Below, piece by piece: positions 1 through 64,000 of a DNA stretch of 64,000 nt. Made by a program: the position numbers and the translations under genes. Under the pieces are notes generated by a model. The model was not told where the DNA came from. It saw only the letters and a program-made list of their open reading frames with translations, and ran no database searches. The stretch covers positions 62,001 to 126,000 of the forward strand of contig NZ_JAAQPI010000012.1 in assembly GCF_011683955.1 (NCBI RefSeq). The letters are read 5' to 3'. The DNA is from Pseudomaricurvus alkylphenolicus. Its GTDB lineage: Bacteria > Pseudomonadota > Gammaproteobacteria > Pseudomonadales > Cellvibrionaceae. Within the stretch, counting starts at the first letter, position 1; each line of letters starts with the position of its first letter.

Positions 1-99
1 CGCCTGAATATGTTCCGGCGACATCGCATTCACCTTACCGTTTTGCATGGTAATGGTGGCGATACCGTCATTTAATTCGTAGTTCACCAAATCGGTCAT
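1..99 (-). CDS. Enoyl-CoA hydratase/isomerase (crotonase) family protein, N-terminal fragment
   Basis: The first 33 codons of a minus-strand gene that runs off the left edge. The translation starts MTDLVNYELNDGIATITMQN and continues with a KVNAMSPE stretch, which is the usual first beta strands of a crotonase-fold protein (the ITMQN-K-NAM pattern). An in-frame ATG 18 bases upstream (position 117) would add MRDEQP; neither start has a clear ribosome site, so 99 is chosen from family alignment. Crotonase proteins act on acyl-CoA thioesters, and the gene lies just downstream of an acyl-CoA dehydrogenase on the same strand, so a beta-oxidation-type role is likely. The active-site region is outside the window, so the exact reaction cannot be told. 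Confidence 0.75.
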   Translation of the reverse strand, partial: MTDLVNYELNDGIATITMQNGKVNAMSPEHIQA

Positions 100-214
100 G
101 GGTTGTTCATCTCTCATTGTTCTGATTCAGTTCCATTATTGTACAGGCGGATGGGCTCTGACAGTGGCCAAAAACAGCAACCTGACTAACGAAAAAATCC
201 ACACCCAAAACGAC

Positions 215-250
215 AAAACCGGATCGATGCCTGCACCTCGATCCGGTTTG
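215..250 (-). terminator. Rho-independent terminator after the acyl-CoA dehydrogenase gene
   Basis: A 12-bp perfect stem (AAACCGGATCGA at 216-227 pairing with 238-249) with a 10-base loop. On the minus strand it is followed by TTTTGTCGTTTT. It sits 40 bases after the acyl-CoA dehydrogenase stop and before the crotonase gene, so the two genes are probably separate or only partly read-through transcription units. Confidence 0.7.
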
Positions 251-289
251 TTGCAATATTCAGGTTTTTTAAAGAGCCCTAAATAACCC

Positions 290-1438
290 TTAACGCCCCA
301 GAATCCCCCGGGAAATCACTTCTTTCATAATCTCAGAAGTACCTGCATAGATTGTCTGAATACGGGCATCCACATAGAAACGGGAAATCGGGTATTCCGT
401 GGTGTAGCCGTAGCCGCCAAACAATTGCAGACATTCGTTCACCGCACGCAGCTGCATCTCAGTCGTCGTCAGCTTGAGAATCGCGGCATCCTCCACCGTC
501 ATGGTGCCCTGCTTGAATTTGGCCATATTTTGGTCCAGAAGCGCCTTGCTCAAGGCGATGTCGGACTTGACCTCGGCCAGCTTAAAGCGGGTATTCTGGA
601 ACTGAGAAATGGGCTGACCAAAGGCCTTGCGTTCTTGGACATAGGCCACCGCCAGATCCAGAGCCCCCTGAGCCTGAGCCACCGCCTGAGTCGCACAACC
701 AAGGCGCTCGCGGGGCAACTCCTCCATCAGGTGCACAAAGCCCTTGTTCTCCCCGCCCAGCAGGGCTGAGGCAGGCACTCTCAGGTTATCGAAAAACAGC
801 TCAGCGGTATCGCTGGTGTGCTGCCCGATTTTCTCGATCTTCTGCCCCTTGGAGAAACCGGGCAAGGATGCATCTACCAGGAACAGGGAGATTCCCTTGG
901 AACCGGCATTGGGGTCAGTCTTTGCACAGACGATCACCACATCAGCGTGAATACCGTTGGTGATAAACACCTTGGAACCGTTGATTATGTAATCATCACC
1001 GTCACGTACCGCACTGGTGCGCATGCCGGCCAAGTCACTGCCGGCACCGGGTTCGGTCATGGCAATGGCACCTACAGCTTCACCCGTGACCATTTTAGGC
1101 AGCCATTCGTCTTTCTGAGACTCAGTACCGAGATTAAAGATATAAGGCGCCACAATGTTGGCATGAATGTTATAACCACTGCCCAGGCCACCGTAACCCA
1201 GACGTGACAATTCCCACTCAATCATCTGGTTGACTTCAAAAGAGGCACCGGCCGAACCGTACTGTTCCGGCATGTCGACACACAGAAGACCAGCGGCACC
1301 CATGGTGTTCCACAGCTCCCGTGGCACCATATGGTCCTTCTCCCACTGCTCGAAGTGAGGTTCTACTTCCTGCTCAAAGAAACGCAGGACCATATCGCGG
1401 AACAATTCCAGTTCTTCAAAATTTTCGGCAGCCGTCAT
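290..1438 (-). CDS. Acyl-CoA dehydrogenase, long-chain/LCAD-like active-site arrangement
   Basis: A 382-residue FAD-dependent acyl-CoA dehydrogenase, the normal length for the family. It should oxidise an acyl-CoA to the 2-enoyl-CoA, passing electrons to electron-transfer flavoprotein. Visible signatures are AMTEPGAGSDLAG (about 126-138, flavin contact), RKAFGQPISQFQ (substrate/flavin domain) and YAGTSEIMK near the C-terminus. The residue that is the catalytic Glu in medium-chain enzymes (YEGT) is Ala here (YAGT). The helix-G motif EELPRERL (about 239-246) carries glutamates where long-chain and isovaleryl enzymes place their base, so this is an LCAD-like subgroup. It is divergent from an AraC regulator, which may control it. 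Chain-length preference is not known. Confidence 0.9.
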   Translation of the reverse strand: MTAAENFEELELFRDMVLRFFEQEVEPHFEQWEKDHMVPRELWNTMGAAGLLCVDMPEQYGSAGASFEVNQMIEWELSRLGYGGLGSGYNIHANIVAPYIFNLGTESQKDEWLPKMVTGEAVGAIAMTEPGAGSDLAGMRTSAVRDGDDYIINGSKVFITNGIHADVVIVCAKTDPNAGSKGISLFLVDASLPGFSKGQKIEKIGQHTSDTAELFFDNLRVPASALLGGENKGFVHLMEELPRERLGCATQAVAQAQGALDLAVAYVQERKAFGQPISQFQNTRFKLAEVKSDIALSKALLDQNMAKFKQGTMTVEDAAILKLTTTEMQLRAVNECLQLFGGYGYTTEYPISRFYVDARIQTIYAGTSEIMKEVISRGILGR

Positions 1439-1617
1439 CGCCAGACCTCATAAATGTGGGCGGTTTAGAGAAGGCATAATTCTTGGTCAAAATTCACTGC
1501 TGGACAATGATCAATGCTGCCATATAATTAGCATTTTCGGACAGCGACTTTTTGAGAAATGGCTGTCTACCTACAGATATAGCACTAATAGCAAAGATTA
1601 TTACCAGAATCGGACAC

Positions 1618-2643
1618 ATGACAAACACTCATGACTTTAACCACACGGTGGCCAGCTACTTTGCCAGAGCCCACCTCGCCGCCGGGGTACGGATCGGTCT
1701 GGACGAGTCTGAACTGCTGCAGTTTGCCGCCATATCACCGAAGCTGCTGAATCAGCCAGCCTCACGCCTGGCCCCCAAGCAGCTGGCCCGTTTGATGGTA
1801 AAGATCATGCAACAGGCCGACGATGAATTTCTGGGGCTGACCCGCCAACCTGCTCGCTTTGGACTCTTCATACTGCTTGCCGAACGACTGATCTTGAGCA
1901 ACAACCTTAGAGACGCCATGCTGGAAACCAAGCGTTTTTATGACTTGGTGAGCCCCGCACTGAGTTTTGAAATCCAAGAGCAAGGTGACGAAGTCAGCAT
2001 CACCATAAAATTAACTGATCCGGAACTGGATCCTGACAACACTCTGATCGAATTCCTGCTGTTGGTGTGGCACCGCTTCCCCTCCTGGCTGATCGGTCAG
2101 GTCATCCCCATGAAAAAAGTGCAATTTATGCACGCACCACCCGGTCACGTAGAGGAGTACCGCCTGCTGTATCCGTCCGCCCGGGAATTCCACCAGCCAC
2201 GCTATGCACTGGTGTGGCCCCGTGAGGTTCTGGACCTGCCCATTCATCGTAACGCCGATCAACTGCGGCGCTATATCTCCCAGGTGCCCCTGCAGTGGTT
2301 TCGCAAGCCCCGCTTTGCCGACTTTCAGACTGAGCGGGTCATGCAGATCCTCGAACAGTCCTCCAACCCGCATCTCACCACGCTGGAAGATGTCGCCGAA
2401 CAGCTGCATATGACATCCCGAACCTTGAGGCGCAAACTGACTGCCGAAGGCAGCCGGTTCCAACAAATGAAAGACGACCTGCGTCGGGATCAGGCCATCT
2501 ACTGGTTAAGCCAGGACAATGTGTCCATCAACGAAGCTGGCGAGCGGGTCGGCTACACCGAAACCGCTTCCTTTATTCGCGCCTTTAAGAGCTGGACGGG
2601 CATGTCACCTGGTCAATACAAAAAGGGATTGCATGAACGTTGA
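1618..2643 (+). CDS. AraC family transcriptional regulator (arabinose-binding-domain type)
   Basis: About 341 residues: an N-terminal ligand-sensing domain of the kind found in OruR/ArgR-like AraC proteins (MTNTHDFNHTV onward) and a C-terminal double helix-turn-helix. The HTH region is recognisable in LEDVAEQLHMTSRTLRRKL and in the second helix pair ending in the conserved FKSWTGMSPGQYKKG. A TTG-initiated extension 66 bases upstream is possible, but the ATG at 1618 fits the family start. It is divergent from the acyl-CoA dehydrogenase across a 179-base gap, which makes regulation of that gene, or of the convergent alkylsulfatase, plausible. The effector is unknown; related proteins respond to amino acids or fatty-acid derivatives. 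Confidence 0.88.
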   Translation: MTNTHDFNHTVASYFARAHLAAGVRIGLDESELLQFAAISPKLLNQPASRLAPKQLARLMVKIMQQADDEFLGLTRQPARFGLFILLAERLILSNNLRDAMLETKRFYDLVSPALSFEIQEQGDEVSITIKLTDPELDPDNTLIEFLLLVWHRFPSWLIGQVIPMKKVQFMHAPPGHVEEYRLLYPSAREFHQPRYALVWPREVLDLPIHRNADQLRRYISQVPLQWFRKPRFADFQTERVMQILEQSSNPHLTTLEDVAEQLHMTSRTLRRKLTAEGSRFQQMKDDLRRDQAIYWLSQDNVSINEAGERVGYTETASFIRAFKSWTGMSPGQYKKGLHER

Positions 2644-2654
2644 TGCAGGTGACC

Positions 2655-4652
2655 TTAAGGAGTGACAATATTGAAGTTGCCAACAGTCGGGTCAAACATC
2701 GAGAAAAACGACAACAACTCCATCTTACTGCCGTTCACAGACAGCTGATCGCTAAACAGCGTATCTTTCATCCCCGCCTGCCCCGTTACCAGCTGCAAAA
2801 ACAATTCACGTGTAATCTCAATGCCCGCATCAGCAGCCGGATCCAACTCCCGCTGCTTGTGGTGCAGCACGGCATTCTCGATCCAGAGCACGTAATTTTC
2901 GTCCGTATCTGTCATGCGGACATTGATTACATGGTCCGCGCCATCGGCTTTTTCACCATTAAGACTGGCAGCCATATTGTCAAAAAACAGCGGTGTTGGC
3001 ACTTCGGCAATCAACTCCTCGGCATCCGACAGATCCACCCCGCTTTGCGGAGCGCCGTGTCGCAATTCGTAGGCGGCCGTCAAATACACATCCCGCCAGG
3101 GACCGGATTCCGCCTGATAACCCAATTGATCATAGGTCTTGGCAAGCAGCGCTTTCGCCTGACGATTGTCCGGCTCCGCAAACACCAGGTGATTAAGCAC
3201 TTCAGCCACCCAGCGGTAATCACCGTCATCGAACGACGCCTGAGCCTTTTGCAACAGCGCCTCAGCACCACCCATAAATTCCACATAACGCCTGCCTGAC
3301 TCACTGGGCGTGTGAGGATTTAGATTAGCGGGATTGCCGTCGTACCAGCCAAAATACCACTGATAAACCGCCTTGGCGTTATGGCTCAAAGTGCCATAGT
3401 AACCGCGATTGCCAAAAGAATTGCGAAGACTGCTCGGCAACTCCAGCTGCTCGGAGATCTCTCTTGGTGTATAACCCTGATTGGCAAGACGCAACGTCTG
3501 ATCATGAATAAACTTATAGGTATCCCGCTGCTTTTTCAGGTAATCGACAATTTCATCGGTGCCCCACAAAGGCCAATGGTGACTGGCGAAATAAACATCT
3601 GCCTGACGCCCAAACAGATCAATCGCCTCATCAATATACCCACTCCAGGCCAAGGCGTTACGCACCTTGGCGCCTCGCAGGGTATACACATTATGCATAT
3701 TGCGGGACATTACCTCCGCCCCACAGAACGCCCGATGCTTTGGCAGATAGAAAGTAAACTCGGCCGGCGCCTCGGAGCCCGGCGCGTACTGAAACACCAT
3801 CTCGACACCATCAACAATCAAGGTATCACCCGTGTTCCCCACAATATGCGTCGGTTCCAAAATCCCGATGCGCCCGCCTTTGGCAGGCTCCTTACCCAGT
3901 CCGGTATCGACATGACCGCGCTCGGAAATCGGCAGATTGCGTCCATACATAAACGTGGCGCGACGCTGCATCGCCACTCCTGCCATCAGGTTTTCACTCA
4001 CCGCTTCTTCCATAAAACCCTTGGGCGCGATGACCTGAAGATCGTCCAGCTCGGATTCCCGCAGCGCCCCCAACACCCCACCAAAGTGATCCACATGGCT
4101 GTGAGTAAATACTACTGCTTTAACAAGCTTGTCACCCAGGTGCTCCCGGGCAAACGCCATGGCGCGACGAGCAGTATCTTCAGTGGTCAACGGATCGACC
4201 AGAATCCAGCCGTTGTCAGTGTCTATCAATGTGACGTTGGCCAGATCAAAGCCCCGTAGCTGATAAATACCCTTGGAGACTTCAAACAGCCCGTGAATAC
4301 CGTTGAGCTGCGCCTGACGCCAGAGACTTGGATTGACAGACTGGGGTGCCTCGCCTTCGATAAAATCGTAAGCATTTTGATCCCAGGCCAGATCACCTTC
4401 CGGCGTCTGCACCCGCAGGGACGAAGGACGAGCGATCAGCCCCCGGCGCGCCAGCTCAAAATCCATCTGATCAGACAAGGGTAAACTGCCGGCAACATTC
4501 TGATTATGCTTGCCGGTTAACTCTGAAGGCGCCGTAAACCCGTTGTCATCGGCGCCAGGAGCCAATGTCAGGGAGTCAGTGCGGTCGCAGCCCGAGAGCG
4601 CCAGTAACAACGAACCCGCTAACAAGGAAGAAAGAAAAAGCCGTGTATTCAT
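2655..4652 (-). CDS. Lipoprotein alkylsulfatase (SdsA/BDS1-type, metallo-beta-lactamase fold)
   Basis: A 665-residue secreted hydrolase predicted to cleave alkyl sulfate esters (SDS-type surfactants) to alcohol plus sulfate. The N-terminus is a lipoprotein signal peptide ending in the lipobox LSGC, so Cys22 would be lipidated. The zinc motif HSHVDH is at about 184-189, inside THSHVDHFGG, and further histidines and acidic residues of the binuclear site follow (EPTHIVGNTGDTL, FASHHWPLWG). The C-terminal third carries the dimerisation and SCP2-like domains usual for class III alkylsulfatases, and total length matches SdsA1-like enzymes. It is convergent with the AraC gene (11-base gap). Membrane anchoring differs from freely secreted SdsA1. 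Confidence 0.88.
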   Translation of the reverse strand: MNTRLFLSSLLAGSLLLALSGCDRTDSLTLAPGADDNGFTAPSELTGKHNQNVAGSLPLSDQMDFELARRGLIARPSSLRVQTPEGDLAWDQNAYDFIEGEAPQSVNPSLWRQAQLNGIHGLFEVSKGIYQLRGFDLANVTLIDTDNGWILVDPLTTEDTARRAMAFAREHLGDKLVKAVVFTHSHVDHFGGVLGALRESELDDLQVIAPKGFMEEAVSENLMAGVAMQRRATFMYGRNLPISERGHVDTGLGKEPAKGGRIGILEPTHIVGNTGDTLIVDGVEMVFQYAPGSEAPAEFTFYLPKHRAFCGAEVMSRNMHNVYTLRGAKVRNALAWSGYIDEAIDLFGRQADVYFASHHWPLWGTDEIVDYLKKQRDTYKFIHDQTLRLANQGYTPREISEQLELPSSLRNSFGNRGYYGTLSHNAKAVYQWYFGWYDGNPANLNPHTPSESGRRYVEFMGGAEALLQKAQASFDDGDYRWVAEVLNHLVFAEPDNRQAKALLAKTYDQLGYQAESGPWRDVYLTAAYELRHGAPQSGVDLSDAEELIAEVPTPLFFDNMAASLNGEKADGADHVINVRMTDTDENYVLWIENAVLHHKQRELDPAADAGIEITRELFLQLVTGQAGMKDTLFSDQLSVNGSKMELLSFFSMFDPTVGNFNIVTP

Positions 4653-4756
4653 CTGAAATTCGCCGAAGTTTGGATACCTTTAGTTATACAGCAGCAGACG
4701 GAGAACAACTTGTCTTTGAACGACAATCACCGTGGTAAGGTGGCAAAAACGGCTTC

Positions 4757-5075
4757 GTGCCATAACCGGAAGTTCATAATCCTGGTTCAGGGCACCATGG
4801 GCGTTCGATAATGTCTGCAACGACCGCACGACGTAGGGTGGATTAGAAGCGCTTTGCGCTTCGTAATCCACCGATCCGCCGAAGGTTTAAATTGGCGGCG
4901 GCCGTGTACAAATCACCTGTTGCAGGCACATTCAAGGGTGTTAAAAACCGGGCCGAAGCCAACGAACATCTCCGGCAGAACCGGCGGATTACGGCGCAAG
5001 CGCCTAATCCGCCCTACGCATAAACAACGCCGTCAGAGTACCAATCCTGCGAATTTCTAAGACCGGTTATGGCAC
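4757..5075. mobile_element. MITE-like element, copy 1 (319 bp, 13-bp terminal inverted repeats)
   Basis: Begins GTGCCATAACCGG and ends with its perfect complement CCGGTTATGGCAC. The whole segment is the reverse complement of the element at 19565-19892, with only two base differences and one 9-base length difference. Two internal palindromes are present, each starting GTAGGG and built on GGATTA / TAATCC half sites. There is no credible coding sequence, so it is non-autonomous. A 3-base TTC is found on both sides and might be a target duplication, but copy 2 does not show one. It lies between the alkylsulfatase promoter region and the oad terminator. Confidence 0.85.
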
Positions 5076-5100
5076 TTCAGCGACTTTCAGAACCACAAAC

Positions 5101-5134
5101 AAAAACCCCCCGACGTTTCCGCCGAGGGGTTTTC
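5101..5134 (-). terminator. Rho-independent terminator of the oadGAB operon
   Basis: A GC-rich hairpin (AAAACCCCTCGGCGG and CGTCGGGGGGTTTTT on the minus strand) with a short loop and a run of five T, 23 bases after the oadB stop codon. Confidence 0.85.
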
Positions 5135-5156
5135 AAAGCACTTTCGCGATTGGCGA

Positions 5157-6473
5157 TTAACCACCCATAGACTGCACCATAGAGATCATCACGCCCGCCG
5201 CAACCGCAGAACCAATCACACCGGCCACGTTCGGCCCCATCGCATGCATCAACAGGAAGTTCTGGGGATTGGCCTCCAGACCGACCTTGTTAGAAACACG
5301 GGCAGCCATAGGCACCGCAGACACTCCAGCGGAACCAATCAGTGGGTTGATCTTCTGCTCACTGAACTTATTCATGATCTTGGCCATCACCACACCCATG
5401 GCAGTACCAATTCCAAAGGCCACAATACCCAGTGCCAGAATACCCAGCGTCTTGGGGTCCAGGAACTTGTCAGCGGCCAGCTTGGAGCCCACAGACAGAC
5501 CCAGGAAAATCGTGGTCACATTGATCAGCGCATTCTGGGCGGTATCCGACAGACGATCCACCACTCCACACTCTTTCATCAGGTTGCCGAAGCAGAACAT
5601 ACCCAACAGCGGCGCAGCCGAAGGCAGGAACAGGGCCACCGCAATCAGCACAATCACGGGAAAGGCAATCTTCTCACGCTTGGACACAGGACGCAGCTGA
5701 GTCATGGTGATCTTGCGCTCTTCCTCGGTGGTCAATGCCTTCATGATCGGGGGTTGGATCATAGGTACCAGCGCCATGTAAGAGTACGCAGCAACCGCAA
5801 TCGCACCCAACAACTCAGGCGCCAGCAGAGAAGACACATAGATCGCCGTAGGACCATCCGCACCACCGATAATGCCAATAGCGGCTGCATCAGCGATGGT
5901 AAAGTCCATAATACCCATGGCACTCAGACCGACAGCACCCAAGACGGTGGCAAAGATACCAAACTGTGCCGCCGCACCCAGGAACATGGTCTTGGGGTTC
6001 GCCAGCAGCGGACCGAAGTCGGTCATGGCACCCACGCCCATAAAGATCACCAGCGGCGCGATGGTCGAACCAATGGCCACCGAGTAAAACTTATAGAGCA
6101 TGCCACTGTCGTAGCCGGCATTGGCCGCCACCTGATTGGCCGCGAACAACTGTTCCGCCGAGGCATTGGGCAACGCCGCCTTGATATCCGCATAGGTCTC
6201 GTAGGCAGCAAGGTTAAGCGCCTTGGCCATAGCCGACAACACCTCTGGCCCGCCGGAAAGCAGTGCGTTTTCCACCGCCGAATAAGCCAGGCCAGCGCCG
6301 GGAATATTCGCCAGAATGCCACCGAAGCCGATGGGTACCAGCAACAGGGGTTCAAAGTTTTTGTTGATCGCCAGATACAATAGACCCAAACCGATCAGGA
6401 TCATCGATATCTGACCCGGACCAGTAAACTGGGCCAGACCAGAGTCGTTCCAAAGTCCGATTAAACTTTCCAT
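5157..6473 (-). CDS. oadB: Na+-translocating oxaloacetate decarboxylase, beta subunit
   Basis: A 438-residue polytopic inner-membrane protein of the OadB/GcdB/MmdB family. This subunit decarboxylates carboxybiotin and couples the step to sodium export. Recognisable segments are [20 protein letters not shown], the family signature [22 protein letters not shown] containing the conserved Asp in GGADGPT, and the C-terminal [18 protein letters not shown] and [16 protein letters not shown]. It follows oadA by 18 bases in the order gamma-alpha-beta. Length and composition are normal. The enzyme could make a sodium gradient from oxaloacetate or work in balance with pyruvate metabolism. Confidence 0.95.
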
Positions 6474-6491
6474 TTAGATAAGCCTCCGGAC

Positions 6492-8282
6492 TCAAGCGAT
6501 AGTCAGCAGAGTGTCGCCAACGGCAACGGAGTCGCCCTCTTTGACGTTGACGCTACCGATAGTGCCGGTCTTGGGTGAGCGCACTTCGGTTTCCATCTTC
6601 ATGGCTTCCAGCACGATGATCAGGTCGCCTTCCTGTACCGCCTGGCCGGGAGCCGCGTGTACCTTGAAGATGTTACCGGCCAAAGGCGCAGGCAGAGGCT
6701 CACCGCCCGTTACAGGAGCAGCCCCGCCAGCGGCAGGAGCCGCAGCTGCTGCACCACCCACCGGTGCGATACCGGTCAGGTCGCCACCGTCGGAAACGGT
6801 TACAGTGTAAGAAGCACCCTCAACGGTCACCGTGTAGACCTCTTCACCGGCATCGTTGGTAACCTTGGAGCTTTCTTTGCCAGTTGGCACGGGCTCAAAG
6901 GCGTCTGGGTTACCGCGGTTCTGCAGGAACTTCAGGCCGATCTGTGGGAACAGTGCGTAAGTCAGAACATCGTCGATTTCCTGCTCACCGGCAGCCAGCT
7001 TGATGCCCTTCTCCGCGGCCAGCTTCTTCAGCTCCTCGGCCAACTTGTCCATTTCCGGCTCAATCAGATCGGCCGGACGACAGGTAATGGCTTCAGCACC
7101 GTCAAGTACGCGAGCCTGCAGCTCTTTATTGCAAGGCGCAGGCGCCGCACCGTACTCTCCCTTGAGCACACCCTGGGTCTCTTTGGAGATAGACTTGTAA
7201 CGCTCGCCGGTCAGTACGTTCAAAACTGCCTGGGTTCCAACAATCTGAGAGGTTGGAGTTACCAGAGGGATAAAGCCCAGGTCTTCACGAACGCGAGGGA
7301 TCTCAGCCAAAACCTCACCGAACTTGTCTTCGGCGCCCTGGTCACGCAACTGGTTTTCCATATTGGTGAGCATGCCACCAGGCACCTGAGCGGTCAGGAT
7401 ACGGCCGTCGATACCGCGCAGAGAACCTTCAAACTTGGCGTATTTCTTACGCACTTCACGGAAGTAGTTGGCGATCTCTTCCAGCTTCTCCAGATCCAGA
7501 CCGGTATCGCGGTCGGTGTCCTGCAGAATGGCAACCACGGATTCGGTGGGGCTGTGACCATAGGTCATGGACATGGAAGAGATAGCGGTGTCGATATTGT
7601 CGATACCGGCCTCGACACACTTCAGCGCGGTGGCGGTAGACAGGCCCGTAGTGGCGTGACACTGCATATGAATGGGGATATCACAAGCGGCTTTCAGCTT
7701 GGTGACCAGCTCGTAGCCGGTGTAAGGCTTCAACAGACCCGCCATGTCTTTAATGGCGATGGAGTCGGCACCCATATCTTCGATGCGCTTGCCCTGCTCT
7801 ACCCACATATCAATGGTGTGCACCGGGCTTAGAGTATAGGAGATAGTACCCTGGGCGTGTTTGCCCTGCTTTTTAACAGCCTTAAGAGCCGTGTCAATAT
7901 TGCGCATGTCGTTCATGGCGTCGAACACGCGGAAGACGTCAACACCGTTGGTGGCGCAACGCTCTACAAACTTTTCAACCACGTCATCAGCATAGTGACG
8001 GTAGCCGAGGATATTCTGGCCACGGAACAGCATCTGCATCTGAGTCTTGGGCATGGCCTTTTTCAGTTCGCGAATGCGATCCCAGGGATCTTCACCCAGG
8101 TAACGGATACAGGCGTCAAAGGTGGCTCCACCCCAGGTCTCCAACGACCAGAAACCAATCTCGTCAAGTTGGGCGGCGATGGGCAGCATATCGTCGATAC
8201 GCAGGCGGGTGGCAAACAGGGACTGGTGCGCGTCGCGCAGCACAACGTCGGTAATACCTAATGGTTTTTTGTTCTCAGTCAT
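6492..8282 (-). CDS. oadA: Oxaloacetate decarboxylase, alpha subunit (biotin carrier)
   Basis: A 596-residue cytosolic subunit. The N-terminal carboxyltransferase barrel shows [12 protein letters not shown] and the conserved [16 protein letters not shown]; the middle is the conserved PYC/OADA domain; an Ala/Pro/Gly-rich linker (about residues 505-530) leads to the biotinyl domain. The biotin lysine is in EAMKMETEV at about residue 562. The protein transfers CO2 from oxaloacetate to biotin and hands it to OadB. It sits between oadG and oadB in one operon. The family also includes methylmalonyl-CoA and glutaconyl-CoA decarboxylase relatives, but the one-chain carboxyltransferase plus biotin layout fits oxaloacetate. 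Confidence 0.95.
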
Positions 8283-8347
8283 GAGAAACCCCTTGGATTG
8301 TCAAATCGGTAATTCTGAAAGCTCAATGGCTTGGCGTTATCAACAGC

Positions 8348-8599
8348 TTATTTGTGCTTGGCACGGTGTTGGTCCACCGCGGCCTTGATAATGGCCAACA
8401 GCTTCGGGTCGGTGACACCGGTGGGCGCAGCTGCAGCGGGTGCGGCAGTGGGCTCGGGTGCCGGCGCTTCGGGGAGGAAACGCTGTACGAACGAAGACAT
8501 GATCGTGGTAGCGATCACCAGTACGGTCAGGAACACAAATACAGTGCCCATTCCGAAGAGCATCAGATCGACGCCCTGTGACATGATATCTTGTTGCAT
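8348..8599 (-). CDS. oadG: Oxaloacetate decarboxylase, gamma subunit
   Basis: An 83-residue protein with one N-terminal membrane helix (VDLMLFGMGTVFVFLTVLVI) and a Pro/Ala-rich cytosolic tail, the standard form of OadG. This subunit holds the alpha and beta subunits together and supplies a zinc-binding tail in known enzymes. The tail here ends DQHRAKHK, with two histidines. A strong AGGAGG ribosome site (8611-8616) precedes the ATG. It is the first gene of the operon. Confidence 0.92.
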   Translation of the reverse strand: MQQDIMSQGVDLMLFGMGTVFVFLTVLVIATTIMSSFVQRFLPEAPAPEPTAAPAAAAPTGVTDPKLLAIIKAAVDQHRAKHK

Positions 8600-8949
8600 G
8601 GGTAGTCTAGCCTCCTAGTCCAGGCCACGGGGTCTCCGTGGCGCCTGTTCTCGTCAATTGCACGTCGACGGGCCGGTAAGCCCTGACACCTCTATTTATT
8701 TCACCAGTAGTTAAACCTTTTTATCAGCCAACTCTTTTTTACTATCAAACTGGCCGATCTGGCTTGAAACTCAACCAAATTGCCGTCAAAAGCCCGGTTA
8801 TTGGCTGGTTCAATGGGTGTTTTACGCACTGCCCCCGTATAGGGGACGTGCAATGTAACTGGAACTTTTTTTGTAGGCAAATTTTCTTCACTACTACAAA
8901 ATTAGTTGCAAGAGCCACAAATACTTATAGCTTTCAAGCACTTACAAGA
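8600..8949 (-). promoter_or_regulatory. oadGAB upstream region with a candidate promoter at 8720-8748
   Basis: A 350-base gap between oadG and the receiver gene; both are on the minus strand. A possible sigma-70 promoter for oadG reads TTGATA (8743-8748), 17 bases, GATAAA (8720-8725). A small hairpin CCACGGGGTCTCCGTGG (8626-8642) lies in the predicted leader just ahead of the ribosome site. I see no open reading frame with a credible start in the rest. Confidence 0.4.
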
Positions 8950-9342
8950 CTACAACTGCTCTAAACGAGCACTCAGCTCTGACAAATCCGGAAGTGGCTT
9001 ATAGATGACGCTCTGCTCGCCCACACCCAAAGCCAGCAGATCCACCGATGGAAGGTACTCCAACGAGCCCGTATGTATGAGGAACTTCAGGGTCGGATAA
9101 CACCGGGACGATTGGCGGATAAATTCTTCTCCCCCCATGCCCGGCAGACGCATATCGACAATCACGGCATGATAATCCGGCATTCCGGTGTCGTCCCCAA
9201 TGGCGGCATCCAGCAATTTCTTGCCCTCTTCCGCCGACGCCGCTGCGTCCACCAGATAACCTTCGTCCTCAAGATAGGCTCTCAGGTTCTGGCGTACGGC
9301 CAATTCATCATCAACCAGTAAAACCCTGCGCTGGGGCGTCAT
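8950..9342 (-). CDS. Single-domain response regulator (CheY-like receiver)
   Basis: A 130-residue stand-alone receiver domain with no output domain. The acidic pair is at Asp11-Asp12 (VLLVDDE), the phosphoryl acceptor is Asp63 (VIVDMRLPG), the switch Thr is in HTGSLEY and the conserved lysine is Lys115 (VIYKPLP). It would be phosphorylated by a histidine kinase and act by protein contact. No kinase is encoded next to it, so its partner is elsewhere. It is divergent from dusC. The function cannot be inferred from context. Confidence 0.85.
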   Translation of the reverse strand: MTPQRRVLLVDDELAVRQNLRAYLEDEGYLVDAAASAEEGKKLLDAAIGDDTGMPDYHAVIVDMRLPGMGGEEFIRQSSRCYPTLKFLIHTGSLEYLPSVDLLALGVGEQSVIYKPLPDLSELSARLEQL

Positions 9343-9556
9343 AAACGATCTCCTCGGTCAGACTGAGCCTTGAGATCCTCCTACCGACGCCCTCGTGCTT
9401 ACCTCCTGCAAGCTCAAATTTTCCATGACCTGGAATACTAGGCCCCGGAGCGCCGATTTTCCAGCAAAAGCTATCCGCGGCCCTCACGCCCCGCACTCGA
9501 AACAAAATCGTTTCTTTTTGTTACAATGCGCCCCCTTTTCTTACCCGACTGACCTT

Positions 9557-10525
9557 ATGCGATTGTTCCTGGCCCCGATGGAGGGTGTCGTTGATCATCA
9601 CGTTCGCGCCATGCTGTCCGCCGTTGGCGGCATTGATGTATGTGTCACCGAATTTGTGCGTGTCAGCTGCCATCAACGACTGCCGGAACGGGTGTTCAAA
9701 CGTCTCTGCCCGGAGCTGGACAGCGCCAGCCGGACCCCTACGGGTACTGAGGTGCGACTGCAGCTGTTGGGTGGGCATCCCGGCTCGCTCGCTTTTAATG
9801 CCCGCAAAGCCGCAGCCCTCGGCGCGGCAGCCATTGATTTGAATTTCGGCTGCCCGGCCAAGACCGTCAACAAGAACGACGGCGGCGCCAGCCTCCTGCG
9901 CGAACCCGAACGTCTGCACGCCATCGTCGCCGCAGTACGTGAGGCTGTGCCCGTCGAGGTGCCGGTAACTGCCAAGATCCGGCTTGGATTTGAGGATCGC
10001 AGCCTTTATATGGACAACGCATTGGCAGCCTGCGAAGCCGGCGCCAATGAGCTGGTGGTACACGCCCGCTCCAAAACCGATGGCTACAAACCCCCGGCCT
10101 ATTGGGACTACATCGGCCGCATCCGCGAACACATCGACATTCCACTTATTGCCAATGGCGAGGTCTGGTCCTGGCAGGATTATCTGGAATGTCGCCGTCA
10201 GTCTGGATGTGATGATGTCATGCTCGGTCGCGGCCTGCTGGCACAACCGGATCTGGCCCGGGAAATCAAGGCCCGACTGGCCGGGGACGAGTATCTGCCC
10301 CTGAGCTGGCCCCAGGTAGCTGCCCTTCTGTTCGACTACTACCTGATCACCAAAGACCTTTACCCCAGCCGCTTTCTCGGCAACCGGGTCAAGCAATGGC
10401 TCGCCTACATGCGCCTGCGCTACCCTGAAGCCGGGCTGATGTTTGAGCAGATCAAGCGACTCACCGCAGCGTCAGATCTGGAGCGGGCCTTCTCGCAGCA
10501 TATGGCGTTCGCTGAAACCGCCTGA
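9557..10525 (+). CDS. dusC: tRNA-dihydrouridine synthase C
   Basis: A 322-residue flavoenzyme that reduces a uridine in tRNA to dihydrouridine with NADPH and FMN. The start at 9557 gives the family N-terminus MRLFLAPMEGVVD; a 54-codon upstream extension in frame has no family similarity. The catalytic cysteine is Cys99 in LNFGCPAKTVNKNDGGA, and the FMN-contacting KIRLGF and IANGEVW motifs follow. Length and the FGCPAK form match DusC of gammaproteobacteria (position U16 in E. coli) better than DusA or DusB. Confidence 0.93.
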   Translation: MRLFLAPMEGVVDHHVRAMLSAVGGIDVCVTEFVRVSCHQRLPERVFKRLCPELDSASRTPTGTEVRLQLLGGHPGSLAFNARKAAALGAAAIDLNFGCPAKTVNKNDGGASLLREPERLHAIVAAVREAVPVEVPVTAKIRLGFEDRSLYMDNALAACEAGANELVVHARSKTDGYKPPAYWDYIGRIREHIDIPLIANGEVWSWQDYLECRRQSGCDDVMLGRGLLAQPDLAREIKARLAGDEYLPLSWPQVAALLFDYYLITKDLYPSRFLGNRVKQWLAYMRLRYPEAGLMFEQIKRLTAASDLERAFSQHMAFAETA

Positions 10526-10589
10526 TGTGCCCATCGACCGCGCTGGTCTATACTCTGAGTTGAATTGTCACTGGAATCAACCATCAGCG

Positions 10590-11108
10590 ATGCCCCTGTC
10601 CTTTAGTCGTGCGTCTTTTTACTGCTCACCGCTGGTGCTGCTGGCGCTACTGATGTGGCCGGCTATTGGCGCGGCCAACGATCTGAGCCGCATAAATGCC
10701 CTCAAAATTGCCTATGTGTACAACTTCACCAAATTCATTAGCTGGAAAAATCCGCGTGCCGAGACCTTTAACATCTGCCTGTTAAGCCAGAATCGCGCCA
10801 TGCGGGCTGGATTTTTGGCACTGGCCCGCAAATCGGTCCAGGAAATCCCCGTCAATATTCTGAATGTTGACCCATCAGCGCACGTTGACAGCTGCCAGGT
10901 ACTGTTTGTTGGAGACCGCACAGCCGATCTATCCGGGCTCGACACCACGGGCGCACTGGTTATCACCGACCAGGATCATATCGATGCCCAGATACACTTC
11001 AAGATCATCAGCAATAAACTGAGGTTTAATATCCACCGCGCCGAGATGGAAGCCAAGGGGTTGGGTATTTCCTCAAAGCTGTTGCGACTGGCCTATGAGG
11101 TGTACTGA
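10590..11108 (+). CDS. YfiR family periplasmic protein (DUF4154)
   Basis: A 172-residue exported protein with a signal peptide (hydrophobic SPLVLLALLMWPAIGAA, cleavage near AAN). The mature part begins RINALKIAYVYNFTKFISWK, the hallmark of YfiR/DUF4154 proteins, and continues with FNICLL, LFVGD and KLRFNIHRA blocks. In Pseudomonas YfiR binds and silences the inner-membrane diguanylate cyclase YfiN from the periplasm. Here the stop codon overlaps the start of a membrane-bound GGDEF-EAL gene (TGATG), so the two are translationally coupled and very probably interact. Two cysteines in the mature region may form a redox-sensitive disulfide. No yfiB-like gene is present. Confidence 0.88.
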   Translation: MPLSFSRASFYCSPLVLLALLMWPAIGAANDLSRINALKIAYVYNFTKFISWKNPRAETFNICLLSQNRAMRAGFLALARKSVQEIPVNILNVDPSAHVDSCQVLFVGDRTADLSGLDTTGALVITDQDHIDAQIHFKIISNKLRFNIHRAEMEAKGLGISSKLLRLAYEVY

Positions 11109-13159
11109 TGTTTTCGCGCCTCAACACAATTAAGCAGAAGATCATCGCCGTCTCCATGGTCAGCACCAGCAGCGCGATTCTGCTGGCAACTCTGGCCTTT
11201 GCCTACGAATACATTAACACCCTGCACGACGACCTGGAACGCCGCATCGAGATCGAGACCGCAGCCCTGGCGCAAAACATCAGCGCATCACTGGTGTTCG
11301 ATGACACTGACGCGGCGCGGGAAATACTCTCGTCATTTTCTGTTGACGAGGCAGTCCTGGCTGCTACCGTCAGAGATACTGACAAGCAAGTGTTTGTGGA
11401 ATACTACGCAAGCAAACTCGGCGAGGAAGGTAGAGCCCTCGGCGAACAGGGCATTGCCTTCATCAGCCGCAAAATTGTTTTGGATAAGGAAGAACTCGGC
11501 GAAGTCACCGTCTTGATCACTCATGAGCAATTAAACCGCAAGATTCAAAGGGTGTTCGGCTTGGCGGCGTTGATTTTTGCGCTGGCGGTGGTCACCGCTT
11601 TTATTATTTCCAGCCGTCTGCAACGGGCCATTTCACAACCGATATTAAGTCTCAGCAATCTGGCCAACCTGATCGCCGCCCACAGCAACTATAGCTCTCG
11701 CGTCGACATACACAGCCGCGACGAAATCGGAGAATTGGCCAAGGCCTTCAATCACATGCTGGAACAGATCGAGCACCGCGACAGCCACCTGGAAAAGCAG
11801 GTTCGCCAGCGAACTGCGGAACTGGAAAAACTGGCGGAAGAGTTTCGGCATCGGGCTTTCCACGATGCATTAACAGGCTTACCCAATCGCGCCCAATTAA
11901 ACGAGCGCTTCTCTTCATTTACCTCCCACGCCAGACGAACGAAAACCTCAGTTGGTCTTCTGCTGCTGGATCTCGATAATTTCAAAACCATAAACGATAC
12001 TCTGGGACACGACTTTGGCGACGAACTGCTAAAACTGATTGCCCACCGAGTACAGGCGGTCATTCGTGGCGAAGACATTGTCAGCCGTGTTGGCGGCGAC
12101 GAATTCGTAATAATGGTGCAGGACATCGATTCAGATCAGGACCTGAACGCCATCGCGGACAATGTATTGGAAGTGCTCCGCGACGACATCGTGCTACTCA
12201 ACCAGCGCATCAAGAGTTCCGTCAGTATTGGCGGCGCACTCTACCCCAAAGACGGTGGCGACTTACTGACCCTGAAACGCAACGCCGACCTGGCCATGTA
12301 CAGTGCCAAAGAAGCCGGCAAGAATCAGTATCGCTTGTTCAACCAGAACATGACCGACAGCTCCACACAGCGCCTGATTGTGCAGAACGACCTGCAAACC
12401 GCTATCGAGCGGGGAGAGCTGGAAATCTACTATCAGCCCAAGATCAACCTGCGTACGGGGCTGGCGAATGGCAGCGAAGCGCTGATTCGCTGGCATCACC
12501 CGCAGGAAGGCTTTCTCAACCCCAACGAATTTATTCCCTTCGCGGAAGAAAACGGTTTGATCCTGCCCATGGATCACTTTGTAATTCGTTCCGTTTGCTA
12601 CCAGATCGCCCTTTGGAAACAAAAGGGCAACACGAGCCTGCCGGTCGCGATCAACCTCTCCGGACTGCACTTTCAAAGCGAGGAAATCTTGCGTGTTCTG
12701 CGTGGCGCACTCAAGGATTCGGGCATTGCCAGCCATTTGCTGGAAGTAGAGCTCACAGAAGCGTTTCTGATCGAAGACCCGGATCGGGCATTATCCATTC
12801 TCAAGAAGATCCGCCGCCTCGGCATCAAGGTCAATCTGGATGACTTCGGCACCGGCTATTCCTCCCTGAGCTATTTACGTTCACTACCGATCGATATCGT
12901 TAAGCTGGACAAATCGTTTATCGACCGGATCTGCCACGATCCGCAGGACAAAGCCATCACCCAGGGCATTATTACACTTGCCCGGGACTTAAAACTGGGC
13001 ATTGTTGCCGAGGGCGTCGAATTGCAGGAACAAATCGACCTACTTACCGCCATGGGCTGCGAAACGGTGCAGGGATATTTCTATAAGCCGCCCTGCCCGG
13101 CGCCTGAGTTCGAAAGCTGGCTCGAAACCTTCAATCAGCAAGTGGTTATTGATCGTTAA
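11108..13159 (+). CDS. YfiN-like membrane diguanylate cyclase with C-terminal EAL phosphodiesterase domain
   Basis: A 683-residue c-di-GMP enzyme. Order: TM1 (about 17-35), periplasmic CHASE8-like sensor (about 40-145), TM2 (about 150-168), HAMP linker (about 170-225), short coiled coil, GGDEF domain with the active motif GGDEF (329-333), then EAL domain starting near 425 with EAL at 457-459. A product-inhibition I-site RGED (320-323) lies five residues before GGDEF. The EAL half keeps the metal and catalytic signatures NLSGLHF, ELTEAF, DDFGTGYSS, KLDKSF and AEGVE. Both activities therefore look possible. Classical YfiN lacks the EAL domain, so this is a fusion-type variant controlled by the upstream YfiR. 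Confidence 0.9.
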   Translation: MFSRLNTIKQKIIAVSMVSTSSAILLATLAFAYEYINTLHDDLERRIEIETAALAQNISASLVFDDTDAAREILSSFSVDEAVLAATVRDTDKQVFVEYYASKLGEEGRALGEQGIAFISRKIVLDKEELGEVTVLITHEQLNRKIQRVFGLAALIFALAVVTAFIISSRLQRAISQPILSLSNLANLIAAHSNYSSRVDIHSRDEIGELAKAFNHMLEQIEHRDSHLEKQVRQRTAELEKLAEEFRHRAFHDALTGLPNRAQLNERFSSFTSHARRTKTSVGLLLLDLDNFKTINDTLGHDFGDELLKLIAHRVQAVIRGEDIVSRVGGDEFVIMVQDIDSDQDLNAIADNVLEVLRDDIVLLNQRIKSSVSIGGALYPKDGGDLLTLKRNADLAMYSAKEAGKNQYRLFNQNMTDSSTQRLIVQNDLQTAIERGELEIYYQPKINLRTGLANGSEALIRWHHPQEGFLNPNEFIPFAEENGLILPMDHFVIRSVCYQIALWKQKGNTSLPVAINLSGLHFQSEEILRVLRGALKDSGIASHLLEVELTEAFLIEDPDRALSILKKIRRLGIKVNLDDFGTGYSSLSYLRSLPIDIVKLDKSFIDRICHDPQDKAITQGIITLARDLKLGIVAEGVELQEQIDLLTAMGCETVQGYFYKPPCPAPEFESWLETFNQQVVIDR

Positions 13160-13217
13160 AGCATTTGGGTCTGCAGGAAAAATTGTGAGCTTTTTGGGTT
13201 CAGACAATGTCGGTAGA

Positions 13218-13563
13218 GTGCCAAAAGCTGCCGTTCGAGACAACAGGATTTTCTTCCCGCGTAGGTCGGATTAGCTCCGCTTCGCGGAGCGTAATCCGAC
13301 GGTTCCGCTGGAGCTGTTCGTTGGCTGCGGTCCGGTTTTTAACACTTTGGGGGGTTGCTGCAACAGGTGGTTTATAAACGGCCGCCGCCAATTGAAACCT
13401 TTGGTGGAACGGCGGATTACGGCTTCGCCTAATCCGCCCTACATTCGTGCGGCCGTTGCAGACAGTTGCGGCACCCCATTATCAACGCTTTGAAGTTGCG
13501 ATGATAGGACGATGAAGTCGGGGTACCTCGATCTAAAGGGTGGCTGGGTGTCCGTTGTGGCAC
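13218..13563. mobile_element. MITE-like element, copy 3 (diverged)
   Basis: Clear homology to copy 2 in the same orientation from 13261 to about 13460: GTAGGTCGGATTAG palindrome, then TGTTCGTTGGCTGCGG, GGTTTTTAACAC, TGCAACAGGTG, ACGGCCGCCGCCAATT, a second GGATTA/TAATCC palindrome and TCGTGCGGCCGTTGCAGACA. The ends are decayed: GTGCCA at 13218 and CCGTTGTGGCAC at 13552-13563 are my best matches to the terminal repeats. Both internal palindromes differ from copy 2 by paired changes that keep the stem. A further CCGGTTATGATGC at 13631-13643 resembles an additional right end. Confidence 0.65.
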
Positions 13564-13893
13564 AAAATCACCAGCCCCTTTCGCCCTATCCGCAAAGTAA
13601 AGACCTGGGGAAAACACCTACTTCCAATGGCCGGTTATGATGCAAAGAGACGGTGCCAATCCGGTCGCGCTCGGAGCGCGCTGCTACACACGAAGATAAA
13701 TTGCGCCACGCCGAAGGTCAGCTTCTGGCAATTGCTGCCCATCCGATCACGCCCAATGCTTGTTGCAAGTCGTGTTCAAATAGAAAAGTTCGATCTTCAA
13801 CATGACAGCAGAAATTTTGGTCAGCCATCATTCCAGGCAAATTAAACCCGCGATTTCTGCAGAGCAAGCAAACGTTTTTTCAACGAAGTGGAT
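13564..13893. other. Non-coding stretch between MITE copy 3 and the acetyltransferase gene
   Basis: About 330 bases with no credible gene. It holds a stray terminal-repeat-like CCGGTTATGATGC (13631-13643) and the REP-like palindrome at 13665-13687. The remainder shows no structure I can support. Confidence 0.5.
13665..13687. repeat. REP-like palindrome, copy 1
   Basis: TCGCGCTCGGAGCGCG followed by CTGCTAC. The same 23-base unit with one change (CTCAGAG) is found at 63839-63861. CGCGCTC-x-GAGCGCG forms a perfect stem. It resembles repetitive extragenic palindromes of pseudomonads (GTAG-start, GC stem). Confidence 0.6.
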
Positions 13894-14616
13894 TCAGTCA
13901 CTGCGGGTGGGGAACAGCTTTGAGCGAACCCAGCCCCACAGTGTATTTTGACTCAACACATAGCGATCCAGATCGCGCTGATTCTGCAGATAAAACTCCC
14001 CCTGTTCGAACAGCTTCTCGCGTTTGAGCATACGGCGACTGGGATTAATAGACTTTATGACTTTCGCCGGGTTGCCACCAACAACCACATTGTCCGGCAC
14101 GTCTTTAACCACCACCGCACCCGCAGCAACCACACTGTTTTCTCCGATGGTGACGCCCTTGCCCACCTTGGCGCCGTGACCGATCCAGACATTGTCTTTC
14201 AATACAATCGGCTTGGTACAGCGAAACGGCCGGGTACGATTGTAAAGACCATGCCAATCACTATCCGCAATATAACAACTGGCAGCAAACATACAGTTAT
14301 CACCAATAGTAATCGAATCGGCGGCGGTAATAGTGGTACCCGGCGACATCAAACAATAATTGCCGACGGAGATTTTTCCATCCATGCCTTTTCCACTCCA
14401 GGTGGTCAGGCGCACTGGATTGTCTCGAGAACTGATCAAGTGCAGATAACTGCCCACCTCAATATTACGACCAAAAACCTCGGCGCTCATCGGACTGACC
14501 ACCATAGGATTTTCTCCCAGACCATCAAAATTTTTTACAAAAAAATGATTGACCAGAAAGTCATTCCAATAGCCCTGAAGCCGTTTAATAAAATAGGGAC
14601 TGTGGTTTTTTCTCAC
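13894..14616 (-). CDS. Left-handed beta-helix O-acetyltransferase (hexapeptide repeat family)
   Basis: A 240-residue acyltransferase. Hexapeptide turns run from about 90 to 190 ([76 protein letters not shown]), ending with the usual GGNPAKVIK. The family transfers acetyl from acetyl-CoA to sugar hydroxyls, and WHG in SDWHGLYNR carries the likely catalytic His. The start is GTG at 14616, seven bases after AGGA. It lies next to two methyltransferases and a GT4 glycosyltransferase, so decoration of a surface glycan or glycolipid is likely; the acceptor is unknown. Confidence 0.82.
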
Positions 14617-14743
14617 AAAAAAATCCTGCTTTGTGGCATTACCCGTTAACCAGAGTTGAGCCGCTTTTTTGGCTTGCGTTTCGCGCAGTCGACCGATACT
14701 GTGTCAGCCTGTTTGCACAAAAATGTTCACTCCGAGAATCCTC

Positions 14744-15394
14744 ATGTCCAATGCTATGAACGATCAAAACACCCTCCCCTCCCCCGAACTGCCTCTCGAC
14801 ATCGACAGCATCAAAGGGTTTCTGGCAGCTGATGAAGGCGCAACGCTCTATCACTATGCCCTGGAGGCATCGAAGCTTGGACCCTGCCTGGAAATCGGCA
14901 GCTACTGCGGCAAATCCACCGTTTATCTGGGCAGCGCCTGTCAACAAAACCAATCCACCCTGTTTGCTCTGGACCATCACCGCGGCTCCGAGGAGCATCA
15001 GCTGGGTGAGGAATATCACGATCCAGACCTCTACGACAGCGGAATTGCGTTGATGGACAGCTTTCGCACCTTCCGCACCACCATGCGCGAAGCCAATCTC
15101 GACAACACCGTTGTGCCTGTAGTCTCTTCCTCCGCCACGGCTTCCCGCCACTGGGCCACACCTTTGGGTATGGTATTTATCGATGGCGGACACAGTGAAG
15201 AAGCCGCACAAACCGACTACCGCAGCTGGTCCACATTTATCAGACCCGGCGGCATTCTGGCCATTCACGATATTTTTCCGAACCCGGAAGACGGCGGCCA
15301 GGCGCCCTACAACATCTGGAAGCTGGCCAAGGCCTCTGGCCTTTTCGACGAACTGCCCACCGTTAACACACTGGGTTTATTCCGACGTCGATGA
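14744..15394 (+). CDS. Class I SAM-dependent methyltransferase (Methyltransf_24 type)
   Basis: About 216 residues. Motif I is GPCLEIGSYCGKSTVYLG, a SAM-binding loop, followed by LFALDHHRGSEEH and the acidic VFIDGGHSEEAAQTDY, then GGILAIHDIFPN. These features fit the Methyltransf_24 (cephalosporin hydroxylase-like / O-methyltransferase) group. The ATG at 14744 is preceded by GAGA and gives MSNAMNDQ; an upstream in-frame extension is not supported. It faces the acetyltransferase divergently and is convergent with the alpha-barrel gene (33-base gap). The substrate is unknown, probably a sugar moiety given the neighbours. Confidence 0.78.
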   Translation: MSNAMNDQNTLPSPELPLDIDSIKGFLAADEGATLYHYALEASKLGPCLEIGSYCGKSTVYLGSACQQNQSTLFALDHHRGSEEHQLGEEYHDPDLYDSGIALMDSFRTFRTTMREANLDNTVVPVVSSSATASRHWATPLGMVFIDGGHSEEAAQTDYRSWSTFIRPGGILAIHDIFPNPEDGGQAPYNIWKLAKASGLFDELPTVNTLGLFRRR

Positions 15395-15414
15395 TGGTTC
15401 TACGTTAGCAATGA

Positions 15415-15442
15415 GAGGCAGTTTGTATTAAACGACTGCCTC
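15415..15442. terminator. Hairpin between convergent genes
   Basis: GAGGCAGT and ACTGCCTC form an 8-bp stem with a 12-base loop across the end of the minus-strand gene. There is no long T run, so terminator activity is only suggested by position. Confidence 0.3.
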
Positions 15443-16516
15443 GGCTTCCTCAATTTCCGTCCACTTTTCTTCGTGATCGGGCAACAACGCGTTTTCCAGA
15501 AACAACCTGCTCGCTGGTGTGTGTTCGGTAATCGCATCCGCCGCTAACATAATGGCTCCAGCCGTCCAGGTGGTTTTCTCCTCAGGCCAGATCACATCTT
15601 CGACATATTGGTACCCGGTCCAGTAACCGCCGTCTTCACCGTCGCGCCACTGATGCAACCAGCCGTAAAGCATAATCGCCTTGGCGTGCTCACCGGCCGC
15701 CAGCAGCGCCATGGTCAGTTCGCAAGACTCCGCCACTGTTACCCAGGGTTCGTCACTGACACAAACGCAACCCATATCCTTTCGGACAAAGGTTTCCCAA
15801 CGCTCCTGAATTCTGGCCTTGGCATCACCGCCTCGATAAACGCCTGCAAGAATCGGATAAAACCAATCCATAGAATAGCGCTCTTTGCTTTCCCAGGTGC
15901 GATCAAAACACTCTGGATGAAAACGCAGAGCTTCACCCAGGCGATGATAAGCCCGACGCCAGTGACTGCAATCATGCTCCAAAGTGGTGGCAATATTAAT
16001 CGCACACTCCAGACTTTTATAAATGGAAGAACAGCCCGTTATCAGTGCGTCCTTCATGGGTTCACCATCTTCGCTGACAGCCCAATAAATTTCGCCGGAA
16101 GGTGACTGCTGACGCAGTACGAATTCAATCGCCCGCTCCACCATCGGAAAACAATCAGCCAGAAACGCCCTATTGGAGGTAATCAGATAATGGTGCCAGA
16201 CGCCGGTTGCCACATAAGCCACGAAATTAGTTTCACGCTTATCACAATACAATGGCTTGCCATCCTGATAGTTGGCATACCAGCTGCCATCGGCTAGCTG
16301 CTCCTGAAGCAACCACTGGTAGGCGCTCTCCGCCGCCGTGTACTCCCCGGCGATACTCAAACCCATAGCCGCTTCAGTGTGATCCCAGGGATCGGCCTTA
16401 CCGCCAGCAAACCAGGGAATGCAGCCATCCTCCTGTTGAACCGATAAAATATAATCGACGGTTTTACTTAAAAACGCCTGCGGGTAAATACCTTTGCTCA
16501 GCAACAAACTATCCAT
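15428..16516 (-). CDS. Alpha/alpha-barrel protein, terpenoid-cyclase/six-hairpin glycosidase-like; function unknown
   Basis: About 362 residues starting MDSLLLSKGIYPQAFL, with AAGGAGAG upstream; this start overlaps the preceding methyltransferase by 8 bases. The sequence is a series of helical hairpins rich in W, A and G with repeated QQEDGCIPWF, QLADGSWYANY, GEIYWAVSEDG and DGEDGGYWTGYQY blocks, like the QW-type repeats of prenyltransferase/squalene-cyclase-like folds or the barrel of six-hairpin glycosidases. Such proteins are often labelled prenyltransferase, but no DxDD or zinc motif is evident, so I do not assign that activity. It is last in a GT4-methyltransferase operon and probably modifies or trims the same glycan. 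Confidence 0.7.
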   Translation of the reverse strand: MDSLLLSKGIYPQAFLSKTVDYILSVQQEDGCIPWFAGGKADPWDHTEAAMGLSIAGEYTAAESAYQWLLQEQLADGSWYANYQDGKPLYCDKRETNFVAYVATGVWHHYLITSNRAFLADCFPMVERAIEFVLRQQSPSGEIYWAVSEDGEPMKDALITGCSSIYKSLECAINIATTLEHDCSHWRRAYHRLGEALRFHPECFDRTWESKERYSMDWFYPILAGVYRGGDAKARIQERWETFVRKDMGCVCVSDEPWVTVAESCELTMALLAAGEHAKAIMLYGWLHQWRDGEDGGYWTGYQYVEDVIWPEEKTTWTAGAIMLAADAITEHTPASRLFLENALLPDHEEKWTEIEEAEAVV

Positions 16517-17264
16517 GGGCGGGGCTCTCCTTATCGACGTCTGCCGCAATTTTGTGGGCAGGCTCGCGCTGAAAATACATCACCACGCTTTTACCCATAA
16601 TGGGGTCGAGTAACTTCTCCAAGGTGCGGGTTATCCAGGGTTGTTGCATCAGATCCCAGACTAAAAAGCGGTGGTACTGTTTGACCAGCCAGGCGTCGTC
16701 ATTGCCCCAGTTCCAACACTTCAACCACCAGAAAGGCGAGTGCAGCGCATGAGCCCAGTGGCGAGCGTAACGGCGCCAGCCAATGTCCTCCACATCGTGT
16801 CGCAATTGCGTCGCGTTAAAGATACGAATATGGCCGCCTTCCACCTGGCGATAAGGCCTGCTCAGCCTCCAGCAGATCTCCTCGGGCCAGGCGCGGGGCA
16901 CACTTACGGCCAACAACCCGTTGGGCTTGAGAACCCGATCTATTTCCTGCAAAACCCCCTTGTAGTCGGGGATATGTTCCAGCACCTCGGAACACACAAC
17001 CTTATCGAAACTGTTATCGTCAAAGGGCAATTTCAGTGCATTGGCCCTTTGAAACTGCACGCTCTTGCGTGGATTGTCTTTTTCCTCAAAGTCGTCGAAG
17101 CGTTCTTGAGCGGTCTGCAGATCGTTTTCACTGAGGTCGATGCCAATGGCTTCCACCTCAGCGCTAAGATAAGCGCCAATAGTGTGTCTGCCCTCGCCAC
17201 AGCCCACGTCCAGAATACGATCGCCATTACGAAGTTGAAGGCGTTTAAAATCGATGGTTTGCAT
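16509..17264 (-). CDS. SAM-dependent methyltransferase (Methyltransf_11 type)
   Basis: A 251-residue class I methyltransferase. Motif I is RILDVGCGEGRHT (about 19-31), the acidic residue follows in AIGIDLSENDL, and motifs DKVVCSEVLEHIPD and LKPNGLLAVSVPR are typical. The C-terminal part has extra aromatic residues (HWAHALHSPFWWLKCWNWG) that may bind a lipid or large acceptor. It lies 8 bases downstream of the GT4 gene and overlaps the next gene, so the three form one operon. The methyl acceptor is probably a sugar or lipid-linked glycan; this is inference. Confidence 0.82.
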   Translation of the reverse strand: MQTIDFKRLQLRNGDRILDVGCGEGRHTIGAYLSAEVEAIGIDLSENDLQTAQERFDDFEEKDNPRKSVQFQRANALKLPFDDNSFDKVVCSEVLEHIPDYKGVLQEIDRVLKPNGLLAVSVPRAWPEEICWRLSRPYRQVEGGHIRIFNATQLRHDVEDIGWRRYARHWAHALHSPFWWLKCWNWGNDDAWLVKQYHRFLVWDLMQQPWITRTLEKLLDPIMGKSVVMYFQREPAHKIAADVDKESPAHG

Positions 17265-17272
17265 AACGTTGA

Positions 17273-18550
17273 CTAGCGCCCTAACACTTGATTGTAGTAG
17301 TGAGTAAATTCCCGGGCGGCCACCTTCCAGCAGAAACGTTCCAAAATACGCTGACGACCTTTACGACCCAACTCACGACGCTGTTCGGGATCCCCCAGCA
17401 GTTTTTGCAAAGCCCGCTGTAGAGCATGGCTGTCCCCAGCAGGCACCACCACACCGGCATCGCCCACCACCTCTGGAAGCGCACCACCATCCGATGAAAT
17501 CACAGCGCAACCACACGCCATCGCTTCTCCGGCGGGCAAACCAAAACCTTCGTAGAGTGAAGGAGATACCACCACCGCGGCCTCATTGTAAAAATCAACG
17601 AGTTCGTCAGTACTGATACCCGACACAAAACGCACACTGTCTTGCAATTGTAACTTCTGCAACTGGCGTTCCGTTTGTCCGCCCTCTTTCAGCTTGCCAA
17701 CCACCAACAGCTCAATCTCGGGGTATTCGGGTTTGAGCGCCGCAATCGCCTGCAACAGATACCTCAACCCCTTAAGCGGCTGATCGGCCGACGCGGTAGT
17801 CATCACACGAAAAGGTTTTGTGGCAATATGAGGCCGGGGAATAAAGGTTTCTGTATCAATACCGTTGTAAACCAGGCTGATGTCATTTTCATCACGGTCA
17901 AACGCTTCAGAGATATCCTTGCGTGACTGTTCAGAGACCGTCACCACATGATTTAACTGTTGGGCGACCTTCTTTTGCATTCCCAAAAACGAATGCCAGC
18001 GTCGCACCAACAGACGGTGTTTCCAATTTGGTGCCGCATCCAGGGCCAGCTGGCGGTCCCGGGTAATCGGGTGATGAATGGTGGCAACAGTCGGCAAGCC
18101 ACGCTTTTGCAGCGTCAGCAAACCCCAGCCCAGGCACTGATTATCGTGCACCAAATCGTACTTATGGCCATTGGTCTTCAGATATTTTGCGACGCGTCGA
18201 CTGAAGGTGTACGGCTCGGCGAAACCGCCGGTTAACATGCTCCACCATTCAAAAAAATCAGACCAACTGGTCAAGTGCCGCGGGCGCAGCGCCGTGACAT
18301 GATTATCCACCGCAAACAAATCCAGACTGGGCTGCCTAATCAGCGTGACTCTCGGGTCAAGCTCTGGATAGGGAGGGCCGGAAATCACATCCACCGTATG
18401 GCCGGCATCGACCAACGCTTTACTCAAATACTTGAGATACACCCCTTGTCCACCGACAAACGGATGACTGCGATAACCCAGCAGACAAATCCGCAGGGGA
18501 TCGGCGGCCGTGAACATCAACGGATCTGGAAATTTTTCCTGTGCGGTCAT
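17273..18550 (-). CDS. Glycosyltransferase family 4
   Basis: About 425 residues with two Rossmann domains (GT-B fold). The N-terminal acceptor side contains GGQGVYLKYLSKALVDAGHTV, and the C-terminal donor side has VVSPSLYEGFGLPAGEAMACG, the E-x7-E type motif of GT4 enzymes, followed by VVGDAGVVVPAGD. Several starts are possible: 18601, 18550 (MTAQEK, used here) or 18517 (MFTAADP, closest to the conserved domain). It is the first gene of a three-gene operon and is divergent from the MmyB-like regulator. It should transfer a sugar from a nucleotide-sugar donor; neither donor nor acceptor can be read from sequence. Confidence 0.85.
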   Translation of the reverse strand: MTAQEKFPDPLMFTAADPLRICLLGYRSHPFVGGQGVYLKYLSKALVDAGHTVDVISGPPYPELDPRVTLIRQPSLDLFAVDNHVTALRPRHLTSWSDFFEWWSMLTGGFAEPYTFSRRVAKYLKTNGHKYDLVHDNQCLGWGLLTLQKRGLPTVATIHHPITRDRQLALDAAPNWKHRLLVRRWHSFLGMQKKVAQQLNHVVTVSEQSRKDISEAFDRDENDISLVYNGIDTETFIPRPHIATKPFRVMTTASADQPLKGLRYLLQAIAALKPEYPEIELLVVGKLKEGGQTERQLQKLQLQDSVRFVSGISTDELVDFYNEAAVVVSPSLYEGFGLPAGEAMACGCAVISSDGGALPEVVGDAGVVVPAGDSHALQRALQKLLGDPEQRRELGRKGRQRILERFCWKVAAREFTHYYNQVLGR

Positions 18551-18660
18551 AGTGCGACGATTGAACCATAGCCAGCTTACAATTGAGCCTGAGTCTGACA
18601 CAGCCTATAATCCACCTCAATTACCTCACAGGGAATGCCAAAGGCACACCCCCGACGTCT

Positions 18661-19503
18661 ATGTCAAACTCGAAACACACCTCCCCCAGCTCATTTGGCC
18701 AACTGCTGCGATTTTGGCGCAACGCACTCAAACTCAGCCAGGCGCAACTGGCCGAACGCGTCGAAGCGGCACCCAGGCACCTCAGTTTTCTCGAGACCGG
18801 TCGATCCAACCCAACGCGTGAAATGGTGCTGCGTCTCGCACACGAATTGGACCTGGGGCAGCGGGAAACCGGCATCCTGTTAATGTCGGCGGGTTTCACA
18901 CGGCTGGCCGAACAACTGGACGTGCACTCGCCGGTCAATGGCGTGTTAAAAAACACGCTGGTCATGCAGCTGAAAAAGAACGAACCCTACCCCTCGGTGC
19001 TGATCAACAGCATCGGCGATATCCAGATGTGTAACCGGGGCTGGCTGGCGATGATGCACAGCCTGGGATTGCAGGAGCAATACCAGCGCCCTGTGGTCAA
19101 TCTGTTCGACCTGTATTTCTCCCAGGAAGGCATGAAGGAACGAATGGAAAACTGGTCTGGTCTGGCCTGCTTTCTGCTCCTTAACATCAAGGAGCAACAA
19201 TTGCTGGGCAATAATGAAAAGCTCAAAGAGCTCACCGACTGGCTCGAAGCCTACCCCGGTTTGCCCGAAGACTGGGCCATACGCGCCAGAGGCACTCGCG
19301 TCGCTTCTTGTTATGACATCGGCTTCGACCACCCCTTGGGCTCATTGAAGAGCCGCGGACTGGTCACCGGTATCGAGCCGGAACGATATGACATTGCCTC
19401 AAGATTGGAACTGCACAGCTTCTTCCCCCTCGATGAAGCCACTGAGGAGGCCTGGGCCAAGCTTCAGGAATTCACACTGGACGCTCATCCGCTGCTTTAT
19501 TAG
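18661..19503 (+). CDS. XRE family regulator with MmyB-like ligand-binding domain
   Basis: About 280 residues. The N-terminal helix-turn-helix is LLRFWRNALKLSQAQLAERV to LSFLETGRSNPTREMVLRLA, typical of Cro/C1 proteins, and the rest matches the MmyB-type C-terminal domain (PYPSVLINSIGDIQMCNRG, LFDLYFS, HSFFP). MmyB-like regulators are thought to bind fatty acids or similar molecules. ATG at 18661 is chosen because the upstream extension is unlike the family. It sits divergently from the GT4 operon, 110 bases away, and may control it. Confidence 0.85.
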   Translation: MSNSKHTSPSSFGQLLRFWRNALKLSQAQLAERVEAAPRHLSFLETGRSNPTREMVLRLAHELDLGQRETGILLMSAGFTRLAEQLDVHSPVNGVLKNTLVMQLKKNEPYPSVLINSIGDIQMCNRGWLAMMHSLGLQEQYQRPVVNLFDLYFSQEGMKERMENWSGLACFLLLNIKEQQLLGNNEKLKELTDWLEAYPGLPEDWAIRARGTRVASCYDIGFDHPLGSLKSRGLVTGIEPERYDIASRLELHSFFPLDEATEEAWAKLQEFTLDAHPLLY

Positions 19504-19564
19504 AAAACGAAGGGCTTCGCGAAGGAAACACGATTGTGCTCAGGAGTTCTGCAACTTCTCTTTT

Positions 19565-19892
19565 GTGCCATAACCGGTCTTAGAAATTCGCAGGATTGGT
19601 ACTCTGACGGCGTTGTTTATGCGTAGGGCGGATTAGGCGCTTGCGCCGTAATCCGCCGGTTCTGCCGGTTCTGCCGGAGATGTTCGTTGGCTTCGGCCCG
19701 GTTTTTAACACCCTTGAATGTGCCTGCAACAGGTGATTTGTACACGGCCGCCGCCAATTTAAACCTTCGGCGGATCGGTGGATTACGAAGCGCAAAGCGC
19801 TTCTAATCCACCCTACGTCGTGCGGCCGTTGCGGACATTATCGAACGCCCATGGTGCCCTGAACCAGGATTATGAACTTCCGGTTATGGCAC
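19565..19892. mobile_element. MITE-like element, copy 2 (328 bp, 13-bp terminal inverted repeats)
   Basis: Begins GTGCCATAACCGG and ends CCGGTTATGGCAC. It is the inverted counterpart of copy 1 with two substitutions (GCGGCCGTTGCGGAC here, GCGGTCGTTGCAGAC there) and one extra 9-base unit because GGTTCTGCC is tandemly doubled. Internal palindromes: one around 19624-19658 (GTAGGGCGGATTAG to TAATCCGCC) and one around 19775-19817 (GGTGGATTACGAAGCGC to CTAATCCACCCTAC). No clear target-site duplication. It lies right after the MmyB-like gene. Confidence 0.87.
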
Positions 19893-19944
19893 TAATCTGA
19901 CCATCAACACTGCACGGCACCTCGATTCACGGGGCCCAGAATAG

Positions 19945-19979
19945 AAAAAGGCCGATCAGGTTACCCCAACCGGCCTTTT
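19945..19979 (-). terminator. Terminator downstream of the 36-residue small gene
   Basis: GGCCG/CGGCC stem with an inner GGTT/AACC pairing, flanked by A and T runs on both sides (TTTTT on the minus strand, TTTT on the plus strand). It ends the minus-strand small gene at 20005 and could also act on plus-strand read-through. Confidence 0.7.
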
Positions 19980-20004
19980 CAGACAGTTTTCAAGATGTCA
20001 GCAA

Positions 20005-20115
20005 TCAGAACCAGTAGCTACCGGACCGCTCGCCCTCCACATCCATAAAACCAATCAACTTACCTTTGGATACTACACGGTGATTCAAAACCACCAATTT
20101 AACCAGTCGACGCAT
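20005..20115 (-). CDS. Candidate 36-residue small protein
   Basis: A short reading frame with start ATG at 20115, a strong ribosome site (AGGGGG five bases upstream) and a terminator 26 bases after the stop. The product is basic at the N-terminus (MRRLVKLVVLNHRVV) and ends GERSGSYWF with aromatic residues. It has no membrane helix and no family that I recognise. The combination of ribosome site, compact frame and dedicated terminator supports expression; it may also be under a separate promoter because a terminator lies upstream at 20257-20291. Function unknown. Confidence 0.5.
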   Translation of the reverse strand: MRRLVKLVVLNHRVVSKGKLIGFMDVEGERSGSYWF

Positions 20116-20503
20116 AAGAGCCCCCTGTAATACTAGAATCAGGTACTACTGCCCTACAACTGCACCTGTTTGCACTCCCCACAATCACGTGCAATTCAGG
20201 CGTATCCGTGGCTGAACACGATAATTCTGTTTCCCCAACGTACATTTTTCGTACATAAAAAAAGCCCATCGATAAAATCGACGAGCTTTTTATTATTCGT
20301 ACCGCTAAATCAGGCCTCAACGTGTCAACAGCGCTAATCGTTCGCCGCGACCCCGTGTCAACTGGATATCTGTATGAAAATCAACCAGTTACTGCCTGCT
20401 TTACGGTCACATTCATTGTTCAGCCGAGCGGCATCATACAGCATTTGGCATCAAAATCAAATTTCAGCCAGAGCGATCAGTTAACACCCAATCAAATCAA
20501 AGG
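20116..20503. other. Intergenic stretch between the small gene and pyk
   Basis: About 390 bases. It holds the pyk-side terminator (20257-20291) and, next to it, a direct repeat CGTACAT at 20239-20245 and 20250-20256, spaced 11 bases (one helical turn). I find no credible gene; a 73-codon minus-strand frame crossing the terminator is rejected. Confidence 0.5.
20257..20291 (-). terminator. Rho-independent terminator downstream of pyk
   Basis: Stem GCTCGTCGAT / ATCGATGGGC with a TTT loop, followed by seven T on the minus strand. It is about 210 bases after the pyk stop and is the first terminator met by the zwf-to-pyk series. Confidence 0.75.
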
Positions 20504-21949
20504 TTAACGAATATCCTCCCCAACGCGGACAATCTTCATGGTATTGGTACCCCCATGGACATTCATAAAATCGCCCTTGGAGATAATCACCAGATCCCCC
20601 GTCTGCAGCACCTCACGGCGGACCAACTCCTCCACCACAGCCTGATTCATCTCCTCGGGTGAGTACTGGGAAGTATCAAACGTCACCGGCACAACACCAC
20701 GATACAGGGCCACACGGTCTTCCGTGCGCTTGTGATCCGTGAACGCAAACACCGGCAGGCCGGAGTCGATGCGAGTCATGTAGAGCGGCGTGCGGCCGGT
20801 TTCCGTAAAGCTGATGATCGCCTTCACGCCCCCCAAATGGTTGGCAGTGTACATGGTCGCCATGGCAATAGACTCATCCACACTCTCAAAATTCTCGTGC
20901 AGACGATGGCTGGAGATCATGGACTGGGGCTGACGCTCCGCCCCCATGATAATGCGATTCATAGCCTCGACCGCCTCCACCGGGAAGCTTCCCGCCGCCG
21001 TTTCGGCACTGAGCATGACCGCATCGGTACCATCCAATACCGCATTGGCCACATCGAACACCTCCGCCCGGGTGGGCAGTGGACTTTCGATCATGGACTC
21101 CATCATCTGAGTCGCCGTGATCACCGGCTTGTTCAGCGACTGGGCGCGGGAAATCATCAGCTTCTGCACAGCAATCAGCTCGGCATCACCGATCTCCACA
21201 CCCAGATCACCACGGGCCACCATCACCGCGTCTGAGGCCCGGATAATATCGTCCAGCACCTCAGGCTCAACCGCTTCAGCTCGTTCCACTTTGGCCACCA
21301 GGCCCGCATCGCCACCGGCCTGCTTCAGCAAATCACGGGCCTGTTGCAGATCCTTGCCGGACCGTACAAAAGATACCGCCAGGTAATCCACGCCGATCTC
21401 CGCAGCCAGCTCAATATCGCGAAAATCCTTCTGCGTCAGCGCATCGGCGGACAGTCCGCCGCCCTGGCGATTGATGCCCTTATTGTTGGACAGACGCCCG
21501 CCAACCACCACCTCAGTGGCAATACGGGGGCCCTCAACGGCGGTCACTTCCAAAACAACGCGACCGTCATCCAGCAACAGCTTATCGCCCGCGCTTACGT
21601 CTTCGGGTAATTGCGGATAATCGATACCCACTTCAAGTTGGTTTCCGGCATCTCTTTCCAGAGAGGCGTCCAGGAAAAACTCATCACCCACGGCTAACTG
21701 AATCGGGCCGTCGGCAAATCGGGACACACGAATTTTGGGACCCTGCAGATCGCCCAAAATTGCCACACTGCACTGGTTTTTAGCCGCCAGCTCCCGCACC
21801 AGTCGGGCGCGATTGATGTGGTCTTCCGGACTACCGTGTGAAAAATTCAATCGAACCACATTCACACCCGTGTGAATAAGGCGCTCGACCACCTCGGGAG
21901 AATCCGTTGCCGGCCCCAGGGTTGCAACAATTTTGGTACGTCTAATCAA
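20504..21949 (-). CDS. pyk: Pyruvate kinase
   Basis: A 481-residue enzyme making pyruvate and ATP from phosphoenolpyruvate. Signatures: [13 protein letters not shown] at the N-terminus, [10 protein letters not shown], the active-site region [23 protein letters not shown] with the catalytic Lys, and [12 protein letters not shown]. The C-terminal allosteric domain is complete. It is the last gene of the Entner-Doudoroff series, 48 bases after gap. This form resembles PykA-type enzymes of gammaproteobacteria. The gene position under HexR control is in line with known HexR regulons. Confidence 0.95.
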
Positions 21950-21997
21950 AACAATTCCTTATCAGCTCATGCTGATGGATAAAAAGTTGGATGACAA

Positions 21998-23008
21998 TCA
22001 GCTGGCCTTCATCAGGGCCAGAGTGTTGTCCAGCATGCGATTGGAGAAACCCCACTCATTGTCGTACCAGGCCATCACTTTAACCATGCGGCCATTGACG
22101 CGGGTCTGGGTGGCATCGAAGCTGGATGAAGCCGGGTGGTGGTTAAAGTCCACACTCACCAGAGGCTCTTCGCTGTAGTGCAGAACACCCTGCAGCGGTG
22201 CCTTGGAGGCCGCTTCGCAAATCAACTCGTTAACCTCTTCGACGCTGGTCTCGCGAGAGGCGATAAAGTGAAAATCCACCAAAGACACATTGGCCGTTGG
22301 GATACGTACCGCCATACCGTCCAGCTTACCGTCGAGTTCCGGCAGTACCAGACCTACCGCCTGAGCAGCACCAGTCTTGGTTGGAATCACAGACTGAGTG
22401 GCGGCGCGGGCACGGTATATATCGGAATGATAAACATCGTGCAGCTTCTGGTCGTTGGTATAGGCGTGCACGGTGGTCATGGCGCCCTGCTCAATACCCA
22501 GACCGTCGTTCAGCACTTTGGCCACCGGTGCAAGGCAGTTAGTGGTACAGGAGGCGTTGGAAATCACCTGACTGTCGGCTGTCAGCACATCGTGGTTGAC
22601 GCCATAAACAACAGTGGCGTCAACGTCCTTGGCAGGCGCCGAAACGATCACTTTCTTGGCGCCGGCTTCCAGATGGGCAGCGGCTTTTTCGCGACAGGTA
22701 AACAGACCGGTACACTCATACACCACGTCCACGTCGAGATTTCCCCAAGGCAGTTGACGGGGGTCGCGCTCGCTGACGGTCAGAATGCGGTCTCCGTTAA
22801 TCACCAGGGCATCGTTATCAACGCTTACCTCGGCGGCAAAGCGACCGTGCACGGAATCGTACTTGGTCAGGTGTGCATTGAATTCTGTATCACCCAGATC
22901 ATTGATGGCGACGATCTTGATGTGCTCTCGCTGGCCGGACTCGTAAAGTGCCCGAAGTACATTGCGACCGATACGGCCATACCCGTTAATTGCTACTCGA
23001 ATTGTCAT
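21998..23008 (-). CDS. gap: Glyceraldehyde-3-phosphate dehydrogenase, type I
   Basis: A 336-residue NAD-dependent enzyme. The N-terminus [18 protein letters not shown] is the Rossmann NAD site, the catalytic cysteine is in [13 protein letters not shown], and the His partner is in [13 protein letters not shown] at 23008 is chosen because AGGGTG lies six bases upstream; an ATG two codons earlier is too close to that site. It follows eda after a 229-base gap that holds two small hairpins (23172-23187 and 23188-23210), so it may have its own promoter. It completes the lower branch from the aldolase product glyceraldehyde 3-phosphate. Confidence 0.95.
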
Positions 23009-23237
23009 AGTCATCACCCTATTACAGTTATCAGTGAGTTTGTCTCTTGCACCTTGTCCTAGGGCGAGCCGTTATATTCAGCTCTTTTTATAATGCAGAT
23101 TCGGGAACAGCCTGTCCCCGGCACTGTTTGCCTGCTCGACTTTCTTTACTACGGGAATCGATGCGACGAATGCCGGTTTTAACCGGCGGCACCACCCTCC
23201 TGGCGGTGCCTTGGATTTTCTACGAGATGGGGGCGAA

Positions 23238-23867
23238 TTACCCCTTGAGCGCGGCAGCTTCAGCGGCGCGCTTTTCAATTTCTTCCCAGTTGCCTGCCGT
23301 TACCAGATCGGCCGGCGCCATCCAGGAGCCACCCACACAGGCAACGTTTTTCAGCGCCAGATAATCAGCAGCGTTGCCAGGGTTCACACCACCGGTGGGG
23401 CAGAAGGTAATTTGCGGAAGTGGACCGGCAATGGACTTCAGCATGGGGATACCCCCTGCCGCTTCAGCCGGGAAAAATTTCATGGCCGTGATGCCTTTTT
23501 CCAGCAGTGCCATGGCTTCACTTGGGGTATTGATACCGGGCAGAAGAGGCACACCGCTTTCAAGTGCGGCGTCCACCAGTGTGGGAGTGGTACCCGGAGT
23601 CACTATAAATTCTGAGCCTGCGTCAATCGCATCTTTCAAATTCTGTGGATTAATCACTGTACCGGCACCCACAATCGCATCGGGCACCGCTTCTTTGATA
23701 GCGCTGATCGCCGCCAGTCCTGCTTCGGTGCGAAGTGTAATTTCCAGTACTTTCAGGCCGCCCTTTACCAACGCATCGGCCAGAGGCACAGCATCGGCGA
23801 TATTCTCAATCACCATCACCGGGACAACCGGAGAGGTTTGCATAATTTCTTTAATCGTTACGGTCAT
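23238..23867 (-). CDS. eda: KDPG aldolase / 4-hydroxy-2-oxoglutarate aldolase
   Basis: A 209-residue class I aldolase that splits 2-keto-3-deoxy-6-phosphogluconate into pyruvate and glyceraldehyde 3-phosphate. The catalytic Glu is in LKVLEITLRT, and the Schiff-base Lys is in AMKFFPAEAAGG. GAGTVINP and CPTGGVNP phosphate-binding loops are present. A ribosome site GGAAG precedes the ATG. It lies 133 bases downstream of edd on the same strand, as in other Entner-Doudoroff operons. Confidence 0.95.
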   Translation of the reverse strand: MTVTIKEIMQTSPVVPVMVIENIADAVPLADALVKGGLKVLEITLRTEAGLAAISAIKEAVPDAIVGAGTVINPQNLKDAIDAGSEFIVTPGTTPTLVDAALESGVPLLPGINTPSEAMALLEKGITAMKFFPAEAAGGIPMLKSIAGPLPQITFCPTGGVNPGNAADYLALKNVACVGGSWMAPADLVTAGNWEEIEKRAAEAAALKG

Positions 23868-24000
23868 ATTGGCTTCCGTTAAATTCAGTTTTTTGGACGG
23901 TATGTTTTCGTTTTTAGTCTGCAGTCTGCACCCGTCTCAATCGGCTGTTGATACAGCCAATCATGATTATCTTCTTTATCAAGCGACACTCTTATGGGCA

Positions 24001-25830
24001 TCACTCGTCATTAAACAGTGAGCAGGCGCCATTTTCGGACGAAGACGCTGCGCTTCGAAACACGCCGAACAACTCGCGACCCATGCCGTGGTGGTGATCA
24101 CCAGCGGTGGATGCCAGCGGAATACGGCTGCCAAATTCGGCTTCGTCCACCAGCACTTTCAGTTCGCCGGTGTTGGCATTCAGGCGAACCAGGTCGCCGG
24201 TTTTGACGCGCGCCAGTGGGCCGCCAGACGCACACTCAGGGCTCAAGTGGATCGCCGCCGGTACTTTGCCGGAAGCACCGGACATACGCCCGTCAGTTAC
24301 CAGCGCCACTTTAAAACCACGGTCCTGCAACACACCCAGTGGCGGAGTCAGTTTATGCAGCTCTGGCATTCCGTTGGCCTTGGGGCCCTGGTAGCGTACC
24401 ACTGCGACGAAATCCTGCTCGAGTTTGCCGGCTTTAAACGCGGCAACCAGATCGTTCTGGTCATCAAACACGATCGCAGGCGCTTCCACGATACGGTGTT
24501 CTTCAGCAACGGCAGATACCTTGATCACGCCTCGGCCCAGATTGCCGTCCAACACATGCAGACCGCCGCTGGCGGAGAAAGGTTCGTCACAGCCTCTCAG
24601 CACATCGGCATCCAGAGATTCTGTGGGGCAGTCCTGCCACACCAGTTCGCCGTCACGCAGAGCCGGCTCGCGATTATAGGAGGTCATGCCACGATCATCC
24701 GCAACTGTCAGGATATCGGCATGCAACAGCCCGGCCTGCAGCAGCTTGTCGATCAACACGCCCATACCACCGGCGGCCTGGAAGTGATTGATGTCCGCCT
24801 GGCCATTGGGGTAGATACGGGTCAGCAACGGAACGACTTTTGAAAGCTCATCAAAATCGTCCCAGTTGATCTTCACGCCCGCCGCTCGTGCAATGGCAAT
24901 CAAGTGAATGGTGTGATTGGTGGAACCACCGGTTGCCAGCAAACCCACAATCGCGTTCACAATCGCCTTTTCGTTAATGGCGTGGCCAATGGGGCGGAAG
25001 TCCTCGCCCTGTGCAGTAAATTTCAATACCTGCTTGGCCGCAGCTTTGGTCAGTTCGTCACGCAGCGGCGTATAAGGATTAATAAAGGAGCTGCCTGGCA
25101 GGTGCAGCCCCATAATTTCAACCATCATTTGATTGCTGTTGGCAGTACCGTAGAAAGTACAGGTGCCGGGGCTGTGATAAGAAGCGGACTCAGCTTCAAG
25201 CAGCTCGTCGCGACCGATCTTGCCCTCAGCGTAAAGCTGACGGATACGTACCTTTTCTTTGTTCGACATGCCGGTGGTCATTGGGCCTGCCGGTACAAAT
25301 ACGGCCGGTAAATGCCCAAACGTCAGCGCACCGATCAGCAACCCCGGAACAATCTTATCGCAGACACCCAGGTACAGGGCACCGTCAAACATATTATGGC
25401 TAAGGGCCACCGCGGTGGCCTGGGCAATCACGTCGCGACTGAACAGCGACAGCTCCATACCCGGCTGCCCCTGGGTCACACCGTCACACATTGCCGGGAC
25501 ACCACCGGCAAACTGAGCCACACCGCCGGCTTCGCTGACGGCCTGTTTGATCATCTGTGGAGCGTGCTCAAAGGGTTGGTGCGCGGAGAGCATATCGTTG
25601 TAGGAAGAAACGATCGCGATATTGGCTTTGACATCGCCGGCGAGGTCTTTTTTCTCCTCGGCGCTACAAGCGGCGAATCCGTGAGCAAGGTTGCCACAGG
25701 CCAGCTGGCCGCGGTGCGGGCCTTTGGTGAGCGCCTCATCCACCCGCTGCATATACTGCTGACGAGTGTCGCGACTGCGTTCGATGATGCGCTCGGTGAC
25801 TCTTTGGAGTTCTGTATTTAAGCTGCTCAT
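24001..25830 (-). CDS. edd: 6-phosphogluconate dehydratase
   Basis: About 609 residues, an iron-sulfur dehydratase of the IlvD/Edd family, making 2-keto-3-deoxy-6-phosphogluconate. The AYN-type start ([20 protein letters not shown]) is at 25830; a TTG-initiated frame four codons longer is less likely. Conserved cysteines of the cluster are in [24 protein letters not shown] and [22 protein letters not shown] is the typical C-terminal site. It comes 28 bases after pgl in one operon. Confidence 0.95.
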
Positions 25831-25858
25831 GGTTGTTCTCAATACCTCAATTGTTATC

Positions 25859-26566
25859 TCAGGGTGCCCAGTAAACTTCTACCGGCACCTGCTCCTGCTG
25901 CAGAAACAGGCTCACCGGCGTGTCTTCTACAGAGGTGTTATTCTTGGCTTCCTGGTACACCTGCCATTTATCCTCTCCGGTGATCAGCAACACCAGCGCC
26001 TGACTTTGCAACAAGCTCCAAGGCGTCATGGTCATGCGTTCGGTATAGTCTCCCGTCACTTTGGAAGGGATGGCAGTAATAGCCGCACAATGTTGCTGAG
26101 CATCCAATGCGCGGGCCAGACCTTGGGCGTGAGGGAACAGAGAGGCTGTGTGGCCATCGGGTCCCATTCCCAGGAGGCTCAGGCTGTAGGGCGCGGGTAA
26201 GGTGGCGCACTGAGCATTACACTCAACCTCACCCGCTAAAGCAGTTTCGGCAGGATTCTTCATGCCGCTGAAGCCAACATCGCTGGCACGGTTTTGCACC
26301 AGTGTTTCACGCAGCAGCCGCTCGTTACTGGCCTGGTGATCACTCTCAACCCAGCGCTCGTCAACCAGACCCACGCTGATGTTGTGCCAGGGCAGATCCG
26401 CTTGTGACAGCTGACGATACAAAGGCCCCGGTGTGGAGCCACCGGATAGCAACAGGCTGGCCTTGCCGCTTTGCTGCAGATCGTTTTCCAGCGCTGCACT
26501 GATACGATCAAACAGACTGGCCAGCAGTGCTTGGCGATCTTCGAAACGATGCTCAATGATCGTCAT
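25859..26566 (-). CDS. pgl: 6-phosphogluconolactonase
   Basis: A 235-residue hydrolase of the NagB/DevB fold that opens 6-phosphogluconolactone. Signatures are [15 protein letters not shown] and [16 protein letters not shown]. The start codon overlaps the zwf stop by four bases (ATGA), which implies translational coupling. It joins zwf and edd in the Entner-Doudoroff series. Confidence 0.94.
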
Positions 26567-28044
26567 AGTTTACGACCTCGCTGACTGCCACCGTTGTTAT
26601 GCCAGGCACGCTTGTCGCTGTGCAACAGCGCGGCCGATGCGTCTGGGCCCCAACTGCCGGCCTCGTAGGCCTGCACCGGCGTACCGCACTCTTTCCAGGC
26701 GCTAATAATGGGATCCACCCAGGCCCAGGCCAGATCCGCCTCATCGCGGTGGGCAAACAGGCTCAGGTCATTTTGGATCACGTTCAGCAACAGACGCTGG
26801 TAGGCGTCACTGTGAATATTGGAGAAGGTCTCAGCGAAGTTCAGATTCAACGGTACCTGCTGCAGGCGCATATCAAACTGGTTCAGCTCTTTGGCCATGA
26901 CCGTCAACTGGATACCTTCGTCCGGCTGCAAACGCATCACCAGCCGGTTGGCTGACAAGTGGCCGGTGCTGTTGTCGAACACATTGTGGCTCAGCGGCTT
27001 AAACTGAATCACAATTTCAGCGCAACGCTGGCGCAGACGCTTACCGGTGCGGAAGTAGAAAGGCACACCGCTCCAGCGCCAGTTGTCGATGTGAGCCTTG
27101 ATAGCGACAAATGTTTCCGTTTGACTGTCGCGACCCAGCTCATCCAGATAACCGGGTACCGACTCGCCCTTCATCATGCCTTCGACGTATTGGCCACGTA
27201 CCGTGTGGCTCTGCACCTCATAACCGGTAATGGGTCGCATTGCTTGCAATACTTTGAGTTTTTCCGTGCGAATACTGTCCGCCTGCATTTTGTGTGGCGG
27301 CTCCATGGCCACCAGACACAACAACTGCAACAAGTGATTCTGAATCATATCGCGCATGGCGCCGGCCTGATCATAAAACGCCGTGCGCCCTTCCAGACCC
27401 ACCTCTTCAGACAGACTGATCTGCACGTGATCGATGTACTTGCCATTCCAGAGAGGCTCGAACAGGATGTTGGCAAATCGCAGCGCCAACAGGTTCTGAA
27501 CCGTCTCTTTACCCAGGTAATGATCGATTCGGAAAATGTGGTCTTCCGGGAAGTATTGAGCCACCAGTGCGTTGATCTCGTCGGCGGACTCACGGTCATA
27601 ACCGAGCGGCTTTTCCAGCACCACGCGGGAGTTATCCGAAATCAACCCAAAGCCACTCAACTGCTCACAGGTGGCACCGTAGAGACTGGGCGGCATCGCC
27701 AGATAAAAGACCCGGTCACGCTCTGGGCATTCGCTCAATGGATTCGCCAACTGCTCCCAGGCCTGGTCCGCCTGAGTCACGTCCAGGGCAACCACACTGA
27801 TACGCTTACTGAACACCTGCCAGTGGGACTCGGCACTTTCGCCGTCCTTTAGCTGGTTGTGGAGCCAATCGTGAATTTTGGCCTTCTCCAACTCTTCAAC
27901 TTCGGCGGAGCGGGCGGTTAAAAAGATACGTGCGGATTCGGGAAGATGGCCGGCGACTTCTGAACGATACAACGCCGGCAGCAATTTGCGGAGGGACAGG
28001 TCTCCCAGACCGCCAAAGATGACAATGTCGAAATCCTGAGTCAT
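26563..28044 (-). CDS. zwf: Glucose-6-phosphate 1-dehydrogenase
   Basis: A 493-residue enzyme oxidising glucose 6-phosphate to the lactone with NADP. The nucleotide loop is IFGGLGDLSLRKLLPAL (with GGLGDLS in place of the usual GASGDLA), and the substrate site is FRIDHYLGKETVQNLLALRF, containing the catalytic RIDHYLGK. It is the first gene of the series and is divergent from hexR. The predicted promoter is about 190 bases upstream of the start codon, giving an unusually long leader. Confidence 0.95.
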   Translation of the reverse strand: MTQDFDIVIFGGLGDLSLRKLLPALYRSEVAGHLPESARIFLTARSAEVEELEKAKIHDWLHNQLKDGESAESHWQVFSKRISVVALDVTQADQAWEQLANPLSECPERDRVFYLAMPPSLYGATCEQLSGFGLISDNSRVVLEKPLGYDRESADEINALVAQYFPEDHIFRIDHYLGKETVQNLLALRFANILFEPLWNGKYIDHVQISLSEEVGLEGRTAFYDQAGAMRDMIQNHLLQLLCLVAMEPPHKMQADSIRTEKLKVLQAMRPITGYEVQSHTVRGQYVEGMMKGESVPGYLDELGRDSQTETFVAIKAHIDNWRWSGVPFYFRTGKRLRQRCAEIVIQFKPLSHNVFDNSTGHLSANRLVMRLQPDEGIQLTVMAKELNQFDMRLQQVPLNLNFAETFSNIHSDAYQRLLLNVIQNDLSLFAHRDEADLAWAWVDPIISAWKECGTPVQAYEAGSWGPDASAALLHSDKRAWHNNGGSQRGRKL

Positions 28045-28222
28045 ACGAAAGTTCTCACTGTCTTATTGGGCTTCGAACAGCAGCACTCTGTTCACCGATT
28101 ACTACATCTATATTCAATAATAGCTGTTCAATTTTTGATCATACGCCAGACTGTGTGGATGCTGGCGCCCTTCTGTCGAGGGGAATCAAATGGCTATTAC
28201 AGCGTGCTTCTGAAGCCTCATA

Positions 28223-28291
28223 TTTAATTGAGTTAAATTATAACCCCCTAAATCCGACAAAAACAACGGTGTAATTTTAATTTAATTAAAT
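28223..28291 (-). promoter_or_regulatory. zwf promoter with two HexR-like operator palindromes
   Basis: On the minus strand: TTGTTT (28261-28266), 18 bases, TATAAT (28237-28242). One AT-rich palindrome, TTTAATTGAGTTAAAT on the plus strand (28223-28238), overlaps the -10 box and start site. A second, TTTAATTTAATTAAAT (28276-28291), lies just upstream of the -35 box; the starts are 53 bases apart. Published HexR sites in related bacteria are AT-rich palindromes around TGTAATTAAATTACA, and hexR is adjacent, so HexR binding is likely. A near copy of the whole arrangement is at 29734-29801. Confidence 0.7.
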
Positions 28292-28408
28292 TTTTTGCTA
28301 AATTTCATGTTACTGAACGCCGATGGTAAAGTTTCGGCATATTTTGGCCGGATTAGGCGCATCCCCAGGGTGCAACCTGGCCAATAACACTTATATATAA
28401 GGCTATAT

Positions 28409-29254
28409 ATGCTTTTAACCCGTCTGAAACACGAACTGGACAGCCTCAGTAAATCCGAACGCCGCATCGCCGAGGTGATTCTGGCCGACCCGGAAGCCGC
28501 AGTGCATGCCACCACCGCCGAAATCGCCCGCCAGGCCCAGGTCAGCGACCCCATGATCTCCCGCCTGTGCAGGGGCCTGGGCTGTAAGGGATTCCCTGAA
28601 TTTAAGGTACAACTGGCCCAGAGCCTGGCCAAAGACACCTCCTATGTGACCCGATCAGTGTCGATTAACGACAATGCCGATACCTACGTGAATAAATTGA
28701 TCAGCGCCAACCAGGGGGCTTTGGAGTACCTGCGCAAGGAGCTGGATACGGAGAGCATCGAAGCAGCGGTTGACGTCCTCGATGCCGCCAAGCGGATTGA
28801 GATCTTTGGCATGGGAGGCTGTTCCTCTATTGCCCAGGATGCCCAGCACAAATTATTTCGCCTCGGCACCCCCTGCATCGCCTACGAAGACAATCTGAAA
28901 CAGCGTATGGCCGCTGCTGCTGCCGATACCGATACCGTGGTTCTGTTTATCTCCTTTACCGGCCGCACCCACGCCACAGTGGAAACCGCCGAGACCGCCA
29001 AAGCCGCCGGTGCCAAGGTGGTGGCCATTACAGACCCAAAATCGCCACTGGCCAATATTTGCGATCTGGTCATTACCTCCGGCAGTGAACTGGAAGACAC
29101 CACCATCTATGTGCCAATGACCACCCGGATCATGATTCTGACCATCGTCGATATCCTGGCAACGGGACTGGCCCTGCGCCGCAGCCCGGAGATTGATGAA
29201 CACCTTAAGAAGATTAAGGAAAGCCTGGATAACACCAAGGCTGAGAAGAAATAA
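28409..29254 (+). CDS. hexR: HexR-type transcriptional regulator (RpiR family)
   Basis: A 281-residue protein: an N-terminal HTH_6 domain (LKHELDSLSKSERRIAEVIL, VSDPMISRLCRGLGCKGFPEFK) and a C-terminal SIS phosphosugar-binding domain (IEIFGMGGCSSIAQDAQHKL, FISFTGRTHATVETAETAKAAG, ITSGSELED). HexR represses or controls central sugar genes and is released by 2-keto-3-deoxy-6-phosphogluconate. The divergent position to zwf and the flanking AT-rich palindromes support this name. The start is preceded by AAGG. Downstream comes a large nested inverted repeat rather than a simple terminator. Confidence 0.93.
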   Translation: MLLTRLKHELDSLSKSERRIAEVILADPEAAVHATTAEIARQAQVSDPMISRLCRGLGCKGFPEFKVQLAQSLAKDTSYVTRSVSINDNADTYVNKLISANQGALEYLRKELDTESIEAAVDVLDAAKRIEIFGMGGCSSIAQDAQHKLFRLGTPCIAYEDNLKQRMAAAAADTDTVVLFISFTGRTHATVETAETAKAAGAKVVAITDPKSPLANICDLVITSGSELEDTTIYVPMTTRIMILTIVDILATGLALRRSPEIDEHLKKIKESLDNTKAEKK

Positions 29255-29326
29255 CCCCCCACCAAAGCGTTTTGGCTTCAAATTAACATTGAGGCAAATA
29301 ACTCCGTATACCGCGGTGTTGGCGGT

Positions 29327-29462
29327 GGTCGGGGCCTTGTTTTCGGAGCATCAAAGAGGAGCGCCGAAAGAGCCCAAAAGACCGGCGTTTTTTGCCGGGC
29401 TTTTGGGTGACTGAGGGAACCCCGGAGGGGCGCCCGACAGCTCCGAAAACAAGGCCCCGGCC
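29327..29462. repeat. Large nested inverted repeat downstream of hexR
   Basis: An outer stem of 20 perfect pairs (29330-29349 with 29440-29459; left arm CGGGGCCTTGTTTTCGGAGC), extendable by three more pairs, encloses 90 bases. Inside lies a second hairpin, 29373-29386 with 29394-29407 (CCCAAAAG and CTTTTGGG outside CCGGC/GCCGG, with a T-rich loop). No repeat-family copy is seen elsewhere in the window. It may be a transcript-end structure, a folded RNA or the remnant of a small mobile element. Confidence 0.75.
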
Positions 29463-29542
29463 GCCGCATGTGGCACCGACCCCTTCGACAACTTCAAGAA
29501 TATCGACCAGCCCAGCTAGTCCAAGACTCATAAATCACAAAC

Positions 29543-29574
29543 AAAAAAAAGGCGCCTCCCCAAAGGGCGGCGCC
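29543..29574 (-). terminator. Rho-independent terminator of the candidate small RNA
   Basis: GGCGCC arms (29551-29556 and 29569-29574) extended by CCC/GGG, a small CAAA loop, and eight consecutive T on the minus strand. It could also end read-through from panP. Confidence 0.88.
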
Positions 29575-29741
29575 GGAAGCCACAAATTTACAGGACTGTA
29601 AACAGTGCAGAGACAAGAACATCGGTTGCGTCGCCCGCCCAAGCCGTGAATCCCGGGCCGACGAACTGGTGGATCGTCACTACCCACCGCAATTCGCTCA
29701 GTTAAATCAAGCCAGATAAGCAAGCAATCACAATTTAACTG
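29543..29741 (-). ncRNA. Candidate HexR-controlled small RNA (about 200 nt)
   Basis: A minus-strand unit delimited by a good promoter (GTGACA, 18 bases, TAGTAT at 29748-29777) and a textbook terminator (29543-29574, eight T). Nothing in between looks like a gene: the one long frame (62 codons) runs through the terminator hairpin. The promoter is flanked by the same two AT-rich palindromes as zwf, so the transcript would respond to the same regulator. A further half copy of the palindrome (TTTAACTGAG on the minus strand) lies near 29697-29706 inside the transcript. I know of no named RNA with this sequence; the call rests on structure only. Confidence 0.55.
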
Positions 29742-29801
29742 AGTTAAATACTACCCCACGACAAACCCTTTTGTCACCCCCTAAATTTAATTTAATTAAA
29801 T
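29734..29801 (-). promoter_or_regulatory. Second HexR-like promoter, near copy of the zwf promoter
   Basis: Plus-strand palindromes TTTAACTGAGTTAAAT (29734-29749) and TTTAATTTAATTAAAT (29786-29801), starts 52 bases apart against 53 at zwf. The -10 box TAGTAT is at 29748-29753 and the -35 box GTGACA at 29772-29777 on the minus strand, spacing 18. The first palindrome touches the -10 box and start point exactly as at zwf. It lies in a region between two convergent 3-prime gene ends, where no protein gene needs a promoter. Confidence 0.65.
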
Positions 29802-29855
29802 ATTCACAAAGAAAAGTGCGACCCCGACAAAGCATCGGGTCACAACAGATCAAAC

Positions 29856-31487
29856 TCAGAGACTATCGATATCCGCCAGCAAGGCCTGAATTTCCGGGTG
29901 TTCAGCCAACTCCAGCTGCTGCTCCAGCACCTGATCCAACACCTCATGGTCCGTCAACGGGTTCGCCAACACCACCCGAAACACAGTGATCACCTCATCA
30001 CCATAACGATGGCAGTCCACCCGCGTACGAGACACAAATGTCTTACCCGCCGCACGCTGAGCTTTCTGGATACGACTGGTTATGCGATCCAGCACCGCAT
30101 TGATCTTCTGCTTCACCTCAGGGAGCTCAGCCTGCAAGCGCTGCTGCAAAGACGCGGGGCAATAGCGATACCCCAGGATGTTCAACCTGGGTTCCACCAC
30201 CAACTCGAAATCCGGATGGGCATCAATCGCTGCCGCAAAATACGCCGCCTTGTCCATCCCCTGGTCTATCAGCAGCTCATAACCCTTGCGGCCAATAATA
30301 TTGAGCCCCGCATGCACCAACAGCGCCATACCGGGGCGCGAACCCTCCAGCGTATGACTGCCCAGATCCTTGGAGCCCTTACGGATAATGTACTCCGCAT
30401 GATGCTCAATACTGTTGAGCGTGCCCGGCTCCTTGAACAGCACCATGCCGGCACCCATGGGAACATAAAACTGCTTGTGTGCGTCGATGGTGACAGAATC
30501 AGCCCGTTCGATCCCCTTCAGCAATGACCGGTGCTTATCCGAAAACAGCGTCGCACCACCCCAGGCCGCGTCCACATGAAAATGCGCTCCGAGCTCTTCA
30601 CTCAAATCGGCCAGCTCATCCAGAGGGTCGACACTGCCGGTTTCCGTAGCGCCGGCAAGACCGACAACCGACAGAATACCCATCCCCTCTTCCTGCAGCT
30701 GCGCAGCGCGTTCCCTCATCGCCAGCATGTTGACTCGATAATCCCCATCGGTATCGATGGCGATCAAGTTATCCCGACCAACACCCAGCAGATCCGCGGC
30801 TTTGGCGAGCGAATAATGTCCACGGCGGGATACCAGAATAGCCAGCCCCTTGAGGTTGGCCTGCTGCAAAGCACCAAAGAGCCCTTTGCGGGCGATGTTA
30901 CCTTCGCCCAGCAAGCGGTTACGGGCCGACCAAAGTGCCGTGATATTGGCCACAGTACCACCGGAACAAAAGGCCCCTAACGCGTATTCTGAATCATGCA
31001 ACCACTGCTGATAAAAGCCGTCTTCGGCCTGAAAAATCAGGCGATGCAGCATACCCAGCACCTGGCGTTCCAGCGGCGTAAACGCCTTTGAGGTTTCCAC
31101 CTTTACCAGGTTCTGGTTAAGGGCCGTCACAATCTTCGACAGCGGCAACATAAAGTACGGCAGCGCCGAGGTCATATGGCCCACAAATCCTGGCGAGGAG
31201 GTATGCACCGACTGGGACACCAGATCCTTGAGGATAAAGTCCGTGTAATCAGAGACGTAATAAGGCTGCTCGGGGATGACGGCACTGTTGAACGCCGTCT
31301 CGATCTCAGACAGATCTTTCTCTATCGCCACAATATGCTGACGCAGAAAGCCGTCAAGATTATTGGAGATGGCCGCATCGATCTGGGCCAGGGTGGCACC
31401 GCTGGATTCGGGAATGGTGAAGATACGCTGCAGGCTTTCCAGATTGGCCTGCGCCTGAGCCATGGTCGGCCCTGATTGTTCTGCCAT
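29856..31487 (-). CDS. panP: PLP-dependent aspartate 1-decarboxylase, PanP type
   Basis: A 543-residue group II pyridoxal-phosphate decarboxylase. The PLP lysine is in TIDAHKQFYVPMGAG; FCSGGTVANITALWSARN and FHVDAAWGGATLF are the other cofactor contacts. The length and the N-terminal stretch (FVGHMTSALPYFMLPLSKIVTALNQN) fit the PanP family, a replacement for PanD that makes beta-alanine from aspartate for coenzyme A synthesis. Glutamate or diaminobutyrate decarboxylase is the main alternative; PanP is a family-based assignment. A promoter TTGCAC, 18 bases, TATTAT is seen at 31519-31548. Confidence 0.78.
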   Translation of the reverse strand: MAEQSGPTMAQAQANLESLQRIFTIPESSGATLAQIDAAISNNLDGFLRQHIVAIEKDLSEIETAFNSAVIPEQPYYVSDYTDFILKDLVSQSVHTSSPGFVGHMTSALPYFMLPLSKIVTALNQNLVKVETSKAFTPLERQVLGMLHRLIFQAEDGFYQQWLHDSEYALGAFCSGGTVANITALWSARNRLLGEGNIARKGLFGALQQANLKGLAILVSRRGHYSLAKAADLLGVGRDNLIAIDTDGDYRVNMLAMRERAAQLQEEGMGILSVVGLAGATETGSVDPLDELADLSEELGAHFHVDAAWGGATLFSDKHRSLLKGIERADSVTIDAHKQFYVPMGAGMVLFKEPGTLNSIEHHAEYIIRKGSKDLGSHTLEGSRPGMALLVHAGLNIIGRKGYELLIDQGMDKAAYFAAAIDAHPDFELVVEPRLNILGYRYCPASLQQRLQAELPEVKQKINAVLDRITSRIQKAQRAAGKTFVSRTRVDCHRYGDEVITVFRVVLANPLTDHEVLDQVLEQQLELAEHPEIQALLADIDSL

Positions 31488-31518
31488 GGGTGCACTCGCC
31501 CTTCACATCGGGTCGGGC

Positions 31519-31548
31519 ATAATACTGACTTGTCGGTGGGCGGTGCAA
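31519..31548 (-). promoter_or_regulatory. Candidate panP promoter
   Basis: Minus-strand TTGCAC (31543-31548), 18 bases, TATTAT (31519-31524), about 32 bases ahead of the panP start. A palindrome CTGATTCCCGCGGGGATCAG between it and the fghA stop may separate panP from the formaldehyde genes. Confidence 0.5.
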
Positions 31549-31571
31549 CCACTGACTGATCCCCGCGGGAA

Positions 31572-32420
31572 TCAGCCGGCTAAATGAGAGGCATGAAACT
31601 CAATGTGTTCGCCGATAAAACTGGCCATAAAGAAATAGCTGTGGTCGTAACCCGGCTGCATTCTCAAGGTCAGTTCGTATTCAGCCAAGGCACAGGCCTG
31701 CTGCAGCAGTTCCGGTTTCAGCTGCTCCTGCAGAAACTGGTCCGCATCCCCCTGATCTACCAGAATCGGCTGTTGACGAGTGGCATTTTTACGGATCAAT
31801 TCACAGGTATCATACTGACGCCAGTTTTCTTGATCATCCCCCAGGTAATTGGACAGCGCCTTTTCTCCCCAGGGACAGTTCATAGGCGACACAATCGGCG
31901 CAAACGCGGAAATGGTCTTGAACTTGTCCTGATTCTTGAGACCGATTGTCAGCGCACCATGGCCACCCATGGAATGCCCAAAGATACCACAACGATCCGA
32001 GTCCACGGGGAACTCAGCCTCCACCAGCGCCGGCAGCTCCTCGCGAATGTAGTCGTACATGCGATAGTGTTCGCTCCAGGGCGCCTGGGTGGCATTGACG
32101 TAGAATCCCGCCCCCAGACCAAAATCGTAGGCACCTTCAGGGTCGTCAGGCACACCCTCGCCCCGGGGGCTGGTGTCCGGAGCCACAATAGCGACACCGT
32201 GTTTGGCGGCATACTGCTGAGCGCCAGCCTTCTGCACAAAGTTTTCGTCGGTACAGGTCAACCCGGACAACCAATAGAGCACCGGCACTTTTGTCCCTTC
32301 TCCCGCCGCCTGAGGCGGCAGGAAGATGGAAAAGCGCATATCACAGCCCAGACTGGTAGAGGCATGGCTGTACTGCAGCTGGCGGCCCCCAAAGCACTTG
32401 TTTTCGGCAAGTAATTCCAT
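31572..32420 (-). CDS. fghA: S-formylglutathione hydrolase
   Basis: About 282 residues of an alpha/beta-hydrolase esterase (esterase D family) that releases formate from S-formylglutathione. The nucleophile is in GIFGHSMGGHGAL, and VLYWLSGLTCTDENF is the typical N-terminal block. The ATG at 32420 gives MELLAENKCFGG, matching the family, with GGTGAG seven bases upstream; a GTG frame four codons longer is less likely. It follows the dehydrogenase by 17 bases, completing the glutathione route for formaldehyde removal. Confidence 0.94.
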   Translation of the reverse strand: MELLAENKCFGGRQLQYSHASTSLGCDMRFSIFLPPQAAGEGTKVPVLYWLSGLTCTDENFVQKAGAQQYAAKHGVAIVAPDTSPRGEGVPDDPEGAYDFGLGAGFYVNATQAPWSEHYRMYDYIREELPALVEAEFPVDSDRCGIFGHSMGGHGALTIGLKNQDKFKTISAFAPIVSPMNCPWGEKALSNYLGDDQENWRQYDTCELIRKNATRQQPILVDQGDADQFLQEQLKPELLQQACALAEYELTLRMQPGYDHSYFFMASFIGEHIEFHASHLAG

Positions 32421-32437
32421 GTTCATTCTCACCCGGA

Positions 32438-33562
<1,125 letters not shown>

Positions 33563-33692
33563 TCACTCATTGTTGGGGTTTTATCGCCGTCCCGGACAAT
33601 GCAGCAGACGGCGCGAAGCAATTATGGTTTAGCAATGAGGGAGAACTATATATTGTTCCCTGAAAAATGATAACCGCATAAAAAGGCAACTC

Positions 33693-33714
33693 ATTGTTGC
33701 ACACAGAAAACAAT
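33693..33714. promoter_or_regulatory. Candidate LysR operator between frmA and lysR
   Basis: ATTGTT, 10 bases, AACAAT: a perfect 6-bp dyad of the size used by LysR proteins, 98 bases before the lysR start and about 150 before frmA. Another ATTGTT lies at about 33652. Position makes it a fair candidate for the divergent LysR. Confidence 0.45.
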
Positions 33715-33811
33715 AACCTTGCTAAACTGGAGCTCTGAACGGGCACCCCTTTCCCTTTACTTGAGAAGTTCTGATTAACCCCAGGAACTCGATAATGCGC
33801 CAGGAACCGAG

Positions 33812-34699
33812 ATGAACCGCTGGGATAGTACCGAAATACTGGTCAAGGTCGTCGACAGCGGCAGTTTTTCTGCTGCCGCAGAGCAGTTGGGGCTATCCAA
33901 ATCCCATGTCAGTCGCCAGATCAGTCAATTGGAAAACCGCCTGGGCGTGCAGCTACTCAACCGCACCACCCGGCGCCTGTCGCTCACGGAAACCGGCCAG
34001 GCATACTACCAGCGCTGTCGCAGCATCCTGAGTCAGTTGGAAGAGGCCGAGCAGGCAGTGCTCGACCTTCAGGCCAAACCCCGGGGTACCCTGCGATTAA
34101 CCGTGGCCGGCGCTTTTGGCGAACGATATATCGCTCCCGCGGCCGCAGAGTTTATGCAGAAGCACCCCCACGTTCACATTCATCTGGACTTTACCAGCCG
34201 TAATGTGGACTTACTGGAAGAAGGCTATGACCTGGCTATTCGGGCCGGAACGCTCAAGGATTCGTCTCTGATCGCCAGGCGCATAGCTTCACGCAAACTG
34301 ATTATCTGTGGCAGCCGGGATTATCTGGATCGATACGGCCGACCTGAAACCATCCAGAGCCTGAAAAAACACAATTGCCTGGTGGGTTCAGTGGCCACCT
34401 GGCGCTTTCGAGAGGCGAACGGCCATCACGCCGATGTCAAAGTGGAAGGCAGCTGGCATAGCAACAATGGCCATGCTCTGCTGGCCGCTGCCGAAGCCGG
34501 CCTGGGTCTGGTGCAGCTGCCGAGATTTTATGTGCATCGTGAGCTGGAAGCGGGTCGCCTGATAGAGGTGATGAACGACTTTCAGCCAACCGATACCGCC
34601 GTTTGGGCGGTTTATCCAAGCAATCGCCATTTGTCACCGAAAGTGCGCTTGTTTGTCGAACACATGGTGGAACGATTTGCCGCCATCGATTATTTGTAA
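33812..34699 (+). CDS. LysR family transcriptional regulator
   Basis: A 295-residue regulator. The N-terminal winged helix is VDSGSFSAAAEQLGLSKSHV and SRQISQLENRLGVQLLNRTT; the rest is a substrate-binding domain (LTVAGAFGERYIAPAAAEFM, GYDLAIRAGTLKDSSLIARR). It belongs to the large DsdC/CrgA-like group common in gammaproteobacteria. It is divergent from the frmA-fghA pair and 22 bases upstream of the CobW GTPase gene, so it may control either. The effector is unknown. Confidence 0.9.
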   Translation: MNRWDSTEILVKVVDSGSFSAAAEQLGLSKSHVSRQISQLENRLGVQLLNRTTRRLSLTETGQAYYQRCRSILSQLEEAEQAVLDLQAKPRGTLRLTVAGAFGERYIAPAAAEFMQKHPHVHIHLDFTSRNVDLLEEGYDLAIRAGTLKDSSLIARRIASRKLIICGSRDYLDRYGRPETIQSLKKHNCLVGSVATWRFREANGHHADVKVEGSWHSNNGHALLAAAEAGLGLVQLPRFYVHRELEAGRLIEVMNDFQPTDTAVWAVYPSNRHLSPKVRLFVEHMVERFAAIDYL

Positions 34700-34721
34700 C
34701 CCGATAGAAGCTGTCAGACTG

Positions 34722-35726
34722 ATGATATCCATTCTTAATTCTATTCCCACCAACATCATTACCGGCTTTCTGGGCGCCGGCAAAACCACAGCAATCCGCC
34801 ACCTGCTGAAAACCAAACCCAACGATGAAAAATGGGCGGTGCTGGTGAACGAATTCGGTGAGGTTGGAATCGATGGAGCGCTGCTGAGTGCTGACGGCAT
34901 TGCTGTCAAAGAAGTGCCCGGTGGATGTATGTGCTGTGCCGTGGGGCTGCCCTCAAAGGCGGCCTTGAACGAGCTGATTCAAACCCACCATCCGGATCGT
35001 ATTCTGATTGAACCCACCGGACTGGCTCACCCTCAGCAGGTAGTGAAACAGTTCTCCGGTCCCGAATACCAATCCCTGCTCGATATGCAGGCGGTGATTT
35101 GTCTGATCGACCCCTGGAGCCTGAGTCAGGAAAAATTTCTGGAATTGCCGGCGTTTCACAGCCAGATCGAACTGGCGGATATTCTTATTGCGACCAAGGC
35201 CGATATGGCCACTGAGGAGCAGCTGGCTCGATTTGAAAGCTTTTGCCAGCAATTGCAACCTGCAAAAGCACACACCGGGGTCGTGAGCCACGGTCAGCTC
35301 GACTGGCGCTGGTTGAGTCGGCCGCACAATGGTGTGCAACCCAGCGGCCAACCCACAAAACGCTCGCATGCTCACACCGGGGTTGTCCAGAGCCCAGAGC
35401 CTGATCAATCCCCTGTATCCAAGTTGGAGCGGCGGGAAAACCAGGCGGAGTTCGGATATAGCTGCGGCTGGCTCATGCCGGAACACTATGTGTTTGATCA
35501 CCAGGCCCTGATCTCACTGCTGGAGTGCCTGCCCGTACCCCGGATTAAAGGGGTTCTACGTACCCAGAATGGCTGGCATATTGTCAATCGCATGCGCGCC
35601 ACGGTCTCGGTGGAGCGGCTAGAGAATGGCAGAGATTCGGACGCTCGCCTGGAAATGATTCACACCGAACCCTGTCACTGGGAACAAATTGAGGCTCAGT
35701 TACTGCAGGTTTTGCAAACTGCGTAA
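34722..35726 (+). CDS. CobW/COG0523 family GTPase (putative zinc metallochaperone)
   Basis: About 334 residues. P-loop GFLGAGKTT (about 13-21), the metal motif GGCMCCA (the CxCC signature, about 66-72), a Walker B region and TKAD for guanine binding. The linker is rich in His (HTGVVSHGQLDWRW, KRSHAHTGVVQSP) before the C-terminal CobW domain. G3E GTPases of this type insert metals, often zinc under limitation, or act in cobalamin or nitrile hydratase maturation; YjiA/ZigA-like use is most likely here. ATG at 34722 places the P-loop at the normal distance. It follows the LysR gene by 22 bases. Confidence 0.85.
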   Translation: MISILNSIPTNIITGFLGAGKTTAIRHLLKTKPNDEKWAVLVNEFGEVGIDGALLSADGIAVKEVPGGCMCCAVGLPSKAALNELIQTHHPDRILIEPTGLAHPQQVVKQFSGPEYQSLLDMQAVICLIDPWSLSQEKFLELPAFHSQIELADILIATKADMATEEQLARFESFCQQLQPAKAHTGVVSHGQLDWRWLSRPHNGVQPSGQPTKRSHAHTGVVQSPEPDQSPVSKLERRENQAEFGYSCGWLMPEHYVFDHQALISLLECLPVPRIKGVLRTQNGWHIVNRMRATVSVERLENGRDSDARLEMIHTEPCHWEQIEAQLLQVLQTA

Positions 35727-35845
35727 CGCCATCACCTGATTCCATGGGCTAAACTCTGTTGCGGGAGTGGCGTTCCAATTATTCGCATTTGCGGTATAGT
35801 CTGGAAAGCTGAGTAACTGATGTTCGGGGAATCAGGCGATCACCT

Positions 35846-36436
35846 ATGAGTAAACTGCGGCGCGGCAGCTATCACCAAGCCATGGCGGCTGTGGCAATAA
35901 CGGCGTTTCTGTTTGCTGGCAGCGTTGATGCCAGAATTTATCGCTGGGTGGACGAAAACGGCAAAGTCCAGTTCAGTGACAAGCCTCCTCCCGGCGCTAC
36001 CATGAAGCAGGACGACGTTATCAGCGACCTGCAGCCGGCGGCGACCGAGACCGGCCAAACCGTTGAAACACCTCAGCCAGCCGCAACCGTTACGGATCAA
36101 ACCAGCACAGAACAAGTGCCCGAAGCGCCTGCCTCTGAGCCGCAGCAAGCGCCCCAGACTCAGGCCACTCAACCCACGGCCGCGGGGACCGACAAGGTGG
36201 TCGAGAACGACGTCCTCCCCAGTACTGGCAACAATGCTGACACTTCTGCTTCCCTGCAAAGAGCCAAGAAGCTCCAACGCAAGCATGAACGCTGTGCCAA
36301 AGCCCGTAATCGACTGGATCAAACCGTAATAAAGTGGAACAAGCGACAACAGCGGGCAACGCCGGAGGAAACCCGGCGCTATTACCTGCAGCTGATCGAA
36401 AAACGCCAGGCAGACGTTAACGCCAGTTGCGGTTAA
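35846..36436 (+). CDS. DUF4124 domain periplasmic protein
   Basis: A 196-residue exported protein. A signal peptide (AMAAVAITAFLFAGSVDA) is followed by RIYRWVDENGKVQFSDKPPP, the DUF4124 signature. The middle is low-complexity with Pro, Gln, Thr and Ala (about 65-125), and the tail is helical and charged, with Cys residues near 150 and at the C-terminus. Proteins of this kind are frequent in gammaproteobacteria and have no known function. It is convergent with gcvH (21-base gap). Confidence 0.8.
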   Translation: MSKLRRGSYHQAMAAVAITAFLFAGSVDARIYRWVDENGKVQFSDKPPPGATMKQDDVISDLQPAATETGQTVETPQPAATVTDQTSTEQVPEAPASEPQQAPQTQATQPTAAGTDKVVENDVLPSTGNNADTSASLQRAKKLQRKHERCAKARNRLDQTVIKWNKRQQRATPEETRRYYLQLIEKRQADVNASCG

Positions 36437-36457
36437 GCCCTGCTGATCGGCTCTGCA

Positions 36458-36853
36458 CTATTCTGCGTGTGACTGGTATTCACCTTCACTCATCAGCCCC
36501 TCGAGCTGCTCCAGCGATGACACCTTAAGCTTAAAAATCCAACCGGCACCCAGCGCATCTTCATTCACGGTTTCCGGAGATTCCGCCAGGGGTTCATTGA
36601 CCTCAATCACCTCACCGTCAATCGGGCTGTTGATTTCCCCAGCAGCCTTAACGGATTCGATTACCGCCACTTCGTCGCCTTTACTGATGTTTTCTCCGAC
36701 TTCCGGCAACTCCAGGTAAACCACATCCCCCAGTGACTGCTGTGCAAAATCCGTGATACCCACGGTAATGACGTAGCCGCCCTCAGCCGGGGCAACTGCC
36801 AGCCATTCGTGGGATTCGGTGTATTTGTATTCAGACGGGTTCAGACCAGACAT
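36458..36853 (-). CDS. gcvH: Glycine cleavage system H protein
   Basis: A 131-residue lipoyl carrier. The lipoyl lysine is in GDEVAVIESVKAAGEINSPI, the usual ESVKA context, with YTESHEWLA near the N-terminus. A strong GGAAGGAG ribosome site precedes the ATG. H protein shuttles the aminomethyl group between GcvP, GcvT and Lpd. The other glycine cleavage genes are not in this window; the neighbour is sdaA, 47 bases upstream on the same strand, which hints at joint glycine/serine breakdown. Confidence 0.93.
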   Translation of the reverse strand: MSGLNPSEYKYTESHEWLAVAPAEGGYVITVGITDFAQQSLGDVVYLELPEVGENISKGDEVAVIESVKAAGEINSPIDGEVIEVNEPLAESPETVNEDALGAGWIFKLKVSSLEQLEGLMSEGEYQSHAE

Positions 36854-36900
36854 AGGCGCTCCTTCCAGTTAATCAGGAATCAAAAAAACAAATGGGAATA

Positions 36901-38301
36901 TCAACACTCGATAATATTGACCGGGACTTCGATCACGTTGACAGCGAGGCCACCGCGGGCGGTTTCTTTGTACTTGTCCTGCATGTCACGGCCGGTTTCA
37001 CGCATGGTGCGAATCACTTTATCGAGCGAGACAAAATGAGAGCCATCGCCCCGCAAGGCCATCCGAGCGGCCGTGATCGCTTTGACTGCCGCCATGGCAT
37101 TACGCTCAATGCAGGGCACCTGCACCAACCCCCCAATGGGGTCGCAGGTTAAGCCGAGATTATGTTCCATGGCGATTTCCGCCGCGTTTTCCACTTGCTG
37201 GGGCGAACCACCCAGAACCTCGGTCAATCCTGCTGCGGCCATAGAACAGGCCGAACCCACCTCTCCCTGACAACCCACTTCCGCACCGCTGATAGATGCA
37301 TTGCGCTTGTAGAGGATGCCGATGGCAGCGGCTGCGAGCAGGAATCGCACCACGCCATCTTCGTTGGCACCGGGAACAAAGTGATGGTAGTAATGCAGTA
37401 CAGCGGGAACAATGCCGGCGGCGCCATTGGTGGGAGCGGTGACAATGCGACCACCTCCGGCATTTTCTTCGTTGACGGCCAGAGCGTAGAGCGTGACCCA
37501 GTCCATCGCCGTCAGCGGATCCGATTTTGAGGCATCCGGCACCGCTAACAGCTTGCGGTGCAGCTGTGCTGCCCGGCGTTTGACCTTGAGCCCCCCCGGC
37601 AAGATACCTTCAGCACGGATGCCCTTATCGACACAATCGCGCATCACCTTCCAGATTGCCAACAGGCCATCGCGAGTCTCAGCCTCCGGGCGCCAGGCCG
37701 ACTCATTTTGCAGCATAACGGTTGAAATACTGAGGCCAGTGTCCTGACAGATTTTTAACAGCTGCGCTCCGCTGTCGAAATCCCTGAGCAGCTGTCGGGG
37801 ATCTTCAACCAACCGGTTCTCGCCGGCCTCGGTCTCATTGAGAACAAAACCCCCACCAACGGAATAGTAAATTCGGGAAACCAGCTCAACGCCATCATGG
37901 CCCAAAGCACTGAATTTCATACCGTTGGGATGCAGGGGCAACTCTTCCTGACGGTGCAGCACCAGATCCCGCTGCCGTACAAACTCGACGGATTTTTGCC
38001 CCAGCAGGTTAAGGCTCTGCTGCTGCCCGATGGCTTCCACCCTGGCCGCCATATAGTCGATATCCACCGTTTCGGGCAGCGCACCTTCCAGGCCCAGCAA
38101 CACGGCCTTAGGCGTACCATGGCCAATGCCTGTGGCGCCCAGAGAACCAAACATCTCGGCTCTGACGCCACCAACGTCTCCCCAGCAGGGTTGCTCCCGC
38201 AGCCAATTGGCAAATTGGCAGGCCGCCAGCATAGGGCCCACGGTGTGTGAGCTGGAGGGGCCGATCCCCACCTTGAACAAATCAAACGCGCTGATGGCCA
38301 T
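36901..38301 (-). CDS. sdaA: L-serine ammonia-lyase, iron-sulfur dependent
   Basis: A 466-residue one-chain enzyme converting L-serine to pyruvate and ammonia. The beta domain starts [20 protein letters not shown]; the alpha domain has [19 protein letters not shown] and [20 protein letters not shown], which carry three of the cysteines for the [4Fe-4S] cluster, and [19 protein letters not shown]. Length is normal for SdaA/SdaB. It is upstream of gcvH in a probable two-gene operon linking serine and glycine catabolism. Confidence 0.94.
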
Positions 38302-38377
38302 GGACGCAGTCGCTCTCCCAACCCGGTTAACTTAAGGATAAGGGAGCATGCTAGAGCGGGCGGGCAAATATGTTAAA

Positions 38378-39151
38378 TTAATAGTTGCTATGCGTGGATA
38401 AGAAATTATTATGCAGATTTTCAGACGCGCCTTGATAGCGATAGGTGATATCCACCTCCAACGCCCTCCCCTTTGCATCGCTGATGTTGCTCACTCCGGT
38501 AAAACGCTGCAGCTGCTTGTCCCTGTACTCCAGGTTGATCGGCTCCAGTAGCAGCCTGAGCAATGGATTAGCCGCCTTGACCTGCAGGCAAAGCATGGAT
38601 CCATCGTTCCGCCCCGGGCAGGGTTGTCGCTGCATTTTCAAAGGCACCCATTGCTGCCGAGTCAGCGCCAGGAAGTCAAAGTCCAGGGTTTTTCCTGCCA
38701 GTAACGGCTGCCAATGCTGACGCACAAATTCATCAAACCCCGCATCGATGACACTGTCCCGGCTCATCACCAATCTGGCCTCGCGCAGTGGACGCTGAGC
38801 GTCGGGTCGATAACTCATGGCCAGGCTGTCTCGATCACGTCTGACCTCGATCTCCCGACCGGAGACCCAATTGCGTTGTTGCAGTGATGGCTGGGTCGAG
38901 GCGCCGTTATAGTCAAGTTGTTTTTGCGCCAGGAGGCCCCCATCGGGCAGGCGGTATTCAACCCTTCGTCGAGTGTTTTCTATAAAGTGCAATTCCCTGT
39001 ACAGCAACCTGCCATCGTCAAGGGCGTAGGCCTCACCGATGACCTGTGGCGCCCGCGCTTCAGCGTGTAAAGCCAACAACAGGCCGCAAATCACCAATAT
39101 AAACTTGCGCGACGGTGCGTCACGCTGACTGTTTGAAAACACAACCCGCAC
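38378..39151 (-). CDS. Conserved hypothetical exported protein in the ECF/ChrR operon
   Basis: About 257 residues by the GTG at 39151; a later GTG or TTG just before ICGLLLALHAEARA would give a clean signal peptide and may be the true start. The mature part is beta-rich (GEAYALDDGRLLYRELHF, RRVEYRLPDGGLLAQKQLDY, KALDVDITYRYQG-like end) and looks like a periplasmic lipid- or envelope-related protein. No motif allows a function. It overlaps the upstream DUF2878 gene by 32 bases and is last in the seven-gene operon that includes cfa, which fits an envelope role. Confidence 0.65.
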   Translation of the reverse strand: MRVVFSNSQRDAPSRKFILVICGLLLALHAEARAPQVIGEAYALDDGRLLYRELHFIENTRRRVEYRLPDGGLLAQKQLDYNGASTQPSLQQRNWVSGREIEVRRDRDSLAMSYRPDAQRPLREARLVMSRDSVIDAGFDEFVRQHWQPLLAGKTLDFDFLALTRQQWVPLKMQRQPCPGRNDGSMLCLQVKAANPLLRLLLEPINLEYRDKQLQRFTGVSNISDAKGRALEVDITYRYQGASENLHNNFLSTHSNY

Positions 39152-39608
39152 TCCACACTAGCAATGGCATCAATAACGCCCAGATTCCGGCGAAAACCAA
39201 CAGGCTGATCCAGACTGAAAAACCGAAGGCCATGGAACCCAGCTGCACGCCGCTCCAATAGGACAAAGGCGCAAAAACAGCACCCAACAGCGACGCCCAA
39301 AAGAGACGCTCGTGCAGCCAGGAAAACACATGACTCAGACAGGAGGCGAACATCAGCCATATGCAGGCTAACCAGAGTGGCAGATAGGCATTGCCGTTGG
39401 CATTGACCAATACACCCGCCGCTATAAGCAAGCTGTCAATGACTATCCCTATTGCCGCGGCAGCCAGCAAAAATAGCCAACCCCTGGCATCGCGGCAAAA
39501 CCACCACCCGTAGCAGATCAACATCGGCATCAATGCCATCAAGCCTGGCAGGTCTCCGCCCAACACCGCAGCCAGCCAACCGAGCTGGAACAGAGTTGCA
39601 TATACCAA
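39120..39608 (-). CDS. DUF2878 family membrane protein
   Basis: About 162 residues with four to five membrane helices ([91 protein letters not shown]). This is the pattern of DUF2878, often found next to cyclopropane synthase in ECF/ChrR-type loci. The start is uncertain: TTG at 39608 is used here, but an ATT at 39617 lies eight bases after an AGAGG inside the end of cfa and could be a rare start. It should be translationally linked to cfa. Function unknown. Confidence 0.72.
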   Translation of the reverse strand: MVYATLFQLGWLAAVLGGDLPGLMALMPMLICYGWWFCRDARGWLFLLAAAAIGIVIDSLLIAAGVLVNANGNAYLPLWLACIWLMFASCLSHVFSWLHERLFWASLLGAVFAPLSYWSGVQLGSMAFGFSVWISLLVFAGIWALLMPLLVWSAGCVFKQSA

Positions 39609-39621
39609 TTTGGCAATGACG

Positions 39622-40911
39622 CTAGCCTCTGACCGGCAATTGGCGCGCTTGTGGTTTGGCAAAGACCATCTGCACCGTACTGATAGCCCGCTCACGAAAC
39701 CCTCCTTCGCAATAGGCGAGGTAGAAATCCCACATGCGGCAGAACACATCGTCAAAGCCCTGCCGCTGCACTTCACACATACGGCGGTGAAAACGCTGTC
39801 GCCATTCAAACAACGTATAGGCATAATCGAGGCCGATATCGTGAAGATCGACGGCCACCATATCCGTTACACGCCGCAGGCTGGTGGCCATGCGTTCCAC
39901 AGAAGGTAACCCGCCGCCGGGGAAGATGTACTTTTGAATAAAGTCCACGGAACTGCGAGCGGCGTCATAACGTTGATCGGGAATGGTGATCGCCTGGATC
40001 AGCATCAGGCCATCACTTTTGAGCAGCTCACTGCAACGGTGAAAATAAGTGTCGTAATATTCGTGCCCCACCGCCTCGATCATTTCGATGGATACCAGCT
40101 TGTCGTATTGCCCCTCAAGCTCGCGATAATCCTGCAACAGTACCGTGATTCGATCTTCCAGACCTTCGCGAATTACCGCTTCGCGTGCGTGCTGCCACTG
40201 CTGCTTGGACAGTGTCGTTGTGGTCACGCGACAACCGTAGTGACGAGCCGCGTGCAGTGCCAGCCCCCCCCAGCCGGTACCGATTTCCAGAAGATGATCA
40301 CCCGGTGTTAAACACAGTTTTGTACAGACTTGCTCAAGCTTGTGTCGCGAAGCCTGCTCCAGGGTCGCGGAGGGATCTGGATAGATGGCCGCCGAATACA
40401 TCAGCTGCGGATCCAGAAACAATTGAAAAAAGTCGTTACCCAGATCGTAGTGAGCGGCGATATTTTTGCGAGATCCACTCAAACTGTTGGCATTAAAACG
40501 ATGCAGGATTTTATTGAGTAAACGCCTGAACAAAGGCCATTGACGATCCATGCGATTGAGCAGGGCGATATTGCGGGCCATCACCTGCACCACGCTCACC
40601 AGGCAGGGACTGCCCCAGTCGCCGTGCATAAAACTCTCACCCGCCCCGATGGAGCCGCCCATCAGGATCTGCCGATAGGCCCTTGAGCGATGCACAACCA
40701 TGTGCCCCAGTAATTCAGCGTCGGCGTCGCCAAAAGTGAATACCCCATCAGCATCTTCGATGACCAGGCGACCTTCGCGCAAGTGTTTAAGACTGGCAAA
40801 CAGAATCCGTCGCGACAGAACATCCAACGCTTTTGCAGGTGCGTCTACAACTGGTAAATGGCCCACTGCCGCACCTGTCGTCTTGCCGTTGTTGATACTG
40901 GTTTCCTTCAT
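39622..40911 (-). CDS. cfa: Cyclopropane-fatty-acyl-phospholipid synthase family protein
   Basis: A 429-residue SAM-dependent lipid methyltransferase. SAM site: LTPGDHLLEIGTGWGGLALHAA; SIEMIEAVGHEYYDTYF, QAITIPDQRYD and FIQKYIFPGGGLPS are standard CfaA motifs, the latter including active-site residues. It methylates unsaturated acyl chains of membrane phospholipids. In ECF-ChrR operons of this layout it helps membranes withstand singlet oxygen or similar stress; relatives (UfaM-type) take part in furan fatty acid synthesis. Which product is made here cannot be told. Confidence 0.92.
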   Translation of the reverse strand: MKETSINNGKTTGAAVGHLPVVDAPAKALDVLSRRILFASLKHLREGRLVIEDADGVFTFGDADAELLGHMVVHRSRAYRQILMGGSIGAGESFMHGDWGSPCLVSVVQVMARNIALLNRMDRQWPLFRRLLNKILHRFNANSLSGSRKNIAAHYDLGNDFFQLFLDPQLMYSAAIYPDPSATLEQASRHKLEQVCTKLCLTPGDHLLEIGTGWGGLALHAARHYGCRVTTTTLSKQQWQHAREAVIREGLEDRITVLLQDYRELEGQYDKLVSIEMIEAVGHEYYDTYFHRCSELLKSDGLMLIQAITIPDQRYDAARSSVDFIQKYIFPGGGLPSVERMATSLRRVTDMVAVDLHDIGLDYAYTLFEWRQRFHRRMCEVQRQGFDDVFCRMWDFYLAYCEGGFRERAISTVQMVFAKPQARQLPVRG

Positions 40912-40941
40912 GGGTATGGGTCCTGTTCCTGTGGTGGGATC

Positions 40942-41718
40942 TTAAACGGGTTTTGATAGTCCATTGTTGGGGTAAAAAGGCACTCGTTTCAGCCACAGCC
41001 TGGCGGCGTTCCAATAGATCGCCAGCGCAATTTGCAGCGTCATCAGCGGGTAGCGCCACAGCACCCTGCGCAGTACCCTGGCCGATACTGGCTCACGCTC
41101 CAACGTCAATGTCGCATCAAACACTTTGCACTGGTGCTGCTTCGATTCTCTGTCCTGGTTCCAATTCTCGAGATGCAAGGTCAAGCGCTCGCCGGGAACA
41201 TTGCTGCACCAGTGGTATTTCATATCCATCGGATGGAACGGTGACACGTGCATTACCTTGTTAAACTGTATACGTTGCAATTTCCGATCAGGCTCACATT
41301 TCAATGCATACGCGTGGCGCTCCCCCCAGGGTGTATTGGTCACTTCGGCGACGATGGCCTGCAACTGATCGCCGTGGTCGAAACAGTAGTAGCAGCTGAT
41401 GGGATTGATCAGGTAGCCGAAATACCGCAGGTTTGTCAGTAGCCGTATGGCACCATCGGGACGAAATCCCAGCCGTTGCTGCACCAGATCGCGTACCGAT
41501 TGGTCCAGTGGTTGATGCTTGGAACCGAGAAAGTCCTCGCGACAAAAACGGGCTGGTGCCCGGCTATTTTGTGACCAGGTTCGCGTTAAAGCAAAAACCT
41601 CGTCGGTTTCAGCAAGGTCGAGGTAGAGCATAAACACAGGGTAATTGAGCTCGTGCGAACGGGGAGAAAAACGCCGGTGGCGCACTTGCCCGTGGTAAAT
41701 GGCACTGTGTTTAATCAC
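40942..41718 (-). CDS. DUF1365 family protein
   Basis: About 258 residues, starting at a GTG ([19 protein letters not shown]) that overlaps the stop of the flavoprotein gene (GTGA), a strong sign of translational coupling. A longer frame to 41838 has no family similarity. Family blocks are [48 protein letters not shown] and [16 protein letters not shown]1365 proteins co-occur with Cfa and the amine-oxidase-like flavoprotein; their job is unknown, perhaps lipid modification. Confidence 0.85.
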
Positions 41719-42965
41719 CAGTCGGCCCCCAACTTTTGGGCCACCCGAATGCCGCTGCTGCAACCATCCTCGTGAAAACCATTGGCCCAGTAGGCGCCAC
41801 AAAACCAGGTGCGATTGACCCCATTGATTTCCTCCCAACGCTCGCTGGCGGCTACCGATTCCAGACTGAAAACCGGATGACTGTAGTTGTATTTCCCGAG
41901 GATTGACTCTGGGTCGATCTGTTCACTGTCATTTAGCGTCACGCAGAACGTCTCCGCTGCTTCCAGGCCTTGAAGTATGTTCATATTGTAGGTCAAGACC
42001 GCACTCTGCTGGTTTTGTTCGCGTATTCGATAATTCCAGCTGGCCCATGCCCTGCGTCGCGCCGGCAGATGGCGCGCGTCGGTGTGTAACACCACCTCAT
42101 TGCGCTGGTACGGCATGGCGCCCAATACTGAGCGTTCCCCGGCACTGGGATCGCAGAGCAATGCCAGTGCCTGATCACTGTGGCAAGCCAATACCACTTG
42201 ATCAAAACTCTGTCTGTCGCCGTTTTTAAATACCAGTTCCACCGAATTCGGGAAGCGCTCAACACGCTCGATAACACTGCCGGTTTCAATTTGATTGGAA
42301 AAACCCTGAGTCAGCGGTTTCAGATAACTTTTGGAGCCTCCCTTGATCACCCGCCACTGTGGCCGATTGTTGACACTCAGCAGGCCGTGATTTCGGAAAA
42401 ACCGCACGAAAAACTGCAGTGGAAAATTCATCATCGTATCCGTGGAGGCGGACCAGATGGCACTCCCCATAGGCACAAGATATTTCTCCGCGAATGCCCG
42501 GCCATAACCCTTTTCGCCAAGATACTGCCCCAGACTGGTGCCCGGACCGATCACACCGTTATCGAGGTCTTCCACGGCCTCACGATTGAAGCGGATGATG
42601 TCCCGAAGCATATTCCAGAACTTGGGGCGTAAGAGATTGCTCCTTTGCGCGAACAAGGTGTTCAAATTACTGCCGCTGTATTCCAGTCCACTCAGCTCAC
42701 AACTGACACTGAAACTCATTTCGGTGGGCTGTGATTCCACCTGCAGCTTATCAAGCAAGCGAATGAAATTGGGGTAGGTCCAATCATTGAAAACGATAAA
42801 TCCGGTGTCGATATCATAGTTCTGCCCGTACAGATTGACCCGCTTTGTGGCGGTGTGCCCGCCGATCTCATCAGCCGCTTCGAACACCGTAATCTCAGCT
42901 GTGTCCTGCAGCAAGTAAGCGCAGGTCAAACCGGAAATACCTGCACCAATGATGGCAACTTTCAT
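41715..42965 (-). CDS. FAD-dependent amine oxidase-like flavoprotein (COG2907)
   Basis: About 416 residues. The dinucleotide fold [19 protein letters not shown] starts at 42965; an N-terminal extension in the longer frame is not supported. [13 protein letters not shown], the second motif, and [15 protein letters not shown] and [19 protein letters not shown] at the C-terminus complete the flavin-binding pattern. These proteins are annotated as protoporphyrinogen oxidase-like or NAD(P)-binding proteins, and accompany Cfa and DUF1365. It overlaps the SDR gene by four bases. The substrate is likely a lipid; this is inference from the operon. Confidence 0.88.
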
Positions 42966-43756
42966 ACTTGAGTCCTTGCTCGTTGTTGTTCTTCCTGTGC
43001 ACGACTCAATCGAGGTGCAATATAACGGTACCACAGACCGGGCATTTTTTGCCCCAGGCTGATCATCCAACTCAGCCTTCTGGGAAAACGAATCAATCGG
43101 GGCCGCTGTGACAACTGCCGCAACAATTGATCCGCCGCCGCTTCAGCAGACATTAAGAACGGCATGGGAAAATCGTTGTCTGCGGTCATGGGGGTATCCA
43201 CAAAGCCCAACTGCACCACGGTCACATCAATACCCTTCGAGTGTAAATCCACTCCCAGGGATTCCAGCAGATAGGTCAACGCAGCCTTGGATGCACCATA
43301 AGCCTGGGCCCGAGGAAACGGAACACGGCTTGCCTGAGAGGCCATCGCGACAATGTGGCCGTTGGCGCCCATCAAAGGCAGAGCTGCGGCAATGCTGTTC
43401 ACTGCACCGAAGTAATTGACGGACATGACCCGCTCCATCATCTGCCAGTCAGGCCGGTCAACATCAAAGTATTCACAACACCCGGCACTGAGAATGATAC
43501 GATCAAGCCGCGGCGTCAGTTGCGCAAGCCGCCTGCAGGCGTTTTCTTTTGCGCCCGGTGCGGCGACATCCACAGCCAGAGGGATTAACCCCTCATGCTC
43601 AGACGCCATATCCTCCAGAGCCTGCCGGTTGCGAGCACTGATGATCACTCGATGACCCAAGTTCGCCAATTTGATGGCCAGATGTCTGCCGATGCCGCTG
43701 CTGGCACCGGTAATCCAGATATGCTCGCAATGTGTTTGTCGCCGCTGGTTGGCCAT
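42962..43756 (-). CDS. Short-chain dehydrogenase/reductase
   Basis: A 264-residue SDR. Cofactor loop TGASSGIGRHLAIKLA near the N-terminus, NAD-ring region LSAGCCEYFD in place of the usual NNAG, catalytic Tyr-Lys in YGASKAALTYL with Ser in VAMASQASRV, and a C-terminal amphipathic part. It would act as an oxidoreductase on an alcohol or ketone. It sits between the NTF2-like gene and the flavoprotein in the ECF/ChrR operon. Confidence 0.87.
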   Translation of the reverse strand: MANQRRQTHCEHIWITGASSGIGRHLAIKLANLGHRVIISARNRQALEDMASEHEGLIPLAVDVAAPGAKENACRRLAQLTPRLDRIILSAGCCEYFDVDRPDWQMMERVMSVNYFGAVNSIAAALPLMGANGHIVAMASQASRVPFPRAQAYGASKAALTYLLESLGVDLHSKGIDVTVVQLGFVDTPMTADNDFPMPFLMSAEAAADQLLRQLSQRPRLIRFPRRLSWMISLGQKMPGLWYRYIAPRLSRAQEEQQRARTQV

Positions 43757-43769
43757 TATGCTTTCTCCC

Positions 43770-44273
43770 TCATGCCACTGTCAGGCGGCGCTTCAACCAG
43801 CGCGTCACAGCACCGACCAGTGGCACTTTTTCGTACAGCATCTCGCCCATGTCATAGACATCCTCGTGGTAAAACACCCGCTCTCGAAATTGAATATGGG
43901 TCATGCCCCGCACACGGTGAGTGGCCTCGCCAAAAGAGGGATGCACAAAATGCATGTCCCATTTGATATAGGCGGTATCGTCAAATACCAGTTGGTCCAG
44001 ATATTCGAATCGGCCAAATGTCAGCCGTTGGCACTGGTGCTCCATATACGCCATCAGCTCCGCGCAACTGTTGAGTTGATGGACCGGGTCACGAAAGATC
44101 AGATCATCGGTATATACCCGCGAGAATTCCCCCATAGGGAGCTGGGTAAGGTCCAGATAGAGTCCTTTGAATTGGTTGATCAGGGGTGGCACCGGGTCCT
44201 CCTGCCGTGTTTCTGTCCGCAATACGCTGTCCATGCACTTGAATACGGTCCCGGCGGTCATCGAGATCATCAT
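43770..44273 (-). CDS. NTF2/SnoaL-like protein, first gene of the lipid operon
   Basis: A 167-residue small alpha+beta barrel protein. PPLINQFKGLYLDLTQLPM, YTDDLIFRDPVHQLN, HCQRLTFGRFEYLDQ and AYIKWDMHFVHPSFG are typical SnoaL-like/nuclear transport factor 2 blocks. The start is uncertain: several ATG codons lie within the first 14 residues. Function unknown; as first gene of the operon it may bind a lipid or aid the SDR. Confidence 0.75.
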   Translation of the reverse strand: MMISMTAGTVFKCMDSVLRTETRQEDPVPPLINQFKGLYLDLTQLPMGEFSRVYTDDLIFRDPVHQLNSCAELMAYMEHQCQRLTFGRFEYLDQLVFDDTAYIKWDMHFVHPSFGEATHRVRGMTHIQFRERVFYHEDVYDMGEMLYEKVPLVGAVTRWLKRRLTVA

Positions 44274-44300
44274 GTCATTGAATTTTTTGTGAAATTCAGG

Positions 44301-44326
44301 TGATCCGAATGCCTGGTTGCGACGTA
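44301..44326 (+). promoter_or_regulatory. Candidate ECF11-type autoregulated promoter
   Basis: TGATCC (44301-44306), 16 bases, CGTA (44323-44326), about 45 bases ahead of the sigma gene start. The ChrR-linked ECF group recognises TGATCC and CGTA-type boxes, so this fits positive self-control of the sigma factor. I could not find an equally good match facing the minus-strand operon. Confidence 0.5.
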
Positions 44327-44370
44327 GCCATCATTAACCGCTAGAATACGGATACAGTGAAATTGCCAAT

Positions 44371-44955
44371 ATGAGCGCCGTGAACGCCATCATCGACGTT
44401 AAGGAATTACAGCAGCTGATCGAGCTGGTGGCCCGTGACCGGGACCAGCAGGCCTTCAGCCAGCTGTTTGAGCACTACGCACCCCTGATCCGCGCCTACA
44501 GTCTCGCGCGAGAGCCTGGTGCCTATCTGGTGGCCGACGAATTGGTACAGGAGGTGCTGGTAAAACTGTGGAACAAGGCCCACCTGTACAACAGCGCCAA
44601 GGCCAATGCCAACACCTGGATATTTACCCTGGCGAGGAACTGCCGCATCGATTACCTGCGTCGCAATGGCCGCTACGCCACTGAAGTTGACCCCGAAGAT
44701 CTCTACGACAGCCTCGAGGACGACAGCGCTGATCCGTTCGAAGCCACACAGCAGAAAAAGACCGCACAAAAGGTACGTGAAGGTTTGAAACAATTACCCG
44801 TTGAACAATCCCAGGTACTGGCCAAGGTCTATTTGGAGGGCAAAACCCAACAGGAAACCGCCGGTGAGTTAAACCTGCCTCTGGGCACGGTCAAATCCCG
44901 TGTGCGCCTGGCCCTGCAAAAGCTGGAAATTCTGATTCGGGGGTATGGCCAATGA
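44371..44955 (+). CDS. ECF RNA polymerase sigma factor, RpoE/ECF11 type
   Basis: A 194-residue sigma factor with region 2 (FSQLFEHYAPLIRAYSL, ADELVQEVLVKLWNKA, WIFTLARNCRIDYLRRN) and region 4 (QLPVEQSQVLAKVYLEGKTQ, GELNLPLGTVKSRVRLALQK). It overlaps the ChrR-type anti-sigma gene by four bases. The pairing with ChrR identifies the singlet-oxygen/photooxidative stress class known from Rhodobacter and also found in Shewanella and vibrios. Its likely targets are itself and the divergent lipid operon with cfa. Confidence 0.9.
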   Translation: MSAVNAIIDVKELQQLIELVARDRDQQAFSQLFEHYAPLIRAYSLAREPGAYLVADELVQEVLVKLWNKAHLYNSAKANANTWIFTLARNCRIDYLRRNGRYATEVDPEDLYDSLEDDSADPFEATQQKKTAQKVREGLKQLPVEQSQVLAKVYLEGKTQQETAGELNLPLGTVKSRVRLALQKLEILIRGYGQ

Positions 44956-45620
44956 TTCAGCACCACCCCAGCATTGACCGTCTGATCGCATTCTCCGCCG
45001 GCAGCCTGCCCCTGAGCCAGTCGCTGTGCATCAGCGCCCATATCGAGCACTGCCAACAATGCCGGCAAGATATCAGGCGCCTTAATCATATTGGGTCTAC
45101 ACTCATAGAAGAGTTACCCCCAAGCCCTGTTCCCGATGCGCTCAAACAGGCTGTCATGGAGCGTATCAACCAGATTGGCCCCCGGAACAGCGAGGACACA
45201 GCGGCACCGCCGGGCTCCGGCGATGTACCCCGCTGCCTGCGATCGCTGCTGCCGGCGGGCCTCTATAACATTCCCTGGAAACGTCTCAGCCCCTCGATCT
45301 TTGGTGCAAAGCTCTGTACCGATGTAAATGGCAGTAAGATCGAAATGCTAAAGATCAAGGCGGGCGGCCAGGTGGCGAATCATAATCACACCGGCGAAGA
45401 GATCACCCTGGTGCTGGAGGGCAGTTTTTCGGACGCCGATGGCGTCTACCGCAAGGGGGACATTATTTTCCGTAACTGCGAAGACAAGAACCACCGCCCT
45501 ATTGCCAGCCAGAATGCCGATTGCATCTGCCTGACGGCGGTGGAAGCGCCGATTCAGTTCACAGGGTTCTTTGCGCGCTTGCTCAACCCCCTGATACGAC
45601 GCAGCCACTATTCGAGCTGA
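44952..45620 (+). CDS. chrR: ChrR-type zinc-dependent anti-sigma factor with cupin domain
   Basis: A 222-residue protein. The N-terminal zinc anti-sigma domain has His4/His5, His30, Cys34 and Cys37 (HIEHCQQC), the standard ZAD ligands. The C-terminal cupin has metal-type residues HNHTGEEITLVLEGSF and later HRP, like ChrR of Rhodobacter. It holds the sigma factor inactive until singlet oxygen or an organic hydroperoxide is present; the cupin is needed for the response. It is translationally coupled to the sigma gene (ATGA overlap). Confidence 0.9.
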   Translation: MIQHHPSIDRLIAFSAGSLPLSQSLCISAHIEHCQQCRQDIRRLNHIGSTLIEELPPSPVPDALKQAVMERINQIGPRNSEDTAAPPGSGDVPRCLRSLLPAGLYNIPWKRLSPSIFGAKLCTDVNGSKIEMLKIKAGGQVANHNHTGEEITLVLEGSFSDADGVYRKGDIIFRNCEDKNHRPIASQNADCICLTAVEAPIQFTGFFARLLNPLIRRSHYSS

Positions 45621-45644
45621 ATATTGCCCATCAATAGTGGCTGC
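45601..45644. terminator. Inverted repeat between convergent chrR and CoA ligase genes
   Basis: GCAGCCACTATT (45601-45612) pairs perfectly with 45633-45644, with a 20-base loop. It has no T run. It spans the end of chrR and lies 15 bases before the CoA ligase stop. It may be a weak two-way terminator. Confidence 0.35.
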
Positions 45645-45659
45645 AGCAGAAGCATTGCG

Positions 45660-47318
45660 CTATGCGCGCAGCGCTTTTTTGTCGATTTTCCCAACTGCGG
45701 TCAATGGAATCTGATCGATAAAGTGGATTTCTTTGGGCACCTTATAGGGTGCCATATTGGCCTTGCAGTAATCGGTAATGATTGACTTCAGGTCTTCCTC
45801 CGACAGGCGGGCGAAATCCGGATTGCGCTCAACATACAGGGTGACGATTTCATTGCCGGGACGCTTCGGATCAGACTTGCCGATAACTGCCGACATCGCC
45901 ACTTGGGGTAGCGATTGCAGTTTGTCTTCAATCTCCACCGAGAACACCTTGTAACCACCCACGATCAACATATCCTTGGCGCGGTCACAGAGGTACAGAT
46001 AGCCTTCCTCATCCAGAAACCCGATATCCCCCGTGCGCAGCCAGGTCTTGCCATCAATCTCACGCAAGCTGTTGGCGGTCTCCCTGGGCAGGTGCAGATA
46101 GCCCTTCATGATCTGCGGCCCGCAGGCCAGAATTTCCCCCGCTTCGCCCGTCGGCATGGTTTTTTCAACATCTTCTGTATCGACGATGCGCACTTCCGAA
46201 CCCGGCACCGGAATACCCACCGAGCCGGGTTTGTACCTTTTCGGCGGATGCATGACATAAGCAGGACTGCTCTCCGTCATGCCAAACAGATCTGACAACT
46301 TTTGTTCGCCGATAACGGCCACCAGGTCTTCAACAGTCTGGGCGGGAAGCGGAGCTGCTCCGGTATAAGCCACTCTCAGACGGGTAAAGTCCACCTGATG
46401 GAAAGCCGGCGTCTTTAACAGCATGTCGTACAGCGCCGGTACCGCAGCGATAACGGTGGGGGGATGCGTCAACATCTGACGACAGAAAAATTCAGTGTCC
46501 CTCGGATCAGGAATCAACAACATGGTTGCCGCCGCTCGAGCGGAGTACAACACCATCGCCAGACCGGCAACATGAAACATCGGGAAGGCGCAGGCAACCA
46601 CCTCCTCGCCCAGGGTCCAGGGCTCTGCCACGGCTGCCTGTGCGGGGTTGTGCATAAGGTTGCGTATACTCAACTCGGTGCCCTTGGGCTTGCCCGTGGT
46701 TCCCCCGGTGTACTGGATCATAAAGGTGTCGTTCCAGTGCACCGCCACCTGCTGATGGGTTTGTGGTTGCGCGTGGACCAGATCAAGGTAAGACACCGTA
46801 TCCACTCCTGCGATGGCGGGCAGTTCCGGCGTCGCCTCCACAACCAAATCCGTTGCGGAACAGGCTACCAGCACCTTCAGACATTGAGGCAGTTGCTCCC
46901 GAGCCGAGTAGAGGTTGACAAAGTCAGTCAGGGTCAGCATCACCTTGATGTTGGCGTTGTCTATTTGAAACTCGATCTCTGAAGGTGTCAGCAACGGCGA
47001 GACGCCGGATCCAATGCAGCCCAGCTTACTGATGGCGGCCAGTGCGATCGGGTAGTGAGCGATATTGGGCAGATGAATGCCCACCACATCCCCTTTCTTG
47101 AGCCCGAGACTGGCCAATCCATTGGCAAGCTTATTGGCATGGCGTTCATAGTCCCGAAAGCTGATTTGGATATCACCAAACTGCATCGCCATGGAATCGC
47201 CACGTTCACGTGCATGGCAAGCAATCTGCTCACCCAGCGTGCGGTCGTCGAACTCCGGTGTTTCGATGCCCAACTCCCTGTAGGATGAAAGATGTGGCAA
47301 ATGAGGTGTCTGATTCAT
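45660..47318 (-). CDS. Acyl/aryl-CoA ligase (AMP-binding, ANL superfamily)
   Basis: About 552 residues. The AMP site is MIQYTGGTTGKPKGTELS, SDLFGMTESSP is the A5 motif, WLRTGDIGFLDEEGYLYL and KDMLIVGGYKVFSVEIED are the later core motifs, and PLTAVGKIDKKALR carries the catalytic lysine. It activates a carboxylic acid to its CoA thioester with ATP. The group includes long-chain fatty acid and 4-coumarate ligases; specificity is not readable. ATG at 47318 is used (GTGAG upstream); a GTG four codons earlier abuts the stop of the TonB receptor gene. It is co-directional with that receptor gene, 11 bases apart, so the pair is probably one operon. Confidence 0.88.
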   Translation of the reverse strand: MNQTPHLPHLSSYRELGIETPEFDDRTLGEQIACHARERGDSMAMQFGDIQISFRDYERHANKLANGLASLGLKKGDVVGIHLPNIAHYPIALAAISKLGCIGSGVSPLLTPSEIEFQIDNANIKVMLTLTDFVNLYSAREQLPQCLKVLVACSATDLVVEATPELPAIAGVDTVSYLDLVHAQPQTHQQVAVHWNDTFMIQYTGGTTGKPKGTELSIRNLMHNPAQAAVAEPWTLGEEVVACAFPMFHVAGLAMVLYSARAAATMLLIPDPRDTEFFCRQMLTHPPTVIAAVPALYDMLLKTPAFHQVDFTRLRVAYTGAAPLPAQTVEDLVAVIGEQKLSDLFGMTESSPAYVMHPPKRYKPGSVGIPVPGSEVRIVDTEDVEKTMPTGEAGEILACGPQIMKGYLHLPRETANSLREIDGKTWLRTGDIGFLDEEGYLYLCDRAKDMLIVGGYKVFSVEIEDKLQSLPQVAMSAVIGKSDPKRPGNEIVTLYVERNPDFARLSEEDLKSIITDYCKANMAPYKVPKEIHFIDQIPLTAVGKIDKKALRA

Positions 47319-47329
47319 TGTAATACTCA

Positions 47330-49570
47330 CTACATTGCAAACTTGACCTGGATGGCCAGGGTTCTTGGAGCGCCGGTAAAGGCAAAGAAAGCACCGTTCT
47401 GAAAACCTGCGTCGCTGGCGAAGGTAAAGTACTCTTCATCAGTCAGGTTTTTTCCGAGCAGGGCCACTTCCCACCCGGCGTTCGCAGCACTCAATGCCAG
47501 GCGCGCATTCACCAACGTATAGGCATCCTGAAGTGAACGCTCATCGCGATCCGCGGCCAGATAATGTTCATCGGAGTAGCTAAAATCGATATGACTGTGT
47601 AAGTTCAATTCGTCGCTCAGCGACCACAGGTGATCGAATGCCAGGTTGGCGCTCCACTCAGGCGCCTGCGACAGCGTCTCACCACCCAGGTCCTGGGTAC
47701 ACAGGGGATTACCTCCCGACTGGGCGGCGGTACAGGTGGCATTGTCAAATTCATCGTAGGTCGCGTCCAGATAAGCCAGCGAACCACTCACCGTCAGGGA
47801 TTCTGTCAAGCGAACCACGCCGTCCACTTCCAGCCCTTGGCTGATCGCCTTCGCGGCGTTACCCACCACAAAACTCACACCATCATAGCTACTGACCTGC
47901 AGATCGTCGTATTCCGTACGGAACAGGGCAAAATTCAGAGTCGCACGCCCATTCAACAGGGTCGTTTTGCCCCCGACCTCCAGTGCCAGCGCCTCCTCCT
48001 CATCAAAATCAAATGTGGTTGGAATTCCGCCGTGCTCGCCAACATCATCACCAGTGGTGCCGTTTTCGCTGAATCCGCCGGACTTGAAGGCTTTGCTCAA
48101 GCTGGCATAAAGCATAACGTCACTATTCAAGTCATACTGAAACTTAAGGGAAGGCGAAACATTTTCGCTGCTTCGATCACCGTTGATTTCGTGACTATAG
48201 GCACCGGCAAAATTGAGCGGAAAGATGATCGCCGGATTAGCGGTTGGCGTCTTGGTCATATACTCTGTGAGAACCAATGAGCGCTCACCGTCTTTCTCCT
48301 CTTTGGTATAACGCACTCCCAGCGTCCAGTGCATATCGTCGGCAGGATGCCAGCTTAAAGAACCGAAGGCCGCATAAGTGGTAGAGTCTTGGAGAAAATG
48401 ACTGTTAAATCCGCCATTAACAGGGGCCAGACCAAAAACACGATCCGTCTCAAACTCACTGTTCTGATAATAGAGACCCACAATGTAATCAAATTTCCCT
48501 CCCACATCCGAGGTTAAACGAAATTCCTGGCTGGTCTGCTCAAACTCCTGATTCAGGGTGACACTGACAACAGTGGCAGGAGAGAAATCCGCATCGAAGA
48601 CATCGTCCGCCGAATAGGTTGAATAGGCAGAGATAGATGTCAGCTGGTGAGATCCCCATTGATAGTTGACGTTCAGAGTATAACTTTCACTGTCCACTTC
48701 CATGGTCTCAGCATCAGATGTGGAGCGTTGGTATTCGTGCAAGGCAAAATCAGGATCAACGAGCTGGTAAAGGGGCATAAAGGGTCCGGCGTCAATCAAC
48801 CGATTCGATCTGCCACTGGTTTCAGTGCTCGCACTTTCGTACTTGAAATACACATCCAGGTCGGCGGTGGGCATCCACAAGAGACTCGCGCGGCCGGCCA
48901 GGGCGTCGGTACCCATCTCATCGGTGTCCTGGAAAGTATTGTCCATAAAGCCGTCGGTTTCGTTGTATCTCAGTGCGATGCGGCCGGACAACTCTTCTGC
49001 CAGCGGTCCGGAGATAACCGCTTCGGTTGATCGGCCGCCGTAATTGAATTCATAGTCGTGCTTCAGACTGGCTTCAAGATCCTCTGTCGGTCTGGCCGAG
49101 GTAATCGTAATCGAACCCGCAATCGTGTTCTTGCCATACAGGGTGCCCTGCGGACCTCTCAAAACCTCGACAGAGCCGACGTCCAGAAATGGAGCCTGGA
49201 ACTGACGGGCCTTGCCCGCGTAGACGCCATCAATAAACATGCCGACTGACTGCTCAAAGCCCACGTTCTCACCAGACCCCAGGCCCCGGATATAAATGCC
49301 ATGTTCGGTGGGTCCTTCATGGATCTTCAGATTGGGGACATAGGCCGACATGTTTTCCAGATTTTCGATGCCTGAATTTGCGATATTGTCGCCACTGACA
49401 GCACTTACGGAAACAGGGACCTCCTGCAGGCTCTGCTCTCGTTTTTGTGCAGTAACGATAACCTCCTCGAGCACGAAACCGGTATCTGCATAAGCCGAAA
49501 CACCAGTTGCCAGGGATACCGCAAACGCCAGGGTTGTTTTTTGAATGGTTTTGGAATTTATGATTTTCAT
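47330..49570 (-). CDS. TonB-dependent outer-membrane receptor
   Basis: About 746 residues. ATG at 49570 has GGAAAG just upstream and is followed by a signal peptide (TLAFAVSLATGVSAYA). The plug begins EEVIVTAQKREQSLQEVPVS, a TonB box and plug start common in receptors of sphingomonads and marine gammaproteobacteria, and the barrel ends ALAIQVKFAM with a penultimate aromatic. These receptors take up large or hydrophobic compounds, often not iron. With a CoA ligase and monooxygenases nearby, an aromatic or terpenoid substrate is likely. A candidate TetR site lies 118 bases upstream. Confidence 0.92.
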   Translation of the reverse strand: MKIINSKTIQKTTLAFAVSLATGVSAYADTGFVLEEVIVTAQKREQSLQEVPVSVSAVSGDNIANSGIENLENMSAYVPNLKIHEGPTEHGIYIRGLGSGENVGFEQSVGMFIDGVYAGKARQFQAPFLDVGSVEVLRGPQGTLYGKNTIAGSITITSARPTEDLEASLKHDYEFNYGGRSTEAVISGPLAEELSGRIALRYNETDGFMDNTFQDTDEMGTDALAGRASLLWMPTADLDVYFKYESASTETSGRSNRLIDAGPFMPLYQLVDPDFALHEYQRSTSDAETMEVDSESYTLNVNYQWGSHQLTSISAYSTYSADDVFDADFSPATVVSVTLNQEFEQTSQEFRLTSDVGGKFDYIVGLYYQNSEFETDRVFGLAPVNGGFNSHFLQDSTTYAAFGSLSWHPADDMHWTLGVRYTKEEKDGERSLVLTEYMTKTPTANPAIIFPLNFAGAYSHEINGDRSSENVSPSLKFQYDLNSDVMLYASLSKAFKSGGFSENGTTGDDVGEHGGIPTTFDFDEEEALALEVGGKTTLLNGRATLNFALFRTEYDDLQVSSYDGVSFVVGNAAKAISQGLEVDGVVRLTESLTVSGSLAYLDATYDEFDNATCTAAQSGGNPLCTQDLGGETLSQAPEWSANLAFDHLWSLSDELNLHSHIDFSYSDEHYLAADRDERSLQDAYTLVNARLALSAANAGWEVALLGKNLTDEEYFTFASDAGFQNGAFFAFTGAPRTLAIQVKFAM

Positions 49571-49687
49571 TTGACTTTCCGCATTAGACACACCCTGAAA
49601 GGGCTCTTTGGATTTGATTATTGTTTTACCCAGTGACACGACTCCACGGCTTTTTCATTTTGTCGTATCTTGAAAATTACCAATAAA

Positions 49688-49701
49688 TGAGACTATCGTC
49701 A
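49688..49701. promoter_or_regulatory. Candidate TetR operator, site C (TonB receptor)
   Basis: TGAGACTATCGTCA, 14 bases, matching TGAGA-N6-TCA. It lies 118 bases upstream of the receptor start, in the gap to the membrane protein gene. Confidence 0.4.
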
Positions 49702-49725
49702 ATTTTGACCTTATCACCATTTATT

Positions 49726-50370
49726 CTAAGTAGGCTTTTTGCTAAGACCGGCAAAATACCTGTTGGAAACGGTGATAATCCCGCTGCACACAATCACCAG
49801 CCACACGACGGCATGGCTGCCATACTTAACGCCGTCCAGTATCGGCAGCAAGAATCGGAGTGCCGATAACAACCCGCTTTGCTCTGGAAAATTGAGCATA
49901 TAAACAGGCATAAGGGCATTGGCGAGTAACACCGAAATAAAATAAACGCTGACAAGAACGGTCAACCCGCGTCTGACTCTCTCGTAGGGCACGATAGAGC
50001 GCCCGACATTCAGCATAAACCCGGCAAAAGCCGGAGGCGCAAGAGTATCCAGGCCCAGCTGAAAGACGGCGTATCTCCACCGCCCCTGCTCTCCCAGCGC
50101 GATCGCGAAATCGTCGATATGGGACGCGTTGTATCCAATATGTCCATCCAGCGTCGCTACGCCGCCTGCCAATTGGGTCAGCGCGCTGACCTCGGCGGCA
50201 ACGGCTGGAACAGCGATATACGCAGCTGGTAAAGTTGCGAGCAAGAACCACCCGCTGGAACTGACTTCTACACCACTCTTCGTGTACAGCAGATAGAAAA
50301 TAACGACAGACCAGGCTGCACCCAGTAGTGTTTCCGGCGAATAAAGATTCAGGTTAAAAAGTACCTCCAT
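49726..50370 (-). CDS. Polytopic membrane protein of unknown function
   Basis: About 214 residues with five to six membrane helices (LGAAWSVVIFYLLYT, GWFLLATLPAAYIAVPAVAA, VFQLGLDTLAPPAFAGFML, LTVLVSVYFISVLLANALM, YGSHAVVWLVIVCSGIIT). ATG at 50370 has GGAG eight bases upstream; an overlapping GTG two codons earlier is possible. I recognise no family. It is directly downstream of the heme/beta-propeller gene and may anchor it or pass electrons or substrate in the same pathway. Confidence 0.6.
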   Translation of the reverse strand: MEVLFNLNLYSPETLLGAAWSVVIFYLLYTKSGVEVSSSGWFLLATLPAAYIAVPAVAAEVSALTQLAGGVATLDGHIGYNASHIDDFAIALGEQGRWRYAVFQLGLDTLAPPAFAGFMLNVGRSIVPYERVRRGLTVLVSVYFISVLLANALMPVYMLNFPEQSGLLSALRFLLPILDGVKYGSHAVVWLVIVCSGIITVSNRYFAGLSKKPT

Positions 50371-50375
50371 AGCCA

Positions 50376-52043
50376 CTACTCCGTAACCTCGGCATCAATG
50401 CAAAACAGGCCCGCCGTAAAGTCTTCCAGCGCGGCATTGGGTATGGGACTGTTGGCGGTACAGGCGAGACCGCTGTCTGTAAAACTGAAATCGCGAGTGT
50501 AAGTGCCACGCAGAGGCAAGGGGTAGGCGATAAATTTTCCGGTATCCGGCTGCAACCGATACACGTGGTCAGTCATCACCTCATTGATCCAGACCTCCTG
50601 AGTCTGCGGGTGTATACCCAGTGCATAGGGCGCCGGCCTGAAGCCAGGCTCAAACTCGGGCATGGGGTAAATACGACTTTCCATGGTATCGGTATTGATC
50701 CGGGCGATCATGCCTTCGCTATAGCCCGTCAACCACATCTGGCCTTTGCCATCAAATCGCAATCGGCGCGGCGCCTTAACCGGTGAATCAAATTCGTGCA
50801 CCTTGAGGGTCATCGGATCGACGTAACCGATTCGATCCGCATACAGGCGTGCATACCAGACCTTACCATCGTTGGGATTCACATCGATTCCGTAGGGCAC
50901 TGTCGAAGCAGAAATACCTTTGGCTTTTTGCTTTGGCAAATTGATGATATTGATGTCATCCGTCTCCGGATCAATACGACCGATCTGTTGCGAACCCGCC
51001 AGGGTAAACCACACTACATTCTGCTTATCCACACGGATGGTATGTGGATAGTGGGCGGCTGCGGGCAGTTCATACTCCTTTACCCAGGCAGCCTGCTTGG
51101 CATCGAACACGCCAATGGTCACAGAGGTGGCATTGGTCACGTACCAGAGCCCGTTCTTCCCCAGGGCCAGCGAATGGGGTCCCGGTTTGTTGGAACGGCC
51201 ACTATAGCCATTCCCGGCGTTAGCCAAGGGCGTTTTGGAGTACGGCTGGTCAATATACTTGGAGGTGCCGGCCGTGAGGTCGGTAACGATCATTTTGTAG
51301 CCGTGACGATCCACGGTATAAACCAGCCCATCGTCCCGACTGACCTCCGCGTCGTGAGGGAAGATAATGCCAGGCCATGCGTATTCATAGATCTTAGCGT
51401 GTTGCAGCTCGCTATCCACCTTGAATTCATGTCGGGTGGTCACGGGTTTGCCGTCGTAGCCTCTTGCCAGCAACTCAGCACGCCTGGCAATCATGGCCTC
51501 ATCTCGGTTGCCCATATACCCGTGCATGCGTCGCACTGTCGGAATCCATTGTTCCGCTGTGCGGGGCCAACGGGTAAACGCGTTACCAAACTGATGACAG
51601 CCTGCGCAGTCGCGCTGAAAGTCATTGCGATGAAACTCTGCGCCTTCACCTTTATCAAACGGCAGTTTGCTGAAGTGAAATATGGCCGGCAGGCTGTCAG
51701 AAATTTCCTGCTCACCGGTCATTTTTTCGAGAGTGATCTTCTGTTCGAGCGGGTTGTTTGCTTCTAACGCCACCAGACCTTTCTGATCGCGGAAGTAGGG
51801 TGCCCTCACCCGCAGCTCCAGATTGCCGCCTTCCATTTCCGTGTGCAGCAGGAACCTTCCCTTTGTGTTGCTGTACACTGTCTCTGCGAGGTTTTTCTCT
51901 GCGTCTTTGAGGCGCACCATTGCGCCATGAATGGGTTTACCATCGTTGTCGGTTATCGTCCCCGTCAATAGCGCCGCAGACACGGAGCTGGAAACCATCA
52001 GACCAACCACCGATAAAGATAGAAACTTTATGGTTTGAAACAC
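50376..52043 (-). CDS. Periplasmic protein with regulatory-like domain, CxxCH heme motif and Vgb-type beta-propeller
   Basis: A 555-residue exported protein (GTG start, signal peptide SLSVVGLMVSSSVSA). Order: a carboxypeptidase-regulatory-like beta-sandwich (about 25-107; TGTITDNDGKPIHGAMVRL), a single c-type heme motif CAGCH (Cys146, Cys149, His150; DCAGCHQFGNAFTRWP), and a seven-bladed NHL/virginiamycin B lyase-like propeller (about 190-550, blades such as GKVWYARLYADRIGYVD, GQMWLTGYSEGMIARI and QEVWINEVMTDHVYRL). Such proteins are often labelled streptogramin lyase, but the heme motif argues for a redox or sensing function instead. It lies 57 bases after the flavoprotein monooxygenase gene. 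Confidence 0.85.
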   Translation of the reverse strand: MFQTIKFLSLSVVGLMVSSSVSAALLTGTITDNDGKPIHGAMVRLKDAEKNLAETVYSNTKGRFLLHTEMEGGNLELRVRAPYFRDQKGLVALEANNPLEQKITLEKMTGEQEISDSLPAIFHFSKLPFDKGEGAEFHRNDFQRDCAGCHQFGNAFTRWPRTAEQWIPTVRRMHGYMGNRDEAMIARRAELLARGYDGKPVTTRHEFKVDSELQHAKIYEYAWPGIIFPHDAEVSRDDGLVYTVDRHGYKMIVTDLTAGTSKYIDQPYSKTPLANAGNGYSGRSNKPGPHSLALGKNGLWYVTNATSVTIGVFDAKQAAWVKEYELPAAAHYPHTIRVDKQNVVWFTLAGSQQIGRIDPETDDINIINLPKQKAKGISASTVPYGIDVNPNDGKVWYARLYADRIGYVDPMTLKVHEFDSPVKAPRRLRFDGKGQMWLTGYSEGMIARINTDTMESRIYPMPEFEPGFRPAPYALGIHPQTQEVWINEVMTDHVYRLQPDTGKFIAYPLPLRGTYTRDFSFTDSGLACTANSPIPNAALEDFTAGLFCIDAEVTE

Positions 52044-52100
52044 GACTCACCTCGCCACTGTTCACTGTGTTGACAACTGTACATATCAAAGCTGGCTCGC

Positions 52101-53333
52101 CTAGCCCCACCAAATCGGACCGAGCCGCTTGGAACGGCGAAGCGCCTCCGCATAACTCATGGTCGAGCTCTTTACAAAGGTCATTGCGTCCAACTTAAAA
52201 ATATTCAGCGCCATGGCTCGGAGAGTGTGCCAACGGTTGGATTGATTGTGCTTTTTCCCCATCCATGCCACGGCCTGGGTTTCCGGCAACCAGCTGGCGT
52301 TGTAATCGAACAGGGCTCGTTTGATGGCGACCTTCATCTCGATACCACTTTTGCTGTGACGAATCAGTGCTTCATCGAGCACTTTTGCAGACTCCATGGC
52401 CCCGTTGATTCCCTGCCCTATGGGCGGATAGGAAATGGCGGCGTCGCCCAGGAACACCACCCTGCCAGCGTAAAGCTGGGAAGACTTGGTAATGCGGCCA
52501 ATGTTCTGTGCCGGCAAATCGGCAAACGCACTCAAGGCATCGTCGCTGCTGTATTTTAAGGCGTCCGGGCAACGCTTTTTCAGGTCTTTCTTGACGGCCG
52601 CCAGAGACTCGTAGCGATGATCACAGGAATAAGGAACGGCACTGAACCACAGAGGATCGCCCTTCCCCCCCGGGCCGTTAATCGCACCGGCGACCATTAA
52701 CATACTTTTGGACAGGATCTGTAAGTAACTGGCATCCAGGTTGTCCGTATTCCTGTCCATTGCCAGCATTTTAAAGTAGAAGCCAATATCTTCCCGGGTA
52801 AGCTGGTAGGCGGGCTCCTGTGCCGCTGCTTGTTCCCTGATCTTTGAGCCTCCACCATCTGCGGCCACAACCAGATCAAACGGTCCAAAGTGTTCGCTGT
52901 TCTTTTCTCCAGATTTGCAAATATCAAAACTGCCCGCGTCGACGTCTATATTCTGCAGCTGGCACTGAAAGTGAATATCAATAAGATCTGAATATCGCTC
53001 TTGGGCTATGTTGGTGAGCACACTGACGATATCCCCACGCGAAGCAATCCAACCGGACTCGTCCCAGTTTGTCACTGTTTTGCCATTCAGCTTCATTCCG
53101 TTAAAGGGAATTAGCGCCTTATCAAAGTCTTCAACGGCATCGATATAGCGAATCGCCTTAAGGCCATGTCCCGTCATATCAATAGCGTAAGAGCGGCTCG
53201 GGTTGTACTTCCGAATATTCAGAGGATTTTCCATCGCTTCGAAAATAATACTGGAGACGCCCCTGCGAGCGAGACTGATCGCAAACACAAGGCCGGCTGG
53301 GCCGCCACCGATAATAGCTACACTGGGATTCAC
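52101..53333 (-). CDS. FAD-dependent aromatic hydroxylase (kynurenine 3-monooxygenase-like)
   Basis: A 410-residue single-component flavoprotein monooxygenase. FAD loop VAIIGGGPAGLVFAISLARR, second motif DLVVAADGGGSKIRE, and VVFLGDAAISYPPIGQGING as the ribityl site; the layout resembles kynurenine 3-monooxygenase. GTG at 53333 is preceded by AGG. It should hydroxylate a ring or an activated carbon with NAD(P)H and O2. Candidate TetR operator A lies 67 bases upstream. First gene of an operon with the heme/propeller and membrane proteins. Its substrate is unknown. Confidence 0.87.
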   Translation of the reverse strand: MNPSVAIIGGGPAGLVFAISLARRGVSSIIFEAMENPLNIRKYNPSRSYAIDMTGHGLKAIRYIDAVEDFDKALIPFNGMKLNGKTVTNWDESGWIASRGDIVSVLTNIAQERYSDLIDIHFQCQLQNIDVDAGSFDICKSGEKNSEHFGPFDLVVAADGGGSKIREQAAAQEPAYQLTREDIGFYFKMLAMDRNTDNLDASYLQILSKSMLMVAGAINGPGGKGDPLWFSAVPYSCDHRYESLAAVKKDLKKRCPDALKYSSDDALSAFADLPAQNIGRITKSSQLYAGRVVFLGDAAISYPPIGQGINGAMESAKVLDEALIRHSKSGIEMKVAIKRALFDYNASWLPETQAVAWMGKKHNQSNRWHTLRAMALNIFKLDAMTFVKSSTMSYAEALRRSKRLGPIWWG

Positions 53334-53399
53334 GCTTGCACCTCAAAATTTACCTGTTTATTTAAACTTACTTATCCAAATTTACCCATCAATCAAATT

Positions 53400-53413
53400 T
53401 GAGATATCTCTCA
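53400..53413. promoter_or_regulatory. Candidate TetR operator, site A (flavoprotein operon)
   Basis: TGAGATATCTCTCA, whose complement TGAGAGATATCTCA is a near-perfect palindrome and differs from site B only at two central positions. It is 67 bases upstream of the minus-strand monooxygenase start. Confidence 0.55.
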
Positions 53414-53489
53414 TTTATGGATTAATGCTACACCCGACCCGCAGAAGCTGCAAGTGAATATTTTCCCAAACTACACAAGCGCCCACTTA

Positions 53490-53503
53490 TGAGAGATGGC
53501 TCA
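53490..53503. promoter_or_regulatory. Candidate TetR operator, site B (tetR promoter)
   Basis: TGAGAGATGGCTCA, 12 of 14 positions shared with the complement of site A, flanked by similar AT-rich bases. It is 85 bases upstream of the tetR start. Confidence 0.55.
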
Positions 53504-53587
53504 TTATTGGATGGCAATGCACCCAACCCGGTGCTAAGATAAACCTATCTATATTTTCAAAACGTTACGTTATAACTGAGAGTTATT

Positions 53588-54214
53588 ATGGTAGATCGGT
53601 ATTTCAGCAATAAATCACTCAAACTGGGCAAACGTGAGCGAACTCGCTCCGCCCTGATTGACAGTGCAATCAAGGTCATTGCGGAAAAGGGCTTTGAAAG
53701 CGCCTCTATCAAAGAAATCACCCAGGCAGCCGGGCTCGCCAACGGTACTTTTTACAACCACTTCACCGACCGGGAGTCCCTCGCCAGCGAGGCGGCCGGC
53801 GTGGCCATCTTTGAAATCGCTCTCGAGATCAAAGAAGAAGTCAAAGACATTGAGGACGGACTGGATAAGGTCATTGTCTCCTCCGATAAAGTGGTTGATC
53901 GAACGATAAACGCGCCAACCTGGGGCAAAATCATTATCGGTGCCTGGCACCATCTGGACGATTTCCAGCAGGATGTCGCCCAGATCATGCGCAGCGATCT
54001 CAACCTGGCAAAACGACAGGGGCTCACCAGCCTGCCAATCAACAAACTGCTGGAATACCAGATCTGCTCTTTGATTGTCCTGTCGATCTCCCTGCAACTG
54101 AAAAATGGCCGTAACAAAGCCACCCGCCTGGAAACCGCGGAAGCCATTTTGCGTCTGCTGGGCATAGCACCGGCGGAAGCCAAACAAAGAGCGCAGAAGG
54201 CACTGTTTGGCTGA
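53588..54214 (+). CDS. TetR family transcriptional regulator
   Basis: A 208-residue regulator. The N-terminal HTH is RERTRSALIDSAIKVIAEKG to IKEITQAAGLANGTFYNHFT, a classic TetR DNA-binding domain, followed by an all-helical ligand pocket. It lies centrally in the catabolic island, divergent from the flavoprotein operon, and near four copies of a shared palindrome, so it is the best candidate to control uptake, the LLM/MFS pair, the amidohydrolase and itself. TetR proteins of this kind are usually released by the pathway substrate or its CoA ester. Confidence 0.9.
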   Translation: MVDRYFSNKSLKLGKRERTRSALIDSAIKVIAEKGFESASIKEITQAAGLANGTFYNHFTDRESLASEAAGVAIFEIALEIKEEVKDIEDGLDKVIVSSDKVVDRTINAPTWGKIIIGAWHHLDDFQQDVAQIMRSDLNLAKRQGLTSLPINKLLEYQICSLIVLSISLQLKNGRNKATRLETAEAILRLLGIAPAEAKQRAQKALFG

Positions 54215-54224
54215 CTGGAAGAAA

Positions 54225-55526
54225 TTAAACCGCTGTTGCGTCTGATATTGCAGAGGCATCCCCGCCCTCCATGCCGCTGCGAACACGCATCGGCTTCAGA
54301 ACAAAGATCGCCAGGCCAGCGGCCAGCAGATCGAGGCCGCTGACGATAACAAATACGGGCGTCCATGACCCTGTTGCCTCATAGATCAACCCTGCCAAGG
54401 GGCCACCAAACACGGATGCCACGGCAATGGATATCAACAAAAAGCCCAGGTTATTTGCCTGGTGCCTGGGCCCGAACATATCGGCCTGGGTCGCCGGAAA
54501 CAGTGAGAAAATCTCACCCCAGCCAAGAAACACGATAGCAGTCAGAACAACAAACCACACCGGATCATGACCCCAGATCAACAGCGCGTAGATGGATAGC
54601 CCTTCCATCGCAAAAGCAAACGCCATGGTGTTTTCACGGCCCAAATGATCCGAGATCCAGCCGAACAATGGACGAGTGATGCCATTGGCAAACCGGTCGA
54701 CAGTCAACGCCAACGGCAGCGCGGCAACGCCCCACACCATAACATCCGGCGTGATTCCGAATGACGGGGCGAAATGGCCCATCTGGGCGATAACCATCAT
54801 GCCGCCGGTGGCCACCAGGGTCATCATCAGAAACAAGAGCCAGTAGGAAGGCGTTCGCAACATTTCCCCCGGGGTAAAACTGCGGGTAGAAACCTGGGCA
54901 ACGGCAGGTGCGGCAGGCACCCAATCATGATCCCTGCGCTTGCGCATACCCAAAGCGGCAGCAACAATCACAGTCCCCACGACGATGCCACCCGCCACAA
55001 GCGTTCCAACCAACCCCTTTTCTGCCAGGGAAATCGTGATGGGGAATGTACTCATCATAGCGCCAAAACTGTAGCCCGCGGAGGTGACACCCAACGCCAG
55101 ACCACGGCGATCCGGGAACCATTGCGCAGCCAGATCCATGCCCGCGATATAGACCATGCCGATTCCCACCCCACAGATAACCCCATAAGTGAGATACAGC
55201 GTCAGGAGGTTGGTGGCGAACGCGGATAAGGACCAGCCAAGCCCAACCAGCAGCCCCCCAATGGCCACATAAACCCTGACATCCATGCGCTGTAGCAGGT
55301 ATCCATGTATGGGCCCCAGACCGAGCATGCAGACGCTGAAGATGGTCATGGTTATCGACAGCTCCGAAACCTTCACGTCCAGAATGTCGATAAAGGACGT
55401 CGAAAAAACCGCCCAGGTATAATGTGGGCTGGAGATCGCCAGCATCACAACCAAAGACAAGAGTAATTGCCATTGGCGCTTGCTCGCGCTTGACGTCGGA
55501 ATTGTCGCGGTGTGCTTGCTCACCAT
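54225..55526 (-). CDS. MFS transporter, oxalate/formate antiporter (OFA)-like
   Basis: A 433-residue inner-membrane transporter with 12 predicted helices. GLGWSLSAFATNLLTLYLTYGVICGVGIGMVYI is split over helices 3-4, DLAAQWFPDRRGLALGVTSAGY is the family block after helix 4, and WISDHLGRENTM matches the cytosolic loop motif. These carriers move organic anions such as monocarboxylates or dicarboxylates. It follows the LLM monooxygenase gene by eight bases and so belongs to the same operon. The likely cargo is the pathway acid. Confidence 0.88.
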   Translation of the reverse strand: MVSKHTATIPTSSASKRQWQLLLSLVVMLAISSPHYTWAVFSTSFIDILDVKVSELSITMTIFSVCMLGLGPIHGYLLQRMDVRVYVAIGGLLVGLGWSLSAFATNLLTLYLTYGVICGVGIGMVYIAGMDLAAQWFPDRRGLALGVTSAGYSFGAMMSTFPITISLAEKGLVGTLVAGGIVVGTVIVAAALGMRKRRDHDWVPAAPAVAQVSTRSFTPGEMLRTPSYWLLFLMMTLVATGGMMVIAQMGHFAPSFGITPDVMVWGVAALPLALTVDRFANGITRPLFGWISDHLGRENTMAFAFAMEGLSIYALLIWGHDPVWFVVLTAIVFLGWGEIFSLFPATQADMFGPRHQANNLGFLLISIAVASVFGGPLAGLIYEATGSWTPVFVIVSGLDLLAAGLAIFVLKPMRVRSGMEGGDASAISDATAV

Positions 55527-55534
55527 GGCACCTC

Positions 55535-56626
55535 TCAGTGATTACCAATCGCCGCATTGATACGAGGCATAACCTGCTCGGCCATCAGCACCATCGATCG
55601 ACGACCAAGATCGGGGTCGGCCCAATCGTGTCCGGCATACACCAACTGACCGAAATCGCCAACATTTTCGCGCAACGCCAGCACCTGATCGGTGACGCTC
55701 TCGACATCACCATAAATCACCAGTTTATCGAGCACATAGTCCAGGGTGACGTCACTGTCGGGCATGTCCGGGTCCTCTTTAAACAGATTGAGACGACCAC
55801 CGGCCCGGAGCTTGGTTAACAGTTGCTCGTAATAAAAGACATAGGGACTGCCCGGATCACAGGCATAACGCCGCGCCGTGTTCAGGTCATCGGCGACACA
55901 GATATTCTTGGCCACACGCCAGTTGGCGCTATCGATTTCACGACCAACCCGCTCACACCCTTCCACGTACTTTGCCCAGTGTGTTTTGACCCATTTCGGC
56001 AACAGGAAATTGGCGGAAATAGGGTCCCAGCCGCGCGCCGCCATCTCCGTCACCCCCTGGGAAAAAGGTGCAACAGCGGTTCCGATGATCGGCGGACAGG
56101 GCTTCTGGTAGGGTTTGATAATACTGCCCTGGCCAATCTCGGGCATCATGGTTTTTTCTGTGCTGACTTCGTAGTACTTGCCCTTGAGATTATAGGGCGC
56201 CTCGCCTTCCCAGATGGCCAACACCATATTGATGCACTCCAGGAACATCTCATTGCGGTCCTTCTCCAGATTGCCAAAGACTTCGGCATCGGACATCAGG
56301 CCACCGGGAGAAATACCGAAGTTAAAGCGCCCCTCCAGCATATGATCCAGCATGGCCACCTCCGCGGCAATGCGAGCGGGATGAGAGTTGGGCATATTGA
56401 TCGTGCCGGTACCAAGGCGAATGTGTTTTGTCTCGTAGGCCAGACTGGCCATAAAGGCAACGGTAGAGGGAATCACTTCGGCCAGGTCGGTGGTGTGTTC
56501 TCCACAGTAACCCTCTTTAAATCCCAACCGGTCGGCCAGGAGAAAAGCTTCGCGGTCTTCCCGCAGACTTTGCGAGACCGGTTTACCCACCGGATGAATG
56601 GGCATGGTGAAGAACGATAGATCCAT
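55535..56626 (-). CDS. LLM class flavin-dependent monooxygenase (limonene monooxygenase-like)
   Basis: A 363-residue luciferase-like barrel enzyme. MDLSFFTMPIHPVG at the N-terminus, GEHTTDLAEVIPST, MLDHMLEGRFNFGISPGG and MLDH-type phosphate/flavin contacts place it among the bacterial luciferase-like monooxygenases; the HPVG start and the general layout resemble limonene 1,2-monooxygenase. It uses reduced FMN made by a separate reductase; a flavin reductase gene is at 59105. Possible chemistry: hydroxylation, epoxidation or type II Baeyer-Villiger oxidation. It is transcribed with the MFS gene, divergent from the amidohydrolase. Confidence 0.87.
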   Translation of the reverse strand: MDLSFFTMPIHPVGKPVSQSLREDREAFLLADRLGFKEGYCGEHTTDLAEVIPSTVAFMASLAYETKHIRLGTGTINMPNSHPARIAAEVAMLDHMLEGRFNFGISPGGLMSDAEVFGNLEKDRNEMFLECINMVLAIWEGEAPYNLKGKYYEVSTEKTMMPEIGQGSIIKPYQKPCPPIIGTAVAPFSQGVTEMAARGWDPISANFLLPKWVKTHWAKYVEGCERVGREIDSANWRVAKNICVADDLNTARRYACDPGSPYVFYYEQLLTKLRAGGRLNLFKEDPDMPDSDVTLDYVLDKLVIYGDVESVTDQVLALRENVGDFGQLVYAGHDWADPDLGRRSMVLMAEQVMPRINAAIGNH

Positions 56627-56766
56627 AATTTTCTGCCTTTGCCGTCAAGAGTGCGTGCATAAATCCTGCGACAATTCAGGCAGAAGAAAAAATTATCTTT
56701 TCTTATGCGAGACATCAAAAACCATGATGCCCATCGCCCGACAGCAATAAATGCCAAAGACCAAAT

Positions 56767-56789
56767 TTGACACAACTCTCATATTTGAA
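56767..56789. promoter_or_regulatory. Candidate TetR operator, site D, overlapping the amidohydrolase promoter
   Basis: TGACACAACTCTCA (56768-56781), complement TGAGAGTTGTGTCA, in the gap between the LLM and amidohydrolase genes. It overlaps a plus-strand TTGACA (56767-56772); a TAGCTT (56790-56795) lies 17 bases downstream. A repressor at this place would block the -35 box. Confidence 0.45.
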
Positions 56790-56835
56790 TAGCTTTATAC
56801 TCTGAAGAAATCGAGACTGCAACCGGAGCAACCTA

Positions 56836-58071
56836 ATGAGCATTACCCGAAGAAACATATTGAAATCCGCAGCCTGGCTATCCGCTGCACTTGGCACGGG
56901 TATCCCCGCTGTTGCGGCACGCTCATCCGATGCTGAAGAACACGCACCCCGAGACTTCAGGCGTATTGCCACTGAAGAAGCCTTCTCGACCAAAGCCGTG
57001 TTTGGTGCACACCTCGAACTGCTGGCCAATCATCCGGAGACGGAGCCCGGCTTCTCACATTTCTGGGAATCGGCCCTGGGAACCCCAGGGGAATGGATCG
57101 CAGAGTTCTCCAATGTTATTGGCGGCAATGGGGTTGCCGGTCTGGCGGATTTTATCAGCTCTACGGTAGCGGCTACCGGAAGTGAGAGTTCGGTCACCTC
57201 TATTGCGAAACTGATGGACCTGGGCGAGGACCGTATCCGCATCATGGATGAAACCGGTGTCGCCATGCAGGTTATTTCCCTGGCCTCCCCCGGCGTTCAG
57301 GTCTTCGAGGCCGACCAAGCGACTGAACTGGCAAGTTCCTCCAACGACGAACTGTCCAGAGCCATTCAAAGGCACCCAAGCCGCTTTGCCGGACTGGCGG
57401 CCATAGCGCCACAATCCCCCGAACAGGCCGCAAAAGAGCTGGAGCGCGCCGTGCGCCAGCTCGGCCTGAAAGGAGCGATTATCAACTCCCACACTAAAGG
57501 CGAATACCTGGATGAAGAGAAATTCCGCCCGATATTGGCAAAAGCCAACGAGTTGCGGGTGCCCCTTTACCTGCACCCGAGAACACCTTCACCACAAATG
57601 CTGGAGCCATTTACCAAATATCCGGGACTGGCTGCGGCAACCTTTGGATTCAATGTGGAAACGGGCTTACATGCTTTGAGATTGATACTCAGCGGTGTTT
57701 TTGACGATTACCCCGACTTGACCATAGTACTGGGGCATATGGGTGAGGGCCTGCCCTTCTGGATAGACAGAGTCGACAATCGCACCGCTTTTATTCATTC
57801 CGGCCCGGGACCCAAACCTCGCAAACTCAAGAAAAAGCCCAGCGACTATTTGCGGGAGAATTTCTATATCACCACCAGCGGCATGGATTTTGAGCCGGCC
57901 TTGATGTTGGCTTACCAGGTTGTGGGGCCGGAACGCATGATGTTTGCGATCGACCATCCCATGGAAGACGGCAGAAATCCAGTGCGCGTCCTGGATAATG
58001 CGCCGCTGAAAGACGACGACAAGGAAAAGATTTACCACCGCAATGCGGAACGCTTATTTGGTTTATCCTGA
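56836..58071 (+). CDS. Tat-exported amidohydrolase (ACMSD/gamma-resorcylate decarboxylase group)
   Basis: A 411-residue barrel enzyme with a twin-arginine signal (TRRNILKSAAWLSAALGTGI, so likely folded and exported). The metal motif normally E-x-H is EEA here (ATEEAF, about 46-50), while the later ligands are kept (LYLHPRT His; AIDHP Asp). TIVLGHMGEGLPFWIDR and MFAIDHPMEDGR are family blocks. The related family decarboxylates or hydrolyses ring acids. GGAG precedes the ATG by seven bases. It is divergent from the LLM/MFS operon and under the same candidate operator. Periplasmic location is unusual for this group. Confidence 0.85.
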   Translation: MSITRRNILKSAAWLSAALGTGIPAVAARSSDAEEHAPRDFRRIATEEAFSTKAVFGAHLELLANHPETEPGFSHFWESALGTPGEWIAEFSNVIGGNGVAGLADFISSTVAATGSESSVTSIAKLMDLGEDRIRIMDETGVAMQVISLASPGVQVFEADQATELASSSNDELSRAIQRHPSRFAGLAAIAPQSPEQAAKELERAVRQLGLKGAIINSHTKGEYLDEEKFRPILAKANELRVPLYLHPRTPSPQMLEPFTKYPGLAAATFGFNVETGLHALRLILSGVFDDYPDLTIVLGHMGEGLPFWIDRVDNRTAFIHSGPGPKPRKLKKKPSDYLRENFYITTSGMDFEPALMLAYQVVGPERMMFAIDHPMEDGRNPVRVLDNAPLKDDDKEKIYHRNAERLFGLS

Positions 58072-58080
58072 CAGAGCCAC

Positions 58081-58992
58081 TCAGATGTTCTGATGCCAGA
58101 CCAATTGCCGGTCCAGTTCCTGTTGCAACTTCTCGGCAAAGATCTGTGCCGCCGGAGACAGGCTGGCGGCCTTGGGCTCAATCATCACGTAATCAACGTG
58201 CGAAGGTCCGCCAACAATGGGGTTCAATTGTCGAACCTCGCCGCCTTTGTCTGCACTGCACAGAATCCCCGGCAATATCGTCTTCCAATCCGAATGGGCC
58301 ACCAACTCCAGGGTACCCAGCATGGCATCCAACTCCAGTATGGCCGCAACCTCGATACTGTGAGTCTGCAGATAAGCATCGATTTTGGCCCGGCGGGCAT
58401 TGTCGGGACCGGGTAAAACCAGCTTCAAAGGACCGATTTTGGCGAGATCCACAGGCGTTAAATGCTCGCCACCCGGTGCCGACACCAAAAACTCCGGATC
58501 GGAGCCCATCAAGTGGTAACGGATGCGGGTGTCTTCGCCACTGGCTGGCGCCGGTACTACGGCGAAATCAAGCAACCCCTGGACTACGTCCCTGGTCAGT
58601 TGCGCACTATAGGCTTCGAGCACCGAGGTTTGCACCAGTGGGTACTCGTCGGAAAACTGAATCAAGGCCGGAGGCAACACAGAACGGGTGAATGTCGGCA
58701 TCAAACCGGCTTTCACGCTACCGCTGATCTCACCCTGCATGGCTTTCATGGCTTGAGTCGCTTCAGATACCCCTCGCAGAATCTGAGTCGCATAGCCATA
58801 GAAGCGTCGGCCCATTTCCGTAGGCACCACGCCTTTGGCAGAGCGTTCAAACAGTGGGCCGCCAAACTGTTCCTCCAGGTCCTTTATCTGCATGGAAAGG
58901 CCTGACTGGGTGGCATGGGCCCGAGTGGCACCGCTGGTGACAGACCCTTCTTCATAGACAGCGACAAAGTACCGCAACTGTTGCAGCTTCAT
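58081..58992 (-). CDS. LysR family transcriptional regulator (aromatic-type)
   Basis: A 303-residue regulator with LQQLRYFVAVYEEGSVTSGA and TQSGLSMQIKDLEEQFGGPL as the winged-helix half and a typical effector domain (KAGLMPTFTRSVLPPALIQF). It is divergent from the flavin reductase-hydrolase-decarboxylase operon, with two nested palindromes in the 112-base gap. It is convergent with the amidohydrolase (9-base gap). It probably activates the divergent operon when a pathway intermediate is present. Confidence 0.9.
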   Translation of the reverse strand: MKLQQLRYFVAVYEEGSVTSGATRAHATQSGLSMQIKDLEEQFGGPLFERSAKGVVPTEMGRRFYGYATQILRGVSEATQAMKAMQGEISGSVKAGLMPTFTRSVLPPALIQFSDEYPLVQTSVLEAYSAQLTRDVVQGLLDFAVVPAPASGEDTRIRYHLMGSDPEFLVSAPGGEHLTPVDLAKIGPLKLVLPGPDNARRAKIDAYLQTHSIEVAAILELDAMLGTLELVAHSDWKTILPGILCSADKGGEVRQLNPIVGGPSHVDYVMIEPKAASLSPAAQIFAEKLQQELDRQLVWHQNI

Positions 58993-59006
58993 GGCAGCTC
59001 CTTATG

Positions 59007-59059
59007 GGCATCAGAAAACCTGAAAGAAATTATAAATTAATATAATTTGTTCTGATGCC
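59007..59059. promoter_or_regulatory. Nested dyads in the LysR / flavin reductase gap
   Basis: Outer: GGCATCAGAA (59007-59016) and TTCTGATGCC (59050-59059), perfect. Inner: AAATTATA (59027-59034) and TATAATTT (59041-59048), perfect. The two have almost the same centre. LysR proteins bind such dyads as tetramers, so this is the likely operator region of the divergent LysR. Confidence 0.55.
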
Positions 59060-59104
59060 AAAAGCCACAGTAAGGTAGCCCTTCCATTCACGGAGGGCAC
59101 CAAT

Positions 59105-59611
59105 ATGGCCAACAACACGTCACCGTCTGCGGACAACACTATCTCACCTGCCGTACTACGCGACGCACTGGGTTGCTTCCCAACCGGCGTTGCCATTGTG
59201 ACCACGCTGGGAGACGACGGCGCACCGGTTGGCCTGACCATCAATTCCTTCAGCTCGGTTTCGCTGCAACCTGCACTGGTTCTCTGGAGCCTGATGCTGT
59301 CCTCTCCAAGTATCGAGGCTTTCCGCAAACACAGGGCATTTGCCATTAATATTCTTACCCTGGACCAGGGGGACTTGTGTATGCAGTTTGCCCGCCCCGC
59401 CGATGATAAATTCGCCAATGTGCCCTGGAGCAAAGGTTACAAAGGTGTTCCGGTCTTAGACGGAGCGCTTGTCACCCTGGAGTGCGAGATGCACAACATC
59501 ATCGAGGGCGGCGACCACGAAGTGTATATGGGTGAAGTCAAACGGATTCATAAGACAGAAAATCCGCCACTGGTGTTCCACCGTGGTCAATTGTCAGAAC
59601 TCGCCTGTTAA
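59105..59611 (+). CDS. Flavin reductase-like domain protein
   Basis: A 168-residue protein of the HpaC/flavin reductase family. LRDALGCFPTGVAIVTT is the typical start of the split barrel, followed by VGLTINSFSSVSLQPALVLW and the FMN-binding NPP and GD-type loops with H in IEGGDHEVYMGEV. It uses NAD(P)H to make free FMNH2 or FADH2 for a two-component monooxygenase. The obvious partner in the island is the LLM enzyme at 55535. It is the first of three co-directional genes. Confidence 0.88.
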   Translation: MANNTSPSADNTISPAVLRDALGCFPTGVAIVTTLGDDGAPVGLTINSFSSVSLQPALVLWSLMLSSPSIEAFRKHRAFAINILTLDQGDLCMQFARPADDKFANVPWSKGYKGVPVLDGALVTLECEMHNIIEGGDHEVYMGEVKRIHKTENPPLVFHRGQLSELAC

Positions 59612-59635
59612 TTCACAAAACGGATTGGTATCACT

Positions 59636-60421
59636 GTGGAATTTTCCAAGTTGAACTATCGCATCGACGGGCCCGCCGATGCCCCTTGGCTGACACTCGC
59701 CCACTCACTCGCCACCGATATGCGCATGTGGGAGCCGCAAATTGCCGCGCTTAGCCAACACTTTCGGGTTTTACGTTTCGACGCCCGCGGGCACGGCGCC
59801 AGTGATCACCAGACGGATACAACGTCAATGTCAGATCTGGTCGACGATGTATTGCGGTTATGGCACTCACTGAACATCGCGCAAAGCCATTTTGTCGGCC
59901 TGTCGATGGGCGGAATGACCGGTGTGGGGGTTGCCTTAAAAGCCCCCGAAAAAGTGTTGTCTCTGGTCGCTTGTGACTGTCGGCTGGATGCGCCGCCCTT
60001 TTTCCGAGACATGTGGGACCAGCGTATCAGCGCTGTCAGACAACAGGGTATGGAGGGGGTTCTCGAACAAACACTTTCAACCTGGTTTACGCCCGAAAAA
60101 CGTGCGCAAAACGATCGACTCATTCAGCAAGTCAGCCGGATGATTCTTGAAACTCCTGTAAGAGGTTACCTGGCCTGTGCGGATGCACTCAAAGGACTGG
60201 ACTACAAAGGGCACCTGTCGGAGCTAAGTGTGCCCACATTGTTTATGGTTGGCGAGCAGGACGGACCACACCCGGAAGAAATGAAAACTCTCGCTGAAAT
60301 GACCCCGAACGCTCAGTTTCAAGTCTTGGAAAACGCGGCCCATCTCAGCAATATGGAACAACCCGACGCGTTTAATCGTGCGGTGTTAACTTTTTTACAT
60401 AAGGACCCCTCCAGTGCCTGA
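59636..60421 (+). CDS. Alpha/beta hydrolase (3-oxoadipate enol-lactonase-like)
   Basis: A 261-residue hydrolase, GTG start. Nucleophile elbow GLSMGGMTGVG, acid in MVGEQDGPHP, and His in NAAHLSNMEQP. VLRFDARGHGASDH is the oxyanion region. It resembles PcaD lactonases and could open a lactone or ester made by the monooxygenases. It overlaps the next gene by eight bases. The true substrate is unknown; a PcaD name would go beyond the evidence because no other beta-ketoadipate genes are in the window. Confidence 0.87.
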   Translation: MEFSKLNYRIDGPADAPWLTLAHSLATDMRMWEPQIAALSQHFRVLRFDARGHGASDHQTDTTSMSDLVDDVLRLWHSLNIAQSHFVGLSMGGMTGVGVALKAPEKVLSLVACDCRLDAPPFFRDMWDQRISAVRQQGMEGVLEQTLSTWFTPEKRAQNDRLIQQVSRMILETPVRGYLACADALKGLDYKGHLSELSVPTLFMVGEQDGPHPEEMKTLAEMTPNAQFQVLENAAHLSNMEQPDAFNRAVLTFLHKDPSSA

Positions 60422-61034
60422 TGACAACCACCGCCTCTCCCCACTCGATCCCAAATACTGGCATGCCGATCTTGAGCCCATAGTGGACGACATGAACGGC
60501 GCTCCCATACATGTTCATCAACTGATGGCTCACAATCCGGCCCTGCTTAAAGCCTGGTGGAATTTTCGCAATCACTCAGTCAACGGCGGCACCCTGGGCA
60601 AACGCAGCGGAGAGCTGGTGATTCTGCGCGTTGCCGTTCATATGCAGGCGTGGTACGAATGGGCCTCCCATGTGGATCGCAGCCTCACCTGTGGAATAAC
60701 GGCAAAAGAAATTCAATGCATTCTGACGTTCCCGCTGGACTCGCATTGGCAAACTGCCGACGCAGCGCTCTTGACGGCTGTGGATGAACTCATTCAACGC
60801 CACCGCATAACGCCCGCAACCCTGGCCAGACTTGAGGACCATTTCACCACAGAGCAAGTGATGGACATCATCGCCATACAGGGGATGTACGTCATCCTGG
60901 CGGGAATGATTAATACTTGGGGCTTAGAACTGGATCCCAACGTACACCAACGGATAGAGAAACATACCTGCGAACACGACTTCAGGACCGCTGCCGCTGA
61001 ATTTGCCGCCGTCGCCGGCGCCGGGGAGGACTAA
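60414..61034 (+). CDS. Carboxymuconolactone decarboxylase family protein
   Basis: A 206-residue AhpD-like-fold protein. LKAWWNFRNHSVNGGTLGK and LVILRVAVHMQAWYEWASHV are the family core; EWASHVDRSLTCG carries Glu, His and one Cys. The CxxC of peroxidase-type AhpD is absent, so it is more like gamma-carboxymuconolactone decarboxylase. Some family members catalyse decarboxylation or ring rearrangement; no certain function here. It overlaps the hydrolase gene and ends four bases inside the convergent LysR gene. Confidence 0.82.
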   Translation: MPDDNHRLSPLDPKYWHADLEPIVDDMNGAPIHVHQLMAHNPALLKAWWNFRNHSVNGGTLGKRSGELVILRVAVHMQAWYEWASHVDRSLTCGITAKEIQCILTFPLDSHWQTADAALLTAVDELIQRHRITPATLARLEDHFTTEQVMDIIAIQGMYVILAGMINTWGLELDPNVHQRIEKHTCEHDFRTAAAEFAAVAGAGED

Positions 61035-61927
61035 TCCATACACCGCATGGGCAGATGCTCCAACAGAAAATCGATAAAAACCCGCACCTTCGACGGCAGG
61101 TGTTCCCGGTGGGGATAAACGGCGTGAACCTCCTGTACCTCCTGATTGCAGCGTTCCAGCACCGGCACCAGGCGCCCGGCCGCAATGTCCGCCTCCACCG
61201 TAAACTCCGCCAGCCGTACCAAGCCCCCTCCCTGCAGGGCGTGCTGGTGCAGCATATCCACCTTGTCGGCGATAAAGTCGCCATCAACCTGAATCGTTTC
61301 GCGCCCTTTTGAGGTCTTCAGCGTCCATTGATTAAACGTTGGCGCACCACTCATGGTCAGGCAATTGTGATCCCTGAGATCCGCCGCCTTTTTAGGCTCA
61401 CCATAAATCGCCAGATAATCCGGGCTGGCACAGATAATTCGCCGACTTTCACAAAGCTTGCGAGCCACCAGCGACGAATCCTTCAACTCCCCCATGCGCA
61501 AAGCCACATCCACCCCCTCTGCCACCAGATCCACCATCACCGGCGTGATCTGCAGACTGAATTTGAGCTGCGGGAACTGCGCGCGAAACAACGGCATCAC
61601 TGGCACCAGGCAATACTTGGCAAAATCCGCCGTACTATTCACCGTTAACAACCCACGAGGCTCGCGGCCAAAACCCGCCAGCAACTCCTCGGCGTCATCA
61701 ATCTGATCCAGTATGGAGACGCAACGCTGCAGATACGCCTCCCCCGCTTCCGTCAACTTGACCTGCCGAGTGGTGCGATTAAACAACCGAGTACCCAGAC
61801 GATGCTCCAGACGCGTGACAAGCTTACTCACCGCTGAAGGCGACAACTTAAGCACCCTCGCGGCGGCAGAAAAACTGCCCGCACGGGCCACCTCCACAAA
61901 TACGGACATCTCCGTCAGCTTATCCAC
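61031..61927 (-). CDS. LysR family transcriptional regulator
   Basis: About 298 residues. GTG at 61927 (giving DKLTEMSVFVEVARAGSFSA) is preceded by GGGAG five bases upstream and matches the usual family start. HTH region ARVLKLSPSAVSKLVTRLEH and the NRTTRQVKLTEAGEAYLQRC block are typical of the DsdC/CrgA-like group. It is divergent from gor (123-base gap) and convergent with the decarboxylase-like gene. Its target is not clear; gor is the nearest divergent gene. Confidence 0.9.
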   Translation of the reverse strand: MDKLTEMSVFVEVARAGSFSAAARVLKLSPSAVSKLVTRLEHRLGTRLFNRTTRQVKLTEAGEAYLQRCVSILDQIDDAEELLAGFGREPRGLLTVNSTADFAKYCLVPVMPLFRAQFPQLKFSLQITPVMVDLVAEGVDVALRMGELKDSSLVARKLCESRRIICASPDYLAIYGEPKKAADLRDHNCLTMSGAPTFNQWTLKTSKGRETIQVDGDFIADKVDMLHQHALQGGGLVRLAEFTVEADIAAGRLVPVLERCNQEVQEVHAVYPHREHLPSKVRVFIDFLLEHLPMRCMD

Positions 61928-62050
61928 AAGAGCTCCCACACCATTAATGAATATATTTCACAAGTCCTTACACATTATTGCCGGTTATCACACCAATAAA
62001 AAGCCCCTAAAATCGCTCTCCAATACAGATTCAAACCGACCGAGGTCACC

Positions 62051-63418
62051 ATGAACAACAGCAACTACGACTACGATCTATTCGTCATTGGCGCCGGCTC
62101 CGGCGGGGTACGCGCCAGCCGCATTGCCGCCAGCCTGGGAGCCAAAGTCGCCGTTGCCGAAGACCGCTATATGGGCGGCACCTGCGTCAACGTGGGCTGC
62201 GTCCCTAAAAAGCTCTACGTCTACGCCAGCCAATTCAGCGAAAACTACCGGGATGCCGTCAATTTCGGCTGGGACAAGGTCACCCCCGGCTTTGACTGGA
62301 ATACCCTGCGTGATAACAAAACCAAGGAAATCCAACGCCTCAACGGTATCTACGAAAACCTGCTCGACGGCAACGATGTCGACATCGTCCAGGGCCGCGG
62401 CCGCATCACCGGCCCTCACCAGGTCGACGTCAACGGCAAGACCTACACCGCCAAACACATCCTGATCGCCACCGGCGGCTGGCCCTATGTGCCGGACTTC
62501 CAGGGCAGTGAACACGTCACCACCTCCAACGACGTCTTCGACCTGGAACAATTCCCCCAACGCGTCATCGTCGTGGGCGGCGGCTACATCGCGGTGGAAT
62601 TTGCCGGCATCTTTAACGGCCTCGGCGCCGACACCCGCCTCCTCTACCGCGGCGAACAAATCCTGCGCGGCTTCGACCAGGAAGTGAGAGACTTCGCCGC
62701 CCATGAAATCGCTGCAAAAGGCGTCGACATCCGCGTTAAGTCCAACATCGAACGCGTCGAAAAACTCGACGACGGCAGCCTCCGCGCCACCCTCATCAGT
62801 GGCGAACAGCTCGATGCTGACCTAATCCTCTACGCCACCGGCCGGGTTCCCAACACCCAGGGCCTGGGCCTCGAAAACGTCGCCGTCAACACCAACGACA
62901 AAGGTCAGATTCTCGTCGACGACCACTTCCAGACCGACCAGCCCGGCATCTACGCCCTCGGCGACGTCACCGGTGGCATGGAACTCACCCCCGTCGCCCT
63001 GGCCGAAGGCATGGCCCTGGCCAAACACCTCTGCGGTAACCAACCCGTGAACATGGACTACGACAACATCGCGACTGCGGTATTCTGCCAACCCAACATC
63101 GCCACCGTGGGCCTGACCGAAGAACAGGCCAGGGATCGCCATGACAACGTCGACGTCTACCGCAGCGCCTTCCGCCCCCTGAAAAATACCATCAGTGGCA
63201 GCCCTGAGCGCACGCTTATGAAACTGCTGGTAGACCGGGACAGCGACCGCGTTCTCGGCGTGCACATGGTGGGCCCCGAGGCCGGCGAAATCATCCAGGG
63301 CATTGCCATCGCCATCAAAGCCGGCGCCACCAAAGCCATCTTTGACAGCACCATTGGCATCCACCCCACCGCCGCCGAAGAATTCGTCACCATGCGCACG
63401 CCGGTCACTGCGGACTAG
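62051..63418 (+). CDS. gor: Glutathione-disulfide reductase
   Basis: A 455-residue FAD/NADPH disulfide reductase. FAD loop [20 protein letters not shown], redox-active disulfide [18 protein letters not shown] loop [18 protein letters not shown], and the C-terminal catalytic His in [13 protein letters not shown]. These match glutathione reductase rather than trypanothione or dihydrolipoamide enzymes. GAGG lies six bases before the ATG. It restores glutathione, which the frmA/fghA pathway in this window also uses. Confidence 0.94.
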
Positions 63419-63433
63419 AAGGAACCGGGCCCC

Positions 63434-63832
63434 ATGTTGATACGCTACCTCGGACAACTGCCACTCGCCAAACAGATCCTCTGGTGTTACCTGATCTGGT
63501 ACCTGTGCATAGCGGCCCTGTACCTCGACACCAGCGCCTCGCTGTGGCTCAACTCCCTGGGCATCTCACTGCTGGTGGGCTACGCGCTGTTTCTGAGCAC
63601 CGGCCCCGGCACCCTGCAACGAATCAAACAGCAGTTTTGGCAATCTCTGCGCCTGTTCCTTTGCCCGTTTCTGGTGTCGAGCTTTTCGTCACTGGTAAAG
63701 GGCAAAGGATTTTTTTTGCTGTTCTCCCCTCACCTGTTCGACAACCTGACGGGTTTTGCCGCCTGTCTGACCTTCCTGATCACTGTCCAGGGCGCCACGC
63801 TGCTGCATCGAAACAAGGCTCCCGCCTCCTGA
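63434..63832 (+). CDS. Small membrane protein of unknown function
   Basis: A 132-residue protein with three to four membrane helices (ILWCYLIWYLCIAALYL, LGISLLVGYALFLST, FLCPFLVSSFSSLV, GFAACLTFLITVQGATLL). It is 15 bases downstream of gor, in the same direction, and so is probably cotranscribed. I know of no function for such gor-linked membrane proteins. Confidence 0.65.
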   Translation: MLIRYLGQLPLAKQILWCYLIWYLCIAALYLDTSASLWLNSLGISLLVGYALFLSTGPGTLQRIKQQFWQSLRLFLCPFLVSSFSSLVKGKGFFLLFSPHLFDNLTGFAACLTFLITVQGATLLHRNKAPAS

Positions 63833-63838
63833 TTCCTG

Positions 63839-63861
63839 TCGCGCTCAGAGCGCGCTGCTAC
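63839..63861. repeat. REP-like palindrome, copy 2
   Basis: TCGCGCTCAGAGCGCG followed by CTGCTAC, one base different from the unit at 13665-13687. It sits six bases after the stop of the membrane protein gene. A GTAGCAGC a little downstream (63876-63883) is the complement of GCTGCTAC, so the two form a larger inverted pair. Confidence 0.6.
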
Positions 63862-64000
63862 GGGTGGGGTGATCTGTAGCAGCCCCACCAAATAAGGCTG
63901 TACAAGCCCAAATTTGTTGGTACAGTAGCTGCATACTCAGTGTGGTTAAGATTCAAAGCAAACTGCATTCATATAAGGATGATGAACAGAGATGTGGACA
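63862..64000 (+). other. Right-edge intergenic region with a possible gene start
   Basis: About 140 bases after the REP-like unit. AAGGATGATGAACAGAGATG at 63975-63994 offers two possible starts (63982 and 63992), but only a few codons are in the window, so no gene is called. Confidence 0.2.

Follow-up and report, generated by a model that had tools for sequence, protein, structure and literature searches.

The minus strand at 29543-29801 of the window, a 64,000-nt stretch of the 8.9-Mb genome of Pseudomaricurvus alkylphenolicus (G000), probably carries a small-RNA gene that is controlled by HexR and whose product pairs with the leaders of gap and fba. This reading is based on DNA homology, conservation, the rarity of the double boxes at its promoter, and predicted pairing compared with controls; from these we infer transcription, HexR binding, processing, use of Hfq, and targeting together with its sign. 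A promoter, a conserved and mostly unpaired seed, and a T-run terminator are all present as sequence features. The RNA core is carried by G000 and by three congeners, taken to be Aestuariicella hydrocarbonica (G002), the MAG SAT230 (G003) and A. albida (G004); the genus non-carriers are G001 and G005.

Double palindromes and the candidate HexR promoter

Two HexR-type palindromes mark the promoter region, TTTAATTTAATTAAAT at 29786-29801 and TTTAACTGAGTTAAAT at 29734-29749. The upstream one is also found upstream of pgi2, described below, in each of the three congeners. The other double palindrome of the window lies in the zwf/hexR intergenic region (28223-28291). The palindromes start at 28223 and 28276 and at 29734 and 29786, giving spacings of 53 and 52 nt, and the operator arrangement at 29734-29801 is the same as that at zwf/hexR. 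An earlier note on this DNA had pointed out these two pairs, placing their members 52-53 bases apart, and the observation was confirmed: allowing up to one mismatch, the palindrome occurs at only four sites in the 64 kb (0.00 in shuffled sequence). The exact two-box pattern, with a gap of 32-44 nt, was found at two places each in G000, G002, G003 and G004, at one place in G001 and at none in G005. This count covers exact matches in the six genus genomes, leaving out weaker box variants, and a reversed two-box control gave no match in any of the six. A search of the whole 8.9-Mb G000 genome placed its two double boxes at zwf/hexR and at 29734-29801.

A sigma-70-like promoter, GTGACA-18-TAGTAT, is predicted on the minus strand at 29748-29777. 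It is one of three matches in 1.85 kb, where shuffled sequences give 1.8, and is therefore weak when taken alone. Its layout is common to nine double-box promoters from five genomes. In all nine the last base of the -10 hexamer (4 to 6 of 6 matches) coincides with the first base of the inner box; the -35 element is TTGT-like or GTGACA, with a spacer of 17 or 18 nt. The downstream palindrome lies, as the earlier note had it, on the -10 edge and the putative start point. The same note had described the promoter as a duplicate of the one at zwf; it is more than that, being the pgi2 promoter in the three congeners.

The window encodes an RpiR-family HexR beside zwf, both genes passing their model cut-offs: hexR at 28409-29254 on the plus strand (NCBIfam NF008451, 322.7 bits, cut-off 296) and zwf at 26563-28044 on the minus strand (TIGR00871, 553 bits, cut-off 400.6). 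Counting against the HexR reading, the TTGT/ACAA half-sites of the Pseudomonas HexR motif (TTGT-N7-8-ACAA) are absent from the boxes, which read TTTAAYTNARTTAAA. Boxes upstream of hexR are of the TGTAATTNARTTACA type in G005, G033 and G043, mixed in G034 and TTTAAYTNARTTAAA in the carriers, a series that is consistent with motif drift without proving it. HexR motifs also differ among gammaproteobacteria (PMC5343134). Because of this variation and of the series of boxes upstream of hexR, we infer that the promoter at 29734-29801 is under HexR control.

Other features flank the unit. The upstream neighbour is panP (29856-31487, minus strand; TIGR03799, 845 bits, cut-off 606.1), and a hairpin seen by eye at 29820-29843, after the panP stop codon and lacking a good T-run, may end panP transcription before the small-RNA promoter. 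Directly after hexR is an inverted repeat (29322-29467) with 28-nt arms that are 93% complementary and 90 nt apart. Its right part (29400-29483) is found at 80-87% identity in at least 15 other places in G000. The repeat is reminiscent of a MITE-like or dispersed palindromic element and possibly serves as the hexR terminator.

A conserved RNA core and the pgi2 gene

When 29400-29900 was used as a query against 38 genomes, matches were found in five: G000, the three congeners, and G014, where 33 bases match the repeat beside the RNA unit. Each congener match lies directly downstream of hexR. In these loci zwf and hexR diverge, and hexR is followed, in the opposite orientation, by the conserved element, pgi2 with the double-box promoter upstream, and panP. 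The pgi2 gene encodes a further glucose-6-phosphate isomerase and shares 47-52% identity with the remaining pgi copies in the genus; the boxes are absent from all six of those loci. G002, G003 and G004 have two PGI matches each and G000 has one, at another location. In a pattern scan of one genome per species across 84,980 species, which may omit G000 itself, the three contigs matched were those of the three congeners.

Homology between the window unit and the pgi2 units falls into two blocks: 26-71 aligned nt at the promoter, and 78-91 nt at the end of the unit. Between these blocks the window has a 111-nt leader (29623-29733, minus strand) that occupies the place of pgi2 in the congeners. 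Neither pgi2 nor the other sequences compared match the leader convincingly. A pgi2 remnant within it was considered and rejected, every tblastn match having an E value of 0.4 or worse. The earlier note had suggested looking for the segment 29543-29741 next to hexR in related genomes; in the three congeners the last 79 nt or so and the promoter are conserved and the leader is not.

The conserved core comprises 79 nt (29543-29621, minus strand) and is homologous to the 3' end of the congeners' pgi2 units. It consists, in order, of an invariant 18-mer, a hairpin, the invariant 8-mer UGUGGCUU, a GC-rich terminator and U8. The 18-nt segment, UGUUCUUGUCUCUGCACU at 29604-29621, is the proposed seed, and its first 11 nt are unpaired in predicted folds. 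Conservation and folding both point to the core hairpin (29580-29610), UUUACAG..CUGUAAA closed by CUGCA/UGUGG. The seed (18/18) and TGTGGCTT (8/8) are identical across the four carriers. Fold z-scores of the four cores range from -2.7 to -4.9 against shuffles; the full 199-nt unit folds weakly better than shuffles (z -1.5). Compensatory changes are confined to the terminator stem (3 of 20 pairs overall) and the inner helices hardly vary, which was counted against the small-RNA reading.

The intrinsic terminator proposed in the earlier note (29543-29574, minus strand), a GC stem with a U8 tail, emerges from folding and is maintained with compensatory changes in the relatives. A terminator pattern scan, which gave four matches against 2.8 in shuffles, missed it. 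Because the promoter and terminator scans are near chance and the latter misses this terminator, the case rests on comparison.

The same note had seen no credible gene in the unit, and this was upheld: the open reading frames touching it encode only 41-69 aa, the longest on the transcript strand being one of 62 aa with a TTG start that spans 29535-29723. That the transcript encodes a small protein is barely credible, since this frame has no Shine-Dalgarno sequence visible by eye and 1-nt indels between species fall within the conserved core.

A covariance model of the core detected 4 of 144 family genomes, namely the four used to build it, with E values of 6e-18 to 2e-20 and all within one genus. 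Strict filters were used in this search and a divergent copy after rhaI went unreported, so distant relatives of the core may be missed. The divergent copy is in G002: about 70 nt past the end of the L-rhamnose isomerase coding sequence (rhaI, TIGR02629), 16 of the 18 seed nt (TGTTCTTGTCTCTGCA) appear again, followed by a different hairpin and terminator of their own. It lies at about 25793-25850 of contig C3 (L072/L104), upstream of a DeoR-family-like regulator gene. An exact seed 14-mer had eight matches in the 144 family genomes, five of them the elements and three apparently chance; the reversed pattern gave none in every row listed. The three matches in other genera (L100, L101 and L106) were judged to be chance because by eye no terminator follows and two of the three lie inside open frames, of 419 and 179 aa.

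The element lies within a 3' UTR in G002, G003 and G004 (that of pgi2), as does the second copy in G002 (that of rhaI); in the window genome no open reading frame precedes the core on its promoter. From these comparisons we read 29543-29621 as a segment that would be the 3' end of the pgi2 mRNA in three congeners and a free-standing RNA in the window genome. The relatives lend good support to the idea of a HexR-linked small RNA, as first proposed in the earlier note, with the corrections that the RNA corresponds to a pgi2 3' end and that only about 79 nt plus the promoter are conserved.

The unit may instead be a relic in which pgi2 was deleted and its promoter joined to its terminator, leaving a transcribed but functionless segment. 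The single PGI match in G000 and the position of both flanking blocks, exactly where they flank pgi2 in relatives, would be expected from such a deletion. However, the seed and TGTGGCTT have stayed identical beside a dissimilar leader, the terminator stem carries compensated changes, and G000 still has the predicted gap and fba sites; we regard a functionless relic as unlikely. The small RNA might instead have arisen free-standing, with pgi2 later inserted between promoter and RNA in the common ancestor of the three congeners. This is a real possibility, though one we lean against as a whole, and it overlaps with a HexR-controlled small RNA: the function is the same and the history opposite. 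The leader has no trace of pgi2, and with G001 and G005 as outgroup G000 branches outside (G003,(G002,G004)) with a support of 76 in a tree of hexR, zwf, fba and alaS and of 79 with alaS only. Against this, the hexR tree joins G000 with G003, a first four-gene tree with panP in place of alaS gave a support of only 48, and a clean insertion that separates an RNA from its promoter is presumably rarer than a deletion. In the four-gene trees zwf was missing for G001. Because G000 branches outside the other three, a loss of pgi2 in G000 takes as many events as a gain in the other carriers, and on the sequence comparison the two appear about equally likely.

Predicted pairing with gap and fba

The gap gene (GAPDH; 21998-23008, minus strand; TIGR01534, 420 bits, cut-off 367.2) is the last gene of the row zwf-pgl-edd-eda-gap. 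Its leader contains a predicted target site for the seed, AGGTGCAAGAGACAAA at 23039-23054 on the minus strand, which spans -46 to -31 relative to the start codon (ATG, 23008). The motif AAGGTGCA(A/T)GAGACA is present in the gap leaders of all four carriers, where the predicted site starts 44-46 nt before the ATG and stops 24-31 nt before it. Predicted energies of the duplex between seed and gap leader are -18.5, -22.0, -24.3 and -22.3 kcal/mol in G000, G002, G003 and G004, respectively, and among gene-start windows (-100 to +30) gap ranks 5/336, 0/263, 0/285 and 0/279.

For fba the corresponding energies are -16.0, -15.2, -16.4 and -20.0 kcal/mol. Its ranks are 28/336, 29/263, 12/285 and 0/279 in the same windows and 19/336, 18/263, 7/286 and 0/280 in narrower windows (-40 to +21). 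The fba pairing is modest in G000 and G002 (best 6-11%) and strong in the other two carriers. The predicted site covers the ribosome-binding region and is retained in the other three carriers through G-U-compatible changes. Background windows sample about 4.5 to 9.5% of each genome and contain errors, as gene starts were called by a simple rule (longest open reading frames, best Shine-Dalgarno sequence among candidate starts).

Shuffled seeds were used as a control. With the four genomes summed, none of 500 shuffles was as good as the seed at gap and none of 500 at fba, compared with 90 of 500 at pgi1. In a narrower window 0 of 600 shuffles were as good at fba, and 1 of 600 when G000, the genome in which fba was discovered, was left out. 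Both targets were selected post hoc, fba from 25 inspected non-self matches and gap from seven window genes, and the four carriers are not four independent tests because the genomes are related. Among the seven window genes tested gap stood out (-18.5, 0.9%), and the energy for panP (-16.0, 5.7%) equalled that for fba. The mean for fba (-16.9) was the lowest of 62 orthologue clusters drawn from sampled stretches and loci, four of which span all four genomes; a two-genome cluster reached -16.8.

Pairing was also assessed in genomes that lack the element. The fba pairing is unremarkable in the non-carriers G001 and G005. Six of seven non-carrier gap leaders (genes 60-75% identical) are unremarkable as well; the seventh, in G029, is low at -19.2, which was counted against the prediction. 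Two more distant gap paralogues within carriers (L165 and L215) likewise show unremarkable pairing. In the four carrier genomes AGACAAGAAC, the exact complement of 10 seed nt, shows no enrichment (37 matches against 51 for the reversed sequence). Of the 37 matches 30 were inspected, and five of these are the elements themselves. Three of the remaining 25 have a likely start codon no more than 40 nt away; they belong to fba in G000 and to a TonB receptor in each of G000 and G002.

Two further candidates were rejected, pgi1 as a conserved target and the TonB receptors as a class. At pgi1 (L057, G000 contig C34), about 68 nt upstream of the start, the leader can form 16 bp with one mismatch (-21.6 kcal/mol, rank 0/336). 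The pgi1 leaders of the other carriers lack strong seed pairing, and shuffled seeds did as well in the 90 of 500 cases given above. Perfect 10-11-nt seed complements occur at TonB-dependent-receptor-like starts in G000 (L071, C1:240559) and G002 (L088, C33:420222). Of 309 first-look candidates for TonB-receptor plug domains in G000, 150 were scored, giving a count of at least 150. As a class, 30 receptors of G000 do not differ from background (p = 0.086).

The core might also act only in cis, as a terminator or mRNA-stabilising 3' end for pgi2 or, in the window genome, for panP read-through. In favour of this, a strong intrinsic terminator closes the core, which in three species sits at the 3' end of an mRNA. 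A terminator has no need, however, of the invariant 18-mer, of which 16 nt recur after the unrelated rhaI with a different hairpin, nor of seed-specific complementarity to gap and fba, and we consider this explanation very unlikely.

Proposed mechanism and known systems

Pseudomonas HexR releases DNA when KDPG rises. In the mechanism we propose, a HexR dimer on the box at 29734 would cover the -10 edge and the start and, together with the box at 29786, would block the promoter. An influx of sugars into the Entner-Doudoroff pathway would raise KDPG and release HexR from the promoter, and a transcript of about 200 nt could run to the terminator at 29543. The functional RNA would be the 3' portion of about 79 nt, either released by processing or active inside the longer transcript; in the three congeners the same RNA would form the 3' end of a pgi2 mRNA transcribed from a promoter of this type. 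The seed, UGUUCUUGUCUCUGCACU, is predicted to pair with the gap leader and with the ribosome-binding site of fba. Hfq, which is encoded in all six genus genomes, probably assists. Repression at fba is likely because the predicted site covers the Shine-Dalgarno region. At gap, regulation of either sign is possible because in minimum-energy folds the Shine-Dalgarno sequence is paired, by eye, with upstream bases in three of the four leaders. In G000 (window about 23008-23100), G002 and G003, the gap Shine-Dalgarno UAGGGU(GA) can pair with an upstream ACCCUA/GCCCUA, and in these predicted folds the proposed small-RNA site sits between the two partners. The RNA would couple induction of the Entner-Doudoroff pathway to the triose-phosphate steps of glycolysis and gluconeogenesis.

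More tentatively, and in our judgement a little short of evenly balanced, the element may represent a new clade-specific class of seed-sharing small RNAs from the 3' ends of sugar-isomerase mRNAs (pgi2 and rhaI). The window member would stand alone on a KDPG-responsive HexR promoter and link Entner-Doudoroff induction to gap and fba translation. If true, this would provide a natural experiment in which one RNA can be compared in the presence and absence of its parent gene. One RNA that would be an mRNA tail in three species and free-standing in a fourth makes it testable whether tail RNAs outlive or precede their parent genes. HexR is known as the transcriptional switch of the Entner-Doudoroff pathway, and an RNA arm would extend its control to mRNAs without HexR sites.

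Rfam gave no match at gathering score in the 64 kb, only weak ones. The best of these, the Betaproteobacteria toxic small RNA RF02278, shares a UGUCUC start, a hairpin and a terminator. Membership was rejected at 23.9 bits against a gathering score of 50, and neither the rhaI copy nor any of the three congener loci gave a reported RF02278 match at E values up to 5. As far as the literature was searched (HexR, 3'-UTR small RNAs, Cellvibrionaceae small RNAs and Hfq, and small RNAs at gapA and fba), no HexR-controlled small RNA came up. HexR regulons (PMC5489143, PMC5343134) comprise Entner-Doudoroff genes and, as here, have HexR beside zwf with boxes in the zwf/hexR intergenic region. In the portions available, the targets they name are protein-coding, with no RNA among them, and the boxes are TTGT-N7-8-ACAA rather than TTTAAYTNARTTAAA. 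Bns1 of Neisseria meningitidis (PMC4423775) resembles the proposed RNA in being a glucose-responsive small RNA with sugar-regulator genes around it. It is described there as negatively controlled by a GntR-family protein and as regulated like the wild type in a hexR mutant.

The closest parallels are small RNAs derived from the 3' UTRs of metabolic mRNAs, such as SdhX and RsaG (PMC9438474) and one from glutamine synthetase (PMC9731577). As the available text of these sources presents them, they share with the present RNA a short length, an end in the parent's terminator, a conserved seed, a parent in central metabolism or sugar-phosphate uptake, and targets, here predicted, in a neighbouring pathway. 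They differ in that the parent here is a pgi paralogue with a HexR-type promoter, and in that the window genome lacks the parent open reading frame, with the RNA alone on the promoter and its processing putative. There is a precedent in MalH and MicX of E. coli and Vibrio cholerae (PMC9438474), where one position holds a 3'-end-derived RNA in one case and an RNA with its own promoter in the other. That review, in its accessible part, reports no common targets for the two, whereas the RNA described here has an invariant seed and predicted gap and fba sites in four species.
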